Assembly (NCBI RefSeq): GCF_024199925.1
Contig: NZ_JANADR010000001.1
Coordinates: 4,402,001-4,466,000, forward strand
Source of the DNA: Bradyrhizobium sp. CCGUVB1N3
GTDB taxonomy: Bacteria; Pseudomonadota; Alphaproteobacteria; Rhizobiales; Xanthobacteraceae
Reading direction: 5' to 3'
Length of the DNA: 64,000 nt
The notes beneath the pieces are model-generated. The model was not told the DNA's origin and ran no database searches. It saw nothing but the letters and a program-made list of their open reading frames with translations. The position numbers were made by a program, and so were the translations under genes. Positions 1 to 64,000 of the stretch are shown in pieces. Each line of letters starts with the position of its first letter. The first letter of the stretch is position 1.

Positions 1-64
1 TCCCATCGCTGCGACAAAAGCATCAGGGCGGCGCGGTCCTGTCAACCGGCGTTAAGCGCAGTGC

Positions 65-889
65 TCAGAACTTGTAGCCGAGACCGGCGCGGACGGTGTT
101 GATGCTGGTGTCGACCTGGCTGGTGAAGCGGATATATTCCCACTCGGCGCGCATGAAGAGACCGCCCGTGAGGTTCACGTCAACACCAAGGCCGCCCGTG
201 TAGCCGTAGATCAGGTGGTTGTGCATGGCGTCCGTCGCGCTCAGCGGCGTGAGTGCGGTGAAGGGCCCCGTCTGTGCCGAGGCGATCGCGTCATTGACGG
301 TGACCGAGCGCGTGATGTCGGCATTGCCGAGCGCGAAGCCGCCGAACATGTAGGGCAGGAAGCACCCCCAGGCATAGGCGGCGCGGCCGCGGAACGTCGC
401 CATGTCCTTGATCGAGATCGAGGCGGACGACGTCACGGCGACATCGTGGAAGTTGCCGTCGGAGAGCGCGCTGCCGCTGACGAGCTCCTTGAACGCGCTG
501 GACGAGCCGCCGAACGAGCCGTGCAGGTAGCTGACCTCAAGACCCAGAACAACGTCTTCCCACTGCCCATTGTATCCGAAGAAGACGCCGTAGCCGCCGG
601 AGCGGCTCGAGTGCTTGCCGAGCCCGAGATTCCAGTTGGCGACATCCATCTCCTGGATGACGTTGTGGTCAAGCAGCGCAGCGAGCAGGGTGGAGTTCGA
701 CCCGCTGAAATTCTCGTCCGACGAGCCGTAGCCGCCCTGGCCGCCGACATAGAAGCCCTGCCAGTTGACGCTCGACCGGCTGAGGCCATCGCTCAAGCTG
801 CCGCGCAGGATCGGGAGATCCGGCATATCGGCGGCCTGCGCGGCGGACACCACGCTCCACATCGCCGCTGCCCACAAAAGCCTACGCAT
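65..889 (-). CDS. outer-membrane beta-barrel protein (Omp25/Omp31-like porin family)
   Basis: The 274-residue product starts with a typical Sec signal peptide that should be cut after AQA, just before ADMPD. It then shows alternating glycine/aromatic strands such as GFYVGGQGGYG and ends in a terminal phenylalanine (GLGYKF), the signal recognised by the BAM complex. These traits fit the 8-stranded outer-membrane proteins common in Rhizobiales. It is probably structural or a small pore; no substrate can be read from sequence. A second barrel protein lies directly upstream on the same strand, but a terminator separates them, so it likely has its own promoter in 890-1000. Confidence 0.85.
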   Translation of the reverse strand: MRRLLWAAAMWSVVSAAQAADMPDLPILRGSLSDGLSRSSVNWQGFYVGGQGGYGSSDENFSGSNSTLLAALLDHNVIQEMDVANWNLGLGKHSSRSGGYGVFFGYNGQWEDVVLGLEVSYLHGSFGGSSSAFKELVSGSALSDGNFHDVAVTSSASISIKDMATFRGRAAYAWGCFLPYMFGGFALGNADITRSVTVNDAIASAQTGPFTALTPLSATDAMHNHLIYGYTGGLGVDVNLTGGLFMRAEWEYIRFTSQVDTSINTVRAGLGYKF

Positions 890-1002
890 CGCAACGCTCC
901 ATCGAACTCGAACTTGTCGCGGATGATCATGGCCCGTTAACCTTAACCAATGGTTGCGTTGCGCGATTTCGGCACGATCTGGCCATGAATTTTGCGCAAA
1001 GC

Positions 1003-1031
1003 AAAACGGCGCGGGATGATCCCGCGCCGTT
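1003..1031 (-). terminator. intrinsic terminator of the 1060-1914 gene
   Basis: Read on the minus strand, ACGGCGCGGGAT is followed by its complement ATCCCGCGCCGT and then TTTTG. It lies about 30 bp beyond the stop codon of the upstream barrel gene. Confidence 0.8.
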
Positions 1032-1059
1032 AAGACGTCTTAACCGATGGGGGCTGCGA

Positions 1060-1914
1060 TCAGCCCTTGGTGACCAGCGGCGGCGGCGCGTAGATCGGCG
1101 GGCTGTCGAGATTCCAGCGCACGCCGAGCTTCACGTCGTGCGAGGTGATGTCCTTGAACTGGAACGGCGCGTGCGTCGTGTTGGTTACGCCGTCGAACGA
1201 GTAGCTGGCACCAGTGATGCCGCTGCCCATGTCGACGTAGCTGTAGGCCAGTTCGAGGGTGAGGCTCGGATTGACCTTGTAGGCAAGACCGGCATGCGCA
1301 GCCCAGGCGAAGTTCCACTTCGAGGCAGCGCCGGCATAGTTCAGGCTGCGGCTCTGAATGCCGCCGCTCATGCTGTCACCGGAGTCGGTGAAGTCGCCGA
1401 CCGTGACGCGCGCCGTGCCGACGCCCGCGCCGATGAACGGAGTGATGCACCACCAGGTGCCGAGATCGACGTAGGCGTTGGCAAGGAAGAGCAGTTCCGA
1501 CTTGGTTGCGGTGTAGCTGTTGGTGCCGACGAAACCGGCGGCCGGGCCTGTGCCGGTCACGACGTCGAGGCCCGTGAAGGTCGTCTTGCCGCGATACTGG
1601 CCGGTGATGTCGGCGCGGAACCAGCTGTTGAAGCGATAGCCAGCGCCGAGGTCGAAGATGCCGCCACTGCTGAAGCTGCCAGTCTGTGCAACGTTCACGT
1701 TGTTGTAGGCGGCGGCGTTGGTGTCGAGCACCCGGTCAACGCGCTGGTTGCTGAAGCCGATATCGCCGCGCAGATACCAGCCTCCGAAGTCGGCGGGCGG
1801 AGCCGGCGGCGCGTACATGGGGGGCGGCGCTGCGATCGGCATGTCGGCGGCGAATGCCATCGACGAGATCAAAGTTGCCGCACCCGCGGCAAGGAAAGAC
1901 TTAACGCTACGCAT
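1060..1914 (-). CDS. outer-membrane beta-barrel protein, proline-rich ends
   Basis: The product has 284 residues. I chose the ATG at 1914 because MRSVKSFLAAGAATL begins a clean signal peptide cut after AFA; the longer frame adds an unlikely 20-residue leader. A proline-rich linker (APPPMYAPPAPP) follows, then alternating beta strands (GWYLRGDIGFSNQRVD, ELAYSYVDMG). After the last strand (KLGVRWNL) a short proline-rich tail ends in VTKG, so the usual terminal aromatic residue is not last. This fits the outer-membrane beta-barrel family of Bradyrhizobiaceae; function is unknown. A full CtrA-type box lies 84 bp upstream of the start. Confidence 0.83.
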   Translation of the reverse strand: MRSVKSFLAAGAATLISSMAFAADMPIAAPPPMYAPPAPPADFGGWYLRGDIGFSNQRVDRVLDTNAAAYNNVNVAQTGSFSSGGIFDLGAGYRFNSWFRADITGQYRGKTTFTGLDVVTGTGPAAGFVGTNSYTATKSELLFLANAYVDLGTWWCITPFIGAGVGTARVTVGDFTDSGDSMSGGIQSRSLNYAGAASKWNFAWAAHAGLAYKVNPSLTLELAYSYVDMGSGITGASYSFDGVTNTTHAPFQFKDITSHDVKLGVRWNLDSPPIYAPPPLVTKG

Positions 1915-1997
1915 TGGCTTCGTCCTTTTGGCCGGTGAGGCAAAATACGGAAGCCTCACGTTCTGAAAACTCACGGGCGGACGATGGCACTAAATGC

Positions 1998-2013
1998 TTA
2001 AGCGCCGCTTAAC
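1998..2013. promoter_or_regulatory. candidate CtrA box TTAA-N7-TTAAC
   Basis: The plus strand reads TTAAGCGCCGCTTAAC, an exact match to the alphaproteobacterial CtrA consensus TTAA-N7-TTAAC. Its first 15 bases are also a perfect palindrome. It lies upstream of the barrel gene that starts at 1914, so cell-cycle control of that gene is an inference. Confidence 0.5.
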
Positions 2014-2140
2014 CCTAATTTTTAAGGTTGATATTTTCTCACCGCACACGCGCGCGCGGCCGCAGCGTTGCAAAAATGAGGCGTCGCTGTTCACAATCGC
2101 TAACGATGTATGAAGGCGCCGCGGCCTGCGAGAGGTCGAA

Positions 2141-3391
2141 TTAACGCGCGTGCTGCGGCAGTTTTGGCAGGAACACCGCCAGCAGGCCGATCGCCGGCAG
2201 ATAGGCGCAGACCTGATAGACGAACTCGATCGAGGTGTGGTCGGCGAGCTTGCCGAGCACGGCCGCACCAAGGCCACCGATGCCGAAGGCCACGCCGAAG
2301 AACACGCCCGAGATCATCCCGAAGCGGTGCGGCACCAGCTCCTGCGCGAACACGATGATCGAGGATGTGGTCGAGGAGATGATCAGGCCGATGAACACGG
2401 TGAGCACGGCGCTCGCGTAGAGCCCGGCATAGGGCAGCGCCAGCGTGAACGGCAGCGCGCCGACGATCGAGATCCAGATCACGATCTTGCGGCCGAAGCG
2501 ATCCCCGAGCGGTCCGCCGAGAAACGCGCCGACCGCATTCGCTGCGAGGAAGATGAAGAGGTACATTTGCGCTGCCTGCGTCGACACGCCGAAGCGATCG
2601 ATCAAATAGAAGATGTAGTAGCTCGACAGGCTCGAGACGTAGAGCTGCTTGGAAAACAGCAGCGCCACCAGCACCAGAAGCGCGATCGCGACCCGCCGCG
2701 AGCTCGGCCCGTCGGGATGCGCATGGATCGGCTTTTCCTTCTTCGTCGTGATCTGCGGCGCGTACCAGCGGCCGATGCGCCAGAGGATGACAATCGCGAG
2801 AAACGCGATCGAGGAGAACCAGGCAATGCTGCCCTGCCCGAACGGCACCACGATCAGCGCCGCCAGCACCGGGCCCATCGACGTGCCGAAACTGCCGCCG
2901 AGCTGGAACACCGATTGCGCAAAGCCGTAGCGGCCGCCGGAGGCGAGCCGCGCGATGCGCGCCGACTCCGGATGAAACACCGCCGAGCCGAGGCCAACCA
3001 GCGCGGCCGCAACCAGGATGGTGAGATACTGATGCGCGGCGCTGAGCAGCAACAGGCCGAAGAAGGTTGAGGCCATGCCGGTCGACAGCGAGTAAGGCTG
3101 CGCCTTCTTGTCGGTATAGTGCCCGACCACCGGCTGGAGCAGCGAGGCCGTGAACTGGAAGGCCAGCGTGATCATGCCGATCTGCGCGAAGTCGAGCGCG
3201 TAGGTGTCCTTCAGGATCGGATAGACCGATGCGATCAACGACTGCATGGTGTCGTTGAGGAAATGCGAGAAGCTGATGCCGGCGAGCACGACATAGGCCG
3301 GCCCTGCGCCCTTCGCAGCGGCGGGCGCGACGTCAGCAACGACGACGGGCTCGGTCAGCGTTTCCTTTGAGACGACGACTGGCTTGTTCAA
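2141..3391 (-). CDS. MFS transporter, fosmidomycin-resistance (Fsr) type
   Basis: This 416-residue protein has about 12 hydrophobic segments. The sequence after residue 35 (SFSHFLNDTMQSLIASVYP) and the loops VVGHYTDKK and GPLGDRFGRK are characteristic of Fsr-like major facilitator pumps. It should act in the inner membrane as a drug or metabolite/proton antiporter; the true substrate is unknown. The length matches the family. A charged and alanine-rich N-terminal stretch of about 30 residues precedes the first helix. It is monocistronic, with repeats separating it from glmM upstream. Confidence 0.85.
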   Translation of the reverse strand: MNKPVVVSKETLTEPVVVADVAPAAAKGAGPAYVVLAGISFSHFLNDTMQSLIASVYPILKDTYALDFAQIGMITLAFQFTASLLQPVVGHYTDKKAQPYSLSTGMASTFFGLLLLSAAHQYLTILVAAALVGLGSAVFHPESARIARLASGGRYGFAQSVFQLGGSFGTSMGPVLAALIVVPFGQGSIAWFSSIAFLAIVILWRIGRWYAPQITTKKEKPIHAHPDGPSSRRVAIALLVLVALLFSKQLYVSSLSSYYIFYLIDRFGVSTQAAQMYLFIFLAANAVGAFLGGPLGDRFGRKIVIWISIVGALPFTLALPYAGLYASAVLTVFIGLIISSTTSSIIVFAQELVPHRFGMISGVFFGVAFGIGGLGAAVLGKLADHTSIEFVYQVCAYLPAIGLLAVFLPKLPQHAR

Positions 3392-3517
3392 TGGAGCATC
3401 CCGGCAGGCGCGGCGAACCGCCGCATCCGCTAGTTACGATGCACGGGGCGGCGGAACCACCGCCAATCGCAAATGGCTGGGATGCGTGTGTCTTACCCTC
3501 TCGCCTTGCGGGAGAAA

Positions 3518-3678
3518 TCGTAGGGTGGGCAAAGGCGCACTTGCGCCGTGCCCACCATCGATCCAACAGCGCAATAAAAGCGGTGGGCACGCTTCGCTTT
3601 GCCCACCCTACGATGCTGTGGTCGCGGATGGAGACCCCTCAGCTTCGCGCCACCTTCTCCCACAACAAGGGGAGAAGG
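3518..3678. repeat. palindromic intergenic repeat, TAGGGTGGGC class, plus adjacent hairpin
   Basis: TCGTAGGGTGGGCAAAG at 3518 is repeated in inverse as CTTTGCCCACCCTACGA ending at 3613, with internal GTGCCCACC/GGTGGGCAC arms. A second hairpin, CCTTCTCCC/GGGAGAAGG, lies at 3653-3678 next to the glmM stop. Related elements occur at 40719-40823 and 48331-48417. Confidence 0.75.
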
Positions 3679-3684
3679 AAGAGC

Positions 3685-5028
3685 TTACGCCGCAGCCTGT
3701 CCGAGCGCGGAGACGATGGTGTCGACGACTTCCTCGACCAGGATGCGGTCCTCGCCCTCGCCCATCACGCGGATCACGGGCTCGGTGCCGGAGGAGCGGA
3801 TCAGCAGCCGGCCGTGGCCATTGAGCCGCTTCTCGCCGTCCGAGATCGCCGACTTCACGTCGTTGTCGTCGAGCGGCTTGCCGCTCTTGTAGCGGACGTT
3901 CTTCAGGATCTGCGGCAGCGGATCGAAGCGATGGCAGACCTCGGAGACCGGACGGCGCAGCTTCTGCACCACCGCCAGCACCTGCAAGGCGGCAACGAAG
4001 CCGTCGCCGGTCGTCGCGTAGTCGGACAGGATGATGTGGCCGGACTGCTCGCCACCGAGATTGTAGCCGCCGCTCAGCATCTGCTCGAGCACGTAGCGGT
4101 CGCCGACCGGCGTGCGCACGAGATCGAGCCCCTGCCCTTTCAGGAAACGTTCGAGCCCGAGATTGGACATCACGGTCGCGACGATGCCGGGTCGCGCCAG
4201 CCGTCCGTCTTCCTTCCAGCTCTGGGCGATCACCGCGAGCAGCTGGTCGCCATCGACGATGTGGCCGCGCTCGTCGACCAGGATCACGCGGTCGGCATCA
4301 CCGTCGAGCGCGATGCCGATGTCGGCGCGCATCTCGCGCACCTTCTTCGACAGCGCTTCCGGCGAGGTCGAGCCACATTCCTTGTTGATGTTGAAGCCGT
4401 CGGGCTCGACGCCGATCGGCACGACGTCGGCGCCCAACTCCCACAGCGCTTCCGGCACCACCTTGTAGGCAGCGCCGTTGGCGCAATCGACCACGACGCG
4501 CAGCCCGTCGAGCGACAGATCGCGCGGCAGCGTGCGCTTGGCGAATTCGATGTAACGGTCATGCACGCCGTCGATGCGGCGGGCCCGGCCCAGGCTCGCA
4601 CTTTGTGCGAGCTTCTTGTCGAGGGACTCGTCGAGTAGCTGCTCGATCTGCCTCTCGACGTCATCGGACAGCTTGAACCCCTGCGGACCGAACAGCTTGA
4701 TGCCGTTGTCCTCGAACAGATTGTGCGAAGCCGAGATCATGACGCCGAGATCGGCGCGCATCGACTTGGTCAGCATCGCGACCGCCGGCGTCGGCATCGG
4801 GCCGACCAGCAGCACGTCCATGCCGACGGAAGTGAAGCCCGCGACCATCGCATATTCGATCATGTAGCCGGACAGACGGGTGTCCTTGCCGATCACGACC
4901 CGGTGGCGATGATCGCCGCGCTGAAACGCAAGGCCGGCGGCCTGGCCGACCTTGAGCGCGAGCTCCGGCGTGATCAGTCCGTTGGCGCGGCCTCGTATCC
5001 CGTCGGTCCCAAAATATTTGCGGCTCAT
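3685..5028 (-). CDS. glmM: phosphoglucosamine mutase
   Basis: GlmM converts glucosamine-6-phosphate to glucosamine-1-phosphate for UDP-GlcNAc, and so for peptidoglycan and lipid A. The 447-residue product starts [14 protein letters not shown] chose this ATG because the longer frame adds 13 residues before the invariant N-terminus. Visible motifs are the phosphoserine loop ISASHN (catalytic Ser about residue 101), the metal loop DGDADR, the sugar-binding GGEQSGH and the phosphate-binding [12 protein letters not shown] near the C-terminus. Length is typical. In many bacteria it follows folP/ftsH, which are not in this window. Confidence 0.97.
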
Positions 5029-5251
5029 AAGACTCCCCCACGCGGCAACCGGGAATCCCCAATACAACCACCGGATGCCATCGAAGGCACCGCATCCCTG
5101 ATTGCGCCGGTGTCTTATAATGCCATTGCAGCTAAGTTGGCTTCAAGAAATATGATGAATCATTACGGAACCCGGCACCCGACCGAACCGGTAACCCTTT
5201 GTTAATATTGGAACTCTCGCCAAACGGCCTCGAACCATTGGAACCTTGCGC

Positions 5252-5452
<201 letters not shown>

Positions 5453-5509
5453 TCAACCATGCTAGATGACCCCTAAATCCGTCGACGCAAGGACGGGCCG
5501 GGGAACGTC

Positions 5510-6646
5510 ATGAAGCATATCACCTGCATTGAAGACCTACGTGCGCTGCACAAGCGGCGCGTGCCGAAAGCGTTCTTCGACTATTGCGACCGCGGCTCCT
5601 ATGCCGAGGAAACGCTGCGCGCCAATCGCGACGATCTCCAGCAGATCAAGTTCCGTCAGCGCATCCTGGTCGACGTCTCCAAACGCGACACCTCGACCAC
5701 GATCCTCGGCGAGCCATCGACCATGCCGCTGGTTCTCGCGCCGGTCGGGCTGCTCGGCATGCAGCACGGCGACGGCGAGATCCACGCCTGCCGCGCCGCA
5801 CAGGCCGCGGGCATCCCGTTCACGCAGTCGACGATGTCGATCTGCTCGATCGAGGACATCGCCGCCAATGTCGAGAAGCCGTTCTGGTTCCAGCTCTACG
5901 TGATGAAGGATCGCGGCTTCATCAAGGACTTGATCCAGCGCGCGATGGCCGCCAAGTGCAGCGCGCTGGTGCTCACCGTCGACCTCCAGGTGATCGGGCA
6001 GCGCCATGCCGACATCAAGAACGGCATGACGGTGCCGCCCGAATGGTCGCTGTCGAAGCTCATCGATTTCGCCACCAAGCCGACCTGGGTCTCCGGTGTG
6101 CTGCGCGGCAAGCGCCGCACCTTCGGCAACATCGCCGGTCACGTGAAGAACACCGAGGATCTCAATCGTCTGGCAGAATGGACCGCCTCGCAGTTCGACA
6201 CATCGCTGAACTGGAAGGACGTCGAGTGGGTCCGCAGCATCTGGCCGGGCAAGCTCGTCATCAAGGGCATCCTCGACGTCGAGGATGCCGAGGAGGCCGC
6301 AAAGACCGGCGCGCAGGCCCTGGTCGTCTCCAACCATGGCGGCCGGCAGCTCGACGGCGCGCCGTCGTCGATCGAGGTGCTGCCCGAGATCGCGGATGCG
6401 GTCGGCGACAAGATGGAGATCATGTTCGACGGCGGCATCCGTTCCGGCCAGGACGTGATGCGCGCGCTCGCGCTCGGCGCAAAATCCTGCATGATCGGCC
6501 GCGCTTATGCTTACGGGCTGGGCGCCGGCGGTCAGGCCGGCGTCGCCAAGGCGATCGACATCATCCAGAAGGAGCTGCTGACGACCATGGGTCTGTGCGG
6601 CGTCAACAGGGTGGACGAGATCGACGACCACATCATCGCGGTCTAA
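5510..6646 (+). CDS. FMN-dependent alpha-hydroxy-acid oxidase/dehydrogenase (LldD-like)
   Basis: This family oxidises L-2-hydroxy acids such as L-lactate or glycolate with FMN. The 378-residue protein is full length. It shows the family N-terminus (RRVPKAFFDYCDRGSYAEETL), the flavin site (PLVLAPVGLLGMQHGDGE), the QLYVMKDRG strand and the signature SNHGGRQLDGAPSS that holds the catalytic histidine, followed by the phosphate loop MFDGGIRSGQDV. No lactate permease or regulator is beside it, so L-lactate is the likely but unproven substrate. Mandelate or glycolate are alternatives. Confidence 0.9.
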   Translation: MKHITCIEDLRALHKRRVPKAFFDYCDRGSYAEETLRANRDDLQQIKFRQRILVDVSKRDTSTTILGEPSTMPLVLAPVGLLGMQHGDGEIHACRAAQAAGIPFTQSTMSICSIEDIAANVEKPFWFQLYVMKDRGFIKDLIQRAMAAKCSALVLTVDLQVIGQRHADIKNGMTVPPEWSLSKLIDFATKPTWVSGVLRGKRRTFGNIAGHVKNTEDLNRLAEWTASQFDTSLNWKDVEWVRSIWPGKLVIKGILDVEDAEEAAKTGAQALVVSNHGGRQLDGAPSSIEVLPEIADAVGDKMEIMFDGGIRSGQDVMRALALGAKSCMIGRAYAYGLGAGGQAGVAKAIDIIQKELLTTMGLCGVNRVDEIDDHIIAV

Positions 6647-6673
6647 GACGGCCCGCGCGCGACGTACCGCGTC

Positions 6674-8212
6674 TTACCACCAGCCCTGTTGCGGCTGCCA
6701 GTACTGGCCGCCGCCGCGCCGGCGCAGATTGCCGGGCTGCGGGTTGGGATTGCGCTGGAAGAAGAAGCCGAAGCCGCCGTTGTCCCAGCTGTCATCGCTC
6801 GCAACGAGATCGGGGGCCGTGGGCCGGCGCGTGATGAAGCCGCCCTGCGGCTGGTTGTTCAGCACCGCAACGAACTCGGTGCGATAGTTGGTTTCGCTGC
6901 TCAGCGGCTCGTCAGAGATGATGATCGAGGATCGCGGCACTGCGGTCGGCGCGATGCGGTCGAGCAGGTCCTGCGGGATGGTGACGCGGTCAAGCGCGTC
7001 CTTGGCGTCGTCTGCGTTGTCGATCGAGACCACGGTCCAGCGCAGGCCGGCATCGCTCTTCGCCATCGCCGTGAACACATGCGTGCCGATCGGCCTGTCG
7101 GGATTGCGGATCGTAACGGGAACCTCGATGCTCGTATCAAAGACCTCGCCACCGCCGTCCGGCGCCGGCTTGTGCGTATTGCGGCGCACGTAAAGCTTCT
7201 GCGTCGCGCGGCTGATGTAGACCGAGACCGGCTCGAGCGCGAGCCTCGCCTCGGTCGCCGCCTTGACGGCGTCGGTCTTCCTGGTCGCGGCCGCCTTGGC
7301 GGCGTCTTTGGCAGCAGCGGCGGCGTCGCGCTTCGGCTGCGCATTCGTCTTGGCGGTGTCGAGCTGCGTTGCCGCGTCAGCAGCCTTGGTGGCGGCTTTT
7401 TGCTTCAGCTCCTCGGCCCGCGCTTTGGCCTGATCCGTCTTCGCTGCGGCCAGCACCTTCTCGGCGTAAGCGAGCTCGGCATCAGCGCTCTTCTTGAGCC
7501 GTTCCAGATTGCGCAGCGACGCGGGGAGCGATGCGGCCTCGCGTGCCGTCGTCGCGGCGGCTTTCTTCGTCTCATCGGCTGCGCGGGTGGCCTCCTCCGC
7601 CTCGCGGGAAAGCGTCTCGGCCCGCGCCGGGGCCGCAGCAATGGCCTCCTTCTTGGGCACGAACAGCGCCGGATGAGAGAAATCGACCGGTGCGGCGTCG
7701 TTCGGCGAGATGATCACCCGCATCCCGATGTTCGTCTTGTCGAACAGATTCTCCGCAAAGCCATAGGGCATCCGCACGCAGCCGTGCGAGGCCGCATAGC
7801 CGGGCAGCGGCCCGCCATGCAGTGCGATGCCGTTCCAGGTAATGCGCTGCATGTTCGGCATCCAGGCATCGTCATACATGGTCGAGTGGTGATCCTTGTC
7901 CTTCTCGATGACGGCGAAGACGCCCGCCGGTGTTTCGCGTCCCGTCGTGCCGGTCGACACCGGCGCGCGCAGGATCCAGCCGTCGGCGTCGTAGAAAGTG
8001 ACCTGCTGGCCCTTGATCGACACGATCGCCATGATCGGCTCGCCAGCCGTGCGCGGCGCAACCGCTTCGGGCGCGGGGCGCGCCTGCTTGGCCGCGGCGG
8101 CGTCGGTGGTCAGCGCCGTCAACGCGGCCATCGCCGCGATCGCCACAAGGCCGGCAGGCCGCCAACGTCGCATCGCCAGAGTGGATTGCGCCGTCGTCAA
8201 TCGATTTGCCAT
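6674..8212 (-). CDS. L,D-transpeptidase with a second, degenerate catalytic domain
   Basis: L,D-transpeptidases cross-link peptidoglycan or attach proteins to it. The 512-residue protein has an N-terminal signal/anchor (residues 15-42) and a YkuD domain at about 55-170 with the active-site motif SHGCVRMPYG (His143, Cys145). An Ala/Lys-rich coiled coil spans about 190-325. A second region (about 328-450) resembles the YkuD start (VSVYISRATQKLYV, then RNPDRPIGTHVFTA) but lacks any HGC motif, so it is probably non-catalytic. The C-terminus is Gly/Gln/Trp rich. It likely acts in the periplasm. It is monocistronic. Confidence 0.9.
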   Translation of the reverse strand: MANRLTTAQSTLAMRRWRPAGLVAIAAMAALTALTTDAAAAKQARPAPEAVAPRTAGEPIMAIVSIKGQQVTFYDADGWILRAPVSTGTTGRETPAGVFAVIEKDKDHHSTMYDDAWMPNMQRITWNGIALHGGPLPGYAASHGCVRMPYGFAENLFDKTNIGMRVIISPNDAAPVDFSHPALFVPKKEAIAAAPARAETLSREAEEATRAADETKKAAATTAREAASLPASLRNLERLKKSADAELAYAEKVLAAAKTDQAKARAEELKQKAATKAADAATQLDTAKTNAQPKRDAAAAAKDAAKAAATRKTDAVKAATEARLALEPVSVYISRATQKLYVRRNTHKPAPDGGGEVFDTSIEVPVTIRNPDRPIGTHVFTAMAKSDAGLRWTVVSIDNADDAKDALDRVTIPQDLLDRIAPTAVPRSSIIISDEPLSSETNYRTEFVAVLNNQPQGGFITRRPTAPDLVASDDSWDNGGFGFFFQRNPNPQPGNLRRRGGGQYWQPQQGWW

Positions 8213-8530
8213 GCGTACCCCGGTTGAAATAGTCGTCTGCGCTCAGCGTCGACTTAAGGTCAGATTGCGATCTTTGGACCAAATAACTGTCGCCATCGCA
8301 ATTGGCTCCCGAGCATTATCGGCAGGTTCGATGGCAAATCTCTGATATACGACGGCCCGCGCGGGAGGAAGGGTGGTTTCAGCCAAAATGGACCGGGCCC
8401 GACAGCGCGCAAGGCTGCCGGCGCGCCCGTCTGGGGGCGAGCGGGCGCGGCTCGCCCGAAGGCCTTGACGGCTCCCTGGAGCCCAAACCCGGACGACGAG
8501 CCTTGCCGCCCCGGAAAATGACGCCGGCAG
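8213..8530. other. 318-bp gap upstream of the L,D-transpeptidase gene
   Basis: No convincing gene is present. It should contain the promoter of the gene starting at 8212. A GC-rich hairpin, GGGCGAGC/GCTCGCCC at 8435-8457, follows the gene ending at 8531 and could act as its terminator, but no T-tract follows. Confidence 0.4.
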
Positions 8531-9175
8531 TCACATCGGCGGCGTCACTCCGTCGCGGCCTACATTGACACGGCCCGCTTCGAGCGAACCGTCCTCCTTC
8601 TTGGCCGCGCCGAAGATGATGAGCTTGGCGCCCGGCTTCACCTCGGATTTGTCGCTGGCGACGAAGGTGACGATCGGCGTATCCGGCGGCACCACGATCT
8701 TCTTCTCGCCGTCCTTGTATTTGAGCAGGATGTTCTGGCCGTCGGTGCCCTTGACCGTCTCGGCCACGGTCGCATTCGTCATGGTCGAGTTGGCGCGCGC
8801 ATCCCAGGGACGGAAACCTTCGGCCGCGCCGCGCTGGTTCTCCGGGAAGATGTGCACGGCAATGGCCCGCTGCGACCCGTCGGGCTCGGGCATGCCCGTG
8901 ACGCCGATATAGGAGCCCTCCTTGATCTCCGACAACGCGGTCTTCACGACGGCGAATACGGCCACGTTGTCGGTCATGCGCACCTTCACGTCGCTGCCTT
9001 CGCGAGTCCTGATGCCGAGCATGTTGCCATCGACGGCCTCGATGGTCCCGCGGATACGGACCGTCGGCGCCTGCTGCGCCGACGCGATCGAAGACAGAAT
9101 GGCAGACGACACAATGACAAGTGTGGCGAGCGAGGCCACGAGCGGGCGTGGCCTCCGGGCGTTCAGTTCCTGCAT
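8531..9175 (-). CDS. exported protein of unknown function, paralogue of 9296-9922
   Basis: The product has 214 residues, starting MQELNARRPRPL with a signal peptide cut after ASA. The mature part begins with an OB-fold-like stretch (RIRGTIEAVDGNMLGIRTREG), repeats a similar beta pattern, has a central variable region and ends GRDGVTPPM. I recall similar repeats in DUF5666-like periplasmic proteins, but I do not claim membership. The downstream-facing neighbour at 9296-9922 shares the same architecture and the same last nine residues, so the pair is a tandem duplication. Function is unknown. Confidence 0.75.
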   Translation of the reverse strand: MQELNARRPRPLVASLATLVIVSSAILSSIASAQQAPTVRIRGTIEAVDGNMLGIRTREGSDVKVRMTDNVAVFAVVKTALSEIKEGSYIGVTGMPEPDGSQRAIAVHIFPENQRGAAEGFRPWDARANSTMTNATVAETVKGTDGQNILLKYKDGEKKIVVPPDTPIVTFVASDKSEVKPGAKLIIFGAAKKEDGSLEAGRVNVGRDGVTPPM

Positions 9176-9295
9176 GGTCTGTCCCTCCAGAGCGGTTGCG
9201 CCGGTCAATCATCGCAACCCCGAACCTGGATGCCTATTCCATTGTCCTGCGCTTTGTTGCGATCACGAAAATCGATCCGCGCGATCGGGAGCGCC

Positions 9296-9922
9296 TCACA
9301 TCGGCGGCGTCAGGCCGTCGCGACCGACGCTGATGCGGCTGGTCTCGAAGGACCCGTCCGCTAGCTGCTTGACGAAGGCGATGATCTTGGCGCCCTCTTT
9401 CAGATCCGATTTCTCACCGGGCACGTAGGTGACGACCGGCGTCTCCGAGGAGACGAACACCTTCTTCTCGCCGTCCTTGTATTTGACGAGCAGCGTGTGA
9501 CCGTCATTGCCGACCACGCTCTCGGCCACGGTCGCATTGGTCATGCTGGAATTCGGCCGCAAATCGTAGGGCCGCGAACCTTCGCCGGTGCCGCGCATGC
9601 TTTCCGGAAAGACGTGAACCTCGACGGCGTTCTGGCCACCGTCCGGTCCCGGCACGGTGGTCGCTCCGACGAAGGAGCCGACCTTGATGTCGGAGAGTGC
9701 GATCCTGGTGATCCCCGCGACGCGAAGATCGGATGCAATATGCAGCCGGACGTCCTCACCGCTGCGTGACTTCACCGACAGCAGATCGCCGTCGACTTTT
9801 TCGATCGTTCCGCGCACCCGCGTCGGCACAGGCGCCTGCTGCGCGACGGCATAGAGCGTGGATAGGCCCACCATCGCGACAGCGACGAGCGGACGTGTGA
9901 AAGTTGCACGTTGAACAGGCAT
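9296..9922 (-). CDS. exported protein of unknown function, paralogue of 8531-9175
   Basis: The product has 208 residues, starting MPVQRATFTRPL with a signal peptide cut near AVAQQ. Its mature part parallels the next gene: RVRGTIEKVDGDLLSVKSRSG, ITRIALSDIKVGSFVG, NSSMTNATVAESV, KYKDGEKKVFV and GRDGLTPPM. The two genes share a strand with a 120-bp gap and probably form one unit. I infer a soluble periplasmic beta-rich protein; no enzymatic motif is visible. Confidence 0.75.
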   Translation of the reverse strand: MPVQRATFTRPLVAVAMVGLSTLYAVAQQAPVPTRVRGTIEKVDGDLLSVKSRSGEDVRLHIASDLRVAGITRIALSDIKVGSFVGATTVPGPDGGQNAVEVHVFPESMRGTGEGSRPYDLRPNSSMTNATVAESVVGNDGHTLLVKYKDGEKKVFVSSETPVVTYVPGEKSDLKEGAKIIAFVKQLADGSFETSRISVGRDGLTPPM

Positions 9923-9977
9923 GACAGTCTCCGATTGTCCCACGAGGACAAGACCCCGGAGGCGGTGCCCTATTCTC

Positions 9978-10811
9978 TCAAGATTTTGTGAGATCGGCTT
10001 CGACCAGCGCGCGCAGCTCTGCCGTCACCTGCGGCCGCTTGCCGAACCACAGCTCGAACCCGCGTACCGCCTGGTGCAAGAGCATGCCGAGCCCGTCGGC
10101 GGTCCTCAGCCCGCGCGCCTGCGCTGCCGCAAGCACTGGCGTGATCAGCGGAACATAGACGAGGTCGGCAACGACGGCCTGTTGCGGCAGGCGCGCGATG
10201 TCGAGTTCGAGCGCCGGCTGGCCGCGCATGCCGAGCGAGGTCGTGTTGACGAGCAGCCTTGCCCGCGGCAGCACGTCACCGATCGCGTCCCACGCCATCG
10301 GCTGCACGCGCGAACCGAACGCCGTCGCCAGTGCCTCGGCCCGCGCAATGGAGCGGTTGGCAAGATGGACGCGGCTGACGCCGCGTTCGAGCAGGCCGAA
10401 CACGACAGCGCGCGACGAGCCGCCGGCCCCCAGCACCAGCGCCTCCTCGGCCGCATCCCACCCCGGTGCGCTGGCGTCGAGATTGTTGATGAATCCTTCG
10501 ACGTCGGTGTTGGTCGAATGCAGCTCGCTTCCGGCGAGCCACAGCGTGTTGGCGGCACCGATCGCCTTGGCGCGCGCATCCGGTGTCGAGAGCGCGAGCA
10601 CGTCTTCCTTGTGCGGGATCGTGACGTTGGCGCCGACGAAACCGTGCAACGACAGCCGCAGCACGAAGTCGCGCAGGTCCTCCGGCGGCACCGCCTCGAT
10701 CACATAACCGCCATCGATGCCGAGCGTGCGAAGCCAATAGCGATGGATCAGCGGTGAGCGCGAATGCGCCGCCGGCCATCCGATCAGGCAGGCTACGGGT
10801 GTCTTAGACAC
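9978..10811 (-). CDS. aroE: shikimate dehydrogenase
   Basis: AroE reduces 3-dehydroshikimate to shikimate with NADPH in aromatic amino-acid synthesis. The 277-residue product has the substrate motif HSRSPLIH, catalytic Lys68 in NVTIPHKED, the substrate Asp in NTDVEGF and the nucleotide loop VLGAGGSSRAV. The start at 10811 is GTG; MSKTPVACLIGWP is the expected N-terminus, which supports it. In Rhizobiales aroE usually sits with coaE and dnaQ, neither of which is next to it here, so this may be a relocated or second copy. Confidence 0.95.
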   Translation of the reverse strand: MSKTPVACLIGWPAAHSRSPLIHRYWLRTLGIDGGYVIEAVPPEDLRDFVLRLSLHGFVGANVTIPHKEDVLALSTPDARAKAIGAANTLWLAGSELHSTNTDVEGFINNLDASAPGWDAAEEALVLGAGGSSRAVVFGLLERGVSRVHLANRSIARAEALATAFGSRVQPMAWDAIGDVLPRARLLVNTTSLGMRGQPALELDIARLPQQAVVADLVYVPLITPVLAAAQARGLRTADGLGMLLHQAVRGFELWFGKRPQVTAELRALVEADLTKS

Positions 10812-10892
10812 GGTTTTCCTCGAAGGCGCAGGTTCGCAACGGTCCCTCCCGGGAGTTTCTCGGGCGAGAGATTTCGCGTCCGGCCCGCGCTG

Positions 10893-11117
10893 TCAAGCAC
10901 GCGAGCGTCGCAGCATCGGCGCTACCGCCGTCCCGAGCGCCAGCGCAGCGCCGGCGGCAAACCAGCCCGCGGCGAGGCTGATCCAGGCATGGTCCAGCGC
11001 AGCGACCACCGAACCGCCACCAGCGCCGGCCACAGCAACGGGTTCGGGATCCTGCCCCCACCGTGCCCGCCGGTCAGACTGGAGAACGTTCACGAAGCCC
11101 AATGATTTGCGAAGCAA
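10893..11117 (-). pseudogene. possible remnant of a membrane-transporter C-terminus
   Basis: The 74-codon frame ends with AAGWFAAGAALALGTAVAP and LRRSRA, which looks like the final helix and basic tail of an MFS-type transporter. The first 25 residues look unnatural and no start or upstream helices exist. It may equally be a chance frame in GC-rich DNA. The rest of the 10812-11165 gap holds only the palindrome at 11124-11149. Confidence 0.25.
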
Positions 11118-11123
11118 AGCGCC

Positions 11124-11149
11124 GACGGCCGGCCTCGAGGCCGGCCGTC
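11124..11149 (-). terminator. 26-bp perfect palindrome after the EF-G-like gene
   Basis: GACGGCCGGCC, then TCGA, then GGCCGGCCGTC lies 16 bp beyond the stop of the EF-G paralogue. There is no T-tract directly after it, so it may be a terminator of the hairpin-only kind or a 3' stabiliser. Confidence 0.5.
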
Positions 11150-11165
11150 AAGCTGGATGCCACCG

Positions 11166-13214
11166 TCACGCCGCGTCGCGATGCGCGGCGATGATCTGGT
11201 CGGCGGCGCGCCCCGTCACCTCGGCCATGTGGTCGAACTGGCGGGTGAAGCTGCCGGAGCCGGCGGTCGCCGAGCGCAGCTCGACGATGAGCTCGCCGAT
11301 CTCGGCCTCCGGCATCATGGCCCGCACGGAGTCCCAGCCGCTCCAGCCATCACGGGTATCGAAGCCGAGGATCTGGCCGCGCCGCGCCGACAGGATCGCG
11401 TTGATCTTGGCGGTGGCGTCCGTCGGGCAGACGATCTCGACCACATGGATCGGCTCCAGCAGCACCGGCTGGCACTGCGGCAGGCCTTCATTGAGCCCGA
11501 CCCGCGCCGCCGTGCGGAACGCGAGGTCCGAGGAGTCGACGCTGTGATAGGAGCCGTCGGTCAGCGTCACCTGCACGTCGGTGACGGGGAAGCCGAGCGG
11601 GCCGCGCGTCAAGCCGTCGACGACGCCTTCCTCCACCGCCGGGATGTAGTTGCGGGGCACCGCACCACCGACCACCTTCTCGGCGAACCTGAACCCCTCC
11701 CCGCGCGCCAGCGGCTTGATGTCGAGCACGACGTCGCCGAACTGGCCGTGGCCGCCGGACTGCTTCTTGTGCCGGCCGCGCTGGACGATCGGCTTGCGGA
11801 TTGTCTCCTGGTACCCGATCGCCGGCGGATGAGACTTGACGTTGACGCCGAAGCGGTCACGCAGCCGCTCGCTGGCGACGCGCAAGTGCATCTCGCCCTG
11901 CCCCCACAGCACGGTGTCGTGGGTCTGGGGGTTCATCACGATGACGAGCGAGGGATCCTCCTCGTGCAGCCGGGCGAGCGCCTGGCCGAGCTTGACGTCA
12001 TCCTTGCGGTCGGCCGCCGCGACCGATATCGCGAGCACCGGCGGCGTCGGCTCGACCGCGATCAGTTGAGACGGCTGGGTCTTGCCGGTCGAGATCGTAT
12101 CGCCGGTCTTGATCGGATCGAGCTTGCCGAGCGCGATCGTGTCGCCGACCTCCGCCGACGGGCGCTTGGTATCATAGGCACCGTTGACGGCGAGAATGCC
12201 GGAGATGCGCCCCGCGCCGCCCGAGGCGGATTGCAGCGTGGCGCCGTCATCGAGATGGCCGGCAAGCAACCGCGTCAGCGACAGCTTTCCGCCATGCTGC
12301 GAATGCAGCGTCTTGAAGACATAGCCGAGCGCATCCTTCGTATCAGGCGCGCCAAGCCGCTTGGCGGTCTCGGCAATGCCGGGCGCCTCATGGCGCAGCG
12401 CCTTCATCAGGCGCAGCACGCCATTTTCGCGCGCGGCAGCGCCGAGCAGCACCGGGCAGATCAGGCCTTCGCGAAGTTCGCGCGAGAGATCGTCGAACAC
12501 GGCATCGCGCGGCGGCTGGATGTCTTCGAGCAGTTGCTCCATCAGCGCGTCATCGTGGTCGGCGAGCTTCTCCAGCATCGAGAAGCGGGCTTCCTTCTCG
12601 CGGTCGAGATTGCCGCCTTCGAGCGCGATGACCTCGGAGGCCTTGTGCTCGCGATAGACGAAGGCGCGCTCGAGCGCGAGATCGACGAAGCCCTCGATCA
12701 GCTCGCCGTTCCAGATCGGAATCTGGCGCAGCACCAGCGGCACGCGGGAGGCCGGTTGCAACGTCTCGAGCGTCTCCCGGATGCGCTTGTTGGCGCGATC
12801 GATCTTGTTGAGGAACAGGAAGCGCGGAATCCTCATCTCCTCCAGCTCGCGCAGGATGATCTGAAGCTGCGGCAGCTTCTTCTCGTCGGCTTCGCAGACC
12901 ACGACAGCTGCGTCGACCGCAGGCAGCGCCGCGCGCATGTCGTGGGCGAACTCAACGGAACCCGGACAATCGAGGAAGGTGTAGCTGTCGCCCATGAAAC
13001 TCGTGGAGGCAGCCGTCAGGCCCACGGTCATCTTGTGATGTCGGGCCTCTGCCGTGGCATCGCCCACCGAAGTACCGGCGTCGACGCTGCCGGCACGCGG
13101 GATTGCGCCCGTTCGTGCCAAAATCGCTTCGAGAAGAGTGGTTTTACCGCTTTGGAAAGGGCCCACAAGCGCAATGCACCGTGGACCTCGGGGACTTCTG
13201 ACGTCTTGTCCCAT
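11166..13214 (-). CDS. elongation factor G-like GTPase (EF-G paralogue)
   Basis: The 682-residue protein has the EF-G domain order. Its GTPase motifs are G1 GPFQSGKT (18-25), G3 DCPG (82-85) and G4 NKID (136-139), followed by a beta-barrel domain II and domains III-V (GQGEMHLRVASERL; RGQILGFDTRDG). The G2 region reads KMTVGLT instead of the canonical RGITI, so it is not the housekeeping translocase. It belongs with the auxiliary EF-G proteins (FusA2-like) whose role in ribosome recycling or rescue is debated. No str operon genes surround it. Confidence 0.88.
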   Translation of the reverse strand: MGQDVRSPRGPRCIALVGPFQSGKTTLLEAILARTGAIPRAGSVDAGTSVGDATAEARHHKMTVGLTAASTSFMGDSYTFLDCPGSVEFAHDMRAALPAVDAAVVVCEADEKKLPQLQIILRELEEMRIPRFLFLNKIDRANKRIRETLETLQPASRVPLVLRQIPIWNGELIEGFVDLALERAFVYREHKASEVIALEGGNLDREKEARFSMLEKLADHDDALMEQLLEDIQPPRDAVFDDLSRELREGLICPVLLGAAARENGVLRLMKALRHEAPGIAETAKRLGAPDTKDALGYVFKTLHSQHGGKLSLTRLLAGHLDDGATLQSASGGAGRISGILAVNGAYDTKRPSAEVGDTIALGKLDPIKTGDTISTGKTQPSQLIAVEPTPPVLAISVAAADRKDDVKLGQALARLHEEDPSLVIVMNPQTHDTVLWGQGEMHLRVASERLRDRFGVNVKSHPPAIGYQETIRKPIVQRGRHKKQSGGHGQFGDVVLDIKPLARGEGFRFAEKVVGGAVPRNYIPAVEEGVVDGLTRGPLGFPVTDVQVTLTDGSYHSVDSSDLAFRTAARVGLNEGLPQCQPVLLEPIHVVEIVCPTDATAKINAILSARRGQILGFDTRDGWSGWDSVRAMMPEAEIGELIVELRSATAGSGSFTRQFDHMAEVTGRAADQIIAAHRDAA

Positions 13215-13341
13215 TCGCCGCCTCCTTCATGTGGAGCTCGGCCCGTGATTGGGTCGGCAAAGGTCGATGCTCTGCCCGTCCCTTCGTTTTGGCAAGCGCG
13301 AAACGTCGCTGCGGTGCGTCGTCGCCGAAACGTGTCGACCG

Positions 13342-13821
13342 TTAGCGGCCCGGCCGCAGTTCCAGGCTTTCGAGGCCCGCTGCGATGTTGAGTCCGACCT
13401 GGCCCTGCACGCTGAGCGGCTGGAGCGCGATCGAATTGTTGGAGCCGCCGACCAGCACGTTGCCGCCCAAGCCGACGCCGACCGACGCGCTGCCTTGCGC
13501 GCCGGCATAGTTGCCCGAGAGATCGCCGGGCCCGAGTCGATCGACCGGCGCGAACACGCCCCACGCCAGCGCTGTCTCCTGGGTGATGCCGAGGTCGAGA
13601 CCGACTTTGCGGATGGTCGCGACGTAGCGATCCTCCGGCACGCCTTCGGCCCGCAATACGCAGCCGAGATTGGTCACCGATCCCACCACGAAGCCGATGC
13701 TGGCGCCGCCGCGGCATTCGAGCACGCCGACCCGCACCATCCGCTGCTGCGCGCTGGCACCCACGACCGAGGCAACGAGGCTGGCGGCGGCAAGCCCGGC
13801 GATGACGAACGAACGGCGCAT
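13342..13821 (-). CDS. DUF992 family exported protein
   Basis: The 159-residue product starts MRRSFVIAGLAAASL, and its signal peptide is cut after ASA. The mature protein has the DUF992 hallmarks: RVGVLECRGGASIGFVVGS, a second cysteine in LGCVLR, RYVATIRKVGLDLG and a glycine-rich end (GVGLGGNVLVGG). The two cysteines probably form a disulfide in the periplasm. Function is unknown. The start at 13821 is preferred over one 48 bp upstream because the signal peptide starts there. Confidence 0.85.
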   Translation of the reverse strand: MRRSFVIAGLAAASLVASVVGASAQQRMVRVGVLECRGGASIGFVVGSVTNLGCVLRAEGVPEDRYVATIRKVGLDLGITQETALAWGVFAPVDRLGPGDLSGNYAGAQGSASVGVGLGGNVLVGGSNNSIALQPLSVQGQVGLNIAAGLESLELRPGR

Positions 13822-13948
13822 GAATTTTCTCCGGCGATGAATGAAATACGAGCAGAGAGAGCGCGGCACACGCCGCGCGATGGTCTATGCCACAAGAGTC
13901 TTGCAGGTGCCAGATCGGACGCATCTAAAACCGAACGCGCGGAAAGAG

Positions 13949-14112
13949 CCCCTCACCCCACCCTCTCCCCGTAAGAACGGGGCGAGGGAGTGCGCGAGCA
14001 GTGCGTCCCTCACGATCGGAAATAGTAAAGACTGCCGAGCGCGCCTTGACCTCTCCCCGCCCTTCTGCGGGGAGAGGTCGGACTGCGAAGCAATCCGGGT
14101 GAGGGGCAAGGC
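13949..14112. repeat. composite repeat, halves A (13949-13990) and B (14048-14112)
   Basis: Half A starts CCCCTCACCCCACCCTC and holds a CTCCCCG/CGGGGCGAG hairpin. Half B holds GACCTCTCCCCGC/GCGGGGAGAGGTC and ends AATCCGGGTGAGGGGCAAGG. The same two halves, in the order B then A, bracket the DUF559 gene at 20258-20683. Confidence 0.8.
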
Positions 14113-14167
14113 ACGATGCTGACCCAGGCAGCGGTCCATCCGACTCGCACACAGGGAGAAGTACAAA

Positions 14168-14197
14168 CAAAAAGGCCCGCGCGAAGCGGGCCTTTTC
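14168..14197 (-). terminator. intrinsic terminator of the aspartate aminotransferase gene
   Basis: Read on the minus strand, AAGGCCCGC and GCGGGCCTT flank a short loop and are followed by TTTG, 20 bp past the stop codon. Confidence 0.85.
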
Positions 14198-14216
14198 GAT
14201 GTCTGTCGCGACAGCC

Positions 14217-15965
<1,749 letters not shown>

Positions 15966-16616
15966 ATGTACAAGCTCTATTCGATGCAACGCTCCGGCAA
16001 CAGCTACAAGGTCCGCCTTGCGCTGGCGCTGTTGAACGTGCCCTACCAGGCAATCGAGATCGACATTCTGCGCGGGGAGAGCCGCACGCCGGATTTTCTT
16101 GCGAAAAATCCTTCCGGCCAGGTGCCGCTGCTCGAGGTCGGCGACGATCGCTACCTCGCCGAGTCCAACGCCATCCTCTGGTACGTGGCCGGCGGCACGC
16201 CGCTCGCGCCGGAGCAACGCATCGACCGCGCCGAAGCGCTGCAATGGATGTTCTTCGAGCAGCACGCGCTCGAGCCCAATATCGGCGCCGCCTATTTCTG
16301 GTTGTCGCTGGTCAAGGGCGGCCGCGACCTCCAGACGCACGCGCTGGAGGACTGGATGGAGCGCGGCTATGGCGCGCTCCAGGTGATGGAAAATCACCTC
16401 AAGACCGCCGAGTATTTTGCCGCCCGCCAGCTCACCGTCGCCGACATCGCGCTCTACGGCTACACCCATCTTGCCGACCGCTGCGACTTCGACCTCTCGA
16501 CCTTCCCGGCGATCCGGGCTTGGCTGAAGCGGGTCGAGCAGGCGCCGGGCTTCGTGTCGATGGACTGGCGGCCGGCCGATATCGACGATCCCGCGAGCAT
16601 CGCCGCGAGCGCCTGA
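15966..16616 (+). CDS. glutathione S-transferase family protein
   Basis: The 216-residue product has a thioredoxin-fold N-terminal domain (MYKLYSMQRSGNSYKVRLAL), the cis-proline motif SGQVPLLE and the glutathione-binding LAESNAILWYV. The helical C-terminal domain carries TVADIALYGYTHLA. The active-site residue is probably the Ser or Asn in SGNSYK; no cysteine is in that position. It is likely a cytosolic conjugating or detoxifying enzyme of unknown substrate. Confidence 0.88.
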   Translation: MYKLYSMQRSGNSYKVRLALALLNVPYQAIEIDILRGESRTPDFLAKNPSGQVPLLEVGDDRYLAESNAILWYVAGGTPLAPEQRIDRAEALQWMFFEQHALEPNIGAAYFWLSLVKGGRDLQTHALEDWMERGYGALQVMENHLKTAEYFAARQLTVADIALYGYTHLADRCDFDLSTFPAIRAWLKRVEQAPGFVSMDWRPADIDDPASIAASA

Positions 16617-16761
16617 GCGGGCCGAGAATACCGGGCGCAACGTTAACCTTTGCCACGATCTCGCCATTTTCGGCGCGATCGTCGCCCAAATGTTGCCGGT
16701 TGAAATTGTGACATTGATTTGCGTCGTGGGTGATTCGCTCGCGCGTTGAAGGATTTAGACC

Positions 16762-16938
16762 ATGATTCGGGAGTCCGGCATGGTGGGCTTTCAGGGGCGA
16801 CCTGCCCCCGTCGTCTCTTCCCGGCTGACAGGCGCCGTCGCGGCCTCGCTCGCGATCGCGGCGCTGTCGCTGTGCCTGATCGTCGCCCTGACGGTGCTGA
16901 CGACCCGGGGGACCATGGCGATGGGGCTTGCGGGCTGA
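16762..16938 (+). CDS. 58-residue single-span membrane protein
   Basis: ATG at 16762 opens a frame of 58 codons: a polar N-terminal part with basic residues (MIRESGMVGFQGRPAP), one long hydrophobic helix (AAALSLCLIVALTVLT-like, residues 24-45) and a short tail. Too short for most gene callers. A similar 48-residue single-span gene follows at 17017, suggesting a small two-gene unit. Function is unknown. Confidence 0.5.
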   Translation: MIRESGMVGFQGRPAPVVSSRLTGAVAASLAIAALSLCLIVALTVLTTRGTMAMGLAG

Positions 16939-17016
16939 CCCGCGTTTCATCCTCGGCCACCACCCGGCGCGGGTCAGTGCGGACCCCGCGTTGATCGGCA
17001 TCGCAGCAGGACATCG

Positions 17017-17163
17017 ATGAAGTCACCGGTGATCATCGTTGCAGTGACCCTGACCGCGGCCATCCTGGTCGCGGCATCGCTGTTGATTTTCGCCGGCACG
17101 CGCAAGAACACGAGTTCCTCGACGCTGAACATTCCGGCCGCGCACGGTCAGGTGATGGTGTGA
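17017..17163 (+). CDS. 48-residue single-span membrane protein
   Basis: The frame starts MKSPVIIVAVTLTAAILV, a hydrophobic helix from residue 4 to about 26, followed by a basic stop-transfer (GTRKNTSSS) and a short external tail. AGCAGGA lies upstream of the ATG. It follows the 58-residue gene by 78 bp on the same strand. Function is unknown. Confidence 0.5.
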   Translation: MKSPVIIVAVTLTAAILVAASLLIFAGTRKNTSSSTLNIPAAHGQVMV

Positions 17164-17339
17164 GGCGCACACACCGGGGCAGCGCGCTCGGTCAAACACG
17201 CGGCGATTTGGCTTAAAATCCGTGGAAAGCTCTGCGCACCGCCGCAGTTACGCCTTAAGCATCGCAAGCGAAATCACATCGCAACGACGCAACGATCGGC
17301 CAATCTCCTGGCGTTAGCTCGTCAGGAAGCGAGAAGGCC

Positions 17340-18152
17340 ATGCGGTTCGGATGGCGTACGATACCCGGTCCGGCGCTGACGGCAGCGACGGCGCTGCTGG
17401 CGCTCCTGCTCGATCGCTATCTTCCCGTCCCCTCACCCGCACCGCTATTCGTCTGCATCGTTGCCTTTGCCGGCTCGCTCTCCGGCTTCGCCTCCGCCAT
17501 GGTCAGTGCGACCGTCGCGGTGATAGGCTCGGCGCTGTTCTTCCTCAACCACGGTAGCGTGCCGGGCTACACCACGACCGATCTCGTCCGGCTCGGCCTG
17601 CTGGCGATCACGGCGGCCGCCACCGCAGGGATCACCGGGCTGATGCGCGAGCGCCTGCTCGACGCCTTTGCGCTGGAGCGCCGGCACTACGCCACGGCCG
17701 AGCGCCTGTCGGCAGCGCTCGACCAGGTCGACATCGGCATTGTTTTGCTCGATGCAGAAACCCGCGCCGAGTTCATCAACCGCGCCTTCCGCGACTATTT
17801 CTCGCTGCCCGACGAGAAGGCCGAGAGCCGGCCGCCCTTCATCGCGCTGATGTATCACGGCCGCGATACGGGTGCCTTCGAGCTGCCGGAGGACGAACTG
17901 AGCGCCTTCATCGCCGTGCGCATGGAGATGGTCAGGATCGGCGACGCCACTCCGATCAACATCAAGCTCAGCAACGGCGAAGTGCTGCGCTTCGTCTGCG
18001 CCGCGTTGCCCGATGGCGGGCGCATGCTGAGCTACACGCCGGTGACCGACCTCGTCCGCCACACCGACACGCCATCGCGCGCCGATTACTATCGCTCGCT
18101 GCGCGATCCCACCGGCCGCAACCTGATCCGCTACTTGCGTGTCGCCGAATAG
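17340..18152 (+). CDS. membrane PAS-domain sensor protein without an output domain
   Basis: The 270-residue protein starts with three to four hydrophobic helices (about 10-100) like the DUF4118 sensor module of histidine kinases, then a short coiled linker and a PAS domain at about 125-245 (QVDIGIVLLDAETRAEFINR; RMLSYTPVTDLVRH). It stops about 25 residues later with no kinase, GGDEF or HTH domain. It may modulate a partner protein or be the truncated relic of a kinase. Its neighbours are not regulatory genes. Confidence 0.75.
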   Translation: MRFGWRTIPGPALTAATALLALLLDRYLPVPSPAPLFVCIVAFAGSLSGFASAMVSATVAVIGSALFFLNHGSVPGYTTTDLVRLGLLAITAAATAGITGLMRERLLDAFALERRHYATAERLSAALDQVDIGIVLLDAETRAEFINRAFRDYFSLPDEKAESRPPFIALMYHGRDTGAFELPEDELSAFIAVRMEMVRIGDATPINIKLSNGEVLRFVCAALPDGGRMLSYTPVTDLVRHTDTPSRADYYRSLRDPTGRNLIRYLRVAE

Positions 18153-18246
18153 CGCTAGAGTAGGTTGATCGGCGCGGCGATCATCCCGTATGAATGACGG
18201 CTCGCCTAGCTAGCGCCTTGCTCCCCTTTGATTGCGGAATTTCGAC

Positions 18247-18702
18247 ATGTCCCTCGCCATTCGCGCCGTCACCCGGCAGGATTACGATCAATGGCTGCCG
18301 CTGTGGGACGGCTACAACGCGTTCTACGGCCGCTCGGGTGCGACCGCGCTCGCGCCCGAGATCACGCGCATGACGTGGGCGCGCTTCTTCGATGCCTATG
18401 AGCCGGTGCATGCGCTCGTCGCCGACAAGGACGGCCAACTGCTCGGCCTGACGCACTATCTGTTTCACCGCTCGACGACCGCAATCGAGCCGTCCTGCTA
18501 TCTCCAGGACCTGTTCACGGCGGAAGCTGCGCGCGGCCAGGGCGTCGCCTCGGCGCTGATCTACGCCGTGTACGAGCGCGCGAAGGCTGCGGGCTCGCCC
18601 CGGGTCTACTGGCAGACGCATGAGACCAACCTCACCGCACAGCGCCTCTACGACAAGGTGGCGGACCGCTCCGGCTTCATCGTCTATCGCAAGATCTTCT
18701 GA
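18247..18702 (+). CDS. GNAT family N-acetyltransferase
   Basis: The 151-residue protein starts MSLAIRAVTRQDYDQWLPLW. The acetyl-CoA loop is visible as DLFTAEAARGQGVASALI (R-G-Q-G-V-A), and the C-terminal strand-helix is YWQTHETNLTAQRLYDK, the usual motif B. The substrate is unknown. An alternative ATG lies 15 bp upstream. Confidence 0.88.
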   Translation: MSLAIRAVTRQDYDQWLPLWDGYNAFYGRSGATALAPEITRMTWARFFDAYEPVHALVADKDGQLLGLTHYLFHRSTTAIEPSCYLQDLFTAEAARGQGVASALIYAVYERAKAAGSPRVYWQTHETNLTAQRLYDKVADRSGFIVYRKIF

Positions 18703-18818
18703 GCCGCGCGGTTGCAACCCTGTGGATAAGTACGGCTGTCACCTGTACGTAACATTGCAGGACTAGGCTCCTGCTTGCGTCTGATCAGGCCCCCCGTCAC
18801 CGATCAAGCGCCCAAGCG

Positions 18819-18860
18819 GTCCCCGTCAGTCGCCGCGTCTGACCGGGGCCGCATTTTTTT
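18819..18860 (+). terminator. strong orphan intrinsic terminator, possible end of a small RNA
   Basis: GGTCCCCGTCAG pairs, with one bulged base, with CTGACCGGGGCC, and seven T residues follow. No gene ends nearby: the GNAT stop is 117 bp upstream with no coding frame between. It may close a small RNA of roughly 100 nt from 18.75 kb. I could not find a clear promoter. Confidence 0.55.
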
Positions 18861-18955
18861 GTGCGCATGGCAGCATCGCGGCCGTCGCCTTGCCGGTCGA
18901 GCGCACGGCCGTCAGAATGGGGCCTTGCCCGCACGCTCCTCTGACAGGACCTCCC

Positions 18956-19897
18956 ATGGAAATCCGTAATCTCGGCGCCTCCGGCCTGCGCGTCTCCGCC
19001 GTCGGCATCGGCTGCAATAATTTCGGCCAGCGCACCGATCTCGAGACCTCGCGCAAGGTGATCCACCGCGCGCTCGATCTCGGCATCACGCTGTTCGACA
19101 CCGCCGACATCTATGCCGGCATGGGCGGCTCGGAAACGGTCTTGGGCACCGTGCTCGGCGACCGCCGCAAGGACATCGTGCTCGCAACCAAGTTCTCCAA
19201 GCCCATGGCGAGCGACGGCACCAAGCAGGGCGCCTCGCGCCGCTACATCATGAGCGCGGTCGAGGCGAGCCTGAAGCGGCTGAAGACCGACTATATCGAC
19301 CTCTACCAGCAGCACGATTACGACCCGCTGACGCCGCTGGAGGAGACGCTGCGCGCCCTCGACGATCTCGTGCGCCAGGGCAAGGTCCGCTACATCGGCA
19401 ATTCGAACTTCCCGGCCTGGCGTATCGCGGAGGCCGAGTTCACCGCGCGCGCGATGAACGTCAGCCGCTTCATCTCCTGCCAGGACGAATACAGCCTCGT
19501 GGTGCGCGACATCGAGAAGGACCTGCTGCCCGCCGCGCAGGAGTACAAGCTCGGGCTGTTGCCATTCTTCCCACTGGCGAGCGGACTCTTGACCGGCAAG
19601 TACCAGCGCGGCGCGGCGGCGCCCGCAGACACGCGCTTTGCCAAGGCGCCGGCGCTGCGCGACCGCTACGTCACGCCGCGTAACGAGGATATCGTCGAGA
19701 AACTCCAGGCCTTTGCCAAGACGCGCGGACACACCATGGTCGAACTCGCCTTCTCCTGGCTCGCGGCGCGCCCACAGGTGGCGAGCGTCATCGCAGGCGC
19801 TACCCGTGTCGAGCAGGTCGAGGAGAACGTCAAGGCGATCGCCTGGAAGCTCGGCCCTGACGAGCTCGCCGAGATCGACGGGATCACCAAGGGCTGA
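18956..19897 (+). CDS. aldo/keto reductase
   Basis: The 313-residue protein is a TIM-barrel NAD(P)H oxidoreductase. It shows MEIRNLGASGLRVSAVGIG, the catalytic Asp/Tyr region LFDTADIYAGMGGSE, the lysine in VLATKFSKPM, the histidine in LYQQHDYDP and the cofactor end VIAGATRVEQVEENV. The ATG at 18956 is chosen because the family N-terminus starts there. The natural substrate is unknown; YajO/IolS-type relatives are the closest by pattern. Confidence 0.92.
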   Translation: MEIRNLGASGLRVSAVGIGCNNFGQRTDLETSRKVIHRALDLGITLFDTADIYAGMGGSETVLGTVLGDRRKDIVLATKFSKPMASDGTKQGASRRYIMSAVEASLKRLKTDYIDLYQQHDYDPLTPLEETLRALDDLVRQGKVRYIGNSNFPAWRIAEAEFTARAMNVSRFISCQDEYSLVVRDIEKDLLPAAQEYKLGLLPFFPLASGLLTGKYQRGAAAPADTRFAKAPALRDRYVTPRNEDIVEKLQAFAKTRGHTMVELAFSWLAARPQVASVIAGATRVEQVEENVKAIAWKLGPDELAEIDGITKG

Positions 19898-19915
19898 CGC
19901 CTGCAGCGCGGCGCG

Positions 19916-20239
19916 CTATTTCCCGCCGCGTCCCACGGTCTGCATCACCTCAAAACCTTCGAACTGGGGATGGCCGAGATAGAGCGGCTTGTTGTCGCCG
20001 GCCCGGTGATGCGCCGCGCGAAACGCCTCCGACTTGGTCCAGGCCTCGAACGCCGCATAGTTCGCCCACACGGTATGCGAGGCATAGAGCGTATGGTCCT
20101 CGGCTTCCGGCCCTCTCAGCAGATGAAACTCGATGAAGCCCGGCACCTTGTCCAGATGCGTGTCGCGCGTCAGCCACACCTGCTCGAAGGCAGCCTCCGA
20201 CCCCTTGGCGACGCGGAAGCGATTCATGGCGATGTACAT
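19916..20239 (-). CDS. IsdG-type haem-degrading monooxygenase (HmuQ/HmuD-like)
   Basis: The 107-residue protein is an antibiotic-biosynthesis-monooxygenase fold member. Asn6 (MNRFRV), Trp67 (EAWTKS) and His77 (RAAHHRA) occupy the positions of the catalytic triad of IsdG haem oxygenases. The sequence FIEFHLLRGPE...YASHTVWANYAAFEAW fits the family, and B. japonicum is known to have two such enzymes, HmuQ and HmuD. It should open haem to release iron in the cytosol. No haem-uptake genes adjoin it, so which copy it is cannot be told. Confidence 0.75.
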   Translation of the reverse strand: MYIAMNRFRVAKGSEAAFEQVWLTRDTHLDKVPGFIEFHLLRGPEAEDHTLYASHTVWANYAAFEAWTKSEAFRAAHHRAGDNKPLYLGHPQFEGFEVMQTVGRGGK

Positions 20240-20257
20240 TCCTGATCTCTCCTGACG

Positions 20258-20668
20258 TTAGGGACGCGCGGCTCTCTCACTCCCTCTCCCCGTCCTAACG
20301 GGGAGAGGGGTGGGGTGAGGGGCTGCCTCCACGAGTTCGGCTTGAATTGTGAGCAAAACGCCATCGATATTGCCGAGGACATCGTTGTTCCAGAAGCGAA
20401 GTATTTTGTAGCCCTTTTCTGTCAAGCGCGCGTCTCGGATCTCGTCCGCGGCGGATTCATTGTGTTGCCCACCGTCGACTTCGACAATGAGGCGCTTCTC
20501 GCGGCAGACGAAGTCGCAGATGTAGCCGAGGATCGGCTCCTGCCGCACAAACTTGTTGCCGTCGATGCGGCGGTTGCGGATGCGATTCCAGAGGACTGTC
20601 TCTGCGTCGGTTTGGTTCATCCGTAGTCGCCGTGCAAGTCGAATAGACTTTTCATCGTTGCTGCGCAT
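20258..20668 (-). CDS. DUF559 endonuclease-like protein bounded by repeats
   Basis: The 136-residue protein has the DUF559 (Vsr/restriction-endonuclease-like) core: NQTDAETVLWNRIRNRRIDG, KFVRQEPILGYICDFVC, LIVEVDGGQHNE (with the expected acidic residues) and GYKILRFWNNDVL. Its last 20 residues (PHPTPLPVRTGRG and on) are encoded by repeat half A, and its upstream edge abuts half B; a GTG at 20683 lies inside B. Its natural role is unknown. Association with palindromic repeats recalls REP-linked transposases, but this is inference. Confidence 0.85.
   Translation of the reverse strand: MRSNDEKSIRLARRLRMNQTDAETVLWNRIRNRRIDGNKFVRQEPILGYICDFVCREKRLIVEVDGGQHNESAADEIRDARLTEKGYKILRFWNNDVLGNIDGVLLTIQAELVEAAPHPTPLPVRTGRGSERAARP
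20280..20322. repeat. repeat half A, inverse orientation, overlapping the DUF559 3' end
   Basis: TCCCTCTCCCCGT, then TAACGGGGAGAGGG and GTGGGGTGAGGGG match the reverse complement of half A at 13949-13990. The DUF559 stop codon lies just beyond it. Confidence 0.8.
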
Positions 20669-20671
20669 TGC

Positions 20672-20733
20672 CTTGCCCCTCACCCGGATTGCTGCGCAAT
20701 CCGACCTCTCCCCGCTAAAGAGCGGGGAGAGGT
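20672..20733. repeat. repeat half B, inverse orientation, upstream of DUF559
   Basis: CCTTGCCCCTCACCCGGATT and the hairpin CCTCTCCCCGC/GCGGGGAGAGG match the reverse complement of half B at 14048-14112. It also abuts the stop codon of the DUF1501 gene. Confidence 0.8.
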
Positions 20734-21954
20734 TTATACGACCAGCCCTTTCATCGGTCTTGCGCTTGCGCTCTCCGGGAACACCGTCTCGGCCAGCACG
20801 CGATCGGTGAGGCCGAACTGGTCCTGCAGCACGCCCTTGATCACCGCGCGCAGGTCGGTCGTCGGCTTGACGTCGCGGCCTTCGTAGAGGCTCGCGAGCT
20901 TCAATCCCGGCCAGTCGGAGATCACACGGCCGCCTTTCACGGCGCCGCCAGCGAGCAGCGCAATGGTGCCTGTGCCGTGGTCGGTGCCGTCGGTGCCGTT
21001 GATGCGGGCGGTGCGGCCGAATTCGGTCGCGACCACCACGACCGTGTCGCGCCAGCGATCCCCTAAGCCGCTTTCGAATTCGGCGAGCGCGCCGTCGAGG
21101 CCACCGAGCAGGAATGCGAGCCGCCCGACCGGGCCGCCTTCATTGGCGTGCGTGTCCCAACCGTCGAAAGCGAGTGCGGCGATGCGCGGACCGTCGTCGG
21201 CCGCCATCAGTTTTGCGGCGCCCTTGGCGACCAGACGCATCTGCGCGACCGCGTTGCCCGGCTTCGGCTTCATGTCGTCGCCGCTGGCCGCCTTCTCGAG
21301 CTGAAGACCTTGCGACAGTGCGGACGCCAGCGCGGGATCGCGGTGACGATAGAGATCGACGAGCCGCATCGCGGTGTCGTCATCGGCCTGCGGCAGCGCG
21401 ACCGGCGCCCAGCCGACGGTCGGCGCCGCGCCGCGCAGCACCAGCGGCGTGGTCGGTCCAACCGCAAGCCCGCTCGAAACACGCTCGCCGCGCGGCAGCG
21501 CTTCCAGCGCGCGATTGAGCCAGCCCGATTGCACGCGGCCCGGACCGGCATAGCCGCTTTCGAGCACGTCCTGGCCGTCGAAATGCGAGCGGTCGCGATA
21601 GGGCGTCGACACCGCGTGAATCACCGCGGCATGCTTGTCGCGATACATCCGCGCAAATTCCGGCATCGACGGATGCAGCGCGAAGAACGAATCCAGCATG
21701 AGCGCGGGGTGCTCCCCATCGCGCGTCAGCGCGATCGAGCCGTGCAGGCCGGCATAATCGGGATCGCCGAGAGGCGCGACGGTCGCAAGACCATCGAGCG
21801 CGCCGCGCAGGATCACCACGATCAGGCGGGGATCGCGACCGTCGGCCGCGCGCGCGAATTTCGGCAGATACGCCCAGGCGGCGAAGGAGGCACCGCCAAG
21901 CAGTAGCCCACGTCGCGAAGTGAGGAGCCGGTTCTCGACGCAATCCATCGTCAT
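20734..21954 (-). CDS. DUF1501 domain protein (Tat-exported)
   Basis: The 406-residue product starts MTMDCVENRLLTSRRGLLLGG, a twin-arginine signal, and is probably cut near ARA. The mature part has the DUF1501 (sulfatase-like fold) pattern: LIVVILRGALDGLATVAPLGD, HGTGTIALLAGG and VVVATEFGRTARINGTDGTDHG. It overlaps the upstream DUF1800 gene by ATGA, so the two are translationally coupled, the usual arrangement for this pair. They are thought to act outside the cytoplasm; the substrate is unknown. Confidence 0.9.
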   Translation of the reverse strand: MTMDCVENRLLTSRRGLLLGGASFAAWAYLPKFARAADGRDPRLIVVILRGALDGLATVAPLGDPDYAGLHGSIALTRDGEHPALMLDSFFALHPSMPEFARMYRDKHAAVIHAVSTPYRDRSHFDGQDVLESGYAGPGRVQSGWLNRALEALPRGERVSSGLAVGPTTPLVLRGAAPTVGWAPVALPQADDDTAMRLVDLYRHRDPALASALSQGLQLEKAASGDDMKPKPGNAVAQMRLVAKGAAKLMAADDGPRIAALAFDGWDTHANEGGPVGRLAFLLGGLDGALAEFESGLGDRWRDTVVVVATEFGRTARINGTDGTDHGTGTIALLAGGAVKGGRVISDWPGLKLASLYEGRDVKPTTDLRAVIKGVLQDQFGLTDRVLAETVFPESASARPMKGLVV

Positions 21955-23558
21955 CTCCTCTGCAGTTCCGGCGACATCAGGAGCAGCGCCAATGCCTGCT
22001 GGCGCGATTCCGCGCGCTCGATGGTCCGTCGCGTCTCGGTCGAGGCCGCATCCGCCGCGGCGAATTCCAGGAGATCGAGCGGGTCGATGTTGTTGCCGAG
22101 CCGCGATCCGATCTGGACGGCGATGTCGAGCCTGAGCTTCATGCCCTCGGGCGCAGCCCAGGCGGCATTGGTATCGGGGAATCCATTTGGTCCGGCCGGC
22201 GACCACAGCGGCTGTCCGAGCAGATTGAGGCTGTTGAGGTATTGTCCGGGATCTTCCGGCACGCGCGCAAGCAGCCTGCCGCTCGCGACCAGGAATTCGT
22301 AAGGTGAGCGCATCTTGGTCAGCGGCGCCGTCCACGCCTCATTGGAATCGACCAGCGCGGTCGCAAGCGCCTTGAGGTCGCCGTCCGTCTTCACGAAGAC
22401 GTCGCGCAGGCGCGCCACGAGCGCGGGCGGCGGATCGTCCGCGACGAAATGGCGCGCGAATTTTCCGGCGATGAAGTTCGCGGTCGAGGGATGGCGCGCG
22501 ATGTCGGCCAGCGCCGCTTCGCCCTGCGCGAGCCCCGCCGCGTCATAGGTCTTGCCGAGCAGCACTTGCGGTCCGGGCTGATGGGCATTGGCGTTGAACA
22601 CGAAATTGCCGGGCTCGCCCAACCGGCCCTGCCGGCCGGCAAAAGTCCAGCCCGTGATGATGCGCGCGAGCGAGGTGACGTCCTCCTGCGTGTAGCCGCC
22701 ATTCACGCCGAGCGTATGCAGCTCCATGATCTCGCGCGCGAGATTTTCGTTCAGCCCGCGCTTGCGGTTCTGGCCTGCGCGCGAATCCGGACCCAGCGAT
22801 TGCTGGTTGTCGAGGAAGAACAGCATCGCCGGATGCTGCTCGACTGCGTTGAGCATGTCGGCGAAGCGGCCGAGCACATGGGGGCGGATCGCCTCGCGCT
22901 CGAATGCGCCGGCCCAGATCCGCGCCAATTCTCCCTTGCTCGCGGAAATGCAAAAATGGTTCGACCAGAACGCAACGAGGCGCTCGGTGAAGCCGCAATC
23001 GGCGAGCGTGGCGCGTTGCAGCCGCGCCAAGGCCTCGGCGCGAAACGTCTTCTGGATCACGTTGAGCGGCTGTGGCGCAGGCTTTGCGGCGGGCGGCGGC
23101 GCCGCATTGGGCTGCATGGCATCAGTGGACTTTGCCGCGACATCGCCTGGCTTCATCTCCGGCGACTGGCCGGCGATGTCCATCGCGACGGCATTGAGCG
23201 ACAGGTTGCGGCGCGCTGCGGGCTTTTGATCGGCTGGCGGCGGCGCGCTCTGGGCTTGCGGCGGCGCTTCGCCTGGTTTCGCTTCGCCTGGTTTGGTTTC
23301 AGCTGGCGTGCCGGCCTTGGTGGCGGCCTCGCGCGCCGCTTTCACCTGCGCCTGATATTCGAACACGGCCTGGCCGAGCTGCGGCGTCGATTGCAGGCCC
23401 GGCGCCTCCAGCAGCACACCGTTCGGCCGGCCCAGCTCCGCCTTCACGAAACCACGCGGGTCGGAGGCCGCATTGACGAAATCGCCGGATGCGCCGCCGC
23501 GCGCGCCGAAGCCGAACCGGTTGAGCGCAACGAGCGCGGCTTGCGAATCGCGGGCCAT
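21951..23558 (-). CDS. DUF1800 domain protein
   Basis: The 535-residue protein starts MARDSQAALVALNRFGFGARGG (ATG at 23558), the family N-terminus. A low-complexity Pro/Ala/Lys linker spans about 85-175. The core shows FWSNHFCIS, NENLAREIMELHTLGVNGGY, DVTSLARIITGWTFAG, KFARHFVADDPP and SPAGPNGFPD. It is coupled to the DUF1501 gene by a 4-bp overlap. No obvious signal peptide is present, so export may depend on its Tat-carrying partner; that is inference. Confidence 0.9.
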   Translation of the reverse strand: MARDSQAALVALNRFGFGARGGASGDFVNAASDPRGFVKAELGRPNGVLLEAPGLQSTPQLGQAVFEYQAQVKAAREAATKAGTPAETKPGEAKPGEAPPQAQSAPPPADQKPAARRNLSLNAVAMDIAGQSPEMKPGDVAAKSTDAMQPNAAPPPAAKPAPQPLNVIQKTFRAEALARLQRATLADCGFTERLVAFWSNHFCISASKGELARIWAGAFEREAIRPHVLGRFADMLNAVEQHPAMLFFLDNQQSLGPDSRAGQNRKRGLNENLAREIMELHTLGVNGGYTQEDVTSLARIITGWTFAGRQGRLGEPGNFVFNANAHQPGPQVLLGKTYDAAGLAQGEAALADIARHPSTANFIAGKFARHFVADDPPPALVARLRDVFVKTDGDLKALATALVDSNEAWTAPLTKMRSPYEFLVASGRLLARVPEDPGQYLNSLNLLGQPLWSPAGPNGFPDTNAAWAAPEGMKLRLDIAVQIGSRLGNNIDPLDLLEFAAADAASTETRRTIERAESRQQALALLLMSPELQRR

Positions 23559-23656
23559 TGTTCCGTCCTTGCACTTCCTTGCGGCATGCGCGCCGATTAT
23601 TATACCGCCGTCAATGATGAACCCGGCATGAAAATGTCGGCGAAGCTTCGGCGCAA

Positions 23657-23866
23657 ATGATGACAAATCGGAAAGAAAACCTCACCGCGTCCGCCGCATC
23701 TTTGCGTCAAATCGTCTGTTCCCGCTGCGGCACGGCGTTTTCATGCGGATTGTCCGGCGCCTGCTGGTGCGCCGAGGAGACCGCGCGGCTGCCGATGCCG
23801 GTCGAGGGCGAGGATTGCCTGTGCCGCGATTGCCTGAGGAAGGCGGCCGGGGAAGCGGTGAAGTAG
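23657..23866 (+). CDS. cysteine-rich CWC-type small protein
   Basis: The 69-residue protein has nine closely spaced features of the cysteine-rich CWC family: IVCSRCGTAFSCG, ACWCAEE and CLCRDCLRK. The paired cysteines suggest a small zinc-binding knuckle. It is divergent from the DUF1800 gene with about 100 bp between starts. Function is unknown. Confidence 0.75.
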   Translation: MMTNRKENLTASAASLRQIVCSRCGTAFSCGLSGACWCAEETARLPMPVEGEDCLCRDCLRKAAGEAVK

Positions 23867-23912
23867 CCCACGATAGCGTTCGTGAGATGCGAGGGCGCCG
23901 CATCCTCCCGTG

Positions 23913-24038
23913 TCGTCCTGGCGAAATCCAGGACCCATTACCCCAGGACACAGTTTGGGGAAGACTCGTCGTTCGGTACTACGACCATCCACAACCGAGG
24001 GATCACGCGGTATGGGTCCTGGCTTTCGCCGGGACGAC
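23913..24038. repeat. composite palindromic repeat with conserved ends and variable middle
   Basis: The left end is GTCGTCCTGGCGAAATCCAG followed by GACCCATTACCCC. The right end is GATCACGCGGTATGGGTCCT followed by GGCTTTCGCCGGGACGAC. A second copy, inverted and with a different interior, lies at 63310-63431; a lone hairpin of the same type lies at 34458-34483. Confidence 0.8.
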
Positions 24039-24064
24039 GTTGGGGAGAAAGCGAGCGTAACTCG

Positions 24065-24760
24065 CTACACCGCATGCCCCGGCGACTTCCGCGCCATGCC
24101 GTCGAATGCGTCGAGCAGCTTTTCACGCCAGGCGTGGACGGGGTCGTCAACCTCCAGCAGCTTGAATGGGCTCACCACACGCGCCCATTGGAAGCCGCCG
24201 AACACGATGTAGTCGGCGTAGTTCGGCGCGTGGCCGCCGAGGAAGGCTTGCGTCTTCAGGGTGAGACGCATGATGTCGAGCGATCTGCGGAACGCTGCGA
24301 CGGCGGTGTCGCGGCCGGCCATGATCTCCTCCAGCGGCTTGCCGAACCGCGCTTCACGCGTCCGGCGAAAATAGTCCGCATCGACCGCCGCCAGGTTGTT
24401 CGGGATGTCGGCGATGATCAGCGGAAAGATGCCGCCGACGATCGCGATGTCTCCCCACGCGTTCAGCATCCGCGCCATGGCACGGCCGCCCTCCCCGTCG
24501 AACAGTGACGGACGATCGGGAAAGGTGTCTTCGAGATAGTTGGCAATGGTCCAGGAATCGACGACCGGCCTGTCGTCGTGCAACAGCACCGGAACCCTTT
24601 CCGAGCCGTGCGGCGCGATCGCGGCCTTCTCGGTGAAGCGCCAGGGTAGCGTTTCGGCGGCGAGGCCCTTATGCGCAAGCGCCATGCGCGTGCGCCAGCA
24701 ATACGGACTGAAGGGCCGCCCGGCGTCGGTGCCGACGAGCTCGAAGAGTTTGAGTGACAT
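24065..24760 (-). CDS. glutathione S-transferase family protein
   Basis: The 231-residue protein has a GST N-terminal domain (KLFELVGTDAGRPFSPYCWR), the SNAIA-like region DSWTIANYLEDTFPDRP and an all-helical C-terminal domain ending in HAPNYADYIVFGGFQWARV. Cys in SPYC is at a plausible active-site position, as in beta/omega-like enzymes. Substrate is unknown. It shows no similarity of context to the other GST gene at 15966. Confidence 0.85.
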   Translation of the reverse strand: MSLKLFELVGTDAGRPFSPYCWRTRMALAHKGLAAETLPWRFTEKAAIAPHGSERVPVLLHDDRPVVDSWTIANYLEDTFPDRPSLFDGEGGRAMARMLNAWGDIAIVGGIFPLIIADIPNNLAAVDADYFRRTREARFGKPLEEIMAGRDTAVAAFRRSLDIMRLTLKTQAFLGGHAPNYADYIVFGGFQWARVVSPFKLLEVDDPVHAWREKLLDAFDGMARKSPGHAV

Positions 24761-24869
24761 GGAAGGCCCCGCTGCTGTGATTAGCGGAGAGAGTAGCCGT
24801 CACTGCAAGGAGCGCAAGTGAAGTAGCAATCCGGATTGCCGCGGCAGCGAAATTCTTGCTTCGCTTTAC

Positions 24870-25850
24870 TCACGGCGCCGGCATCACCGTGATGGTCCTG
24901 ACTTCGGTCTTCTGCATGCTCCGGTTGAGCGCGCGTGCGGTGGTGACGGTCTTGTCGGTGATCCTGCGCGTCATGCCGTCCTCGACCTCGAACACCGCGC
25001 GCTCGTCGAGCGAGAGCACCATCTGCTTGACGATGTCGTCGATCTGCTGCGGCGTCGCGCTGTTGCCGGCGGCGGCCATCAGCTTCTTCATCAGCGACTG
25101 CGTGAACTCCTTCAACGAGGCTGCGTCGTAAGAGGCGGTGTAGACATAGGTGCGCTTGCCGGAGGCCGCATCCGCCTCGGTCAGTTCGAGGCTGGAGTTG
25201 GATTTCATCGCGCCGCCGCCGAGCGGACTGTCGACCGCATCGGTCGAGCGCCTGACCTCGCCCCGCTTCATGCCGGTCACCTGCACTTTTGCCAGTTGCG
25301 GCAAATCTTCGACGTAGCTGGTCGCGGCCTTGTCGGCGTCGACTTCGACGAAGCCCGCCATGACCTGGTTGAGCACGGCGACAAGCTGGGGCTTGTCCTT
25401 GTACGGCTCCGTGAGGCTGCCGGCCATCTTGCGCACGGCGGCCTTGGCCTCATCGAGATTGTCGACACGCACCGGCTTGCCGTGCACATCGGTGGCGATC
25501 TTGATCAGGACATCGTCGAGCGCCTTCGCGGCGGAACGCACCAGCGGCAGCGTCGGATCGTTGCCCTCGGCCGTGGTGCCGCGATGGACATAGGTGATAC
25601 GAAAACCGTCGGCGGCCTTCGCATCGATGGTCATCTCGGCACGCGACTTGAGCAGCGAATTCCGCGTGCCGCCCTCCGCCCTGGCCTCGTCGGTGCTGGT
25701 TTCGGTTTCGATGATCCAGCGGCTGCCGACCGGCGGATTGAAGGGACGCTCGGGCGGCTCCGCGGCGCAGGCGGCGTGAAGTGCGAGGGCGGCGAGCGCG
25801 GCGGCGAACGTCACCGCGCGGCGGATGGTGTCAAACTGCGGGTGTGTCAT
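24870..25850 (-). CDS. exported protein of unknown function
   Basis: The 326-residue product starts MTHPQFDTIRRAVTFAAALA with a signal peptide cut near ACA-AEPPE. The mature part has many beta strands typical of periplasmic repeat or lipid-binding folds (SRWIIETETSTDEAR, KSRAEMTIDAKAADGFRITYV, KRTYVYTASYDAASLKEF). No catalytic motif is visible. It ends a short group with the 76-residue gene and the transporter gene upstream. Confidence 0.7.
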   Translation of the reverse strand: MTHPQFDTIRRAVTFAAALAALALHAACAAEPPERPFNPPVGSRWIIETETSTDEARAEGGTRNSLLKSRAEMTIDAKAADGFRITYVHRGTTAEGNDPTLPLVRSAAKALDDVLIKIATDVHGKPVRVDNLDEAKAAVRKMAGSLTEPYKDKPQLVAVLNQVMAGFVEVDADKAATSYVEDLPQLAKVQVTGMKRGEVRRSTDAVDSPLGGGAMKSNSSLELTEADAASGKRTYVYTASYDAASLKEFTQSLMKKLMAAAGNSATPQQIDDIVKQMVLSLDERAVFEVEDGMTRRITDKTVTTARALNRSMQKTEVRTITVMPAP

Positions 25851-25895
25851 GCGTCCCTCCAGCCCTTGGTGGCGGCGTGGAGGGAATGGGTTCAA

Positions 25896-26126
25896 TTACC
25901 GTCCGTTGACGCGCAAGAACTTCTCGCCGTCCTCCGTCACCGCGATGATCAGGCCCATGCCGGGCAGCGTCTCCCGCGCGACGTAGCCGCGGTCGGCGGC
26001 GTCTTCCCAGATGGTCAGGCGTGGGCATGAGGTCTTCCAGGTCGAAATCACCTCGGCATAGGCGCGCGGCTCGCGCGCGATCCATTCGACGAAATCGAGC
26101 ACCAGCGGATCTGCGCGATCGGTCAT
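25896..26126 (-). CDS. small hypothetical protein
   Basis: The 76-residue product (MTDRADPLVLDFVEWIAREP) has a winged-helix-like feel: a helix-rich first half, then TIWEDAADRGYVARETLPG and a closing strand EDGEKFLRVNG. This would suit a small DNA- or protein-binding domain, but I recognise no family. Its start overlaps the transporter stop by 4 bp, so it is coupled to that gene. Confidence 0.65.
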   Translation of the reverse strand: MTDRADPLVLDFVEWIAREPRAYAEVISTWKTSCPRLTIWEDAADRGYVARETLPGMGLIIAVTEDGEKFLRVNGR

Positions 26127-26902
26127 TGCACACCTCCGTTGTCAAAGGCCGCCATCACGGGCGTGCGGACCAGGAGCCAGCTGCCATAGGCGATGTAGTA
26201 GCAGGCAATCGTGGTGATCAGCCGCATCGACCAGGCGATGAATTGCTGATCGCTCATCGCCTCCAGGATACGCCGCGCCAGCGTGGTTCCGAGCATCGAG
26301 GCAACGATCGCGACGCCGGCCAGGACGGGATCGAGCGAGGCCGCCTGGTCGATCACGCCGCCGAAATAGATCAGCTTGGTGAAATGGCTCACCACCTGGC
26401 ACACCGCCTTGGTCGCCACCTTCTCGCGCCGGCCGAATTCGCCGCCCAGAAAAAACGTGTCGAGCAGCGGCCCCGAGACGCCGGTCATCAGCATCAATCC
26501 CATGCAGATCGTGCCGTAGACGGTGCCCTGCCAAACACTGTCGGGATTCGGCTTGACGCCTGACGGCAGCAGCCGCGCCATGAACGGTGTGACGCCGAGC
26601 AAAAGCAGCGCGGTCGGCTTGTCCGGCACGTAGCGGGAGATCGACCACGCTGCAAGCGCGACTGCGCAGCCGATCAGATAGACCCCGACCGGCCGCCAGC
26701 GGATATGCGAGCGCCAGAGCAAGGCGCGCCAGCCGTTCGAGGCCATCTGCGTGATCGCATGCAGCACCATCGCGGTCGGCAGCGGCATCAAGGCGAGCAG
26801 CACGCCGATCAGGATCAGCCCGCCCGCCATGCCGAACAGTCCCGACAGGAACGCGGTGGCGACCATCAGCAATCCGAGGGCAGCGATCATGATGGGCGTC
26901 AC
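26123..26902 (-). CDS. TSUP family (TauE/SafE-type) membrane transporter
   Basis: The 259-residue protein has about eight hydrophobic helices with the family start ATAFLSGLFGMAGGLILIG and an inner repeat (ATKAVCQVVSHFTKLIYFGG). Members export sulfite, sulfoacetate or related anions. The substrate here is not given by context: it is divergent from a LysR regulator gene (27101), which might control it, and is coupled to a 76-residue gene. Confidence 0.87.
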   Translation of the reverse strand: MTPIMIAALGLLMVATAFLSGLFGMAGGLILIGVLLALMPLPTAMVLHAITQMASNGWRALLWRSHIRWRPVGVYLIGCAVALAAWSISRYVPDKPTALLLLGVTPFMARLLPSGVKPNPDSVWQGTVYGTICMGLMLMTGVSGPLLDTFFLGGEFGRREKVATKAVCQVVSHFTKLIYFGGVIDQAASLDPVLAGVAIVASMLGTTLARRILEAMSDQQFIAWSMRLITTIACYYIAYGSWLLVRTPVMAAFDNGGVQ

Positions 26903-26955
26903 GAAGAGTCTCCTGGAGTGGCGCGGCGAAGTAAGGGACGCAAATCGCTAGTTCT

Positions 26956-26983
26956 CCCTCGCCCCGCTCTTGCGGGGAGAGGG
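26956..26983. repeat. single hairpin of the CTCCCCG class
   Basis: CCCTCGCCCCGC and GCGGGGAGAGGG flank a short loop, like the hairpin of composite repeat halves A and B, in the gap between the transporter and LysR genes. Confidence 0.6.
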
Positions 26984-27100
26984 TAAAGTGCAGCACGCGT
27001 CGCGAAAAAATCGGCTTCAAGCTACGCCCATTCTTGTGCCTCGCTTGTGGAACTCACGCAAACTGAGTTATCTTGGCCTGGCATCAGCTTTCCTGAGGGT

Positions 27101-28021
27101 ATGGACGTGCGGCGGCTGCTCTTTCTCAACGGCATCAAGGCATTCGAGGCGGCGGCGCGTGCCGGCAGCTTTGCCGCCGCCGGCATCGAGCTGAGCGTCT
27201 CGGCCGCCGCGGTCAGCCGCATGGTGCACCTGTTGGAAGAGCGCCTCGGCGTCGCGCTGTTCGAGCGCAAGGCCAACAAGCTCGTGCTCACGCAAGCCGG
27301 GCGCGCCTATCAGAGCGGGCTGACTCCGATCTTCGATGCGCTGGCGAGCCTCACCGCGCAGGTGACGGCGCCCTCGAGCGTGCGCGTGCTCACCATCGGC
27401 GTCGGCCACACCTTTGCGATGCGCTGGCTGATCCCGCGTCTCTCCGAATTCCGCAACGAGGAGCCGGATATCGAGGTGCGCTTCACCACCGGCGGCGCCG
27501 CGGTGCCGTTCGGCGAGGACTGGAGCTGCGGCATCAAGCTCGGCACCGGCGACTGGCCGGGCCTCGTCGCCGAACCGCTGTTTGCCGGCGACCTCACGCC
27601 GGTCTGCGTGCCCCGCCTCGCCACGTCCCTGAAGCGGCCGGCCGACCTCAAGGGCCCCGGCCTGATCCGCGTCGCGCATTCGCCGGAGGACTGGCCGCTC
27701 TGGCTGAAGGCGGCCAATGTCAGCCGCGTCAGCGCGCGCGGCCCCGAGTTCGAGTTCTACGGCCAGGCCTTGCAGGCAGCCAGCGACGGGCTCGGCATCG
27801 CCATGGGCATCCGCCCCTATATCGACGACGATCTCGCCGCCGGCCGGCTGGTGGCGCCCTTCGACCTCTCGGTACCCAAGGGCATGCGCTGGTATCTGGT
27901 GTATCGCAGTTTCCAGACCGAGCAGCGCGACTTTGCCGCGTTCCGCCGCTGGATCATGCGCGCTGCTGCGGAACCCGCGGCGCGCCCGCGCAAGGCCGGC
28001 CGTCTCGCCGCGCGCGCCTGA
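27101..28021 (+). CDS. LysR-family transcriptional regulator (GcvA-like)
   Basis: The 306-residue protein starts MDVRRLLFLNGIKAFEAAARAGS with the LysR helix-turn-helix (AAAGIELSVSAAAVSRMVHLLE, ALFERKANKLVLT). The effector domain shows IGVGHTFAMRWLIPRLSEF and SDGLGIAMGIRPYIDDDLAAG, typical of the GcvA/AmpR branch. GAGGGT precedes the ATG at 27101. It is divergent from the TSUP transporter gene and probably controls it or itself. Confidence 0.9.
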   Translation: MDVRRLLFLNGIKAFEAAARAGSFAAAGIELSVSAAAVSRMVHLLEERLGVALFERKANKLVLTQAGRAYQSGLTPIFDALASLTAQVTAPSSVRVLTIGVGHTFAMRWLIPRLSEFRNEEPDIEVRFTTGGAAVPFGEDWSCGIKLGTGDWPGLVAEPLFAGDLTPVCVPRLATSLKRPADLKGPGLIRVAHSPEDWPLWLKAANVSRVSARGPEFEFYGQALQAASDGLGIAMGIRPYIDDDLAAGRLVAPFDLSVPKGMRWYLVYRSFQTEQRDFAAFRRWIMRAAAEPAARPRKAGRLAARA

Positions 28022-28038
28022 AGCGAAAAAGCCGCACC

Positions 28039-28058
28039 CGTGTGAACGACTTCACACG
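28039..28058 (+). terminator. hairpin after the LysR gene
   Basis: CGTGTGAA, CGAC, TTCACACG forms a perfect 8-bp stem 18 bp after the stop. No T-tract follows, so termination is uncertain. Confidence 0.4.
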
Positions 28059-28112
28059 TGCTTGCGCGCGGACGTGGTCTCCTGACCCTCCAATAAGTAA
28101 TCGGGGACGACC

Positions 28113-28334
28113 ATGACGACGCTTTACGACGGCTTTGACATCGAATCGTTCGAGGCTGGCAAGGGCCTGTGGCACGCCCGCATCCGGCGCGCTGACTTGA
28201 GCCTGCTCGCCATCGACGGCGTGCTGTTTCCGGCGATGGAGGTCGGCTTCGCCTGGCCCGACCCGGAAGCCGCGATTGCCGATGCCAAGCACCATATCGA
28301 CCGCTTCCGCCGGCGGACGGAGCAGGACGAATAG
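28113..28334 (+). CDS. small hypothetical protein
   Basis: The 73-residue product (MTTLYDGFDIESFEAGKGLW) reads as one compact alpha/beta domain: WHARIRRAD, a loop, then PEAAIADAKHHIDRFRRR. It has no signal peptide or cysteines. It precedes the zinc-ribbon gene by 55 bp on the same strand. I recognise no family. Confidence 0.65.
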   Translation: MTTLYDGFDIESFEAGKGLWHARIRRADLSLLAIDGVLFPAMEVGFAWPDPEAAIADAKHHIDRFRRRTEQDE

Positions 28335-28389
28335 GAGTTTCCGACCAGGATCTTTGACGCAGCGCGGTGGCAGAACGAGGACTGAAGTC

Positions 28390-28620
28390 ATGTCGCAGAT
28401 CGAGCTCGAAGAGACCCAACCGCTGGCCCAATCCTGTGAACGCTCCGTGCGGTCGAACTGCCCGGAATGCCACGGCGAGCTCGCCGTGCTCCGCGTGATC
28501 AGCGGCCGCGCCGGCTGCGAGTACTGGACCATGCGCTGCACCCATTGCGGCGGGATCCATCTCGACATCGTCCGGCCGCAAGCGGCAGGCGAGGACGACG
28601 GCTCGCTGCCGGCGGCGTGA
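28390..28620 (+). CDS. small zinc-ribbon-like protein
   Basis: The 76-residue product starts [20 protein letters not shown] and holds two CxxC pairs, NCPECHGE and [12 protein letters not shown], about 28 residues apart, which would bind one zinc ion. A polar acidic tail follows. Many such proteins occur in Bradyrhizobiaceae; the role is unknown. The start is the ATG at 28390, in frame after a longer open stretch with unlikely composition. Confidence 0.7.
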
Positions 28621-28714
28621 GGGCGGCACCTGCTGCCAACCTGCTGTCAGCAGGCTGACCCGCGCAAGGGCCTTCGCCCTTTCCTGTGTGGCGGACTCGT
28701 CCCATATTCGGGGG

Positions 28715-31612
28715 ATGGCGAAGAAACCTGCTCCCCCCGAAAAATCCGTCAAAACCCCGAAATCCAAGGCACATCGTCCCGACGTGCAGCCGATCGCGCC
28801 GGCGCTGGCCGAGCTGCTCAATCCCGCGATCAATCGCGGCGAGAGCGGCATCGGCTCGTCCACGGGGCTCCAGCCGCCGCCGGACAATTCGCGCGACCGC
28901 CGCGCCGGGGGCGAAGCCGCCGCGCATCGCGCGCGGGCCTCGACGCCGAAGGATTTTCCGGCCGATCGCCCCGCAGGCCTCGAAGAGGCGCCGCAAGCCA
29001 ATTACGGCACCGCCGCCACCGTGCCGTTCCTCGATCCGGAACTGGCGCGGCAGCTCGGGCTGCCCACCGAGGAAGACGATGCCGAGGCTTTGGCGCGGCC
29101 GCCGCGCAGCAAGACCGAGGCGCTTGGCGTCAAGGCGACCGCGGATGCGCTGGAGGCGCTGATCCGCGAGGGCCGGCCGGAGTTCCGAAAGGACGACGGC
29201 TCGATGCGGGTGTGGACGCCACACCGGCCGCCGCGCCCGGAAAAGTCCGAAGGCGGCGTGCGCTTCGAGATCAAGTCGGCCTACGAGCCGAAGGGCGACC
29301 AGCCGACCGCGATCGCCGAGCTGGTCGAAGGCATCCAGCGCAACGACCGCAACCAGGTGCTGCTCGGCGTCACCGGCTCGGGCAAGACCTACACCATGGC
29401 CAAGGTCATCGAGGCGACGCAGCGCCCTGCCCTGATCCTGGCACCGAACAAGACGCTCGCCGCCCAGCTCTATGGCGAGTTCAAGAGTTTCTTCCCCGAC
29501 AACGCGGTCGAGTATTTTGTCTCGTACTACGACTATTACCAGCCGGAGGCCTACGTTCCGCGCACGGACACGTACATAGAGAAGGACTCCTCCATCAACG
29601 AGCAGATCGACCGCATGCGCCATTCGGCGACGCGCGCGCTGCTCGAACGCGACGACGTCGTCATCGTCGCCTCGGTGTCCTGCATCTACGGTATCGGCTC
29701 GGTCGAGACTTACACCGCGATGACCTTTGCGCTGAAGAAAGGCGAGCGCATCGACCAGCGCCAGCTCATCGCCGACCTCGTCGCGCTGCAATACAAGCGC
29801 ACCCAGGCCGATTTCACCCGCGGCACCTTTCGTGTTCGAGGCGACGTCATCGACATCTTCCCGGCGCACTACGAGGACCGTGCCTGGCGCGTGAACCTCT
29901 TTGGCGACACCGTCGAGAATATCGAGGAATTCGATCCGCTCACCGGCCACAAGCAGGATGAGCTCGAATTCATCAAGATCTACGCCAACTCGCACTATGT
30001 GACGCCGCGCCCGACGCTGGTGCAGGCGATCAAGTCGATCAAGTCTGAGCTGAAGCAGCGGCTCGACCAGCTCCACGACCAAGGGCGCCTTCTGGAGGCA
30101 CAACGGCTGGAGCAGCGCACCACCTTCGACATCGAGATGATGGAGGCCACGGGAAGCTGCGCCGGCATCGAAAACTATTCGCGCTATCTCACCGGGCGCC
30201 TGCCAGGCGAGCCGCCGCCGACGCTGTTCGAATATGTGCCTGATAACGCGCTGGTGTTCGCCGACGAAAGCCACGTCACCGTGCCGCAGATCGGCGGCAT
30301 GTTCCGCGGCGACTTCCGCCGCAAGGCGACGCTGGCGGAATACGGCTTCCGCCTGCCCTCCTGCATGGACAACCGCCCGCTGCGGTTCGAGGAATGGGAC
30401 ATGATGCGGCCGCAGACGGTTGCTGTCTCCGCGACGCCAGGCGGCTGGGAGCTCAACGAAAGCGGCGGCGTATTCGTCGAGCAGGTGATCCGTCCGACCG
30501 GCTTGATCGACCCGCCCGTCGATATCCGCCCCGCCCGCACCCAGGTCGACGATCTCGTCGGCGAGGTGCGCGCCACGGCGCAGGCCGGCTATCGCTCGCT
30601 GATCACGGTGCTGACGAAGCGCATGGCGGAGGACCTCACCGAATATCTGCACGAGCAGGGCATTCGCGTGCGCTACATGCACTCCGATATCGACACCATC
30701 GAGCGCATCGAGATCATCCGCGATTTGCGGCTCGGCGCCTTCGACGCGCTGGTCGGCATCAACCTGCTTCGCGAGGGCCTCGACATTCCCGAATGCGCGC
30801 TGGTCGCGATCCTCGACGCCGACAAGGAAGGATTTCTGCGCAGCGAGACCTCGCTGATCCAGACCATCGGCCGCGCCGCGCGCAACGTCGATGGCAAGGT
30901 GATCCTCTATGCCGACCAGATGACCGGCTCGATGGAGCGCGCGATCGCCGAGACCAACCGCCGTCGCGAGAAGCAGGTCGAGTACAACACCGCCAACGGC
31001 ATCACGCCGGAGAGCGTGAAGAAGCAGATCGGCGACATCCTGAACTCCGTTTACGAGCGCGACCACGTGCTGGTCGAGGTCGGCGGCCACGACATGACCG
31101 ACGACGTCATCTCGATCGGCCACAACTTTGAAGCCGTGCTCGCCGATCTCGAGACGCGAATGCGCGAAGCGGCCGCCGACCTGAACTTCGAGGAGGCCGC
31201 CCGCCTCCGCGACGAGGTCAAGCGCCTGCGCGCCACCGAGCTCGCCGTGGTCGACGATCCCACCGCCAAGCAGCGCACCGTGCAGGGCAAGGCCGGCGCC
31301 TATGCCGGCACGAAGAAATACGGCGATGCCGCCAACCTTCCCGTCAGCGCGATGAAGAAGAAGACCGTGGGCTCCGCGCTCAAGGCCAGCGGCGGCAGCG
31401 GCTCGAAGGTCCACAAGCCGCATCTCGACGAGATGCACGGCCCGGAATCGCTGCCCTATCGGCCGACACGTGCGCTGCCGTCAAAACCGTTCGGCGGCGA
31501 GAGCCGGATCATCCAGCCGACCGACTCGCGGCAATCAGGCCCGGAGTTCGGCCCGGCGCCGAAGTCGACGGGCGGAGCACCGGGGCGGCGCGGTGGGTGG
31601 AAGAAGAGGTGA
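28715..31612 (+). CDS. uvrB: excinuclease ABC subunit B with long N- and C-terminal extensions
   Basis: UvrB is the helicase-like damage verifier of nucleotide excision repair. The 965-residue protein has its core start ([20 protein letters not shown]) at about residue 184, Walker A GVTGSGKT at about 218-225, the beta-hairpin [12 protein letters not shown], helicase motifs ([33 protein letters not shown]) and a C-terminal UVR motif ([17 protein letters not shown]). E. coli UvrB is about 670 residues; here about 180 disordered Pro/Ala/charged residues precede the core and about 110 follow. A GTG at 28688 would add nine residues. Confidence 0.96.
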
Positions 31613-31717
31613 GATGCGCGCTCGCATTCCACCCCGCGGAGCAAGAGACACGATGGTTTCCGGGGCGCCGCTTGTGCAGCGCCCCGAATGACTCGTGGCG
31701 AGAGAGATCACCGCAGC

Positions 31718-31974
31718 TCACGCGGCTATTCCCTGAAAGTAATGATTCCGGTTGGAGCCGTCATAGGCGCCGTAGGTCATGCAGCAGGCTTTGAAACCTG
31801 CGTCCGGAGCCGCAGGGGCAGAGGTCGTTGCGGCCGAGTTTCTCGGTCAGCTCGACGTCGCCGTGGACGACGCGCCTGCCCCGTTTGACGTGGGTTTCGG
31901 AAGGGAATGAATTCCGTCGCTTACGCGTGATGCTGAAAGCTAGGAAGGTTTTCGAGATCGCGATGCTTGCGCAT
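31718..31974 (-). pseudogene. SEC-C zinc-motif gene broken by two frameshifts
   Basis: An ATG at 31974 behind GGAGG reads [13 protein letters not shown] in one frame, then the frame stops. The next frame continues [15 protein letters not shown]...[13 protein letters not shown], the start of a SEC-C motif. At the TTT of the minus strand (31794-31796) a third frame supplies the rest of the motif, FKACCM, then [10 protein letters not shown] and a stop at 31718. Each change needs one extra base. SEC-C modules bind zinc and often mediate protein contacts. Either the gene is decayed or the sequence has errors here. Confidence 0.6.
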
Positions 31975-32093
31975 GGCACCCTCCATTCGTTGAGAAGCGC
32001 GGCCCGATTGCCGCGCGCGTCTCGCTAGCATAGGAGAGGCGGTTCTGGAAGGCATGGGGCGAGCTCGGCAATTTACTCAGCCCTTCGTGATTA

Positions 32094-32133
32094 TGGATTC
32101 CGGGCGCGCGACTTCGTCGCGCCCCGGAATGAC
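32094..32133. repeat. palindromic repeat, ATTCCGGG class
   Basis: TGGATTCCGGGCGCGCGACT and the inverse end CGCGCCCCGGAATGACGA. Related elements lie at 42365-42447 and 46410-46500. A degenerate hairpin of similar kind (GGGGCGC/GCGCCCC) lies at about 31668-31686 after uvrB. The rest of the gap 31975-32338 holds no gene that I can support. Confidence 0.7.
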
Positions 32134-32338
32134 GACGGGAGAGATCGGCAGCTCCCGCACGCATTGCTGCGGCAAGTCCATGACGACACATCGCCTCCGT
32201 CCCACACGCAAAACCTGCACACACGCTTGTGAAGCGAGAGTGTGACCTGCCGGCTTGCCGATGCAGTGAACTTCACCTAACGATTTCGACGTTTCAATTA
32301 CGAGTTGCTGGGGTGGATATTTTAGAGGAGTGATAGAC

Positions 32339-33040
32339 ATGGCAATGGCAGTGAAACGTGGTGCAATTCCGAGCCCGCGACACGAACTGGCAGCGGCGAT
32401 GCCGCATATGGCACTGGCTCACGTCCCGGCCCATCATCTGTTCTTCCCCAAGAAACTTTCGATCTGGCACAACGACGTCCATGGCGACTGCGTGACGGCC
32501 GAGGAGGCGTTCGCCAAGGCCTGCCACAAGCCGGAGATCTTCATCAGCGATGCGGAGGTGGAGAAATGGGCCAAGGCCCACGGCGTCTACGAGGGCGCGG
32601 TGCTGATCAATGTGCTGAAGGCGATGCAGAGGGAAGGCTTCGCCCAGAGCGACCACACCTATGACGACGGCTCGCCGACCACGGTCGACTGGACCAATCC
32701 GGCGGTGCTGAAGAGCGCGCTGGTTCACGGCCCGGTCAAGATCGGCGTCGCCGCCGACCAGCTCGAGACCACCTGCCGCGCGCACAACTTCAAGACCGGC
32801 TGGTTCGCCACCGGCTACAATCACGACAGCAACGAGGATCACTGCGTGAGCCTGTGCGGCTACGGCACCATGAGCTGGCTGGCACATCAGCTTGATACCT
32901 CGGTGCCATCTGGCATCGACGGCTCGCAACCCGCCTACGCGATGTTCACCTGGGGCAGCATCGGCATCATCGACGTGCCGTCGATGGTGGCAATCACCCA
33001 CGAAGCCTGGCTGCGGACGCCGACCACCATCGTGGTCTGA
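32339..33040 (+). CDS. papain-fold-like (C1-type) cysteine peptidase homologue, unassigned
   Basis: The 233-residue protein has Cys51 in WHNDVHGDCVTAEEAF, His168 in DHCVSLCGYG and a following MFTWGSIGIID. This order (Cys before a helix, His before GYG, then a W-G strand) matches papain-like peptidases (Q..C, GHAV..VGYG, NSWG). The usual Gln before Cys is absent. No signal peptide is visible, so it would be cytosolic, or it could be a non-peptidase use of the fold. The start at 32339 follows GGAG with 8-bp spacing. It stands alone between repeats. Confidence 0.6.
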   Translation: MAMAVKRGAIPSPRHELAAAMPHMALAHVPAHHLFFPKKLSIWHNDVHGDCVTAEEAFAKACHKPEIFISDAEVEKWAKAHGVYEGAVLINVLKAMQREGFAQSDHTYDDGSPTTVDWTNPAVLKSALVHGPVKIGVAADQLETTCRAHNFKTGWFATGYNHDSNEDHCVSLCGYGTMSWLAHQLDTSVPSGIDGSQPAYAMFTWGSIGIIDVPSMVAITHEAWLRTPTTIVV

Positions 33041-33060
33041 TCGAGCCACGGGCTCGCCTT

Positions 33061-33199
33061 GCCTCTCCCGCTTGCCTCTCCCGCTTGCGGGGGAGGTCGC
33101 GGCGCAAAGCGACGCGGGTGGGGCTCTCTCCACACAGGGAATCTCGATTGCGGAAAAACCCTCTCCCCCGCCCTCTCCCGCAAGCGGGAGAGGGCGGGC
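33061..33199. repeat. composite repeat, CTCTCCCGC class
   Basis: CTCTCCCGCTTGCGGGGGAG near the left end and CCTCTCCCGC/GCGGGAGAGG near the right end flank a variable middle. It lies after the papain-like gene. Confidence 0.7.
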
Positions 33200-33241
33200 A
33201 CCTGCATCGCTGTTCGCGGCCGTATCCAATCTCGTCGCGCC

Positions 33242-33628
33242 TTACCCGACGCTCGCCACCACCACGGCCAGCACCGACAGCATCAGCACGATCGTCAGCA
33301 GTTGCAGCGAGGCGGCCGGCTGCGTGCGCCACGCCGTGATCTTGTCGGACAGCGACAAATGGCCGTCGAAGAATTTCGGCTCGTAGACCGTCTTGAACAG
33401 GTTCGGAGACTTCGGACCGAGCACGACCGCGAGCAGCGCGTGGATCAGCGAGGCGCCGATCACGAAGACGGCGACGCCGGCATCGCCGACGAGGTCCTTG
33501 TTGCCGGCGAGCTTGAGCATCAGCGCGGCGGTCGCAAAGGTCGGGAAGCTCAGCAGGACCGCGGTCAGCGCAAAACCTTCGAGCAGGTTTTGCAGCCGCG
33601 ATTTCCGGGCAGCGGCGGTTACAGCCAT
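33242..33628 (-). CDS. small integral membrane protein of unknown function
   Basis: The 128-residue protein starts MAVTAAARKSRLQNLLEGFA. It has three to four hydrophobic spans: residues about 18-40, 48-68 and 106-127, with a polar loop carrying GPKSPNLFKTVYEPKFFDGH between. No family is recognised. The repeat element after the papain-like gene sits at its 3' end. Confidence 0.65.
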   Translation of the reverse strand: MAVTAAARKSRLQNLLEGFALTAVLLSFPTFATAALMLKLAGNKDLVGDAGVAVFVIGASLIHALLAVVLGPKSPNLFKTVYEPKFFDGHLSLSDKITAWRTQPAASLQLLTIVLMLSVLAVVVASVG

Positions 33629-33835
33629 GGCGCGCCTCCCTGACGACACGCGTATGACACTAACCCCGGCCGACGTCGCCTCATGTGAGCTGGTTCACGC
33701 GTCCGGTGTCGCGCGCCATCGACATGCTTACTGCGCCATCGCTTGTCGCATCCCTACACGAATCCGCGCAGGAAAATAGTCACACAACCCGCAATTGCAT
33801 GCCATGAACCTGGTATTGCGCCGTCGCGTCAAAAC

Positions 33836-33870
33836 CCCTGCAATCCTCGGTGCTTTTGCGGATTGCAGGG
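33836..33870. other. 10-bp perfect hairpin in the gap before 33925
   Basis: CCCTGCAATC at 33836 and GATTGCAGGG at 33861 flank a 15-nt loop. A shorter hairpin ATAGC/GCTAT follows near 33884. The rest of 33629-33924 shows nothing else. Its role (terminator on the minus strand or a site in the leader) is unknown. Confidence 0.45.
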
Positions 33871-33924
33871 ATCGGGCAGGCCGCGATAGCTTCGCTATGC
33901 GCGGGCCAATGAGAGCGGCGGAGC

Positions 33925-34374
33925 ATGACGGTTGAGAGCTTGAACAGGCAGCGCGTGCTGCATCTCCTCGACACTTTTGCGCGCGGCGATCTCGACGCGG
34001 CGCTGGCGTGCTGCACCGACGACGTCGACTTCCTCACCCACGCGCCGATCGACGTGCTGCCGCACATGGTGCCGCGGCAGGGCAAGGACGAGCTGCGAAA
34101 ACTCTGGCAGACGGTGTGGTCGCGTTACTCGGAGATCCGCCACGAGCCGGCGCATGTCGTCGCCGAAGGCGATCGAGTCGCGACGTATTTGCACACCTTC
34201 TTCAGGAAGCGAACCAACGCGCGCATCGTACAGGTCGACATGGCCGTGTTCTATCGCTTGCGCGACGGGCTCGTATCGGAAATCCGCGAGATCATCGATT
34301 CCTACGATTTGGTGCAGCAGGTGCTCGAGCGCGAGATCGGCCCGCTGATCGTGGGCGAGCCGATGGAGGGGTAG
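33925..34374 (+). CDS. NTF2-like (SnoaL-fold) protein
   Basis: The 149-residue protein shows the ketosteroid-isomerase-like pattern: an N-terminal helix (LNRQRVLHLLDTFARGDLDAAL), the strand CCTDDVDFLTHAPIDVLP, HGK-like PRQGKDELRK and paired strands VAEGDRVATYLHTFFR and VDMAVFYRLRDGLVSEI. It may be a small-molecule isomerase, hydrolase or just a binding protein. A similar gene lies at 35047; the two are separated by a short membrane-protein gene. Confidence 0.78.
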   Translation: MTVESLNRQRVLHLLDTFARGDLDAALACCTDDVDFLTHAPIDVLPHMVPRQGKDELRKLWQTVWSRYSEIRHEPAHVVAEGDRVATYLHTFFRKRTNARIVQVDMAVFYRLRDGLVSEIREIIDSYDLVQQVLEREIGPLIVGEPMEG

Positions 34375-34457
34375 CGGGGCTCGCGATCCTTGCTATGCCG
34401 CGCTACGCCGGAGCAGCTCGCAACGGCGGCGGTTGTCCAGCGGGCTATCTCCTCATA

Positions 34458-34483
34458 GTCGTCCTGGCGAAAGCCAGGACGAC
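34458..34483. repeat. single hairpin, GTCCTGGCGAAAGCCAGGAC type
   Basis: GTCGTCCTGGCGAAAGCCAG continues to GACGAC: a near-perfect 26-bp palindrome, the same as the terminal arms of the composite repeats at 23913 and 63310. Confidence 0.7.
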
Positions 34484-34596
34484 ATCGGAATGTGTGCACG
34501 CGCCGCAAGCAGGGAGCGGTGAAAATTGAACCTACCTCCCCTTTCCTCAGACCCATCTCGGGGCGTTGTGGACGCCGGCGAACTGAATCCAGGCCG

Positions 34597-34863
34597 ATGA
34601 AAATCGCATTGCTTGCCGTGTTGGGGCTGTTCCTGGGGTCGCTGGGCGGGGCTGCGCTCGGCGTCGGAGCCGGGCTCGCCTGGGTCGAAATCTTCAAGAC
34701 CACGAATTTCGAGGGATATAGCGGCATGCTGGTGTTCTTCACCTTCATGCCGCTCGGGGCCATGATCGGCGGCATCGCCGGCGCCGTGCTGTTCGGCCTG
34801 CTGGCGATGCGCGACGACGCGATCCCCGTCGAACGGGAACAAATCGCCCGGCCCGACCGGTAA
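34597..34863 (+). CDS. small membrane protein (two spans)
   Basis: The 88-residue product starts MKIALLAVLGLFLGSLGGAA with a first hydrophobic helix at 3-27 and a second at 44-70 (VFFTFMPLGAMIGGIAGAVL), then a polar acidic C-terminus. I recognise no family. It is followed by an intrinsic terminator at 34975-35020. Confidence 0.6.
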   Translation: MKIALLAVLGLFLGSLGGAALGVGAGLAWVEIFKTTNFEGYSGMLVFFTFMPLGAMIGGIAGAVLFGLLAMRDDAIPVEREQIARPDR

Positions 34864-34974
34864 ACTACGGGATTCTATTGTAAATCTCACAAAGTGCGCG
34901 CAATTGTGCATTGCGAAAACGTGAATTGCGTTTTCGCAAGTTGAGCTTATTTGTTTGCCTACAAATGAATTAGG

Positions 34975-35020
34975 CAACCCCGCGGCACCTACTGTGCATG
35001 GGGTTGTTTTTCGTTTTTTT
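34975..35020 (+). terminator. intrinsic terminator after the small membrane protein gene
   Basis: CAACCCC at 34975 and GGGGTTG at 35000 form a stem, with an inner GCAC/GTGC pair, and a T-rich tract TTTTTCGTTTTTTT follows. The distance from the stop codon is about 112 bp. Confidence 0.7.
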
Positions 35021-35046
35021 GCTAGCCAGTTTCAGGAACGACCCAA

Positions 35047-35487
35047 ATGACAGAGCACAGTCTCTGGCGTTTCTCGCGCGCGTTGCATGGCGCGATCAAC
35101 GACCGGCAGTTTGAGGATCTCGAGACCCTGATCGACGAGGACGTCGACTGGGCGATCTACGGCCCGATCGACATGTTTCCCTTCCTCGGCGCCCGCCACG
35201 GCAAGGACGCCGTGCTCGACGTCATCCGCCAGATCGCTGACAATTTCCGCGTCCGCCGCTTCGACCGCGAGACCATCCTGCTGGGCGTGGATTCCGCCTC
35301 GTCCATGCTGCGCTATTCGCTCACGGCGCTCGATTCCGACAAGCCGATCTCGCTGCGGGTGGCGCAGTTCGCGCAGTTCAAGGCCGGCCGGCTGCTCAAC
35401 ATGCGCGTGCTGGTCGACACATTCGATCTCGTCGAGCAGGCGCTCGGCCGTCCCATTCATCTGCCGAAGATGAGCCGGGTGGGGTGA
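35047..35487 (+). CDS. NTF2-like (SnoaL-fold) protein
   Basis: The 146-residue protein shows FSRALHGAINDRQFEDLETL, the strand DEDVDWAIYGPIDMFPFLGA, HGKDAVLDVIRQ, then MLRYSLTALDSDKPISLRVA and MRVLVDTFDLVEQALG. Its final helix parallels IDSYDLVQQVLERE in the gene at 33925, so the two are probable paralogues. The ATG follows the terminator by about 26 bp, so its promoter must lie within or before that terminator. Substrate is unknown. Confidence 0.78.
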   Translation: MTEHSLWRFSRALHGAINDRQFEDLETLIDEDVDWAIYGPIDMFPFLGARHGKDAVLDVIRQIADNFRVRRFDRETILLGVDSASSMLRYSLTALDSDKPISLRVAQFAQFKAGRLLNMRVLVDTFDLVEQALGRPIHLPKMSRVG

Positions 35488-35694
35488 GGGCACCAACGGG
35501 TCCCGTCTCTCCCGGGTCCGATGACGTACGCGTGAGCACCTGGCCACCAGCCCCGCCGGGTCGCTTCCCGCGAGCATTCATGTCGCCGGACGCGCGCTTT
35601 GCGCGCGGCCCGTTGGTCTTCGCTGTGATGTGACGTTTCGCCCACCCCTTGCCGCCACAATTTTGCGACGATATCTCCGCATCGTGGACGCGGA

Positions 35695-36675
35695 ATGAAA
35701 CGCATGATCGTGCCGGAAAACCCCGCACAGTTTTCCCGATCATGCGCCGGGCTTGCGGGCAGGACGATGGAATTCTCGACAGGGTTTGGCTGGACCAGGC
35801 TGCCGATGCTGGCGGCCGCGTTCATGTTGGCGTCCGTGACGCTGGCGTGGGCTCAGATCGTGCCGATGCAGCCCGGCCAGGCCGCCGCCGCGCCCGAGGA
35901 GGCCGAGGAAGCGGCCGACGTCAACGATCCCGACGTGCTGAAAGGCATCGACGTCGACAAGCTCGACTGGACCCAGCTCAACATCGATGCCTCCACGCTC
36001 AACGAGCTGATGGCCGCGAAGAAGCGCGCGCAGGCGGCGGCCAATGGCGGCCCGAACTGGTCGAACGACCGGCGCGCCAACGGCACATCGGCGGTGACGG
36101 TGAAGCAATCGGTCACCCCGTTCTGGGATACCCAGGTCGGCGCCGACATGACGGTGACGCGCGAGCCCACCACGATGTCCGAGCTTCTGGCGGAGAAGGC
36201 CACCAATGGCGGCAGCGTGCCGCAATCCTCCGGCAGTGCCTGGGCGACGGCGACCGCGCCGGGTGCGGGCTCGATCTGGGACAAGACCGCGGTGGAAGCC
36301 CGCGTCGATCCCGGCGCCGAAAGCAGCAAGCTCGGCGCCTCGCTCAGCAAATCGGTGCCGCTGTCGGACAATCATTCGCTGACGCTCCAGAACGGCTACA
36401 GCGTCAACCAGCAGGGCACGACGCCGATCCCCGGCATCGCCGGCCGCACCACCCGCAACTACGAGACCGACCAGTCCGCCAAGGTTACCTTCGGCGAGAC
36501 CGGCACGAGCATCGTCGCCGGCCAGACCATGTCGACCACCGACGACAAATGGCTGCGCAAGATCGGCGCCGAGCAAAAGCTGTTCGACAACGTCACCGTC
36601 TCCGGCTCCGTCGGCGAGACCGCGCAGGGCACCACGAACAAGAGCCTGACCGCGGGTTTCAAGAAGAGCTGGTGA
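35695..36675 (+). CDS. secreted or membrane-anchored protein, beta-rich C-terminal half
   Basis: The 326-residue product has a hydrophobic stretch at about residues 35-52 (LPMLAAAFMLASVTLAW) ending in an AQ signal-peptidase-like site. If ATG 35767 is used it is a normal signal peptide; the upstream 24 residues may be spurious. The middle is acidic with DVDKLDWTQLNIDASTLNEL. The C-terminal half has many short polar strands (LGASLSKSVPLSDNHSLTLQ, QSAKVTFGETGTSIVAG), suggesting a beta-barrel or autotransporter-like fold. Function is unknown. Confidence 0.65.
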   Translation: MKRMIVPENPAQFSRSCAGLAGRTMEFSTGFGWTRLPMLAAAFMLASVTLAWAQIVPMQPGQAAAAPEEAEEAADVNDPDVLKGIDVDKLDWTQLNIDASTLNELMAAKKRAQAAANGGPNWSNDRRANGTSAVTVKQSVTPFWDTQVGADMTVTREPTTMSELLAEKATNGGSVPQSSGSAWATATAPGAGSIWDKTAVEARVDPGAESSKLGASLSKSVPLSDNHSLTLQNGYSVNQQGTTPIPGIAGRTTRNYETDQSAKVTFGETGTSIVAGQTMSTTDDKWLRKIGAEQKLFDNVTVSGSVGETAQGTTNKSLTAGFKKSW

Positions 36676-36710
36676 GTCGCGCCGGCGGCTCTCCTCGCTT
36701 CGCACTCTCT

Positions 36711-36825
36711 TCTCATCCTGGGGAGCGCTCCGCAGGAGCGCGTCTCGAAGGATAGAGGCCCCCACTGCCGAATCCAGGCCTTCATGGTTCGAGTCGCGCG
36801 TTCCGCGCTCCTCACCATGAGGAGT
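36711..36825. repeat. composite repeat, CTCATCCTGGGGAG class
   Basis: CTCATCCTGGGGAGCGCTCC at the left and ATGGTTCGAGTCGCGCG...CACCATGAGGAG at the right form the ends; GCGCTCCGCAGGAGCGC is an internal palindrome. The remaining 36826-36995 holds no visible gene and should contain the promoter of the gene at 36996. Confidence 0.65.
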
Positions 36826-36995
36826 TACATCGCGAGCCCGTAGCGATTCGCCACGGCAAAGCCGCCGAATGGTCGATCCTTGCCGCATCTCGGCCCATAT
36901 GCGGTCAAAATCAGACGCCCTGATGCTTCTCGCCTTACAGACGTCGTCGTGCGGGGGACACTCGCGCTGCGCTCAACGCGAACAGGGGTACAACG

Positions 36996-37412
36996 ATGAA
37001 CGCCGGTCGTTCGGAAAAGATTGAATCAACTGAGACCGAGGTCGCCGACAGCAACCTCGCCGCGGTCACGGAGGTCGAGGCCGGCATCCGCGACTTCGTG
37101 CGCAACGACATCGCCTATCTGCGCCGCCCGGCCGTGGGCAGCGAGCCGGCGATCGATTCGAATGCGGAAGCCACCGTCACCAACGTCAACTCGCTGATCC
37201 AGCGCGTCGCCGGCACCTCGCTCGCCGAAATCGAGAACCTGATCTCTGAACTGGAGAGCCTGCGCGACCTGCTGCATGCCGAAGGCCAGCGCGTCCAGCG
37301 CGAGATCTCCGGCTACGCCCAGCTCAGCCAGGCCGCGATGAAGTCGACCCGCATGATTTCCGACAACGTCGCGCAGTGGAAGCGCGCCGCCGACGGCCTG
37401 CGCAACAGCTGA
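36996..37412 (+). CDS. small coiled-coil protein of unknown function
   Basis: The 138-residue product is helix-rich. Residues about 70-100 (SLAEIENLISELESLRDLLH) and on carry a heptad-like pattern, and the first 30 residues are acidic. It has no signal peptide or membrane span. The closing ISGYAQLSQAAMKSTRMISD recalls short regulatory or phasin-like helices, but I do not assign it. A strong terminator follows. Confidence 0.65.
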   Translation: MNAGRSEKIESTETEVADSNLAAVTEVEAGIRDFVRNDIAYLRRPAVGSEPAIDSNAEATVTNVNSLIQRVAGTSLAEIENLISELESLRDLLHAEGQRVQREISGYAQLSQAAMKSTRMISDNVAQWKRAADGLRNS

Positions 37413-37433
37413 TCGCAGTCACGCAACCTTTTG

Positions 37434-37466
37434 ACCGCTGCGTTCCCAAGGGAGCGCGGCGGTTTT
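37434..37466 (+). terminator. intrinsic terminator of the coiled-coil gene
   Basis: ACCGCTGCGTTCC and GGAGCGCGGCGGT form a long stem (two G-T pairs) around CAAG, followed by TTTTG, 22 bp past the stop. Confidence 0.8.
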
Positions 37467-37559
37467 GATTCCGGCATCGATTTGAACTTTCCACTGCCCC
37501 GCCGCGACTAAAGCCTAGCGCGGGCCGCATTCGCGGGCCTTGTCAGGGGACAGTTTCAG

Positions 37560-37697
37560 ATGGAAAGCATTCGGCCCGAGAATACGGACCCCATCCCGTT
37601 GCGCCCCGCGCCGTCGCAGTTCGGCACGATCATGCTCCGCTTTGTCGGGCTGCTGGTGGTCGCGATTGTGATTCTGGCGCTGGTCTACAGCCGCTGA
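37560..37697 (+). CDS. 45-residue single-span membrane protein
   Basis: The frame starts MESIRPENTDPIPLRPAPSQ, then has one helix, about residues 24-43 (LRFVGLLVVAIVILALVYSR). AGGGGACAG lies upstream of the ATG. Conserved-looking short single-span proteins of this kind are common near other genes of unknown role. It is convergent with the 48-residue gene at 37732. Confidence 0.5.
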   Translation: MESIRPENTDPIPLRPAPSQFGTIMLRFVGLLVVAIVILALVYSR

Positions 37698-37731
37698 AGC
37701 AGCGCCGGCGCTTTGATGGGTTAACGAACGG

Positions 37732-37878
37732 TTAGCGATCGGCCGCGACGGTCGAGGCTTCCTGCGTATAGCCGCCATCGGCATAGCCGCGCACCACCAT
37801 GCCGGCAATCAGCATCACTGCGAGCGTTGCGGTGGCGAAGATGAATCCGACCAGCTTGAGTGCGCCGCGGTCTGCCAT
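37732..37878 (-). CDS. 48-residue single-span membrane protein
   Basis: The frame starts MADRGALKLVGFIFATATLA and continues as one helix to about residue 29, then GYADGGYTQEASTVAADR, a short external tail. AGGGGACGAGGACC lies just upstream of the ATG, a good ribosome site. It is convergent with the 45-residue gene. Function is unknown. Confidence 0.55.
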   Translation of the reverse strand: MADRGALKLVGFIFATATLAVMLIAGMVVRGYADGGYTQEASTVAADR

Positions 37879-38074
37879 GGTCCTCGTCCCCTGTCCTCTA
37901 TCCCGTTGGTTCAAATAGACAGCGACAGGTTCACAATTGGTTAGCAAATCAGTGGTTCCGCGAAATGCTTCGCGACGAACCGCATGGCGAGGCTTATGGC
38001 AGTGGACGCCAATCCCGTCCATAGCGCGCGGGCAACACTTGCCGCGCATTTTGGCTGTTCAGATTGGAACTGGT

Positions 38075-38560
38075 CTAACCGCCCTGCCCGCGCATCGGCA
38101 CGAAGGCGGTTGCAGTGATCGCGTATACCTGTTCGCCACGCTGGTTGGTGCCGGTGGTGATGGCTTGCAGGATGCCCCAGCCGAGGCGCGAGGCGGAGAC
38201 GCGCTTGTCGGTGATGACGCTGGCGAAGCTCACGGTATCACCCGCGAGCACCGGCTTGATCCAACGCAGGTCGCGAAAGCCCGGTGACGGCCCCCACACC
38301 GCAATCGTCTCGCCGCGTGCAGCGGCTTCCTTCGCAAGACGCTGGCCGTCGGCGACGAGCAGGCTCATGCAGGCGGAACCGACATGCCAGCCGGACGCAG
38401 CGAGCCCGCCGAACAGCGAGTTCTTGCCCTCTTCCTCGTCGAGATGAAAGCGCTGCGGATCGAATTTCGCGGCGAATGTCTTGATGGCTTCTGCAGTGAA
38501 CGCGTAGGAGCCGATCTCGCGGCGCAGGCCGATCGATATGTCTTCGAAGAACCGCATCAC
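38075..38560 (-). CDS. MaoC family dehydratase (second of a pair)
   Basis: The 161-residue protein has the hot-dog fold MaoC pattern: FFEDISIGLRREIGSYAFT, the hydratase motif FAAKFDPQRFHLDEE, ASGWHVGSACMSLLV and FRDLRWIKPVLAGDTV. MaoC proteins hydrate enoyl-CoA thioesters. It overlaps the preceding MaoC gene by ATGA, so the two are translationally coupled and likely form one heterodimer or two steps on the same substrate. No other fatty-acid gene is beside them. Confidence 0.85.
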   Translation of the reverse strand: MMRFFEDISIGLRREIGSYAFTAEAIKTFAAKFDPQRFHLDEEEGKNSLFGGLAASGWHVGSACMSLLVADGQRLAKEAAARGETIAVWGPSPGFRDLRWIKPVLAGDTVSFASVITDKRVSASRLGWGILQAITTGTNQRGEQVYAITATAFVPMRGQGG

Positions 38561-39009
38561 TTGAGCCCTTCGCGCCGCTTGATCAGGATCGGCGAGGTCA
38601 TTTCACATAACGCTTCGCCTCTTGCGTTGCGCGCGGTGCATTTGAACTTGACGATGCCGAGCTCGGGCCGGCTCTTCGAGGCACGCGCCTCCACCACGTC
38701 GACATCGAGGGTCAGTTCATCGCCGGGCCTCAAAGGAGAGAGCCAGCGCACCTCGTCAACGCCCGGCGAGCCGAGCGAGGCCGCGCGAGTAATGAAGCCG
38801 TCGGCCATCATCCGCATCATCAGCGAGCAGAGATGCCAGCCCGAGCCGGACAGGCCCTTGAGCATGCTTTTGCTGGCAGCCTCCTCATCGAGGTGCATCG
38901 GCTGCGGATCGAACTCGGCGGCAAAGGCCAAGATCTCGTCGCGGCTGACATGGCGCGGGCCGAACGTGCCGAAACGGCCGGTGGGAAAGTCTTCGAAGGT
39001 CAGGGTCAT
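38557..39009 (-). CDS. MaoC family dehydratase (first of a pair)
   Basis: The 150-residue protein starts MTLTFEDFPTGRFGTFGPRH. It shows the hydratase motif FAAEFDPQPMHLDEEAA, the GSGWHLCSLMMRMM helix and VRWLSPLRPGDELTLDVDV. The sequence parallels the downstream gene throughout, so the pair arose by duplication. The start at 39009 is preferred to the upstream frame because the family N-terminus begins there. Substrate is unknown. Confidence 0.85.
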   Translation of the reverse strand: MTLTFEDFPTGRFGTFGPRHVSRDEILAFAAEFDPQPMHLDEEAASKSMLKGLSGSGWHLCSLMMRMMADGFITRAASLGSPGVDEVRWLSPLRPGDELTLDVDVVEARASKSRPELGIVKFKCTARNARGEALCEMTSPILIKRREGLK

Positions 39010-39165
39010 CTGGGTGTGATCAGCGGGAAAGACAGATTGTGGCCGCACTTTGCGGCAATCTCAACCCGCCCGCCCGCATGGCTCGTGCTACATTCGATGC
39101 GGCAGGGCTTGCCTGCCTTGAGTCGGATCGACGCGGGTCAGGTCCGATTTGCCGGGGGAGAGAGA

Positions 39166-39459
39166 ATGTTCACGTTCAGCGACCTGTTTCAGTGGGACCG
39201 CTTCATCACGCCGACCATCATCAAGACCTTTTACTGGCTGGTGATCGCGCTGATCTGCCTGTTCGGCATCTCCGGCATCTTCTCAGGGCTCGCAGCAATG
39301 GCAATCAGCCCGTTCGGCGGATTTCTGGTGGTGCTCTCGTCGATTGCGAGCGTCATCGTCGGCATCGTGTTCTCGCGCATCATCGCGGAGTTCATCCTGA
39401 TCGTCTTCCGCATCAACGAGCATCTCGGCGCCATCCGCGACCAGGGCGGGATGCGGTGA
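39166..39459 (+). CDS. DUF4282-like small membrane protein
   Basis: The 97-residue protein starts MFTFSDLFQWDRFITPTIIK. Two hydrophobic helices lie at about 17-44 (TIIKTFYWLVIALICLFGIS) and 50-85, with RINEHLGAIRDQ at the end. This fits the DUF4282 family, members of which have the WDRFITP-type start and the FRINEHL end. A strong ribosome site (GGGGGAGAGAG) precedes the ATG. Function is unknown. Confidence 0.8.
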   Translation: MFTFSDLFQWDRFITPTIIKTFYWLVIALICLFGISGIFSGLAAMAISPFGGFLVVLSSIASVIVGIVFSRIIAEFILIVFRINEHLGAIRDQGGMR

Positions 39460-39463
39460 CTTC

Positions 39464-39596
39464 TCGTGTCCCGGACGCGGCGCGGCATGAAATGACGCGA
39501 CGCAGAGCCGGGACCCATGCATCCACAATAGAGGAATCTGGGCCCCGGCTCTGCAGCGCACCGCAAGAGCGCTGCGCTGCGTCCGGGGCACGAGAG
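39464..39596. repeat. composite palindromic repeat, CTCGTGTCCCGGACGC class
   Basis: CTCGTGTCCCGGACGC at the left is matched by GCGTCCGGGGCACGAG at the right. Inner arms GCAGAGCCGGGAC/GGCCCCGGCTCTGC also pair. It lies between convergent genes and may terminate both. Confidence 0.75.
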
Positions 39597-39600
39597 CTCG

Positions 39601-40698
39601 TTACGTATTAAACCTGAAATGCATCACGTCGCCGTCGGCGACGGTGTAGTCCTTGCCTTCGAGGCGCAGCTTGCCGGCGTCGCGGGCGCCGGCTTCGCCA
39701 TTGAGCGCGACGTAGTCGTCATAGGCAATGGTCTCGGCGCGGATGAAACCCTTCTCGAAGTCGGTGTGGATCACGCCGGCCGCCGCCGGCGCCTTGGTGC
39801 CGCGATGGATGGTCCAGGCGCGCGCCTCCTTCGGCCCCACCGTGAAATAGGTGATGAGGTCGAGCAGGGTGTAGCCGGCACGGATCAGGCGATCGAGGCC
39901 GGCTTCTTCGAGGCCCAGCGTCTCCAGGAAGTCGACGCGCTCTTCGCGTGACAGCGTCGCGATCTCGGACTCGATCTTGGCGGAGATGACGACGGCGACG
40001 GCGCCTTCCTTCGCAGCCTGCTCCTCGACTGCCTTGGAGAAGGCGTTGCCGGTGGCGGCCGAGCCTTCCTCGACGTTGCAGACATAGAGCACGGGCTTCG
40101 ACGACAACAGGCCGAGCATCGAAAAGGCGCGCTCTTCCTCCGCCTTGCGCTCGACGAGGCGCGCGGGCTTGCCGTCGCGCAATAGCACGAGCGTGCTGTT
40201 GACGAGGTCGAGCTGCTCCTTGGCGTCCTTGTCGTTGCCCTTGGCCTTCTTGGTGAGGTTGTCGACGCGCTTCTCGAGGCTGTCGAGATCGGCGAGCATC
40301 AGCTCGGTCTCGATGGTCTCGATATCGGCGAGCGGCGCGATCTTGCCCTCGACATGGGTAATGTCGGAATCTTCAAAGCAACGCACGACATGCGCGATCG
40401 CATCGACCTCGCGGATGTTGGCCAAGAACTGGTTGCCGAGGCCTTCGCCCTTGGAAGCGCCACGCACCAGACCGGCAATATCGACGAAGGTCAGACGCGT
40501 CGGGATGATTTGCGCGGATTTCGCGATCGCCGACAACTTGTCGAGCCGTGGATCCGGCACCGCGACCTCGCCGACATTCGGCTCGATGGTGCAGAACGGA
40601 TAGTTCGCCGCTTGCGCCGCAGCGGTCTCCGTCAGCGCATTGAACAAGGTCGACTTGCCGACATTGGGCAACCCGACAATCCCGCATTTGAATCCCAT
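39601..40698 (-). CDS. ychF: redox-regulated ATPase YchF (OLA1/Obg family)
   Basis: YchF is a ribosome-associated P-loop ATPase linked to stress response. The 365-residue protein begins [20 protein letters not shown] (G1), has [20 protein letters not shown] (G3 region) and a C-terminal TGS domain ([20 protein letters not shown]). Its G4 position shows YVCNVEEGS rather than NKxD, which explains why the family prefers ATP to GTP. Its neighbours pth and rplY (ctc) form the classic grouping, here separated by a repeat. Confidence 0.97.
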
Positions 40699-40718
40699 CG
40701 TATCCTCTAACGCAGTGC

Positions 40719-40823
40719 GTAGGATGGGTTAGCGAAGCGTAACCCACCACCTTCTTGCCGTGACATGGTGGGTTACGCCGAGCGGACCGCGCTTCGCGCA
40801 GCCGCGGGGCTAACCCACCCTAC
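40719..40823. repeat. palindromic repeat, GGATGGGTTAGCGAAGCGTA class
   Basis: GTAGGATGGGTTAGCGAAGC at the left, two GGGTTACG/CGTAACCC arms in the middle and GGGGCTAACCCACCCTAC at the right. It is related to 48331-48417 and to the element at 3518. Confidence 0.75.
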
Positions 40824-41425
40824 TCTTTGCCGTTGTCGTCCTTGGTCAAAAATCCCTTCGCCTGCATGGCGAGATGCACCTTGTTGGCGAAGGTCGCGTC
40901 CGCGCCTTTGGCGAGCAGAGCGGCGTGCTCGGCAACGGCGTCGCAGAGCGTCGTCACCCATTCATCGTCGGCCTTGGCGAAATCCGCCAGCACATAGCTG
41001 TGGACCATCGCCTTGACGCCGGGATGACCGATGCCGAGCCGCACCCGGCGATACTCATTGCCGATATGCGCCGAGATCGAGCGCAGACCGTTGTGGCCGG
41101 CGATACCGCCGCCGATCTTCACCCGCACCTTGCCCGGCGGCAGCTCGAGCTCGTCCTGGAACACGGTGACGTCGCCGGGCGCTATCTTGAAGAAGCTGGA
41201 GGCTTCCTGAACGCTGCGGCCCGACTCGTTCATGTAGGTCGTGGGCTTGAGCAGAATGATGCGCTCAGTCCCGAGCGTACCTTCGGAGGTCTCGCCCTGA
41301 AAGCGACGGCGCCATGGTGCGAAACCATGACGCCGCGCGATCTCGTCGACGGCCATGAAGCCGATATTGTGCCGGTTGCGTGCGTATCTCGCGCCGGGAT
41401 TGCCGAGCCCAACAAAGAGTCGCAT
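40820..41425 (-). CDS. pth: peptidyl-tRNA hydrolase
   Basis: Pth cleaves peptidyl-tRNA released from stalled ribosomes. The 201-residue protein begins [20 protein letters not shown] with catalytic His19, and shows the NESGRSV substrate loop, [16 protein letters not shown] with the Asp, and [13 protein letters not shown]. It is 60 bp downstream of rplY, so the two are probably co-transcribed. Its end overlaps the repeat by 4 bp. Confidence 0.97.
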
Positions 41426-41485
41426 GACGCGGCGCGCCCCCGCTTGGCGCGCGACCAGAGATCGCGCGCCAGATCTTCAAGGAGA

Positions 41486-42208
41486 TTACTTCTTCTTGTC
41501 GCCGCCGGCCGGAGCCTTGGCAGCCGCTGCAGGAGCACCCGCTGCGGGAGCTGCCGCACCAGCCGCCGGAGCCGCCGCGGGCGCTGCGCCCGGAGCAGCC
41601 GCACCTGCTGCAGCCGCTGCCGCCGCCTTCTGCTCTTCAGCGTAGCCGGAAGGCGGCACGATGGTGACGAGGGTAGCGTCCTCACGCGTCAGCGCCTTGA
41701 CGCCGGTCGGCAGCTTGACGTCAGCCAGATGCAGGGAGTGACCGATTTCGAGCGAGCCGACGTCGGCCTCGATGAACTGCGGGATGTTCTCCACGCCGCA
41801 TTCGAGCTCGATCGCGTGGGCAACGATGTTGACCGTGCCGCCGCGCTTCACGCCCGGCGAGGATTCCGACTTCACGACGTGCAGGGGCACGCTGATGCGG
41901 ATGGTTGCGCCTTCGCCGAGCCGCATGAAGTCGACATGGATCGGGAAGTCCTTCACCGGATCGAGGTGGAAGTCGCGCGGAATCACGCGGTGCTTCTTGC
42001 CCTCGAGGTCGATGTCGACAAGGGTGGTCAGGAACCGGCCGGCGAGGATGCGCTGGCGCAATTCGCGATCGTCAACCGAGATCGGGAGCGGGGGCTGGTT
42101 GTTGCCATAGATCACTCCGGGCACTCTCCCGGCGCGACGCTCAGCCCGGGCGGCCCCCTTGCCGCTCTTCGGACGTGCGGTCGCCTTCAATTCCTTGACG
42201 GTCGCCAT
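41486..42208 (-). CDS. rplY: 50S ribosomal protein L25 / general stress protein Ctc
   Basis: The long form of L25 binds 5S rRNA. The 240-residue protein starts MATVKELKATARPKSGKGAA; the ATG at 42208 is preferred over one 24 bp upstream since homologues begin MAxVxELxA. The core shows GRVPGVIYGNNQPPLPISVD, HRVIPRDFHLDPVKDFPIHV and the TL5 domain (GGTVNIVAHAIELECGVENI). The last 45 residues are an Ala/Pro/Gly-rich tail ending in GGDKKK. A hairpin lies in the leader (42238-42258). Confidence 0.95.
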   Translation of the reverse strand: MATVKELKATARPKSGKGAARAERRAGRVPGVIYGNNQPPLPISVDDRELRQRILAGRFLTTLVDIDLEGKKHRVIPRDFHLDPVKDFPIHVDFMRLGEGATIRISVPLHVVKSESSPGVKRGGTVNIVAHAIELECGVENIPQFIEADVGSLEIGHSLHLADVKLPTGVKALTREDATLVTIVPPSGYAEEQKAAAAAAAGAAAPGAAPAAAPAAGAAAPAAGAPAAAAKAPAGGDKKK

Positions 42209-42237
42209 AACGTTAAGTCCTTGTTTTTGCAAAAGTT

Positions 42238-42258
42238 AATGGGCCGCAACGCGGCCCA
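42238..42258 (-). promoter_or_regulatory. hairpin in the rplY leader
   Basis: ATGGGCCGC, then three bases, then GCGGCCCAT; on the minus strand it is followed by TTAACTTTTG, 30 bp upstream of the rplY ATG. It resembles an attenuator or a site for autogenous control; I cannot tell which from one sequence. Confidence 0.4.
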
Positions 42259-42364
42259 TGGTTTTCGCCGCAGCAAGCCTCCAGGGGTGCGGGGGCCGCG
42301 GACGTGGCGGGCTTTTAGCCGGAAGCTGCGGAAATGACAAGGAGAATGGGCATCCGAGTACACC

Positions 42365-42447
42365 GTCATTCCGGGGTGCTCGCGACAGCGAGCGAACCCG
42401 GAACCTCGAGATTCCGGGTTCGGTCCTGCGGACCGCCCCGGAATGAC
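42365..42447. repeat. palindromic repeat, GTCATTCCGGGG class
   Basis: GTCATTCCGGGG at the left and CCCCGGAATGAC at the right are perfect inverses; inner arms CGAACCCGGAA/TTCCGGGTTCG also pair. It is the same class as 46410-46500. Confidence 0.8.
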
Positions 42448-42452
42448 GCCGC

Positions 42453-42716
42453 TTAGGCCCCGGGCGTTCCGCCGAGCTTGGCCTCCAGCGCCGCGATCCG
42501 GTTCTTCAGCGCCTCGTTCTCCTCGCGGGCGAGGCGCGCCATGTCCTTGACCGCCTCGAATTCCTCGCGCTTCACGAGGTCCATGTCGCGCAGGAATTTC
42601 TCAGCCTGGGTGCGCATGACCGTGTCGAACTCGCGCTTGACGCCCTGGGCGGCTCCGGCGGCGTCATTCATGAGGCGTCCGATCTCGTCGAAAAACCGGT
42701 TGGTGGTCTGTGTCAT
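42453..42716 (-). CDS. UbiK/BMFP-like accessory factor
   Basis: The 87-residue protein starts MTQTTNRFFDEIGRLMNDAA and ends in a leucine-zipper-like coiled coil (LAREENEALKNRIAALEAKL). This fits the membrane-fusogenic BMFP/UbiK family, which in gammaproteobacteria helps ubiquinone synthesis. The length is typical. The start ATG is at 42716; the open frame upstream has shadow-like composition. Its 3' end is 6 bp from a repeat. Confidence 0.8.
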   Translation of the reverse strand: MTQTTNRFFDEIGRLMNDAAGAAQGVKREFDTVMRTQAEKFLRDMDLVKREEFEAVKDMARLAREENEALKNRIAALEAKLGGTPGA

Positions 42717-42890
42717 GGCGATCTCCGGATGCCTTTGCGCGAACTTGAGCCTGGAAAGACAATGGCAATCCGGACACCGCCGATCAAGGGCTCGTGCGTG
42801 CGCCTGAGCCATCCTTGTCATGCCAGGGTTTCCTTGCCATCGTATTGATTGGCTGGGCATAACAAGAATCACAAAGCGAAGCGCGAGACC

Positions 42891-43622
42891 ATGATCGACC
42901 AGCAGATCGAGATCCCGACCAAGGACGGCTCGACCACCACCTTCATCACCCATCCCGAGCGCGGCGGCCCGCTTCCCGTCATCATCTTCTACATGGATGC
43001 GCCGGCGATCCGCGAGGAGCTGCGCGACATGGCGCGCCGGCTCGGCACATCCGGCTACTACGTGATGCTGCCGAACCTCTATTACCGCTCCGGCGTGATG
43101 GAGATCGGGCCGGTGCCACCGGACCCGAATGCGCCGGAGCGCAAGCGGATGTACGAGCTGATGAACTCGATCAACATCCCCCTGATCATGGACGACACGC
43201 GCGCGCTGCTCGGCTATGCCGAGGGCCAGGCGGCTGCGAACACCAAGCTGGTCGGCACCGTCGGTTATTGCATGAGCGGCCGCTACGCCATCAACGCCGC
43301 CACGCATTTTGCCGATCGTGTGAAGGCCGCGGCCTCGATCTACGGCACGCATCTAGCGACCGACCAGGCCGATAGCCCGCATCTCGCGGCGAGCAAGACC
43401 AAAGCCGAGCTCTACTTCGCCTGTGCCGAGACCGACATCTACGCGCCGGTCGAGATCATCGAAAAGGTGAAGGAGGGCATGAGCGGCGCCAAGGCCGAGG
43501 TCGAGATCTATCCCGGCACCCATCACGGCTTCGCCTTCCCCAAGCGTCCGGTCTATCACCGCGATGCCGCCGAGCGGCACTGGGAGCGCCTCCTGGCGCT
43601 CTATCGCCGCAATCTTGTCTAG
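42891..43622 (+). CDS. dienelactone hydrolase family protein
   Basis: The 243-residue alpha/beta hydrolase starts MIDQQIEIPTKDGSTTTFIT. Catalytic Cys is in GTVGYCMSGRYA, Asp in ACAETDIYAPVE and His in YPGTHHGFAFP. Dienelactone hydrolases open lactones in aromatic ring degradation, but many relatives have other substrates and no aromatic pathway genes are here. The start at 42891 follows the gap shared with the divergent UbiK-like gene. Confidence 0.9.
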   Translation: MIDQQIEIPTKDGSTTTFITHPERGGPLPVIIFYMDAPAIREELRDMARRLGTSGYYVMLPNLYYRSGVMEIGPVPPDPNAPERKRMYELMNSINIPLIMDDTRALLGYAEGQAAANTKLVGTVGYCMSGRYAINAATHFADRVKAAASIYGTHLATDQADSPHLAASKTKAELYFACAETDIYAPVEIIEKVKEGMSGAKAEVEIYPGTHHGFAFPKRPVYHRDAAERHWERLLALYRRNLV

Positions 43623-43634
43623 AACCAGGGCGCG

Positions 43635-44477
43635 ATGCCGCTTCTTCTAATCAACTTCCCCTCCTTCGACCCTAACGCGATTGCGATCGGGCCGTTCGCC
43701 ATCCGCTGGTATGCGCTCGCCTATATTGGCGGGATCGTGCTCGGCTGGATCTACGCCCGCGCGCTGGTCAAGACCGACAGGCTGTGGAGCGGGCCGGCGC
43801 CGATCTCGCTGGTCCAACTCGACGATTTCATCCTCTGGGTCACGCTCGGCATCATCCTGGGCGGCCGCACCGGCTATGTGTTGTTCTACAACCTGCCCTT
43901 CTTCATCGAGCACCCCGCCGCGATCCTCAAATTGTGGGAGGGCGGCATGTCCTTCCACGGCGGCTTCATGGGCTGCGTCGTCGCGGTGATGTGGTTTGCC
44001 AGCCGCAACCGCATCTCGATCCTGTCGCTCGGCGACATCACGACCGCTGTGGGGCCGATCGGCCTGTTCCTGGGGCGGCTCGCCAATTTCATCAATGGCG
44101 AGCTGTGGGGCCGCGCCGCCGATCCGAGCCTGCCCTGGGCGATGATCTTTCCGACCGGCGGCAACATCCCGCGCCATCCGAGCCAGCTCTATGAAGCCGG
44201 CATGGAAGGCATTTTGCTGTTCACCGTGCTCGCGGTCATGATCCGCCTCGGCGCCTTGAAGCGGCCGGGAATGATCCTCGGCAGCTTCATCCTGATCTAC
44301 GGCCTCACCCGGATCATCGGCGAGCATTTCCGCGAACCGGACGCGCAGCTCGGATTTTTGTGGGGCGGATTAACCATGGGCATGCTGTTGTCGATCCCCA
44401 TGCTTATCGTCGGCGCCATACTTATTGTATTTGCAGTGCGCCGCGGTGCGCCCAAACCGCTTCAAGCCATTCGTTAA
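43635..44477 (+). CDS. lgt: phosphatidylglycerol-prolipoprotein diacylglyceryl transferase
   Basis: Lgt adds diacylglycerol to the lipobox cysteine of prolipoproteins in the inner membrane. The 280-residue protein has about seven helices and the signatures [41 protein letters not shown] and [14 protein letters not shown]. It starts 13 bp after the dienelactone hydrolase stop and is followed by a methyltransferase gene 21 bp later, so lgt, the midA-like gene and pgeF form one operon. Confidence 0.97.
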
Positions 44478-44498
44478 TTCATTTCGAGAAGACAGGCT

Positions 44499-45620
44499 GT
44501 GACCGACTCGCCGTTGCTGAACGAGATCAAGGCGCTGATCAAATCCTCCGGCCCGATGCCGGTGTGGAGGTACATGGAGCTGTGCCTGATGCATCCGCGT
44601 CACGGCTACTACATCGCGCGCGATCCGCTCGGGCGTGAAGGCGACTTCACCACCGCGCCGGAAGTCAGCCAGATGTTCGGCGAGCTCCTGGGGCTATGGA
44701 CGGCATCGGTGTGGAAGCAGATGGGCTCGCCGCAGCTGTTGCGGCTGATCGAACTCGGGCCCGGCCGCGGCACCATGATGGCGGACGCGCTGCGCGCGCT
44801 GCGGGTGCTGCCGCCGCTCTACCAGGCGCTCCAGGTCCACATGGTCGAGGTCAATCCGGTGCTGCGCGAGCGGCAGAAGACGACGCTGTCGGGCGTGCGC
44901 AACATCACCTGGCACGCCACGATCGACGACGTGCCCGAAGGCCCCTCGATCATCCTCGCCAACGAATATTTCGACGTGCTTCCGATCCACCAGATGGTGA
45001 AGCGCGAAAACGGCTGGCATGAGCGCGTGGTCGATATCGATGCGAACGACAAGCTTCAGTTCGGCGCCGCCGCCGATCCGACCCCGCGCTTCGACGTGCT
45101 GCTGCCGCCCTTGGTGCGTGCCGCGCCCGTCGGCGCGGTGTTCGAATGGCGGCCGGATTCCGAGATCATGAAGCTCGCAAGCCGCGTGCGCGACCAGGAC
45201 GGCGCGGCGCTGATCATCGACTACGGCCACTTGCGCAGCGACGCCGGCGACACCTTTCAGGCGATCGCGCGCCACACCTTTGCCGATCCCCTGAAGGCAC
45301 CGGGCCAGGCCGACATCACCGCCCATGTCGACTTCCAGGCGCTGTCGCGCGCCGCCGAGGACGTCGGCGCCCGCGTCCATGGCCCGATGACGCAGGGCGA
45401 GTTTTTGAAGCGCCTCGGCGTCGATACTCGCGCGGCGGCACTGATGCAGAAGGCGACACCGGAAGTCTCCGCCGACATCGCCGCGGCGCTGAAGCGGCTG
45501 ACCGATACGGGCCGCGGCGGCATGGGCTCGATGTTCAAGGTGCTCGCCATCTCCGAACCGCGGCTCACCTCGCTCGCGGCCCTGAGCGACCATGTTGGGG
45601 AAGGCGACGACGCATCATGA
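44499..45620 (+). CDS. SAM-dependent methyltransferase, MidA/NDUFAF7 family
   Basis: The 373-residue protein has the NDUFAF7 pattern: YMELCLMHPRHGYYIARDPL, GREGDFTTAPEVSQMFGEL, the SAM loop LIELGPGRGTMMADAL and IILANEYFDVLPIHQMV. NDUFAF7 methylates an arginine in a respiratory complex I subunit in mitochondria; bacterial members are less studied. The start codon is GTG (44499). Its stop overlaps the pgeF start by ATGA, so the genes are coupled. Confidence 0.9.
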   Translation: MTDSPLLNEIKALIKSSGPMPVWRYMELCLMHPRHGYYIARDPLGREGDFTTAPEVSQMFGELLGLWTASVWKQMGSPQLLRLIELGPGRGTMMADALRALRVLPPLYQALQVHMVEVNPVLRERQKTTLSGVRNITWHATIDDVPEGPSIILANEYFDVLPIHQMVKRENGWHERVVDIDANDKLQFGAAADPTPRFDVLLPPLVRAAPVGAVFEWRPDSEIMKLASRVRDQDGAALIIDYGHLRSDAGDTFQAIARHTFADPLKAPGQADITAHVDFQALSRAAEDVGARVHGPMTQGEFLKRLGVDTRAAALMQKATPEVSADIAAALKRLTDTGRGGMGSMFKVLAISEPRLTSLAALSDHVGEGDDAS

Positions 45621-46384
45621 CCCTGTGCTCCTCGCTGCTCTCGGCCGTGCCCGGCCTGCGCCATGCCTTCTTCACCCGCGAGGGCGGCGTTTCCAGTGGC
45701 ATCTATGCCGCGCTCAATGGCGGGCTCGGCTCCAATGACGACCCGGCCCTTGTCGCGGAGAACCGCCGCCGTATGGCCGAGCATGTCGGCGTTCAGCCTG
45801 GCCGGTTCATCAGCCTGCACCAGATCCACTCGCCCGACGTGCTCGTCGCCGATGGCGCCTGGCCGAGCGGTCCGCGGCCGAAGGGCGATGCGATGGTCAC
45901 GCGCACGCCCGGCCTCGCGCTCGGCGTCTCCACCGCCGATTGCGGGCCGGTGCTGTTCGTCGATCCCACCGCGCGGGTGATCGGCGGTGCGCATGCCGGC
46001 TGGAAGGGCGCACTGACAGGCGTGCTGGAGTCCACGATCTCAGCGATGGAAAAGCTCGGTGCTGAACGCAGCCGCATCATCGCGGCGATCGGGCCCCTGA
46101 TCCGCCAGGAGAGCTACGAAGTCGGCAACGAGTTCGTCGCGCGCTTCATCGAGGCTGACGCGGACAACGCCGTGTTCTTCATTCCCTCGGTGCGCGAGGG
46201 CCACGCGATGTTCGATCTCGCTGGCTTCATCCGCATGCGGCTCGAGGCCGCCGGCATCCTGATGATCGACGACCTCGGCCTCGACACTTATTCCGACGAG
46301 CGCTTCTTCAGCTATCGGCGCTCCGTGCACCGCAAGGAGCCGGACTATGGCCGCCACATCCACGCGATCGCGCTCGAAGCGTGA
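45617..46384 (+). CDS. pgeF: PgeF/LACC1-type peptidoglycan editing factor or purine phosphorylase
   Basis: The 255-residue protein starts MTLCSSLLSAVPGLRHAFFT. It has the metal ligands His in SLHQIHSPDV, Cys in VSTADCGPVLFVD and His in GAHAGWKGAL. This family was once called multicopper polyphenol oxidase; in E. coli it edits peptidoglycan intermediates, and homologues phosphorolyse purine nucleosides. The ATG overlaps the preceding stop. It lies in an operon with lgt. Confidence 0.92.
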   Translation: MTLCSSLLSAVPGLRHAFFTREGGVSSGIYAALNGGLGSNDDPALVAENRRRMAEHVGVQPGRFISLHQIHSPDVLVADGAWPSGPRPKGDAMVTRTPGLALGVSTADCGPVLFVDPTARVIGGAHAGWKGALTGVLESTISAMEKLGAERSRIIAAIGPLIRQESYEVGNEFVARFIEADADNAVFFIPSVREGHAMFDLAGFIRMRLEAAGILMIDDLGLDTYSDERFFSYRRSVHRKEPDYGRHIHAIALEA

Positions 46385-46409
46385 ACACAACAGCAACGCG
46401 ATGATTTCC

Positions 46410-46500
46410 GTCATTCCGGGGCGGCTCGAAGAGCCGAACCCGGAATCTCGCGCCACAACCTCCAGATTCCGGGCTCTCGCTACGCGAGCCCCGGAATGAC
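46410..46500. repeat. palindromic repeat, GTCATTCCGGGG class
   Basis: GTCATTCCGGGGCGGCTCGA at the left and GCGAGCCCCGGAATGAC at the right are inverted; inner arms CCCGGAATCT/AGATTCCGGG pair too. It lies 26 bp after pgeF. Confidence 0.8.
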
Positions 46501-46568
46501 TGCATTTGGGACTGTGGCTCCCCTGCCCTAGACGTTAATGCATTTTAACGATATCGCTGCCCTCCATA

Positions 46569-47183
46569 ATGAGGGAAGCGTCATCACTCTTGCGCCGCGC
46601 GGGCACGCGCGTGCTGGCAGCCATGCTGCTGGCAGCATCCTGCGCGCTTGGCGGCTGCGCCGGCGGCGGGGCGGCGAGCAACTCCTATGCGATGGCGCCG
46701 CCGAGCAGCGGCAGCGGGACGACGGTGGCCTTTGAATCCATCGACGGGCCGCCACCGCAGGTGTTCGACCGAATGGTCGGCGTGCTCGACAGCGAATCGA
46801 AGCTGCGCAGCCTGTCCATCGTCTCCCGCGAGGGCACGGCTGCCTATCGCGTGCGCAGCTACCTCTCCGCGCAGGTCGTTCGCGGCAAGACCATGATCGC
46901 CTGGGTCTGGGACGTCTATGACGCCAACCAGCAGCGGGCGCTGCGCCTGTCCGGCGAGGAACCGGCCGGCAAGAGCGGGCGCGATCCCTGGTCGGCCGCC
47001 GACGACATGGTCCTACGGAGGATCGCGCAGGCCGGATTCAGCGGACTTTCCAATATGATCAACGGAACGCCGGCGGATTCTCCCACCTTGCGGGGACCGG
47101 CGGTGGCAAGCGCGATGCCCGGGTCGCTCACGCCCGACATGCCGGCTGCGGCGCTCGGCTATGCGAGCGATAACCAGCGTTAA
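46569..47183 (+). CDS. putative lipoprotein of unknown function
   Basis: The 204-residue product has an N-terminal signal with a lipobox, CALGGC (Cys at residue 30), so Lgt and LspA should process it. The mature part begins with a Gly/Ser linker and contains PPPQVFDRMVGVLDSESKLR, AAYRVRSYLSAQVVRGKTM and IAWVWDVYDANQQRALRLSG, a compact alpha/beta domain seen in alphaproteobacterial lipoproteins of unknown role. It stands alone between pgeF and prs. Confidence 0.78.
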   Translation: MREASSLLRRAGTRVLAAMLLAASCALGGCAGGGAASNSYAMAPPSSGSGTTVAFESIDGPPPQVFDRMVGVLDSESKLRSLSIVSREGTAAYRVRSYLSAQVVRGKTMIAWVWDVYDANQQRALRLSGEEPAGKSGRDPWSAADDMVLRRIAQAGFSGLSNMINGTPADSPTLRGPAVASAMPGSLTPDMPAAALGYASDNQR

Positions 47184-47363
47184 ACCACAGCCCCAAGTCC
47201 CGGCCAAACCGTTGGCCCGACTCAGGATTTCGCAGGGAAAACGTAGCATCCCGGGTTGCCAGTGCGGCCTTGGGCCTGATATTTGCTCGCCCGTTGAAAC
47301 CGTGCTCCATGGGTATCCGAGATGTTGAACGTCGTGTCCAGCAAGGCGCGGGAGGAAGCGACC

Positions 47364-48317
47364 ATGTCGGCCAAGAACGGCTCAATCAAGCTGGTTGCCG
47401 GCAATTCCAATCCGGCGCTCGCGCAAGCCATCGCGCAAGGCCTGCATGTGCCGTTGACGAAAGCGGTGGTACGGCGCTTCGCCGACATGGAGATCTTCGT
47501 CGAGATCCAGGAGAACGTCCGCGGCTCGGACGCCTTCGTCATCCAATCGACCTCGTTCCCCGCGAACGACCATCTGATGGAGCTCCTGATCATCACCGAC
47601 GCGCTGCGCCGCTCGTCGGCGCGTCGCATCACGGCGGTGATCCCCTATTTCGGCTACGCGCGGCAGGATCGCAAATCCGGCTCCCGCACGCCGATCTCGG
47701 CCAAGCTCGTCGCGAACCTGCTCACCCAGGCCGGCGTCGACCGCGTCATGACGCTCGATCTGCATGCTACCCAGATCCAGGGCTTCTTCGACATCCCGGC
47801 CGATAACCTCTACGCCGCGCCGCTGATGGTGCGCGACATCAAGGAGAAGTTCGACCTCTCCAAGGTGATGGTGATCTCGCCCGACGTCGGCGGCGTTGCG
47901 CGCGCCCGCGGCCTTGCCAAGCGCATCAACACCCCGCTCGCGATCGTCGACAAGCGGCGCGAGCGTCCCGGCGAGTCCGAGGTCATGAACGTGATCGGCG
48001 ACGTCGCCGGCTACACCTGCCTCCTGGTCGACGACATCGTCGATTCCGGCGGCACGCTTGTGAACGCAGCCGATGCGCTGATCGCCAAGGGCGCCAAGGA
48101 CGTCTACGCCTATATCACCCACGGCGTCCTCTCCGGCGGCGCTGCAGCCCGCATCACCAACTCGCGGCTGAAAGAGCTCGTCATCACCGACTCGATCCTG
48201 CCGACGGACGCGGTGATCAAGGCGCCGAACATCCGCACCCTTCCGATCGCCAGCCTGATTTCGGATGCGATCGCGCGCACGGCCTCGGAAGAGTCGGTGT
48301 CGAGCCTGTTCGACTGA
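47364..48317 (+). CDS. prs: ribose-phosphate pyrophosphokinase
   Basis: Prs makes PRPP from ribose-5-phosphate and ATP for nucleotide, histidine and tryptophan synthesis. The 317-residue protein starts [20 protein letters not shown] and shows [20 protein letters not shown] (ATP/flexible loop), [19 protein letters not shown] and the PRPP loop [14 protein letters not shown]. The ATG at 47364 is preferred over one 42 bp upstream because the known N-terminus begins there. Confidence 0.97.
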
Positions 48318-48330
48318 ACACGCTGACGTC

Positions 48331-48417
48331 GAAGGGTGGAGCCAAGCGTAACCCACCGCTTCTGCCACCGCGGCAAGTAAGGAGGTGGGTTACGCCTTCG
48401 GCTAACCCACCCTACGA
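48331..48417. repeat. palindromic repeat, AGCGTAACCCACC class
   Basis: AAGGGTGGAGCCAAGCGTAA and GGTGGGTTACGCCTTCGGCT then AACCCACCCTACGA form an imperfect inverted pair directly after prs. It is similar to 40719-40823. Confidence 0.7.
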
Positions 48418-48519
48418 TCCAAGGCTCTGAAGCGCCGCAGCACGCCTCCGAGGGTTGTTGCCGGCTGTGGCCCATGACATCATCCAGATACCGAGTCATC
48501 GCTGCCTCCTGGATGCCTG

Positions 48520-49548
48520 ATGCCACGCCGGAAATTTGCTTGGGAAAAGTTGTCGGACGAGCAGTTGCTCCAGCAGCGCCTGAGCAGTCTGAGGGTTACG
48601 GTCGAAGGCACTTGGCTGGAGGATTGTGTCAGCACGCTTCACGAGGAACTCGAAGAGCGGGGCATCCGGCTGCGACCACACACATGGATATCGAGCGAAT
48701 GGTTTAGCCCCGCAGATGTGCCCGGCATCGCCATTCCGTTCTATCTCGCTCATCCCCGCCTGATGAAGCTCGAGAAGAAGATGATGTTCGACGTCGAGGG
48801 CGGCACCTGGCGCGAGTGCATGGCCATCCTCCGTCACGAGGCCGGCCATGCCATGCAGCACGGCTACCAGTTGCAGCGCCGCCGGCGCTGGCAGCAGCTC
48901 TTCGGTCCGTCGTCGAAACACTATCCGCGCTACTATCGGCCCAATCCGGCCAGCAGGCGTTATGTCCAGCATCTTCGGCTCTGGTACGCACAAAGCCATC
49001 CGGACGAAGATTTCGCCGAAACGTTTGCGGTGTGGCTGCGGCCGCGTTCGAACTGGCGGACGCGATATGCCGGTTGGCCGGCACTGAAGAAGCTCGAATA
49101 TGTCGACGAGCTTATGGGCGAGATTGCGGGAAAGCGACCGCCGATCACGACGCGAGAGCGTGTCGATCCGCTGAGCAAGCTCAGCCAAACGCTCGAAGAC
49201 CACTACAGCAAGAAGCAGGCGTTCTACGCCTTCACGCCACCGAAGACCTACGACCGCGACCTCTCCAGGCTCTTTTCCGCCGATCCACGGCATCAACGCG
49301 CAAAACCGGCTTCGGTCTTGATCAGGCGGCACCGCGCCAAGATCAGGCAACTGGTCGCGCGGTGGACAGGCGAGAACCAGCTCACCCTTGATGCCGTGCT
49401 CGACGACATGATCTCTCGCTGCCGCGAGCTCGACCTACGTGCCGTCGGTCCTGAACAGAAGCTCGTTCTCGACTTCACCGTCCTCGTGACAGCAAAGACC
49501 ATGCACGCGCTGTTCGGCCCATCACGCCGCAAATGGATCGCGCTATGA
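48520..49548 (+). CDS. putative zinc-binding metallopeptidase coupled to an ATP-grasp gene
   Basis: The 342-residue protein has a zincin motif, LRHEAGHAMQHGY (His106, Glu107, His110), and a downstream acidic ligand in DEDFAETFAVWL (Glu167). This matches the putative zinc-binding metallopeptidase family (Peptidase_Mx-like). No signal peptide is seen, so it is cytosolic by prediction. The last 80 residues are helical and basic (LIRRHRAKIRQLVARWTG). Its stop overlaps the start of an ATP-grasp gene by ATGA, a strong sign the two work together. The substrate is unknown. Confidence 0.82.
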   Translation: MPRRKFAWEKLSDEQLLQQRLSSLRVTVEGTWLEDCVSTLHEELEERGIRLRPHTWISSEWFSPADVPGIAIPFYLAHPRLMKLEKKMMFDVEGGTWRECMAILRHEAGHAMQHGYQLQRRRRWQQLFGPSSKHYPRYYRPNPASRRYVQHLRLWYAQSHPDEDFAETFAVWLRPRSNWRTRYAGWPALKKLEYVDELMGEIAGKRPPITTRERVDPLSKLSQTLEDHYSKKQAFYAFTPPKTYDRDLSRLFSADPRHQRAKPASVLIRRHRAKIRQLVARWTGENQLTLDAVLDDMISRCRELDLRAVGPEQKLVLDFTVLVTAKTMHALFGPSRRKWIAL

Positions 49549-50579
49549 GACGCCTCCGTATTCTCGTGCTCATGCATCCGGATTTCGTGCCTCCGGACTC
49601 GACCGACGGATACACCGCACAGGAAATCAACGCCTGGAAAACAGAATATGACGTGGTGAGCACCTTGCGCGCGGCCGACCATGAGGTTCGCCCACTCGGC
49701 GCGCAGGAAGAAATCAAGCCGGTGCGCGACGCGATCGAGGAGTTCAAGCCGCACGTGGTTTTCACGTTGCTGGAGGAGTTCCACTATAACGTTGCGTATG
49801 ACCAGCACATCGCAAGCTATCTCGAGCTGATGAAGGTCCCATACACCGGGTGTAATCCGCGTGGCCTGATCCTGGCACGCGGCAAGGATCTGTCCAAGAC
49901 GCTGGTGCATCATCGCCGGATCGCGGTGCCGGCCTTCGCCGTTTTCCCGATGCGCCGCAAGGTCAAACGGCCAGCGCATCTTGCGCTGCCGCTGATCGTC
50001 AAAAGCCTGAACCTGGACGGATCCTTTGGCATCTCGCAGGCATCGATCGTCGATACGGACGAGAAGCTCGCCGAGCGAGTCGCCTTCATCCACGATCGGA
50101 GCGAAACCGCCGCCATCGCCGAGCAGTTTATCGAGGGGCGGGAGCTCTATGTCGGCGTGATCGGCAACAACCGGCTGCGCGTTCTGCCGGTTTGGGAATT
50201 GAAATTTGGCAGCATGGGCGGTCACCGGTCGCGGCACATCGCCACCGAGAAGGCCAAGCACGATCCCGACTATCAGGAGCGCGTCGGAATTGCCGACGGG
50301 CCGGCGAAAGGCCTGACGCCGGAATTAACCGCTCGCATTCAGCGAGCGGCGAAACGCATCTACCGAGCGCTTGGACTCGATGGATACGCGCGCATCGACT
50401 TTCGTCTCTCTGCCGACGGCACTCCGTATTTCATCGAAGCAAACCCCAATCCCGAAATCGCGAAGAGCCAGGAGTTCGCCACGGCGGCTCAACATGACGG
50501 GCTCAAATATCCGGATCTCCTGCATCGCATCCTGACCCTCGGAATAAGCCGCGCCAGGGCAGGTGTATCCCTGGGCTGA
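49545..50579 (+). CDS. ATP-grasp ligase of the D-Ala-D-Ala ligase type
   Basis: The 344-residue protein starts MRRLRILVLMHPDFVPPDST. It has an N-terminal pre-ATP-grasp domain, LMKVPYTGCNPRGLILARGK, the ATP-binding strand LPLIVKSLNLDGSFGISQ, AEQFIEGRELYVGVIGN and metal ligands in GYARIDFRLSADGTPYFIEA then NPNPEIA. It should join a carboxylate to an amine or thiol using ATP. D-Ala-D-Ala synthesis is unlikely: it is not in a mur cluster and is paired with a metallopeptidase. A peptide-like product made by one and trimmed by the other is inference. Confidence 0.85.
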   Translation: MRRLRILVLMHPDFVPPDSTDGYTAQEINAWKTEYDVVSTLRAADHEVRPLGAQEEIKPVRDAIEEFKPHVVFTLLEEFHYNVAYDQHIASYLELMKVPYTGCNPRGLILARGKDLSKTLVHHRRIAVPAFAVFPMRRKVKRPAHLALPLIVKSLNLDGSFGISQASIVDTDEKLAERVAFIHDRSETAAIAEQFIEGRELYVGVIGNNRLRVLPVWELKFGSMGGHRSRHIATEKAKHDPDYQERVGIADGPAKGLTPELTARIQRAAKRIYRALGLDGYARIDFRLSADGTPYFIEANPNPEIAKSQEFATAAQHDGLKYPDLLHRILTLGISRARAGVSLG

Positions 50580-50806
50580 TGGCAAGATGGCATGACGGTT
50601 TCGATCGGCGTCGGATTGCCGGCAGCCCGGGCGTAGGCCAGATAGCTCTCGATCTTTGCCACGGGCAGGTTGTCGTCTTTTTCAGCAAGCAGCATCAGCA
50701 ACTGACGACTGAAACGTGATCGTGGTCTGGCCTGCGGCGCCTGACAATGTGCCGCCACTGTTCCAAATGCGATCATCGCCATGAGGCCACATAAGATCCG
50801 GCACAT
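50489..50806 (-). CDS. possible small exported protein overlapping the ATP-grasp gene
   Basis: This 105-codon frame starts MCRILCGLMAMIAFGTVAAH, a believable signal peptide cut near CQA, then QAPQARPRSRFSRQLLMLLA and KIESYLAYARAAGNPTPIET. The last 30 codons overlap the convergent ATP-grasp gene by 91 bp, and the tail looks like antisense to it. It may be real but shorter, or a chance frame. Confidence 0.35.
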   Translation of the reverse strand: MCRILCGLMAMIAFGTVAAHCQAPQARPRSRFSRQLLMLLAEKDDNLPVAKIESYLAYARAAGNPTPIETVMPSCHQPRDTPALARLIPRVRMRCRRSGYLSPSC

Positions 50807-50842
50807 GAGAGACCTTCGCTGTCCGCTCTTACGCTTCCTCGC

Positions 50843-51937
50843 CTACGCAAAACTCGGCAGCACGACATCGGCCATGACGGAGCGGATGACCCCGGCTTGC
50901 TCCGCAACAGGCTTTGGATAGTTACCGCAATGGAACACCACGACGAGATCACGCGCGGGCACGACCGTGAGGATCTGACCGCCCCAGCCCACACCACCGA
51001 ACCAGTGTAAGGGCTGCGGGCGCTGGCCGGCGCCGTAGTCGCCCATGTACCAGTGATAGCCGTAGCTGCGGACGGCGCTGGTCGGGACCACTGCCGTGGT
51101 CACGCGCTTCACCCAGTCGGCGGGAACGACGGACGTTCCGTTCCAGGCGCCGCCGGCGAGCATGAGCTGTCCGATCTTGACGAGATCACGCGGCAGCAGG
51201 CGCAAGCCCGAGGCGGCGCGAGGCTCGCCGTCCCTGCCGACATTCCACTCGGAAGGACCAAAACCCAGGGGATCGAACAGCACGCGGCGGCAATAGGCCG
51301 GCAGGGCCTCGCCGGTGCCCTTCGCGATCAGGCGGCCGAGCAGCGCTGTGGCGGCGCCACAATAGGTCCATTTCACGCCGGGCTCGCCGACGATCGGGAG
51401 ACCGAGGATGAAACGATAACGGTCCGGCGCCGCCTCCATTGCGCCTTCGCTGTTGCCGGGCTGGCCGTAGGGAATCGTGAGCTCGTCCCATTCGAAGCCG
51501 AGCGTCATGGAGAGCACGTGATGAATGGTGATCCGGTCGCGGCCGGGCTGCTTGGCGAGGTCGGCGTACTCCGGAAATTGCTCATAGAGCTTGGCCTCGG
51601 GCGGCGGCACCTTGCCGGCCGCAAGCGCCACACCATAAGCGAGACCGACCACGCTCTTGGAGACCGAGCGCAGATCATGCAACACGTCGGGACCGAACAC
51701 GACGTTACCGACCGGACGACCCATCCGCTCATCCTCGCCCTGCCCGTAATGCTCGAACACGAGCTTGCCGCCCTGGCTCACCAGCAGTGCGTGGAGACCG
51801 AACACCTTGCCGCTCTGCTCGACGTCGGCAAGACGTTGCGCCACAGCATCGGACGCCTGAGCCGCAAATGCATAACGAGGTGCAATCAGTCCGGCACCGA
51901 GAGTAGCCAACACGTGACGACGATTGAGATGGGTCAT
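50843..51937 (-). CDS. serine hydrolase (beta-lactamase/penicillin-binding-protein fold)
   Basis: The 364-residue protein starts MTHLNRRHVLATLGAGLIAP with a signal peptide that contains an RR pair (possible Tat). The SxxK motif is SVSK in HDLRSVSKSVVGLAYG and the conserved Tyr is in VKWTYCGAATALLG. The C-terminal third has HWFGGVGWGGQ, standing in for the KTG motif. Such class C-like hydrolases act on esters, D-amino-acid peptides or beta-lactams. The ATG at 51937 sits 8 bp after AGGAG. It is divergent from the PadR operon. Confidence 0.87.
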   Translation of the reverse strand: MTHLNRRHVLATLGAGLIAPRYAFAAQASDAVAQRLADVEQSGKVFGLHALLVSQGGKLVFEHYGQGEDERMGRPVGNVVFGPDVLHDLRSVSKSVVGLAYGVALAAGKVPPPEAKLYEQFPEYADLAKQPGRDRITIHHVLSMTLGFEWDELTIPYGQPGNSEGAMEAAPDRYRFILGLPIVGEPGVKWTYCGAATALLGRLIAKGTGEALPAYCRRVLFDPLGFGPSEWNVGRDGEPRAASGLRLLPRDLVKIGQLMLAGGAWNGTSVVPADWVKRVTTAVVPTSAVRSYGYHWYMGDYGAGQRPQPLHWFGGVGWGGQILTVVPARDLVVVFHCGNYPKPVAEQAGVIRSVMADVVLPSFA

Positions 51938-51970
51938 AGGCACGTCTCCTGCACGAAGTGGATATTAACA

Positions 51971-52005
51971 GGTACCTTGTAATGCACAGTACCTTGCTAT
52001 ATAAG
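51971..52005 (+). promoter_or_regulatory. promoter with overlapping palindrome, candidate PadR operator
   Basis: TTGTAA (51977-51982) and TATAAG (52000-52005) are spaced by 17 bp. A 23-bp interrupted palindrome, GGTAC-N13-GTACC with inner TG/CA pairs (51971-51993), covers the -35 box. GTACCTTG also recurs as a direct repeat (51972 and 51989). A protein bound here would block the PadR promoter and could also act on the divergent hydrolase gene. Confidence 0.55.
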
Positions 52006-52037
52006 TCTGTGTCAAGCTGGTGTACTCAGTTGGAGGA

Positions 52038-52367
52038 ATGGCGGACTCCCCGAATCAAATTCAGCTCAAGAAGGGCGCGCTTGAACTGTGCGTCCTCGCG
52101 CTGCTCGCGCGCCGCGAGAGCTACGCCTATGAGATCGCCTCGACGCTGGCGGCCAGCGTCGGCATGGGCGAAGGCACGATCTATCCGCTGATGCGACGCA
52201 TGCAGGATGACGGGCTCGTCGACACCCGCCTCGCCGAATCCAGCAGCGGGCCGCCGCGAAAATACTACCGGCTGACGCCGGCGGGCCGCGCGGCCTTCAC
52301 CACGCAGAAGCGGGAATGGCGCGCATTCGCCGACGCCGTCAACGAGTTGCTCGGAGACACCAGATGA
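52038..52367 (+). CDS. PadR-family transcriptional regulator
   Basis: The 109-residue protein starts MADSPNQIQLKKGALELCVL and has the PadR winged helix: LALLARRESYAYEIASTLAA, GMGEGTIYPLMRRMQDDGLV and SSGPPRKYYRLTPAG. It lacks the long C-terminal dimer domain, as in the short s1-type PadR proteins. The ATG at 52038 follows GGAGG. Its stop overlaps the start of the HAAS-domain gene, the classic PadR-HAAS pair. It probably represses its own operon. Confidence 0.92.
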   Translation: MADSPNQIQLKKGALELCVLALLARRESYAYEIASTLAASVGMGEGTIYPLMRRMQDDGLVDTRLAESSSGPPRKYYRLTPAGRAAFTTQKREWRAFADAVNELLGDTR

Positions 52368-52936
52368 ACCGTGCCGACTTCCTCCGCATCCTCCGCGACG
52401 GGCTCGCCGGGCTTCCCAGAGAAGATGTCGACGACGTCCTCGCCGACTATGCTGCTCATTTCGAGGACGCTCGTGCCTCCGGCCGCCCCGAAGAGGAGGT
52501 CGCGGAAGCGCTCGGCGAGCCGCGGCGACTGGCGCGCGAGCTGCGCGCCGAGACGGGCCTGCGCCGGTGGGAAAATCATCATTCCCTGCAAAACTCAACG
52601 GCGGCACTGCTGGCGCTCGGCGGCCTCGCCTTGGTCGATGTCATCCTGCTCTTGCCGTTGCTGCTCGTCGTCATGCTGATCCTGCTCATCATCGCCTTCG
52701 TGATGCTCGTCCTCGGAATCGTCGGCATCGGACTGCTGATCAGCCTCTACAAGCATGCAGGCAACGGACATATCGTCGAGCTGGTGTTGCGCGGCCTTGC
52801 GGGCATCGCGCTGGTGACCACGGGCGCGGGCTTCGGTGCACTGCTGCTGCTTGGACTCAATGCCGCCGTCAGATGGCTCGGCGGCTATGCACGGCTGCAC
52901 TATCGGCTGCTCAAGCCGGAGCAGCCCATCGCTTGA
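52364..52936 (+). CDS. HAAS (DUF1700) domain membrane protein
   Basis: The 190-residue protein starts MNRADFLRILRDGLAGLPRE. The HAAS signalling domain spans about 1-65 (VDDVLADYAAHFEDARASGR, EALGEPRRLARELRAE). Two long hydrophobic regions follow, about 78-130 and 143-170, giving three or four membrane spans, then a short tail. HAAS proteins partner with PadR regulators and are thought to relay a membrane or envelope signal; the gene overlap supports that. Confidence 0.9.
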   Translation: MNRADFLRILRDGLAGLPREDVDDVLADYAAHFEDARASGRPEEEVAEALGEPRRLARELRAETGLRRWENHHSLQNSTAALLALGGLALVDVILLLPLLLVVMLILLIIAFVMLVLGIVGIGLLISLYKHAGNGHIVELVLRGLAGIALVTTGAGFGALLLLGLNAAVRWLGGYARLHYRLLKPEQPIA

Positions 52937-52937
52937 G

Positions 52938-53399
52938 TCAGGTGTCTGCGCCAGCCTTCGCGCTGACGACCTCGGCAAACGACGCGAAGAATTCGCCGGC
53001 GAGCTTCGTCGCCGTGGAGTTGATCAGCCGTGCGCCGAGCTGGGCAAGCTTGCCGCCGATCTGGGCGTCGACATCATAGTGCAGCAAGGTGCTATCGGCG
53101 CCGTCCGATTCCAGCCGCACCACGGCGCCGCCTTTGGCGAAGCCGGCCACGCCGCCGGAGCCTTCACCCGAAATGCGATAGCTGCTTGGTGGTTGAAGAT
53201 CGGACAGTGTCACCCTGCCGCCGAAGGTCGCCTTCACCGGGCCGACCCTGAAGACGACGGTCGCGGTCATTTCGTTCGGGCCGGTGACCTCGAGCGACTG
53301 ACAGCCGGGGATGCACTGCTTCAGCACATCGGGATCGTTGAGCGCCGCCCAGACCTTGTCACGGGATGCGGGAACGCGCTGGCTGTCGGTCATCTGCAT
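52938..53399 (-). CDS. coxG: CoxG, carbon-monoxide-dehydrogenase subunit G (SRPBCC fold)
   Basis: CoxG is needed for aerobic CO dehydrogenase to attach to the membrane. The 153-residue protein has the CoxG/SRPBCC pattern: VPASRDKVWAALNDPDVLKQ, CIPGCQSLEVTGPNEM, GRVTLSDLQPPSSYRISGEG and DVDAQIGGKLAQLGARLI. It is the last gene of the cluster; its start overlaps the coxF end by 41 bp. It is only 2 bp from the convergent HAAS gene. Confidence 0.93.
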   Translation of the reverse strand: MQMTDSQRVPASRDKVWAALNDPDVLKQCIPGCQSLEVTGPNEMTATVVFRVGPVKATFGGRVTLSDLQPPSSYRISGEGSGGVAGFAKGGAVVRLESDGADSTLLHYDVDAQIGGKLAQLGARLINSTATKLAGEFFASFAEVVSAKAGADT

Positions 53400-54243
53400 G
53401 GTCGGTCCTCTCCTTGTCTTTAACAGCGGCCGCGCGCTGGCCGCGGCGGCGCACTTGCGTGATCTCGGCGAGGATCGACATCGCGATCTCCTCCGGCGTG
53501 ATGGTACCGAGATCGAGCCCGGCCGGCGCCTTGACGCGATCGATCGCGACAGCGCCGACGCCTTCCGCGATCAGTTTCGCGCGCAGCGCCGCCATCTTGC
53601 GGCGGCTGCCGACGAAGGCATGATAGGCGGCCTCAACGGCGACCGCCGCTCGCAGCGCGGCCTCGTCGCCCTTGCCCTGCGTCGAGACCACGACGAAGCG
53701 TTTTGCCTCGGTCAATTCGCCCAAGCCGTAACCATCGATGATCGTGTCCGCGTCGGGCTGCGATGCGAGATCGGCCGATGGCGCCGCGAGCGTGACGTGA
53801 AAGCCGAGCGTGCGCGCTTGTGCCGCGAGCGACAGCGCCACCGGGCTCGCGCCGAGCACGACGAGCGAGGGATGCGGCAACACAGGCTCGACGAAAATAT
53901 CCATGGTGCCCCTACTCGGGCACATATTGCTGGCAAAGCGGATGCCGTCGCGGTTCTCACCGGGCCTGACTCCGAGCTCGGCGAGCAGGTTCTCCGGCTG
54001 CACCGAGACCATCCGCGGTACGCCGTCGGCGAGCGCCTCGCGCGCTGCCTTCAGCACCGCGCCGCGAGCGCAGCCGCCGCCGATCCAGCCCGCGACGATA
54101 CGGCCGTCGGCCGCGATGATCGCCTTTGCGCCCGCTTTGGCCGCCGTGACGGACACCGTGCGCACCACGGTGGCGAGCACGAAGGCGCGCTCGGCGGCCT
54201 TCATCTGCGCGACGAGATCGAGCACTTCGACATTTGCCGTCAT
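53359..54243 (-). CDS. coxF: CoxF, XdhC-like maturation protein
   Basis: CoxF belongs to the XdhC family and is needed to insert copper into the active site of CO dehydrogenase. The 294-residue protein starts MTANVEVLDLVAQMKAAERA. It shows IIAADGRIVAGWIGGGCARG, the NAD-like fold VVLGASPVALSLAAQARTLG and the end TPEEIAMSILAEITQVRR. It lies 11 bp after coxE. The C-terminal 25 residues, read through the coxG start, are polar and likely disordered. Confidence 0.9.
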   Translation of the reverse strand: MTANVEVLDLVAQMKAAERAFVLATVVRTVSVTAAKAGAKAIIAADGRIVAGWIGGGCARGAVLKAAREALADGVPRMVSVQPENLLAELGVRPGENRDGIRFASNMCPSRGTMDIFVEPVLPHPSLVVLGASPVALSLAAQARTLGFHVTLAAPSADLASQPDADTIIDGYGLGELTEAKRFVVVSTQGKGDEAALRAAVAVEAAYHAFVGSRRKMAALRAKLIAEGVGAVAIDRVKAPAGLDLGTITPEEIAMSILAEITQVRRRGQRAAAVKDKERTDHADDRQPARSRIP

Positions 54244-54254
54244 TGGCGCCTCCG

Positions 54255-55463
54255 TCAGAGCTTCGCCAGATAGGGTTCGAGCGCGCGCAGGCTTTGCAGC
54301 GTGTTGGCGGGCGCGTACAGATTGACATAGGGCAGCGCGGCCTTGATGCCCCTCGCCTCCGGCGCGTAGCCCGCCCAGGCCATCATCGGATTGAGCCAGA
54401 TGATGCGCCGGCAGCGCCGCGACAGCGCCGCCATTTCCCGTCCCAGCAATACGGCATCGCCGGTCTCGTAGCCGTCGGACACGATCATCACGCAACTGCG
54501 CGAATGGATCACGCGCTGCGCGTGCCAGCGGTTGAAGCTTTGCAGGCTCTCGCCGATCCTCGTGCCGCCGCCCGCGCCCTGCGCCATGATCGAGAGGCGG
54601 TCGAGCGCGCGGCCCGCATCCTTCTCCTTCAGCGCGTCGGACACGTAGGCGAGGCGCGTGTGGAACAGGAACGCTTCGGCCTCGTGGAATTCGTCGAGCA
54701 CTCCGTGGATGAAGCGCAGGAACATCGATGTGTAGGCACTCATCGAGCCAGATGCATCGAGCAGCACGATCAGCCGGAGCGGCTTGTCCTTGCGCTGCCG
54801 CTTCACCAGGCTGATCGGCACGCCGCCATGGCTGATGTTGCGATGGATGGTGCGGCGGAGATCGAGCCTGTAGCCATGCCGCCGCGCGAGATCCCGCCGG
54901 GTCAGCCGCGTGCGCATCGCCCTTGCGAGCTGCGCTGCGGCTTCGTGCGCCTGCGCGATCTGGTCGGGATCGCTGAGCCTGCGAAAGTCTACCTCGGCTA
55001 GATTCTCGGCGTTCGAGGCGCCTTCCATCCGTCCCTCGCCGCCGCGCCCATCCGGCGCATCGTCGGATGACGGGATCTGATCGGTCGGCGACTGCTTTGC
55101 GCCCTGCTCCGTCGCCGCGTTCTGCAAGCTCTTGAGCGACGGGCTGCTCGCGCCTTGCGCCGCACCGACCGTCCGCGAGCGCGAGCGTACGCGGTTGCCG
55201 AGCCAGAATGCGTCGAACAGGCCGTCGAACTTGTCCCAGTCCGACTTTCGCGCCGAAAACAGATGCTTGAACGCTGAACGCAAGAGGCCCGGGCGCGCGG
55301 CATAGCCCGCCGACATCAGCGCCGCCGCATCCTGCCCCTCCGCAAGCCCGACCCGGAAGCCGGCGTCGCGCAAGGTGCGCAGGAAAGCCGCGAGTTTTGC
55401 CGAGACGAGACGCGAGACCTGGTCGAGGTCGTCGAATTCGGGGCTCGCGCCGCAACAGCTCAT
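54255..55463 (-). CDS. coxE: CoxE, von Willebrand factor A-domain maturation protein
   Basis: CoxE acts with the AAA+ protein CoxD to build the [CuSMoO2] centre of CO dehydrogenase. The 402-residue protein starts MSCCGASPEF. It has a helical N-terminal domain, a low-complexity linker (about 95-150) and a VWA domain from about 225 with the MIDAS motif DASGS (236-240), followed by GGGTRIGESL and VSDGYETGD. Its start overlaps coxD by 4 bp. Confidence 0.93.
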   Translation of the reverse strand: MSCCGASPEFDDLDQVSRLVSAKLAAFLRTLRDAGFRVGLAEGQDAAALMSAGYAARPGLLRSAFKHLFSARKSDWDKFDGLFDAFWLGNRVRSRSRTVGAAQGASSPSLKSLQNAATEQGAKQSPTDQIPSSDDAPDGRGGEGRMEGASNAENLAEVDFRRLSDPDQIAQAHEAAAQLARAMRTRLTRRDLARRHGYRLDLRRTIHRNISHGGVPISLVKRQRKDKPLRLIVLLDASGSMSAYTSMFLRFIHGVLDEFHEAEAFLFHTRLAYVSDALKEKDAGRALDRLSIMAQGAGGGTRIGESLQSFNRWHAQRVIHSRSCVMIVSDGYETGDAVLLGREMAALSRRCRRIIWLNPMMAWAGYAPEARGIKAALPYVNLYAPANTLQSLRALEPYLAKL

Positions 55464-56326
55464 GCCACCCTCCCGAGCAGGCGCTTCGACACCTCACGCG
55501 TGACGCGCGCGCGGTCCTCATGCGTCTTCAACAGGCAGATCAGCGTCTCGTGCACGGTCTCGGGCGCATCATGGAGATCGCGAATGTCGAGGCCGACGAG
55601 CGCAGCCGCCCAGTCCAGCGTCTCCGCGACGCCGGGCACCTTGCGCAGCTCTTCCTTCCGGACGCCCTCGACCATGCGCGCGATCTGGAGCGACAACGAA
55701 GGAGTTGCTCCAGCGATCCGCGCCAGGATGATGCGGGTCTCGCGATCGACGTCGGGATAGTCGACATAATGGTAGAGGCAGCGCCGGCGCAGCGCATCGG
55801 AGAGCTCGCGCGTGCCGTTCGAAGTCAGCACCACCTGCGGGATGGTGTTCGCGGGGATGGTGCCGAGCTCGGGGATCGAGACCTGGAAGTCCGATAACAA
55901 CTCCAGCAAAAACGCCTCGAACTCGTCGTCGGCGCGGTCGATCTCGTCGATCAGCAGCACCGGCGCCTGGGCGCGGCGGATGGCAGCGAGCAGCGGACGC
56001 TCCAGCAGGTATTTCTCCGAGAAGATCTGATCCTCGATGCTGTCCGTACCGCGATGGGCCTGGATCGCCAGCAACTGGCGCTGGTAGTTCCATTCATAGA
56101 GCGCGGAGGACTGATCGAGGCCCTCATAGCATTGCAGGCGGATCAGCTCGGTCGCGTGCACTTTGGCGAGCGCCTTCGCCACCTCCGTCTTGCCGACGCC
56201 CGCCTCGCCTTCCAGCAGGAGCGGACGCCGCAACAATTGCATCAGCGAGATCGCGGTCGCGAGCTCCGCGTCGGCGATGTAGCCCGACGCGGCCAGTGCT
56301 TGCGCGATCTCGTCACGACCTTTCAT
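55460..56326 (-). CDS. coxD: CoxD, MoxR-type AAA+ ATPase
   Basis: CoxD is the AAA+ chaperone that unfolds apo-CO dehydrogenase for sulfur and copper insertion. The 288-residue protein starts MKGRDEIAQALAASGYIADA. It has Walker A GEAGVGKT (40-47), Walker B VLLIDEIDRADDEFE, sensor 1 VVLTSNGTRELSDAL and the arginine finger region LRRRCLYHYVDYP. It starts 2 bp after the coxL stop and overlaps coxE by ATGA. Confidence 0.95.
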   Translation of the reverse strand: MKGRDEIAQALAASGYIADAELATAISLMQLLRRPLLLEGEAGVGKTEVAKALAKVHATELIRLQCYEGLDQSSALYEWNYQRQLLAIQAHRGTDSIEDQIFSEKYLLERPLLAAIRRAQAPVLLIDEIDRADDEFEAFLLELLSDFQVSIPELGTIPANTIPQVVLTSNGTRELSDALRRRCLYHYVDYPDVDRETRIILARIAGATPSLSLQIARMVEGVRKEELRKVPGVAETLDWAAALVGLDIRDLHDAPETVHETLICLLKTHEDRARVTREVSKRLLGRVA

Positions 56327-56328
56327 CG

Positions 56329-58749
56329 CTACGCGACCGCGCCCAGTTGCTTCGCCGCCTTCCAGTTGCGCCAGAAGTCGTGCGGCATCTGGATGTGCGT
56401 GCTCCCTAAGAACGAGAACGCGTCGTTGACGGCATTGGAGAAGGCCGGCACGCCGCCGACATTCGGGCTCTCGCCGACGCCCTTGGCGCCGATCGGATGA
56501 TGCGGCGACGGCGTAACGGTGAAGTCGGTCTCCCAATGCGGGGTCTCGACCGCGGTCGGCATGAAGAAATCCATGAACGAGCCGGTGACGACGTTGCCGG
56601 TATCGTCGTAGCGGATCTCCTGCCCCATCGCGATCGCGAAGGCCTCCGTGAGGCCACCATGCACCTGGCCCTCGATGATCATCGGGTTGATGCGGGTGCC
56701 GCAATCGTCGAGCGCATAGAAGCGCCGGACCTTGTACACGCCGGTATCGACGTCGATGTCCATCACGCAGAGATAGGCGCCGAACGGATAGGTCATGTTG
56801 GGCGGGTCGTAATAGGAGACCGCCTCGAGCCCCGGCTCCATGCCCGGCGGCACCGAGTTGTACGCCGCCCAGCAAATATCCTTCATCGACATGAACTTTT
56901 CCGGCAAGCCCTTCACCCGGAAGCCGTCGATGTCCCATTCGAGATCGTCCTCATGGACCTCGAGCTTGTAGGCCGCGATCATCTGCGCCTTGGCCTTGAT
57001 CTTGCGCGCCGCCATGGCGATCGCGGCACCCGCGACCGGCGTCGAGCGCGAGCCGTAGGTGCCGAGCCCGTAGGGCGCGGTGTCGGTGTTGCCCTCCTCC
57101 ACCTGGATGTTGTCGGCGGGAATGCCGATCTCTGTCGCGATGATCTGGGCCCAGGTGGTCTCGTGGCCCTGGCCCTGACTCTTCGTTCCCATGCGCGCAA
57201 TGCCGGCACCGGTCGGATGCATGCGGATCTCGCAGGAGTCGAACATGGCAATGCCGAGGATGTCGCAGTTCTTCGACGGGCCGGCGCCGACGATCTCGGT
57301 GAAGAAGGAGACCCCGAGCCCCATGACCTCTCGGGTCTCGCCGCGCTTGAAGGCTGCACGCTTGTCCGCCTGTTCCTTCCGGAGTGCGGCGTAGCCGGTC
57401 GTCTCCATCATCTTGCGCATGGCGGTGTGGTAGTCACCGGAGTCGTATTCCCAGCCCAGGGCCGAGTGATACGGAAACTGCTCCGGCTTGATGAAGTTCC
57501 TCAAGCGTAACTCAGCCGGATCCATGCCAAGCTTCTGCGCCAGGATGTCCATGGCGCGCTCGATGCAGTAGGCCGCCTCCGTGACTCGGAACGAGCAGCG
57601 ATAGGCGACGCCGCCCGGCGCCTTGTTGGTGTAGACGCCGTCGACGGCGAGATGCGCCGTCGGGAAATCATAGGAGCCGGTGACGATGTTGAAGAAGCCG
57701 GCCGGCCATTTCGACGGATCGGCGCAGGCATCGAACGCGCCGTGATCGGCGAGCACGTGGACGCGCAGGCCGGTGACCTTGCCCTCCTTGGTCGCGGCGA
57801 TTTCAGTGGTCATGTGATAGTCGCGCGCGAACGAGGTCGCGGTCAGGTTCTCGATGCGGTCCTCGACCCATTTCACCGGCTTGCCGGTGACGATGGAGGC
57901 CACCGCCGCGCAGATGTACCCTGGATAGGCGCCGACCTTGTTGCCGAAGCCGCCACCGATGTCCGGCGAGATCACATGGATCTTCTGCTCCGGGAGCTTC
58001 GCGATCAGCGACACCACGGTGCGGATCACGTGCGGGGCCTGGAAGGTACCCCAGATCGTCAGCTCGCCCTTGACCTTGTCGAAGGAGCAGACGCACTGGC
58101 AGGTCTCGAGTGGCGACGGATGGGTGCGGTGATAGGAGATCATCTCCTTGATCGTCACCTCGGCCTTCCTGAAGGCGGCGTCGGTCAGATCCTTGTCGCC
58201 GACCGTCCACTCGAAAATGTGGTTGTGGTGCTTGCGTGGGCCGTGCGCGCCCGTGGTCTGGCCCGCAAGGTCTTCGCGCAGCACCGGAGCGTCCGCGTCC
58301 ATCGACTTGAAGGGATCGACCAGCGGCGGCAGCGCTTCGTACTCGACAACCACCTTGTTAACGCCATCGTCGGCAGCGTAGCGGTCGGTCGCGACCACGA
58401 AGGCGACCTCCTGGTTCTGGAACAGCACCTTGCCGTCGGCCAAAACCATCTGCACGTCACCGGCAAGCGTCGGCATCCAGGCGAGGTTCACCGTCTTCAG
58501 CGTCTCGGCGGTGATCACCGCAAGCACGCCGGGGACCTTCAGCGCCTCCTCCGAATTGATGGATTTGACGCGCGCATGCGCATGCGGCGAACGGACGAAG
58601 TCGCCGTGCAGCATGCCCGGCAGCTTGACGTCGTCGACGTAGTTGCCCTTGCCTTGGGTGAAGCGGATGTCCTCGACGCGCTTGCGCTTGCAGCCCATGC
58701 CTTCGAGTGCGGCCGTGCGTTGTTCCCGCGTGGGAGTTAGGTCGTTCAT
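56329..58749 (-). CDS. coxL: CoxL, large subunit of form I (true) CO dehydrogenase
   Basis: CoxL oxidises CO to CO2 at a Mo-Cu site and passes electrons to CoxS and CoxM. The 806-residue protein starts [17 protein letters not shown]. The form I signature AYRCSFR is present with Cys385, which carries the bridging sulfur (Cys388 in Oligotropha). Other cofactor regions are [34 protein letters not shown] and the catalytic Glu in [13 protein letters not shown]. The start overlaps the coxS stop by ATGA. Form II enzymes would read AYRGAGR, so this is the true CO-oxidising type. Confidence 0.97.
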
Positions 58750-59246
58750 TCCGCGGCCTCCTTGAATTCGATGCCGTTGAGCTTGGCAGCGGCGTATTGA
58801 ATCGCCTTGACGATGTTCTGGTAGCCGGTGCAGCGGCAGATATTGCCGGAGATGCCCATCCGGATTTCCTCTTCGGACGGCGAGGGATTCTCCTGCAGCA
58901 AGCGATGCGCCCGCATGATCATGCCTGGCGTGCAGAAGCCGCATTGCAGGCCGTGCATCATGCGAAAGCCTTCCTGCAAGGCCGACAGCGAGCCGTCGGC
59001 ATTGGCCATGCCTTCGACCGTCGTGATGTCGCTTCCCTGCGCCTGCACCGCGAACATGGTGCAGGACTTCACCGACATGCCGTCGATATCGACGGTGCAG
59101 GCGCCGCAATGGGTGGTCTCGCAGCCGATATGGGTGCCCGTCATCCCGAGATTCTCGCGGATGAAATGCACGAGCAGCGTGCGCGGCTCGACGAGGCCTT
59201 CGACCTCGGCGCCATTCACCTTCATGGTCACATGCGTTTTTGCCAT
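58746..59246 (-). CDS. coxS: CoxS, small [2Fe-2S] subunit of CO dehydrogenase
   Basis: CoxS carries two [2Fe-2S] clusters between the Mo site and FAD. The 166-residue protein has the plant-type cluster in [16 protein letters not shown] with Cys42, 47, 50 and 62, and the second in [10 protein letters not shown] (Cys102, 105) and [10 protein letters not shown] (Cys137, 139). Length matches the family. It starts 11 bp after coxM and overlaps coxL by 4 bp. Confidence 0.97.
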
Positions 59247-59257
59247 TCGTCCCTCCC

Positions 59258-60121
59258 CTAGCGCGCGCGGCTCGCGGCGCGTTGCAGCGCCCGCACCACC
59301 ATGATGCCGCCGACATGCTTGCGGTATTCGACAGGGCCGCGGGCGTCGGCAGCCGGCGACATGATCGTTTCGGCGGCAGCGGCCGCGTTCTTCAGCGCGA
59401 CCGCATCGAGGCTCGTGCCGATCACCGCTTTGGCTGCATCGGTCGCGAGCAGCGGCGTCTCGTGAACATTGGTGAGCCCGATCGCGCAGCTCGCGACCTT
59501 GCCGCCCGCCATGGTGAGCACGACGGCCGCGGCCGCGGTCGCGTAATCTCCGACCTTGCGCTTGAGTTTTTCGTAGGCGTAGCCGTGCCCCGCAGCGGGC
59601 ACCGGGACCGAGACAGCGGTGAGGATCTCGCCGGGCTCAAGCACTGTGAAATAGGCGCCCTGGTAGAAATCGGCCGCCTTGACCTCCCGGGCGCCGTTCG
59701 CGCCTTCGAGGCGATAGGTCGCGTCCAGCGTCAGCATCAGCGCCGGCATGTCGTTGCCGGGATCGCCATTGGCGACATTGCCGCCGATCGTGCCGCGGTA
59801 GCGTACCTGCGGATCGGCGATCAAAAGCGCGGCCTCATGGAGGATCGGCACCGATCGCGCGACATCCTCGGAGGCGAGCAGATCATGCTGGGTGGTCATC
59901 GCGCCGATGACGAGGTTATCGCCATCGCGGCGGATGCCCTTGAGGCCGGCGATGCCGTGGAGGTCGACGAGGTGGCTGGGGCTCGCCAGCCGAAGCTTCA
60001 TCATCGGCACCAGACTGTGCCCGCCAGCCAGCGGCCGCGCGTCCTCGCCGAGATCGGACAACAGTTTGACGGCGTCGGCAACGCTTGCCGGCCGGTGATA
60101 GCTGAATGCGCCGGGGATCAT
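59258..60121 (-). CDS. coxM: CoxM, medium FAD-binding subunit of CO dehydrogenase
   Basis: CoxM binds FAD and reduces quinone. The 287-residue protein starts [20 protein letters not shown]. It has the FAD motifs AGGHSLVPM (32-40) and TIGGN (110-114), then [20 protein letters not shown]. The ATG at 60121 follows GGAGGAGACG; the longer frame upstream has no family character. A candidate LytTR operator lies 104-137 bp upstream, and coxC ends 170 bp upstream. Confidence 0.97.
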
Positions 60122-60224
60122 CGTCTCCTCCCAATCGTCCTTGCGCACGGTGGCGCGGACGTTGGTGGGACCGTCTCCCTGAGCGGAGCGAGCCGCAATC
60201 GTTTGGGCACAAAGAGGGGAATTT

Positions 60225-60258
60225 CGCACGAAATGCGGGCTGGAACGCACGAATTGCG
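60225..60258 (-). promoter_or_regulatory. 13-bp direct repeat with 21-bp period, candidate CoxC (LytTR) operator
   Basis: CGCACGAAATGCG (60225-60237) and CGCACGAATTGCG (60246-60258) differ at one base. Their starts are 21 bp apart, two helical turns, the usual geometry of LytTR binding sites. The pair lies 104-137 bp upstream of coxM, in the gap after coxC, which encodes a LytTR protein. Confidence 0.55.
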
Positions 60259-60291
60259 TCAGCTTGCGCGACCCTTCCTCGCGGCTCGGGT

Positions 60292-61494
60292 CTACGCGTG
60301 TCGCCGCGTCGCCAGCCCCAGCCTTGCCTTCAGCTCGGCGATCTTGGCCCGGCTCACGGGCACGCGGTGCGGGGACGGACCGTCGAGCTCGAGGACGGCG
60401 CCGTCGCCCTCCTTGCGAACGAGGGCGACGTGGGGGATGCAGACGATGTGGCTGCGGTGCACCCGGAGAAACAGGCTCGGATCAAGCTGCGCCTCGGCCT
60501 CCGAGATCGACCACGGGCACATCCGCTCGCGGGTGCCGTCATGCACCAGCGTGTAGTGGGCATCGGCGCGGACGCTGCGGACGTCGGCGGTATCGATGAA
60601 GTGCGTACCGTCGGCACCCTCGACCGGCAGGCGCGGGGCGGGCGCGGCGCGCGGTGGCTGGCCGACGCCGCCGAGCGGCGCAGACACCGGCCGTGGCGAT
60701 GTCGCCGCGGGAGCCGGTGCGGCCAATGCGACTGCCGGCGCGGTCGGATCGCCGGCCATGGCCGGCACCAGCGTCTGCCGGCGCGGATCCGGCACCAGCG
60801 ACAACAGGAAGCCGGCCGCAATCACGAAGCACAGCACGGCCACCACGATGGAAAGTATTTGCTGCGACGCCGCGAGGCTGCCGCCGAGATGCCGATGCGC
60901 CTCGCCGGTGAGCGGCAGGAAATGCATGCCATGCATGGCGGTGTAATGCATGCCGGACACCGCGACGCCGAAGGCGATCGCGCTCACGATCAGGCGAAAG
61001 CCCTCCTGCTGCGCGAGGAAGGCGCGCAGGCCGCCATAGGCGGTGCCGATCGCCACCACGACCGAAAGCAGCACGATTGGTTCGTCATGCGCGATGGTGA
61101 ACGGTCCGGAGAGGCCGTGGATGCCGACATAATGCATGCTGCTGATACCGACGCCGAGCAGCACGGCCGAGGACACCACCCGCTTCAGCGAGGGCTCGCC
61201 GATCGACACGAAGAACAGGGAGATGCCGACCACCAGCGCGCAAATCAGGAACGAGATGATGGTGGGCAGCACGAGATAGACGGTGTCCGGCGGCAGCGGC
61301 GCCGCCAGCATGCCCACGAAATGCATGGTCCAGATGCCGACGGCCAGAAATGCCGCCGCGCCCGCGAGCAGCACGCGGTTGCTGACGCCCGGCGTGTTGC
61401 GGATGCGCGCCGCAAGCGCAAAGCCGGTATAGCCGCCCAGGCTCGCGATCGCTACCGAGAGCGCGACGAGATAGGGATCGTGTCCTTCGAACAT
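60292..61494 (-). CDS. coxC: CoxC-like MHYT membrane sensor with LytTR DNA-binding domain
   Basis: The 400-residue protein starts MFEGHDPYLVALSVAIASLG. Its MHYT domain has seven helices with the three metal-type motifs TMHFVGM (56-62), SMHYVGIHG (119-127) and GMHYTAMHGMHF (181-192). A Pro/Ala linker spans about 230-280. The C-terminal LytTR domain (about 290-395) shows TADVRSVRADAHYTLVHDG, RVHRSHIVCIPHVALVRKE and VPVSRAKIAELKARL. In Oligotropha the coxC and coxH products share this layout. It likely senses CO, O2 or redox state and controls cox genes. Confidence 0.92.
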   Translation of the reverse strand: MFEGHDPYLVALSVAIASLGGYTGFALAARIRNTPGVSNRVLLAGAAAFLAVGIWTMHFVGMLAAPLPPDTVYLVLPTIISFLICALVVGISLFFVSIGEPSLKRVVSSAVLLGVGISSMHYVGIHGLSGPFTIAHDEPIVLLSVVVAIGTAYGGLRAFLAQQEGFRLIVSAIAFGVAVSGMHYTAMHGMHFLPLTGEAHRHLGGSLAASQQILSIVVAVLCFVIAAGFLLSLVPDPRRQTLVPAMAGDPTAPAVALAAPAPAATSPRPVSAPLGGVGQPPRAAPAPRLPVEGADGTHFIDTADVRSVRADAHYTLVHDGTRERMCPWSISEAEAQLDPSLFLRVHRSHIVCIPHVALVRKEGDGAVLELDGPSPHRVPVSRAKIAELKARLGLATRRHA

Positions 61495-61595
61495 GATCTT
61501 GCCGGCCGCTCCGTCTCCACGGAGCGCCTCCTCCCGCCGCCGAGTTTATCAACGCGGCGGCGGAAATGACAATCAGCGGCGCGCAAGGCGCAAGG

Positions 61596-62159
61596 TTACA
61601 CGATCCCCGCCGCGACCTGGCCGCGCAGCCGCTCCAGGCCGTGCAACGTGTTGGCGCAGGCCTCGGCAACCTCCACGCCCTTGATCGCAAAGTGCTTGCG
61701 GAAGAAGTCGTAATGCACCTCGGTCTCGTGGAATTGCTGCGGCGTCAGCACGGCGGAGAACACCGGCACCTCGGTGCGCAACTGCACGTCCATCAGCGCC
61801 TTGATCACGGTGTCGGCGACAAATTCGTGGCGGTAGATACCGCCGTCGACGACGAGGCCGGCCGCGACGATCGCGGTGTAGCGCCGCGTCTTGGCGAGTA
61901 TCTGCGCGTGCAGCGGGATCTCGAACGAGCCCGGCACCTGGAATACGTCGACATGGGTGAGGTGCCGTGCTTCGGCCTCCCTCAGGAAGGCGAAGCGCGC
62001 CTCCTGCACGACGTCGTGATGCCAGCAGGCCTCGACGAAGGCGACCCGCTGCGGCTTTGCGAAGCGGGGATACTCATGCACAGGCGGCTCGGGTGGAACC
62101 GGCGGAGGCGGGGCTTGCTGGGAAGTTACGACTTGCGGGTCTTGCAACATCTGATTCAT
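61596..62159 (-). CDS. ribH: 6,7-dimethyl-8-ribityllumazine synthase, RibH2 type
   Basis: Lumazine synthase makes the riboflavin precursor. The 187-residue protein starts MNQMLQDPQVVTSQQAPPPP, with a Pro-rich leader of about 30 residues before the core. The core shows AFVEACWHHDVVQEARFAFL, FQVPGSFEIPLHAQIL, AAGLVVDGGIYRHEFVADTV and HETEVHYDFFRKHFAIKGVE. This matches the decameric type II enzymes of rhizobia and Brucella rather than the RibH1 type. An FMN riboswitch lies upstream and no other rib genes are near. Confidence 0.94.
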   Translation of the reverse strand: MNQMLQDPQVVTSQQAPPPPVPPEPPVHEYPRFAKPQRVAFVEACWHHDVVQEARFAFLREAEARHLTHVDVFQVPGSFEIPLHAQILAKTRRYTAIVAAGLVVDGGIYRHEFVADTVIKALMDVQLRTEVPVFSAVLTPQQFHETEVHYDFFRKHFAIKGVEVAEACANTLHGLERLRGQVAAGIV

Positions 62160-62241
62160 GGCTTTCCTTCTCAAAGACCAGAATCAGGGCATACGGAACG
62201 ACAAACGGCCGCATCCTCGCGATGCGGACCGCCACCGACCG

Positions 62242-62383
62242 TTCTCTTTCATCCGGACTTTAACCGTCGGCTTCGGAGTTGCACCGAATCTGCTGACCCT
62301 TCCCCTTTGCGGAGGAAGGCGCTCGCGGGCTTGGACCTTACGGCCCTTACCGCCGGTGGGGACTTTCACCCCGCCCTGAGAAC
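62242..62383 (-). promoter_or_regulatory. FMN riboswitch upstream of ribH
   Basis: On the minus strand the conserved parts appear in order: TTCTCAGGGCGGGGTGAAA, GTCCCCACCGGCGGTA, AGCCCGCGAGCG, GGTCAGCAGATTCGGTG and CCGACGGTTAAAGTCCGGAT. It starts near 62383 and ends about 82 bp upstream of the ribH start. FMN binding would repress ribH by masking its ribosome site or by termination. Confidence 0.93.
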
Positions 62384-62789
62384 ATCGGCTGTTCGGAATG
62401 AACAACCTGGCTGAAATATGACGCCGGCGGGCGGCCGCAGCAAGCGCCTTCGGCATCGCCAAACCGCATGGTCCCATGCGGCCGGGGCGGTCCAGCGCCC
62501 CATGGAACGGAATTTTGGGACGGCATTAACGAATGGCGCGGGGCTCGCTCAATCCGATTCCGATTTGTTCTCAAATTAATAATTGTGACCGAGATGAGCT
62601 GTGGACGAGCCTGTCGGACCTTGTGGACGGACTCGCGACGGAGTTGCGCAGATTCCGCAAATCACATCAGTTGATCCCCGAAAGGCCCGCGCGATCCAAG
62701 GGGATCGCCGTCAGCGACGTTAAGGGAGCGCGCGCCGGGCCAACCGCGTGCGTATCAAGATAACAATAAAGGCAAGAGGTCGAGACGGC
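62384..62789. other. gap between the riboswitch and the YbjN gene
   Basis: No convincing gene is present. A hairpin CCGCATG/CATGCGG lies at about 62465-62482. The promoters of the riboswitch transcript (minus) and of the YbjN gene (plus) should be here; the AT-rich stretch at about 62560-62590 suits one of them. Confidence 0.4.
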
Positions 62790-63290
62790 ATGTCCCTGCT
62801 CGAAAGCAATATCGATTCCCGCAGCCACCCGCTCTCGGTGGTGGAGGACATCGCCGCCAGCAACAACTGGCCGTTCGAACGTTCCGGCGACGACGAGATC
62901 ACGATCGTCTCGAAGGGACAGTGGACCGACTATCAGCTCTCCTTCACCTGGATGGGCGAGATCGAGGCGCTTCATCTGGCCTGCGCGTTCGACATGAAGA
63001 TTCCGATTGCGCGCCGCTCCGAGGTGCAGCGGCTGGTCGCCGCCATCAACGAGCAATTGTGGGTCGGGCACTTCGATCTGTGGACCCACACCGGCATGAT
63101 CATGCACCGCCAAGCCTTGATGCTGCCGGGCGGACTGACTGCCTCGACCGCGCAATGCGAGGCCATGCTCGCCGGTGCCATCCACGCCTGCGAGCGCTAC
63201 TTCCCCGCGTTCCAGTTCGTGGTGTGGGCGGGCAAATCGACCACCGAGGCGATGGACGCCGCGATGTTCGACACGGCAGGCGAGGCGTAA
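62790..63290 (+). CDS. YbjN domain protein
   Basis: The 166-residue protein starts MSLLESNIDSRSHPLSVVED. It has the YbjN fold related to type III secretion chaperones: NNWPFERSGDDEITIVSKGQ, YQLSFTWMGEIEALHLACAF, LVAAINEQLWVGHFDLWTHT and AMLAGAIHACERYFPAFQFV. Members are sensory or chaperone-like proteins of unclear role. In alphaproteobacteria it commonly precedes proC, as here. Confidence 0.88.
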   Translation: MSLLESNIDSRSHPLSVVEDIAASNNWPFERSGDDEITIVSKGQWTDYQLSFTWMGEIEALHLACAFDMKIPIARRSEVQRLVAAINEQLWVGHFDLWTHTGMIMHRQALMLPGGLTASTAQCEAMLAGAIHACERYFPAFQFVVWAGKSTTEAMDAAMFDTAGEA

Positions 63291-63309
63291 CGCACACCGC
63301 CTCCCCAAG

Positions 63310-63431
63310 GTCGTCCTGGCGAAAGCCAGGACCCATACCGCGTGATCTCACCGTATTGCACGACGCTTGTTGCTCTGCCCTCCATCCACTAGAACCACTC
63401 GGGGTAATGGGTCCTGGCTTTCGCCAGGACG
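63310..63431. repeat. composite palindromic repeat, inverted copy of 23913-24038
   Basis: The left end reads GTCGTCCTGGCGAAAGCCAG, GACCCATACCGCGTGATC; the right end GGGGTAATGGGTCCTGGCTT, TCGCCAGGAC. Both ends match the inverse of the copy at 23913, while the middle is unrelated. Confidence 0.8.
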
Positions 63432-63451
63432 CTGAGTGAGTGGCAATAGCG

Positions 63452-64000
63452 ATGGCAAACAACAGCGCCTTGAAAGACATCACCGGCACCATTCTCCTCG
63501 CCGGTGCGGGCAAGATGGGCGGCGCGATGCTGACCGGATGGCTGGCGCAGGGCCTCGATCCGCGCCGCGTCGCGGTGATCGAGCCGTATCTCGCGCCGGA
63601 GATCAGCGCGCTCGCCGCCAAGGGCGTCGCGCTCAATCCAGATGTGACGAGCGCCGGCACCGTCGAGACGCTGGTCGTCGCGGTGAAGCCGCAATCCTTC
63701 CGCGAGGCCGGCGCGAAGCTGAGGCCATATGTTTCTTTGGGCACCTCGGTGGTCTCGATCATGGCGGGAACCACGATCGCTTCGTTGCAAGAGGTCTGCG
63801 GCGGCGCCGTGGTTCGCGCGATGCCGAATACGCCGGCCGCGATCGGCCGCGGCATCACGGTCGCGGTGGCCGCGAACAATGTCAGCAACAGTCAGCGCGC
63901 GGTGGCCGACGCGCTGCTCCGTGCCACCGGCTCGGTCGAATGGGTCGAGGATGAGGGCCTGATGGATGCGGTCACCGCCGTGTCCGGCTCGGGCCCTGCC
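63452..64000 (+). CDS. proC: pyrroline-5-carboxylate reductase, partial (3' end outside window)
   Basis: ProC makes proline from pyrroline-5-carboxylate with NADPH. The visible 183 residues start MANNSALKDITGTILLAGAG with the Rossmann loop LLAGAGKMGGAMLTGW, then VVAVKPQSFREAG, SIMAGTTIASLQ, RAMPNTPAAIGRG and the start of the signature DAVTAVSGSGPA. The gene runs off the window at base 64000, in frame. A GTG at 63440 could add four residues. It follows the YbjN gene by 161 bp, a gap filled by a repeat. Confidence 0.94.
   Translation, partial: MANNSALKDITGTILLAGAGKMGGAMLTGWLAQGLDPRRVAVIEPYLAPEISALAAKGVALNPDVTSAGTVETLVVAVKPQSFREAGAKLRPYVSLGTSVVSIMAGTTIASLQEVCGGAVVRAMPNTPAAIGRGITVAVAANNVSNSQRAVADALLRATGSVEWVEDEGLMDAVTAVSGSGPA

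What the first reader, a model, noticed from the sequence alone, without database searches (positions are those of the whole stretch)
20258..20733. DUF559 nuclease-like gene framed by two halves of a dispersed repeat, possible self-spreading unit
Half B touches the gene start and half A encodes its C-terminus. The same halves occur without the gene at 13949-14112 but in the order A then B, as if that site were the junction of the B-gene-A unit. The protein has a Vsr/restriction-like fold and so could cut DNA. The situation recalls REP repeats and their RAYT transposases, with a different enzyme class. Seen: repeat identity and order. Inferred: mobility.
Basis: partly seen in the sequence, partly recalled or inferred. 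Interest (0 to 1): 0.7.

Follow-up and report, generated by a model that had tools for sequence, protein, structure and literature searches.

The report
Nuclease gene paired with dispersed repeats
A small gene for a likely DNA-cutting enzyme sits between two copies of a hairpin repeat that is scattered around the genome, and the same pairing turns up in many other bacteria and, in part, in laboratory E. coli, so the enzyme is a good candidate for what spreads a widespread repeat of unknown origin.

Summary
The DUF559 gene (20258-20683, minus) lies between two inverted copies of a hairpin-plus-G-rich-tail repeat; one encodes its C-terminus. In the genus, 107 of 114 testable standalone DUF559 genes are bracketed by such repeats, against 0 of 13 motif-less fused paralogues and 0 of 108 shifted windows. 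Two wider samples give 64 of 80 and 18 of 29; Vsr genes 0 of 27. Similar genes share a repeat type, dissimilar ones rarely. Across 239 genomes of the phylum, repeat and gene co-occur (35 of 58 against 11 of 181). The repeat has the build of the published BoxC/PIT/intrastrand-triplex motif; one of its 23 listed E. coli K-12 copies lies 167 nt from ycjD, a DUF559 gene whose C-terminus is hairpin-encoded. The gene does not hop: each clade keeps to one or a few orthologous sites, while repeat pairs vary in presence. Cutting or dispersal of the repeat by the nuclease is inferred, not shown. Ten literature searches found no paper linking the two.

The parts
20258..20683 (-). DUF559 (Vsr/EDxHD-type PD-(D/E)XK) nuclease gene; likely start ATG at 20668 (alternative GTG 20683)
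   Evidence: start choice is inference from the Met conserved in window-clade relatives
20435..20515 (-). core of the presumed active site (residues 57-83: invariant D57, E68, D70, H74, D80, R83)
   Evidence: invariant columns in a 45-sequence alignment; catalytic role inferred from the family
20669..20733 (-). repeat type B upstream of the gene: hairpin CCTCTCCCCGC..GCGGGGAGAGG, second small hairpin GGATTGC..GCAATCC, tail GGGTGAGGGG toward the gene
   Evidence: (I1)
20256..20322 (-). repeat type A overlapping the gene's 3' end: tail CCCCTCACCCC then hairpin CCTCTCCCCG..CGGGGAGAGG
   Evidence: (I3)
20258..20323 (-). repeat-encoded C-terminal tail of the protein (about residues 121-141)
   Evidence: residues 121-135 pLDDT below 50
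13949..14113 (+). gene-less A/B pair in the hairpins-inward geometry; varies in presence in the genus
26931..26984 (+). further type A-like hairpin copy
   Evidence: (I4)
33171..33200 (.). further hairpin CCCTCTCCC..GGGAGAGGG (start from the pattern hit; end approximate)

Best explanation
The gene is a repeat-associated nuclease: an enzyme, single-copy per clade and vertically inherited, dedicated to the palindromic repeat family that brackets it, playing for BoxC/triplex-type repeats the part that RAYT transposases are thought to play for GTAG-type REPs. Shown by sequence: bracketing, clade-linked repeat types, tails-inward geometry, genome-level co-occurrence, a gene that stays at its site while repeat pairs vary in presence, a nuclease fold. 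Inferred: the enzyme recognises the hairpin or the hairpin+tail (triplex-capable) structure when it extrudes or is single-stranded, nicks or cuts there, and repair or copying of the freed A/B pair seeds a new copy in other intergenic DNA. The dispersed 42-nt-spaced pairs would be gene-less derivatives of the gene unit. The bracket also supplies a GAGG stretch near the likely start and, in about half the genus genes, the protein's C-terminus.
For: Bracketing 107 of 114 in the genus vs 0 of 13 fused motif-less paralogues and 0 of 108 shifted windows; 64 of 80 vs 3 of 72 shifted windows; 18 of 29 vs 0 of 28 in the phylum draw; Vsr 0 of 27. Hairpins on both sides 82 of 116 and 52 of 78 vs 0 of 179; tail on the gene side only vs outer side only 80:1 and 64:10 (genus, up and down), 40:5 and 35:8 (wide set), with 61 further flanks showing both or neither. 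Gene pairs at least 60% identical at different sites share repeats in 89-95%, 50-60% identical in 24%, under 50% in 7-9%. Repeat hairpin at least 5 copies in 35 of 58 genomes with the gene vs 11 of 181 without, Fisher p 2.6e-17. Window-type repeat count is higher in genus genomes with the window clade or its sister clade (medians 40 and 81 vs 19; p=1e-4 together, 0.013 for the window clade alone) and unrelated to presence of a Y1 transposase (one-sided p=0.84). A 92-nt-spaced pair keeps gene 5'-end sequence (score 20, best of 500 shuffles 15). E. coli K-12: ycjD (PF04480 E=1.4e-49) next to BoxC copy 9 of 23, C-terminus in a degenerate BoxC-like hairpin. Fold: 3hrl and the homing endonuclease I-Bth0305I. 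A DUF559 protein of Caulobacter is required for an SOS response in cells lacking a cytosine methyltransferase (PMC12907096, passages).
Against: No biochemical link between any DUF559 protein and the repeat. Genomes hold the repeat without the gene: G002 has 108 copies and no PF04480 match better than 7.6e-16, the range of the fused type; 11 of 181 in the phylum draw; 7 of 20 listed E. coli records match only the BoxC part of the ycjD region. 23 of 58 genomes with the gene have fewer than 5 copies of the one hairpin pattern searched. 16 of 80 and 11 of 29 loci in the wider samples are not bracketed at this threshold. The window's own gene scores 30, below the threshold of 34, because its two repeats are of different types. 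ycjD has no such repeat upstream and is not flagged by the flank test; the E. coli genome among the 14 controls of the PF04480 search did not ring, unexplained, perhaps a strain without ycjD. Co-occurrence is not corrected for phylogeny. The Caulobacter authors propose a mismatch-repair role instead.
Confidence: 0.6

Rival explanations
1. Structure-processing repair nuclease: the enzyme relieves hairpins or triplexes at the repeats during replication and is kept next to repeats for autoregulation; the repeats spread by another route (slippage, other enzymes).
For: Vsr relatives are repair enzymes; PMC12907096 proposes a repair role for a Caulobacter DUF559 protein; BoxC motifs are linked to instability (PMC4666352 abstract); repeats persist without the gene.
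Against: Does not by itself explain why each clade has its own repeat type or why most genomes without the gene lack the repeat.
Confidence: 0.2
2. Homing endonuclease that invaded repeat pairs: the gene sits in its own target site and can copy itself into empty pairs.
For: Fold of I-Bth0305I, a homing endonuclease; the gene lies in the gap of an otherwise standard A/B pair.
Against: Each clade occupies one or a few sites although many genomes hold tens of empty pairs or copies.
Confidence: 0.1
3. Hitch-hiking: repeats accumulate beside any dispensable intergenic gene, so the bracketing is passive.
For: The site at 13949 holds three different repeat families in different species.
Against: Vsr genes, also small accessory nucleases, 0 of 27; inward tail polarity; clade-linked repeat type; co-occurrence.
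Confidence: 0.06
4. One reading: B-gene-A moves as a unit, by a circular A-B junction.
For: Inverted bracketing; one outer end of the 13949 element resembles the gene's 3' end.
Against: Gene clades stay at orthologous sites; the other end does not resemble the gene's 5' end.
Confidence: 0.04

Closest known systems
REP/REPIN with RAYT (TnpA-REP, Y1/HUH transposase)
   Same: Single-copy, not self-mobile gene with REPs in its flanks and many dispersed REP pairs; where a genome has several RAYTs each is distinct (PMC3116915, passages). That each RAYT has its own REP type in inverted flanks is partly recalled.
   Different: Enzyme is a Vsr/EDxHD-type nuclease, not HUH; repeats lack the GTAG tag; the same genome also has a RAYT-like gene flanked by GTAG-bearing repeats.
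BoxC / PIT / intrastrand triplex motif TM-ECO (PMC4666352: abstract and outline, passages with Table 1, section 18)
   Same: Hairpin CCCTCTCCC..GGGAGAGGG plus tail GGGTGAGGG, types A and B, close pairs all A+B, tails-inward or hairpins-inward.
   Different: The paper names no enzyme ('nuclease', 'ycjD', 'DUF559' 0 occurrences) and reports no association with transposons, phages or plasmids.
EDxHD homing endonuclease I-Bth0305I (PDB 3r3p; review PMC3943268, passages)
   Same: Catalytic-domain fold (TM-score 0.73 by target).
   Different: This 141-aa protein has no extra DNA-binding region; no sign of spread of the gene itself.
Vsr very-short-patch repair endonuclease; Caulobacter VsrA (DUF559; PMC12907096, passages)
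   Same: Vsr-like nuclease superfamily.
   Different: Vsr profile not reached (12.9 bits, cut-off 97.85); Vsr genes are not bracketed (0 of 27). Flanks of vsrA itself not examined.
CGTC-tagged palindromes (PMC3733652, passages)
   Same: Alphaproteobacterial REP-like repeats; stated there not to be associated with transposase genes.
   Different: Other sequence; seen here in most gene-less versions of the window site.

Membership tests
REP-RAYT system | enzyme is a Y1/HUH (IS200-like) transposase | tested here: not met
   PF04480; no PF01797 among matches up to E=1; fold is Vsr/EDxHD type
REP-RAYT system | gene flanked by inverted copies of its own REP type | tested here: met
REP-RAYT system | GTAG tag at the base of the REP | tested here: not met
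   repeat sequences; the RAYT-like gene of the same genome does have GTAG-bearing repeats
REP-RAYT system | gene single copy and not self-mobile; repeats dispersed as pairs | tested here: met
   by sites within one genus only
REP-RAYT system | enzyme cleaves the REP | not testable with these tools
   needs biochemistry
BoxC/PIT/triplex motif | C-rich/G-rich hairpin followed by G-rich tail able to act as third strand | tested here: met
   sequence architecture; triplex formation itself not tested
BoxC/PIT/triplex motif | types A and B, paired A+B | tested here: met
   12 of 13 own-genome pairs; 5 of 5 E. coli pairs from the paper's table
EDxHD homing endonuclease | catalytic-domain fold and conserved acidic/His residues | tested here: met
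   mapping of the residue motif is inference
EDxHD homing endonuclease | gene spreads into empty target sites | tested here: not met
   one or a few sites per clade in the genus sample
Vsr repair endonuclease | matches the Vsr profile | tested here: not met
   TIGR00632 12.9 bits against cut-off 97.85
Composite transposon / IS | unit moves with target-site duplication | tested here: inconclusive
   no clean duplication seen by eye at the 13949 insertion; gene unit not seen at new sites for the window clade

The most novel reading that the evidence does not exclude
A whole superfamily of bacterial repeats, the BoxC/PIT/triplex motif found from E. coli to Bradyrhizobium and in other phyla, is a population of gene-less mobile repeats each driven by its own DUF559 nuclease: a second, independently evolved REP-type system running on a Vsr/homing-endonuclease fold instead of a HUH transposase, with structure (hairpin plus triplex-capable tail) as the recognition signal, and with YcjD as the E. 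coli engine of BoxC.
Probability: 0.5. Interest if true: 0.92.

Novelty: new variant of a known kind. Interest (0 to 1): 0.84.

Why it matters
How short palindromic repeats multiply in bacterial genomes has, to my knowledge, a candidate enzyme only for the RAYT-linked ones. BoxC-type repeats have been known in E. coli since the 1990s (passage of PMC4666352) without a named enzyme. A candidate nuclease that can be deleted and purified in a laboratory strain makes that question directly testable, and would give a function to a large family of unknown function (DUF559).

Tried and rejected
Considered and rejected: chance repeat (0 copies in reversed-pattern control); RAYT as the spreader of this repeat (count unrelated to Y1 presence, one-sided p=0.84; many Y1 hits are weak and near the cut-off); bracketing as a general feature of small nuclease genes (Vsr control); the circular-junction reading of 13949; clean insertion of ycjD in E. 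coli (in 3 of 3 fetched strains without it fabI is followed by a TetR/efflux operon). A first tail-polarity count used too strict a G threshold and left most flanks undecided (14:0, 14:2, 22:3, 10:1); the looser definition is. Phage records: 2 matches, both under 35% identity; plasmids: 44 records, all under 60% identity.

Literature: ten searches in an open-licence library gave no paper joining DUF559 or ycjD to REP, BoxC or triplex repeats. Limits: most subscription journals are missing; searches matched 1,015 and 4,397 papers, of which 25 and 40 were listed, so papers naming ycjD were not all seen; of the 14 papers holding DUF559 I looked at passages of three.

Rows dropped: loci too close to contig ends (2 of 116 and 1 of 14; 3 of 30); L223 and L225 left out. 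Not every genus match was fetched: 141 loci given to, 130 distinct. The 34 genomes are my choice from those 80 loci. An earlier count said the gene was present at 8 of 30 sites and the E. coli gap is 168 nt; the recounts are 6 of 30 plus one locus with the gene one position further on, and 167 nt.

Full report
WHAT IS THERE. The window (4402001-4466000 of contig 1 of a 10.4-Mb genome) holds a 141-aa ORF at 20258-20683 minus that matches DUF559 (PF04480, E=1.5e-37). Upstream of it lies a repeat of type B (20669-20733) and overlapping its 3' end one of type A (20256-20322), in inverted orientation. Each is a GC-rich hairpin (CCTCTCCCCG..CGGGGAGAGG) with a G-rich tail (GGGGTGAGGGG or, in type B, a second small hairpin and then GGGTGAGGGG); both tails point at the gene. 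The last 20 or so residues of the protein are repeat-encoded; residues 121-135 have pLDDT below 50 in the model, and relatives end differently here. In the genus, 54 of 103 genes with an inverted bracket at the threshold below have their stop codon at least 10 nt beyond the start of the 3' repeat.

THE REPEAT IN THIS GENOME. The pattern CCCCTCACCCN{0,30}CTCTCCCCG has 33 copies (control 0): 16 short A and 17 long B forms, making 13 close pairs, 12 of them A+B and 12 tails-inward. Nine tails-inward pairs have 41-42 nt between them, one has 31, one 92, and the gene unit 353. The 92-nt pair keeps sequence like the gene's 5' end (score 20 against at most 15 in 500 shuffles) but not clearly its 3' end (9 against at most 10), as a partly decayed internal deletion might.

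EACH STANDALONE PARALOGUE HAS ITS OWN REPEAT. The genome has five PF04480 matches. By eye, all four standalone genes are flanked on both sides by inverted palindromes, of four different types; the fifth, part of a 402-aa frame, is not.

GENUS SURVEY. 59 of 60 genomes have PF04480. I aligned 300 nt upstream with 300 nt downstream of the domain; a score of 34 lies above all 242 control scores (maximum 33). 107 of 114 testable standalone genes reach it (inverted or direct), 0 of 13 fused paralogues, which have lost the ExDGxxH-like motif, and 0 of 108 shifted windows. Of the seven misses, five (L002, which is the window gene, L054, L066, L138, L150) have hairpins on both sides by eye and two (L042, L154) on one side. 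The 116 genes form 12 protein clusters at 13 sites; the window clade (13 genes) is at one site, and only clusters 1 and 5 occur at more than one. Gene pairs at different sites share repeats in 89-95% if at least 60% identical (195 pairs: 127 within cluster 5, 48 within cluster 1, 20 between the window clade and its sister), in 24% at 50-60% (495 pairs) and in 7-9% under 50% (5172 pairs). So the clade-to-repeat link at separate sites rests on few independent clades.

WIDER SAMPLES. Of 80 named loci from several phyla, a few of them Bradyrhizobium, 64 are bracketed, against 3 of 72 shifted windows. Of 29 loci from an even draw of 239 genomes of the phylum (one of the own genus), 18 are bracketed, against 0 of 28. 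Vsr genes from the same draw: 0 of 27, maximum score 29. C-rich-arm hairpins lie within 220 nt on both sides in 82 of 116 and 52 of 78 loci, in 0 of 179 shifted windows. Where a hairpin is found, the tail is on the gene side only versus the outer side only in 80:1 (upstream, genus; both 7, neither 7), 64:10 (downstream; 13, 4), 40:5 (upstream, wide; 6, 8) and 35:8 (downstream; 4, 12).

CO-OCCURRENCE. In the 239-genome draw, 83 genomes match PF04480 at E<=0.001; I took the 58 at E<=1e-20 as having the gene. The hairpin CCCTCTCCCN{2,14}GGGAGAGGG occurs at least 5 times in 35 of these 58 and in 11 of the other 181 (Fisher 2.6e-17; outside the genus 29 of 52 against 11 of 181); the reversed pattern is zero in nearly all genomes, with a maximum of 11 in one. 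This is not corrected for kinship. Of 34 genomes that I chose from those behind the named loci, 27 hold the hairpin, 20 at least five times, including a Gastranaerophilales genome with 91. In the genus all 60 genomes hold the window-type repeat (1-118 copies, control 0); the 22 with the window clade or its sister clade hold more (medians 40 and 81 against 19; p=1e-4, window clade alone 0.013), but G002 has 108 copies with no PF04480 match better than 7.6e-16. Y1 transposase presence (34 of 60 genomes, many hits weak) does not matter (one-sided p=0.84). The RAYT-like gene of this genome is itself flanked by GTAG-bearing repeats, score 72: a positive control for the test and a hint that two enzyme classes serve two repeat classes.

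WHAT MOVES. At the window's gene site, between the DUF1501 gene and the next gene, 6 of 30 loci carry the DUF559 gene, one has it a gene further on, 21 lack it (interval 80-180 nt, mostly with CGTC-type palindromes instead), and in 2 the next gene was not found. At the 13949 site, 5 of 30 loci match the repeat pattern; of 19 regions that I read, those 5 carry the hairpins-inward unit (about 200-230 nt), 10 lack it cleanly, and 4 carry other repeat families at the same spot. So repeats vary in presence between orthologous sites while each gene clade stays put. Direction (gain or loss) was not polarised.

THE KNOWN NAME OF THE REPEAT. A text search for the repeat core led to PMC4666352, on intrastrand triplex motifs: BoxC, also PIT. 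Its 23 E. coli K-12 motifs have the same hairpin-plus-tail build, types A and B; its five close pairs are all A+B, four tails-inward (gaps 16-27) and one hairpins-inward (gap 59), the two geometries seen here. In the text 'nuclease', 'ycjD' and 'DUF559' occur 0 times. In MG1655, ycjD (1351407-1351760 minus) matches PF04480 at 1.4e-49; motif 9 (1351204-1351239) lies 167 nt beyond its 3' end, and by eye its last codons and stop lie in a degenerate motif hairpin. Against: ycjD has no such repeat upstream, my flank test does not flag it (18 inverted, 17 direct), and the E. coli genome among the controls of the PF04480 search did not ring, which I cannot explain unless that strain lacks ycjD. About 0.013 BoxC loci would be expected in 400 nt of intergenic DNA by chance, assuming 12% intergenic. 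3364 of 5426 E. coli genomes hold at least 80% of the region; the three strains without it that I fetched have an efflux operon there.

THE ENZYME. The closest solved structures to the model (mean pLDDT 80.7) are 3hrl, an endonuclease-like Neisseria protein (Foldseek E=4e-8), and the catalytic domain of the homing endonuclease I-Bth0305I (E=2e-4); Vsr comes at E=0.43. Residues D57, E68, D70, H74, D80 and R83 are invariant in 45 sequences. For a Caulobacter DUF559 protein, VsrA, passages of PMC12907096 report that an SOS response in cells lacking a methyltransferase depends on it: a member of the family can be genotoxic in vivo, though its authors propose mismatch repair.

READING. The best-supported account is a repeat-associated nuclease that works like RAYT but is not one: HUH fold and GTAG tag were tested and not met. 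Recognition, cutting and dispersal are inferred. My odds: about 0.95 that the association is real and general, about 0.6 that the enzyme disperses or processes its repeat in the way stated.

Noticed in passing
G000:C1:4572904-4573239 (L169): RAYT-like Y1 gene flanked by inverted copies of CGTAGGGTGGGCAAAGCGAAGCGTGCCCACC (score 72); a related GTAG-bearing copy is in the window at 40718-40748.
   Followed up: partly
window 32096-32137, 42365-42451, 46409-46500: CGTC-type palindromes (GTCATTCCGGG...CCCGGAATGACG), a published class said not to be linked to transposase genes (PMC3733652 passages). The same class fills most gene-less versions of the DUF559 site in relatives.
   Followed up: partly
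window 23903-24061, 34444-34480, 63287-63431: Another dispersed palindromic family, GTCGTCCTGGCGAAAGCCAGGAC, with no enzyme assigned here.
   Followed up: no
L005, L155-L165, L167: Fused DUF559 paralogue (about 402-aa frame) that has lost the ExDGxxH-like motif (for example ELVNPG instead) and has no flanking repeats; perhaps a domesticated, inactive copy.
   Followed up: partly
L347, L350, L352, L355 (orthologues of window 13870-14215): The interval after the aminotransferase terminator holds at least three different repeat families in different species: an insertion hot spot.
   Followed up: partly
L052, L059, L063: Some DUF559 genes sit in what look like tandem arrays, with direct repeats of partial or gene-less units beside the gene (direct scores 290, 139, 235).
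   Followed up: no
E. coli ETEC6, NZ_CP041627.1 1404818-1406175 (H1): By its annotation, IS1B interrupts the ycjD/DUF559 gene.
   Followed up: no
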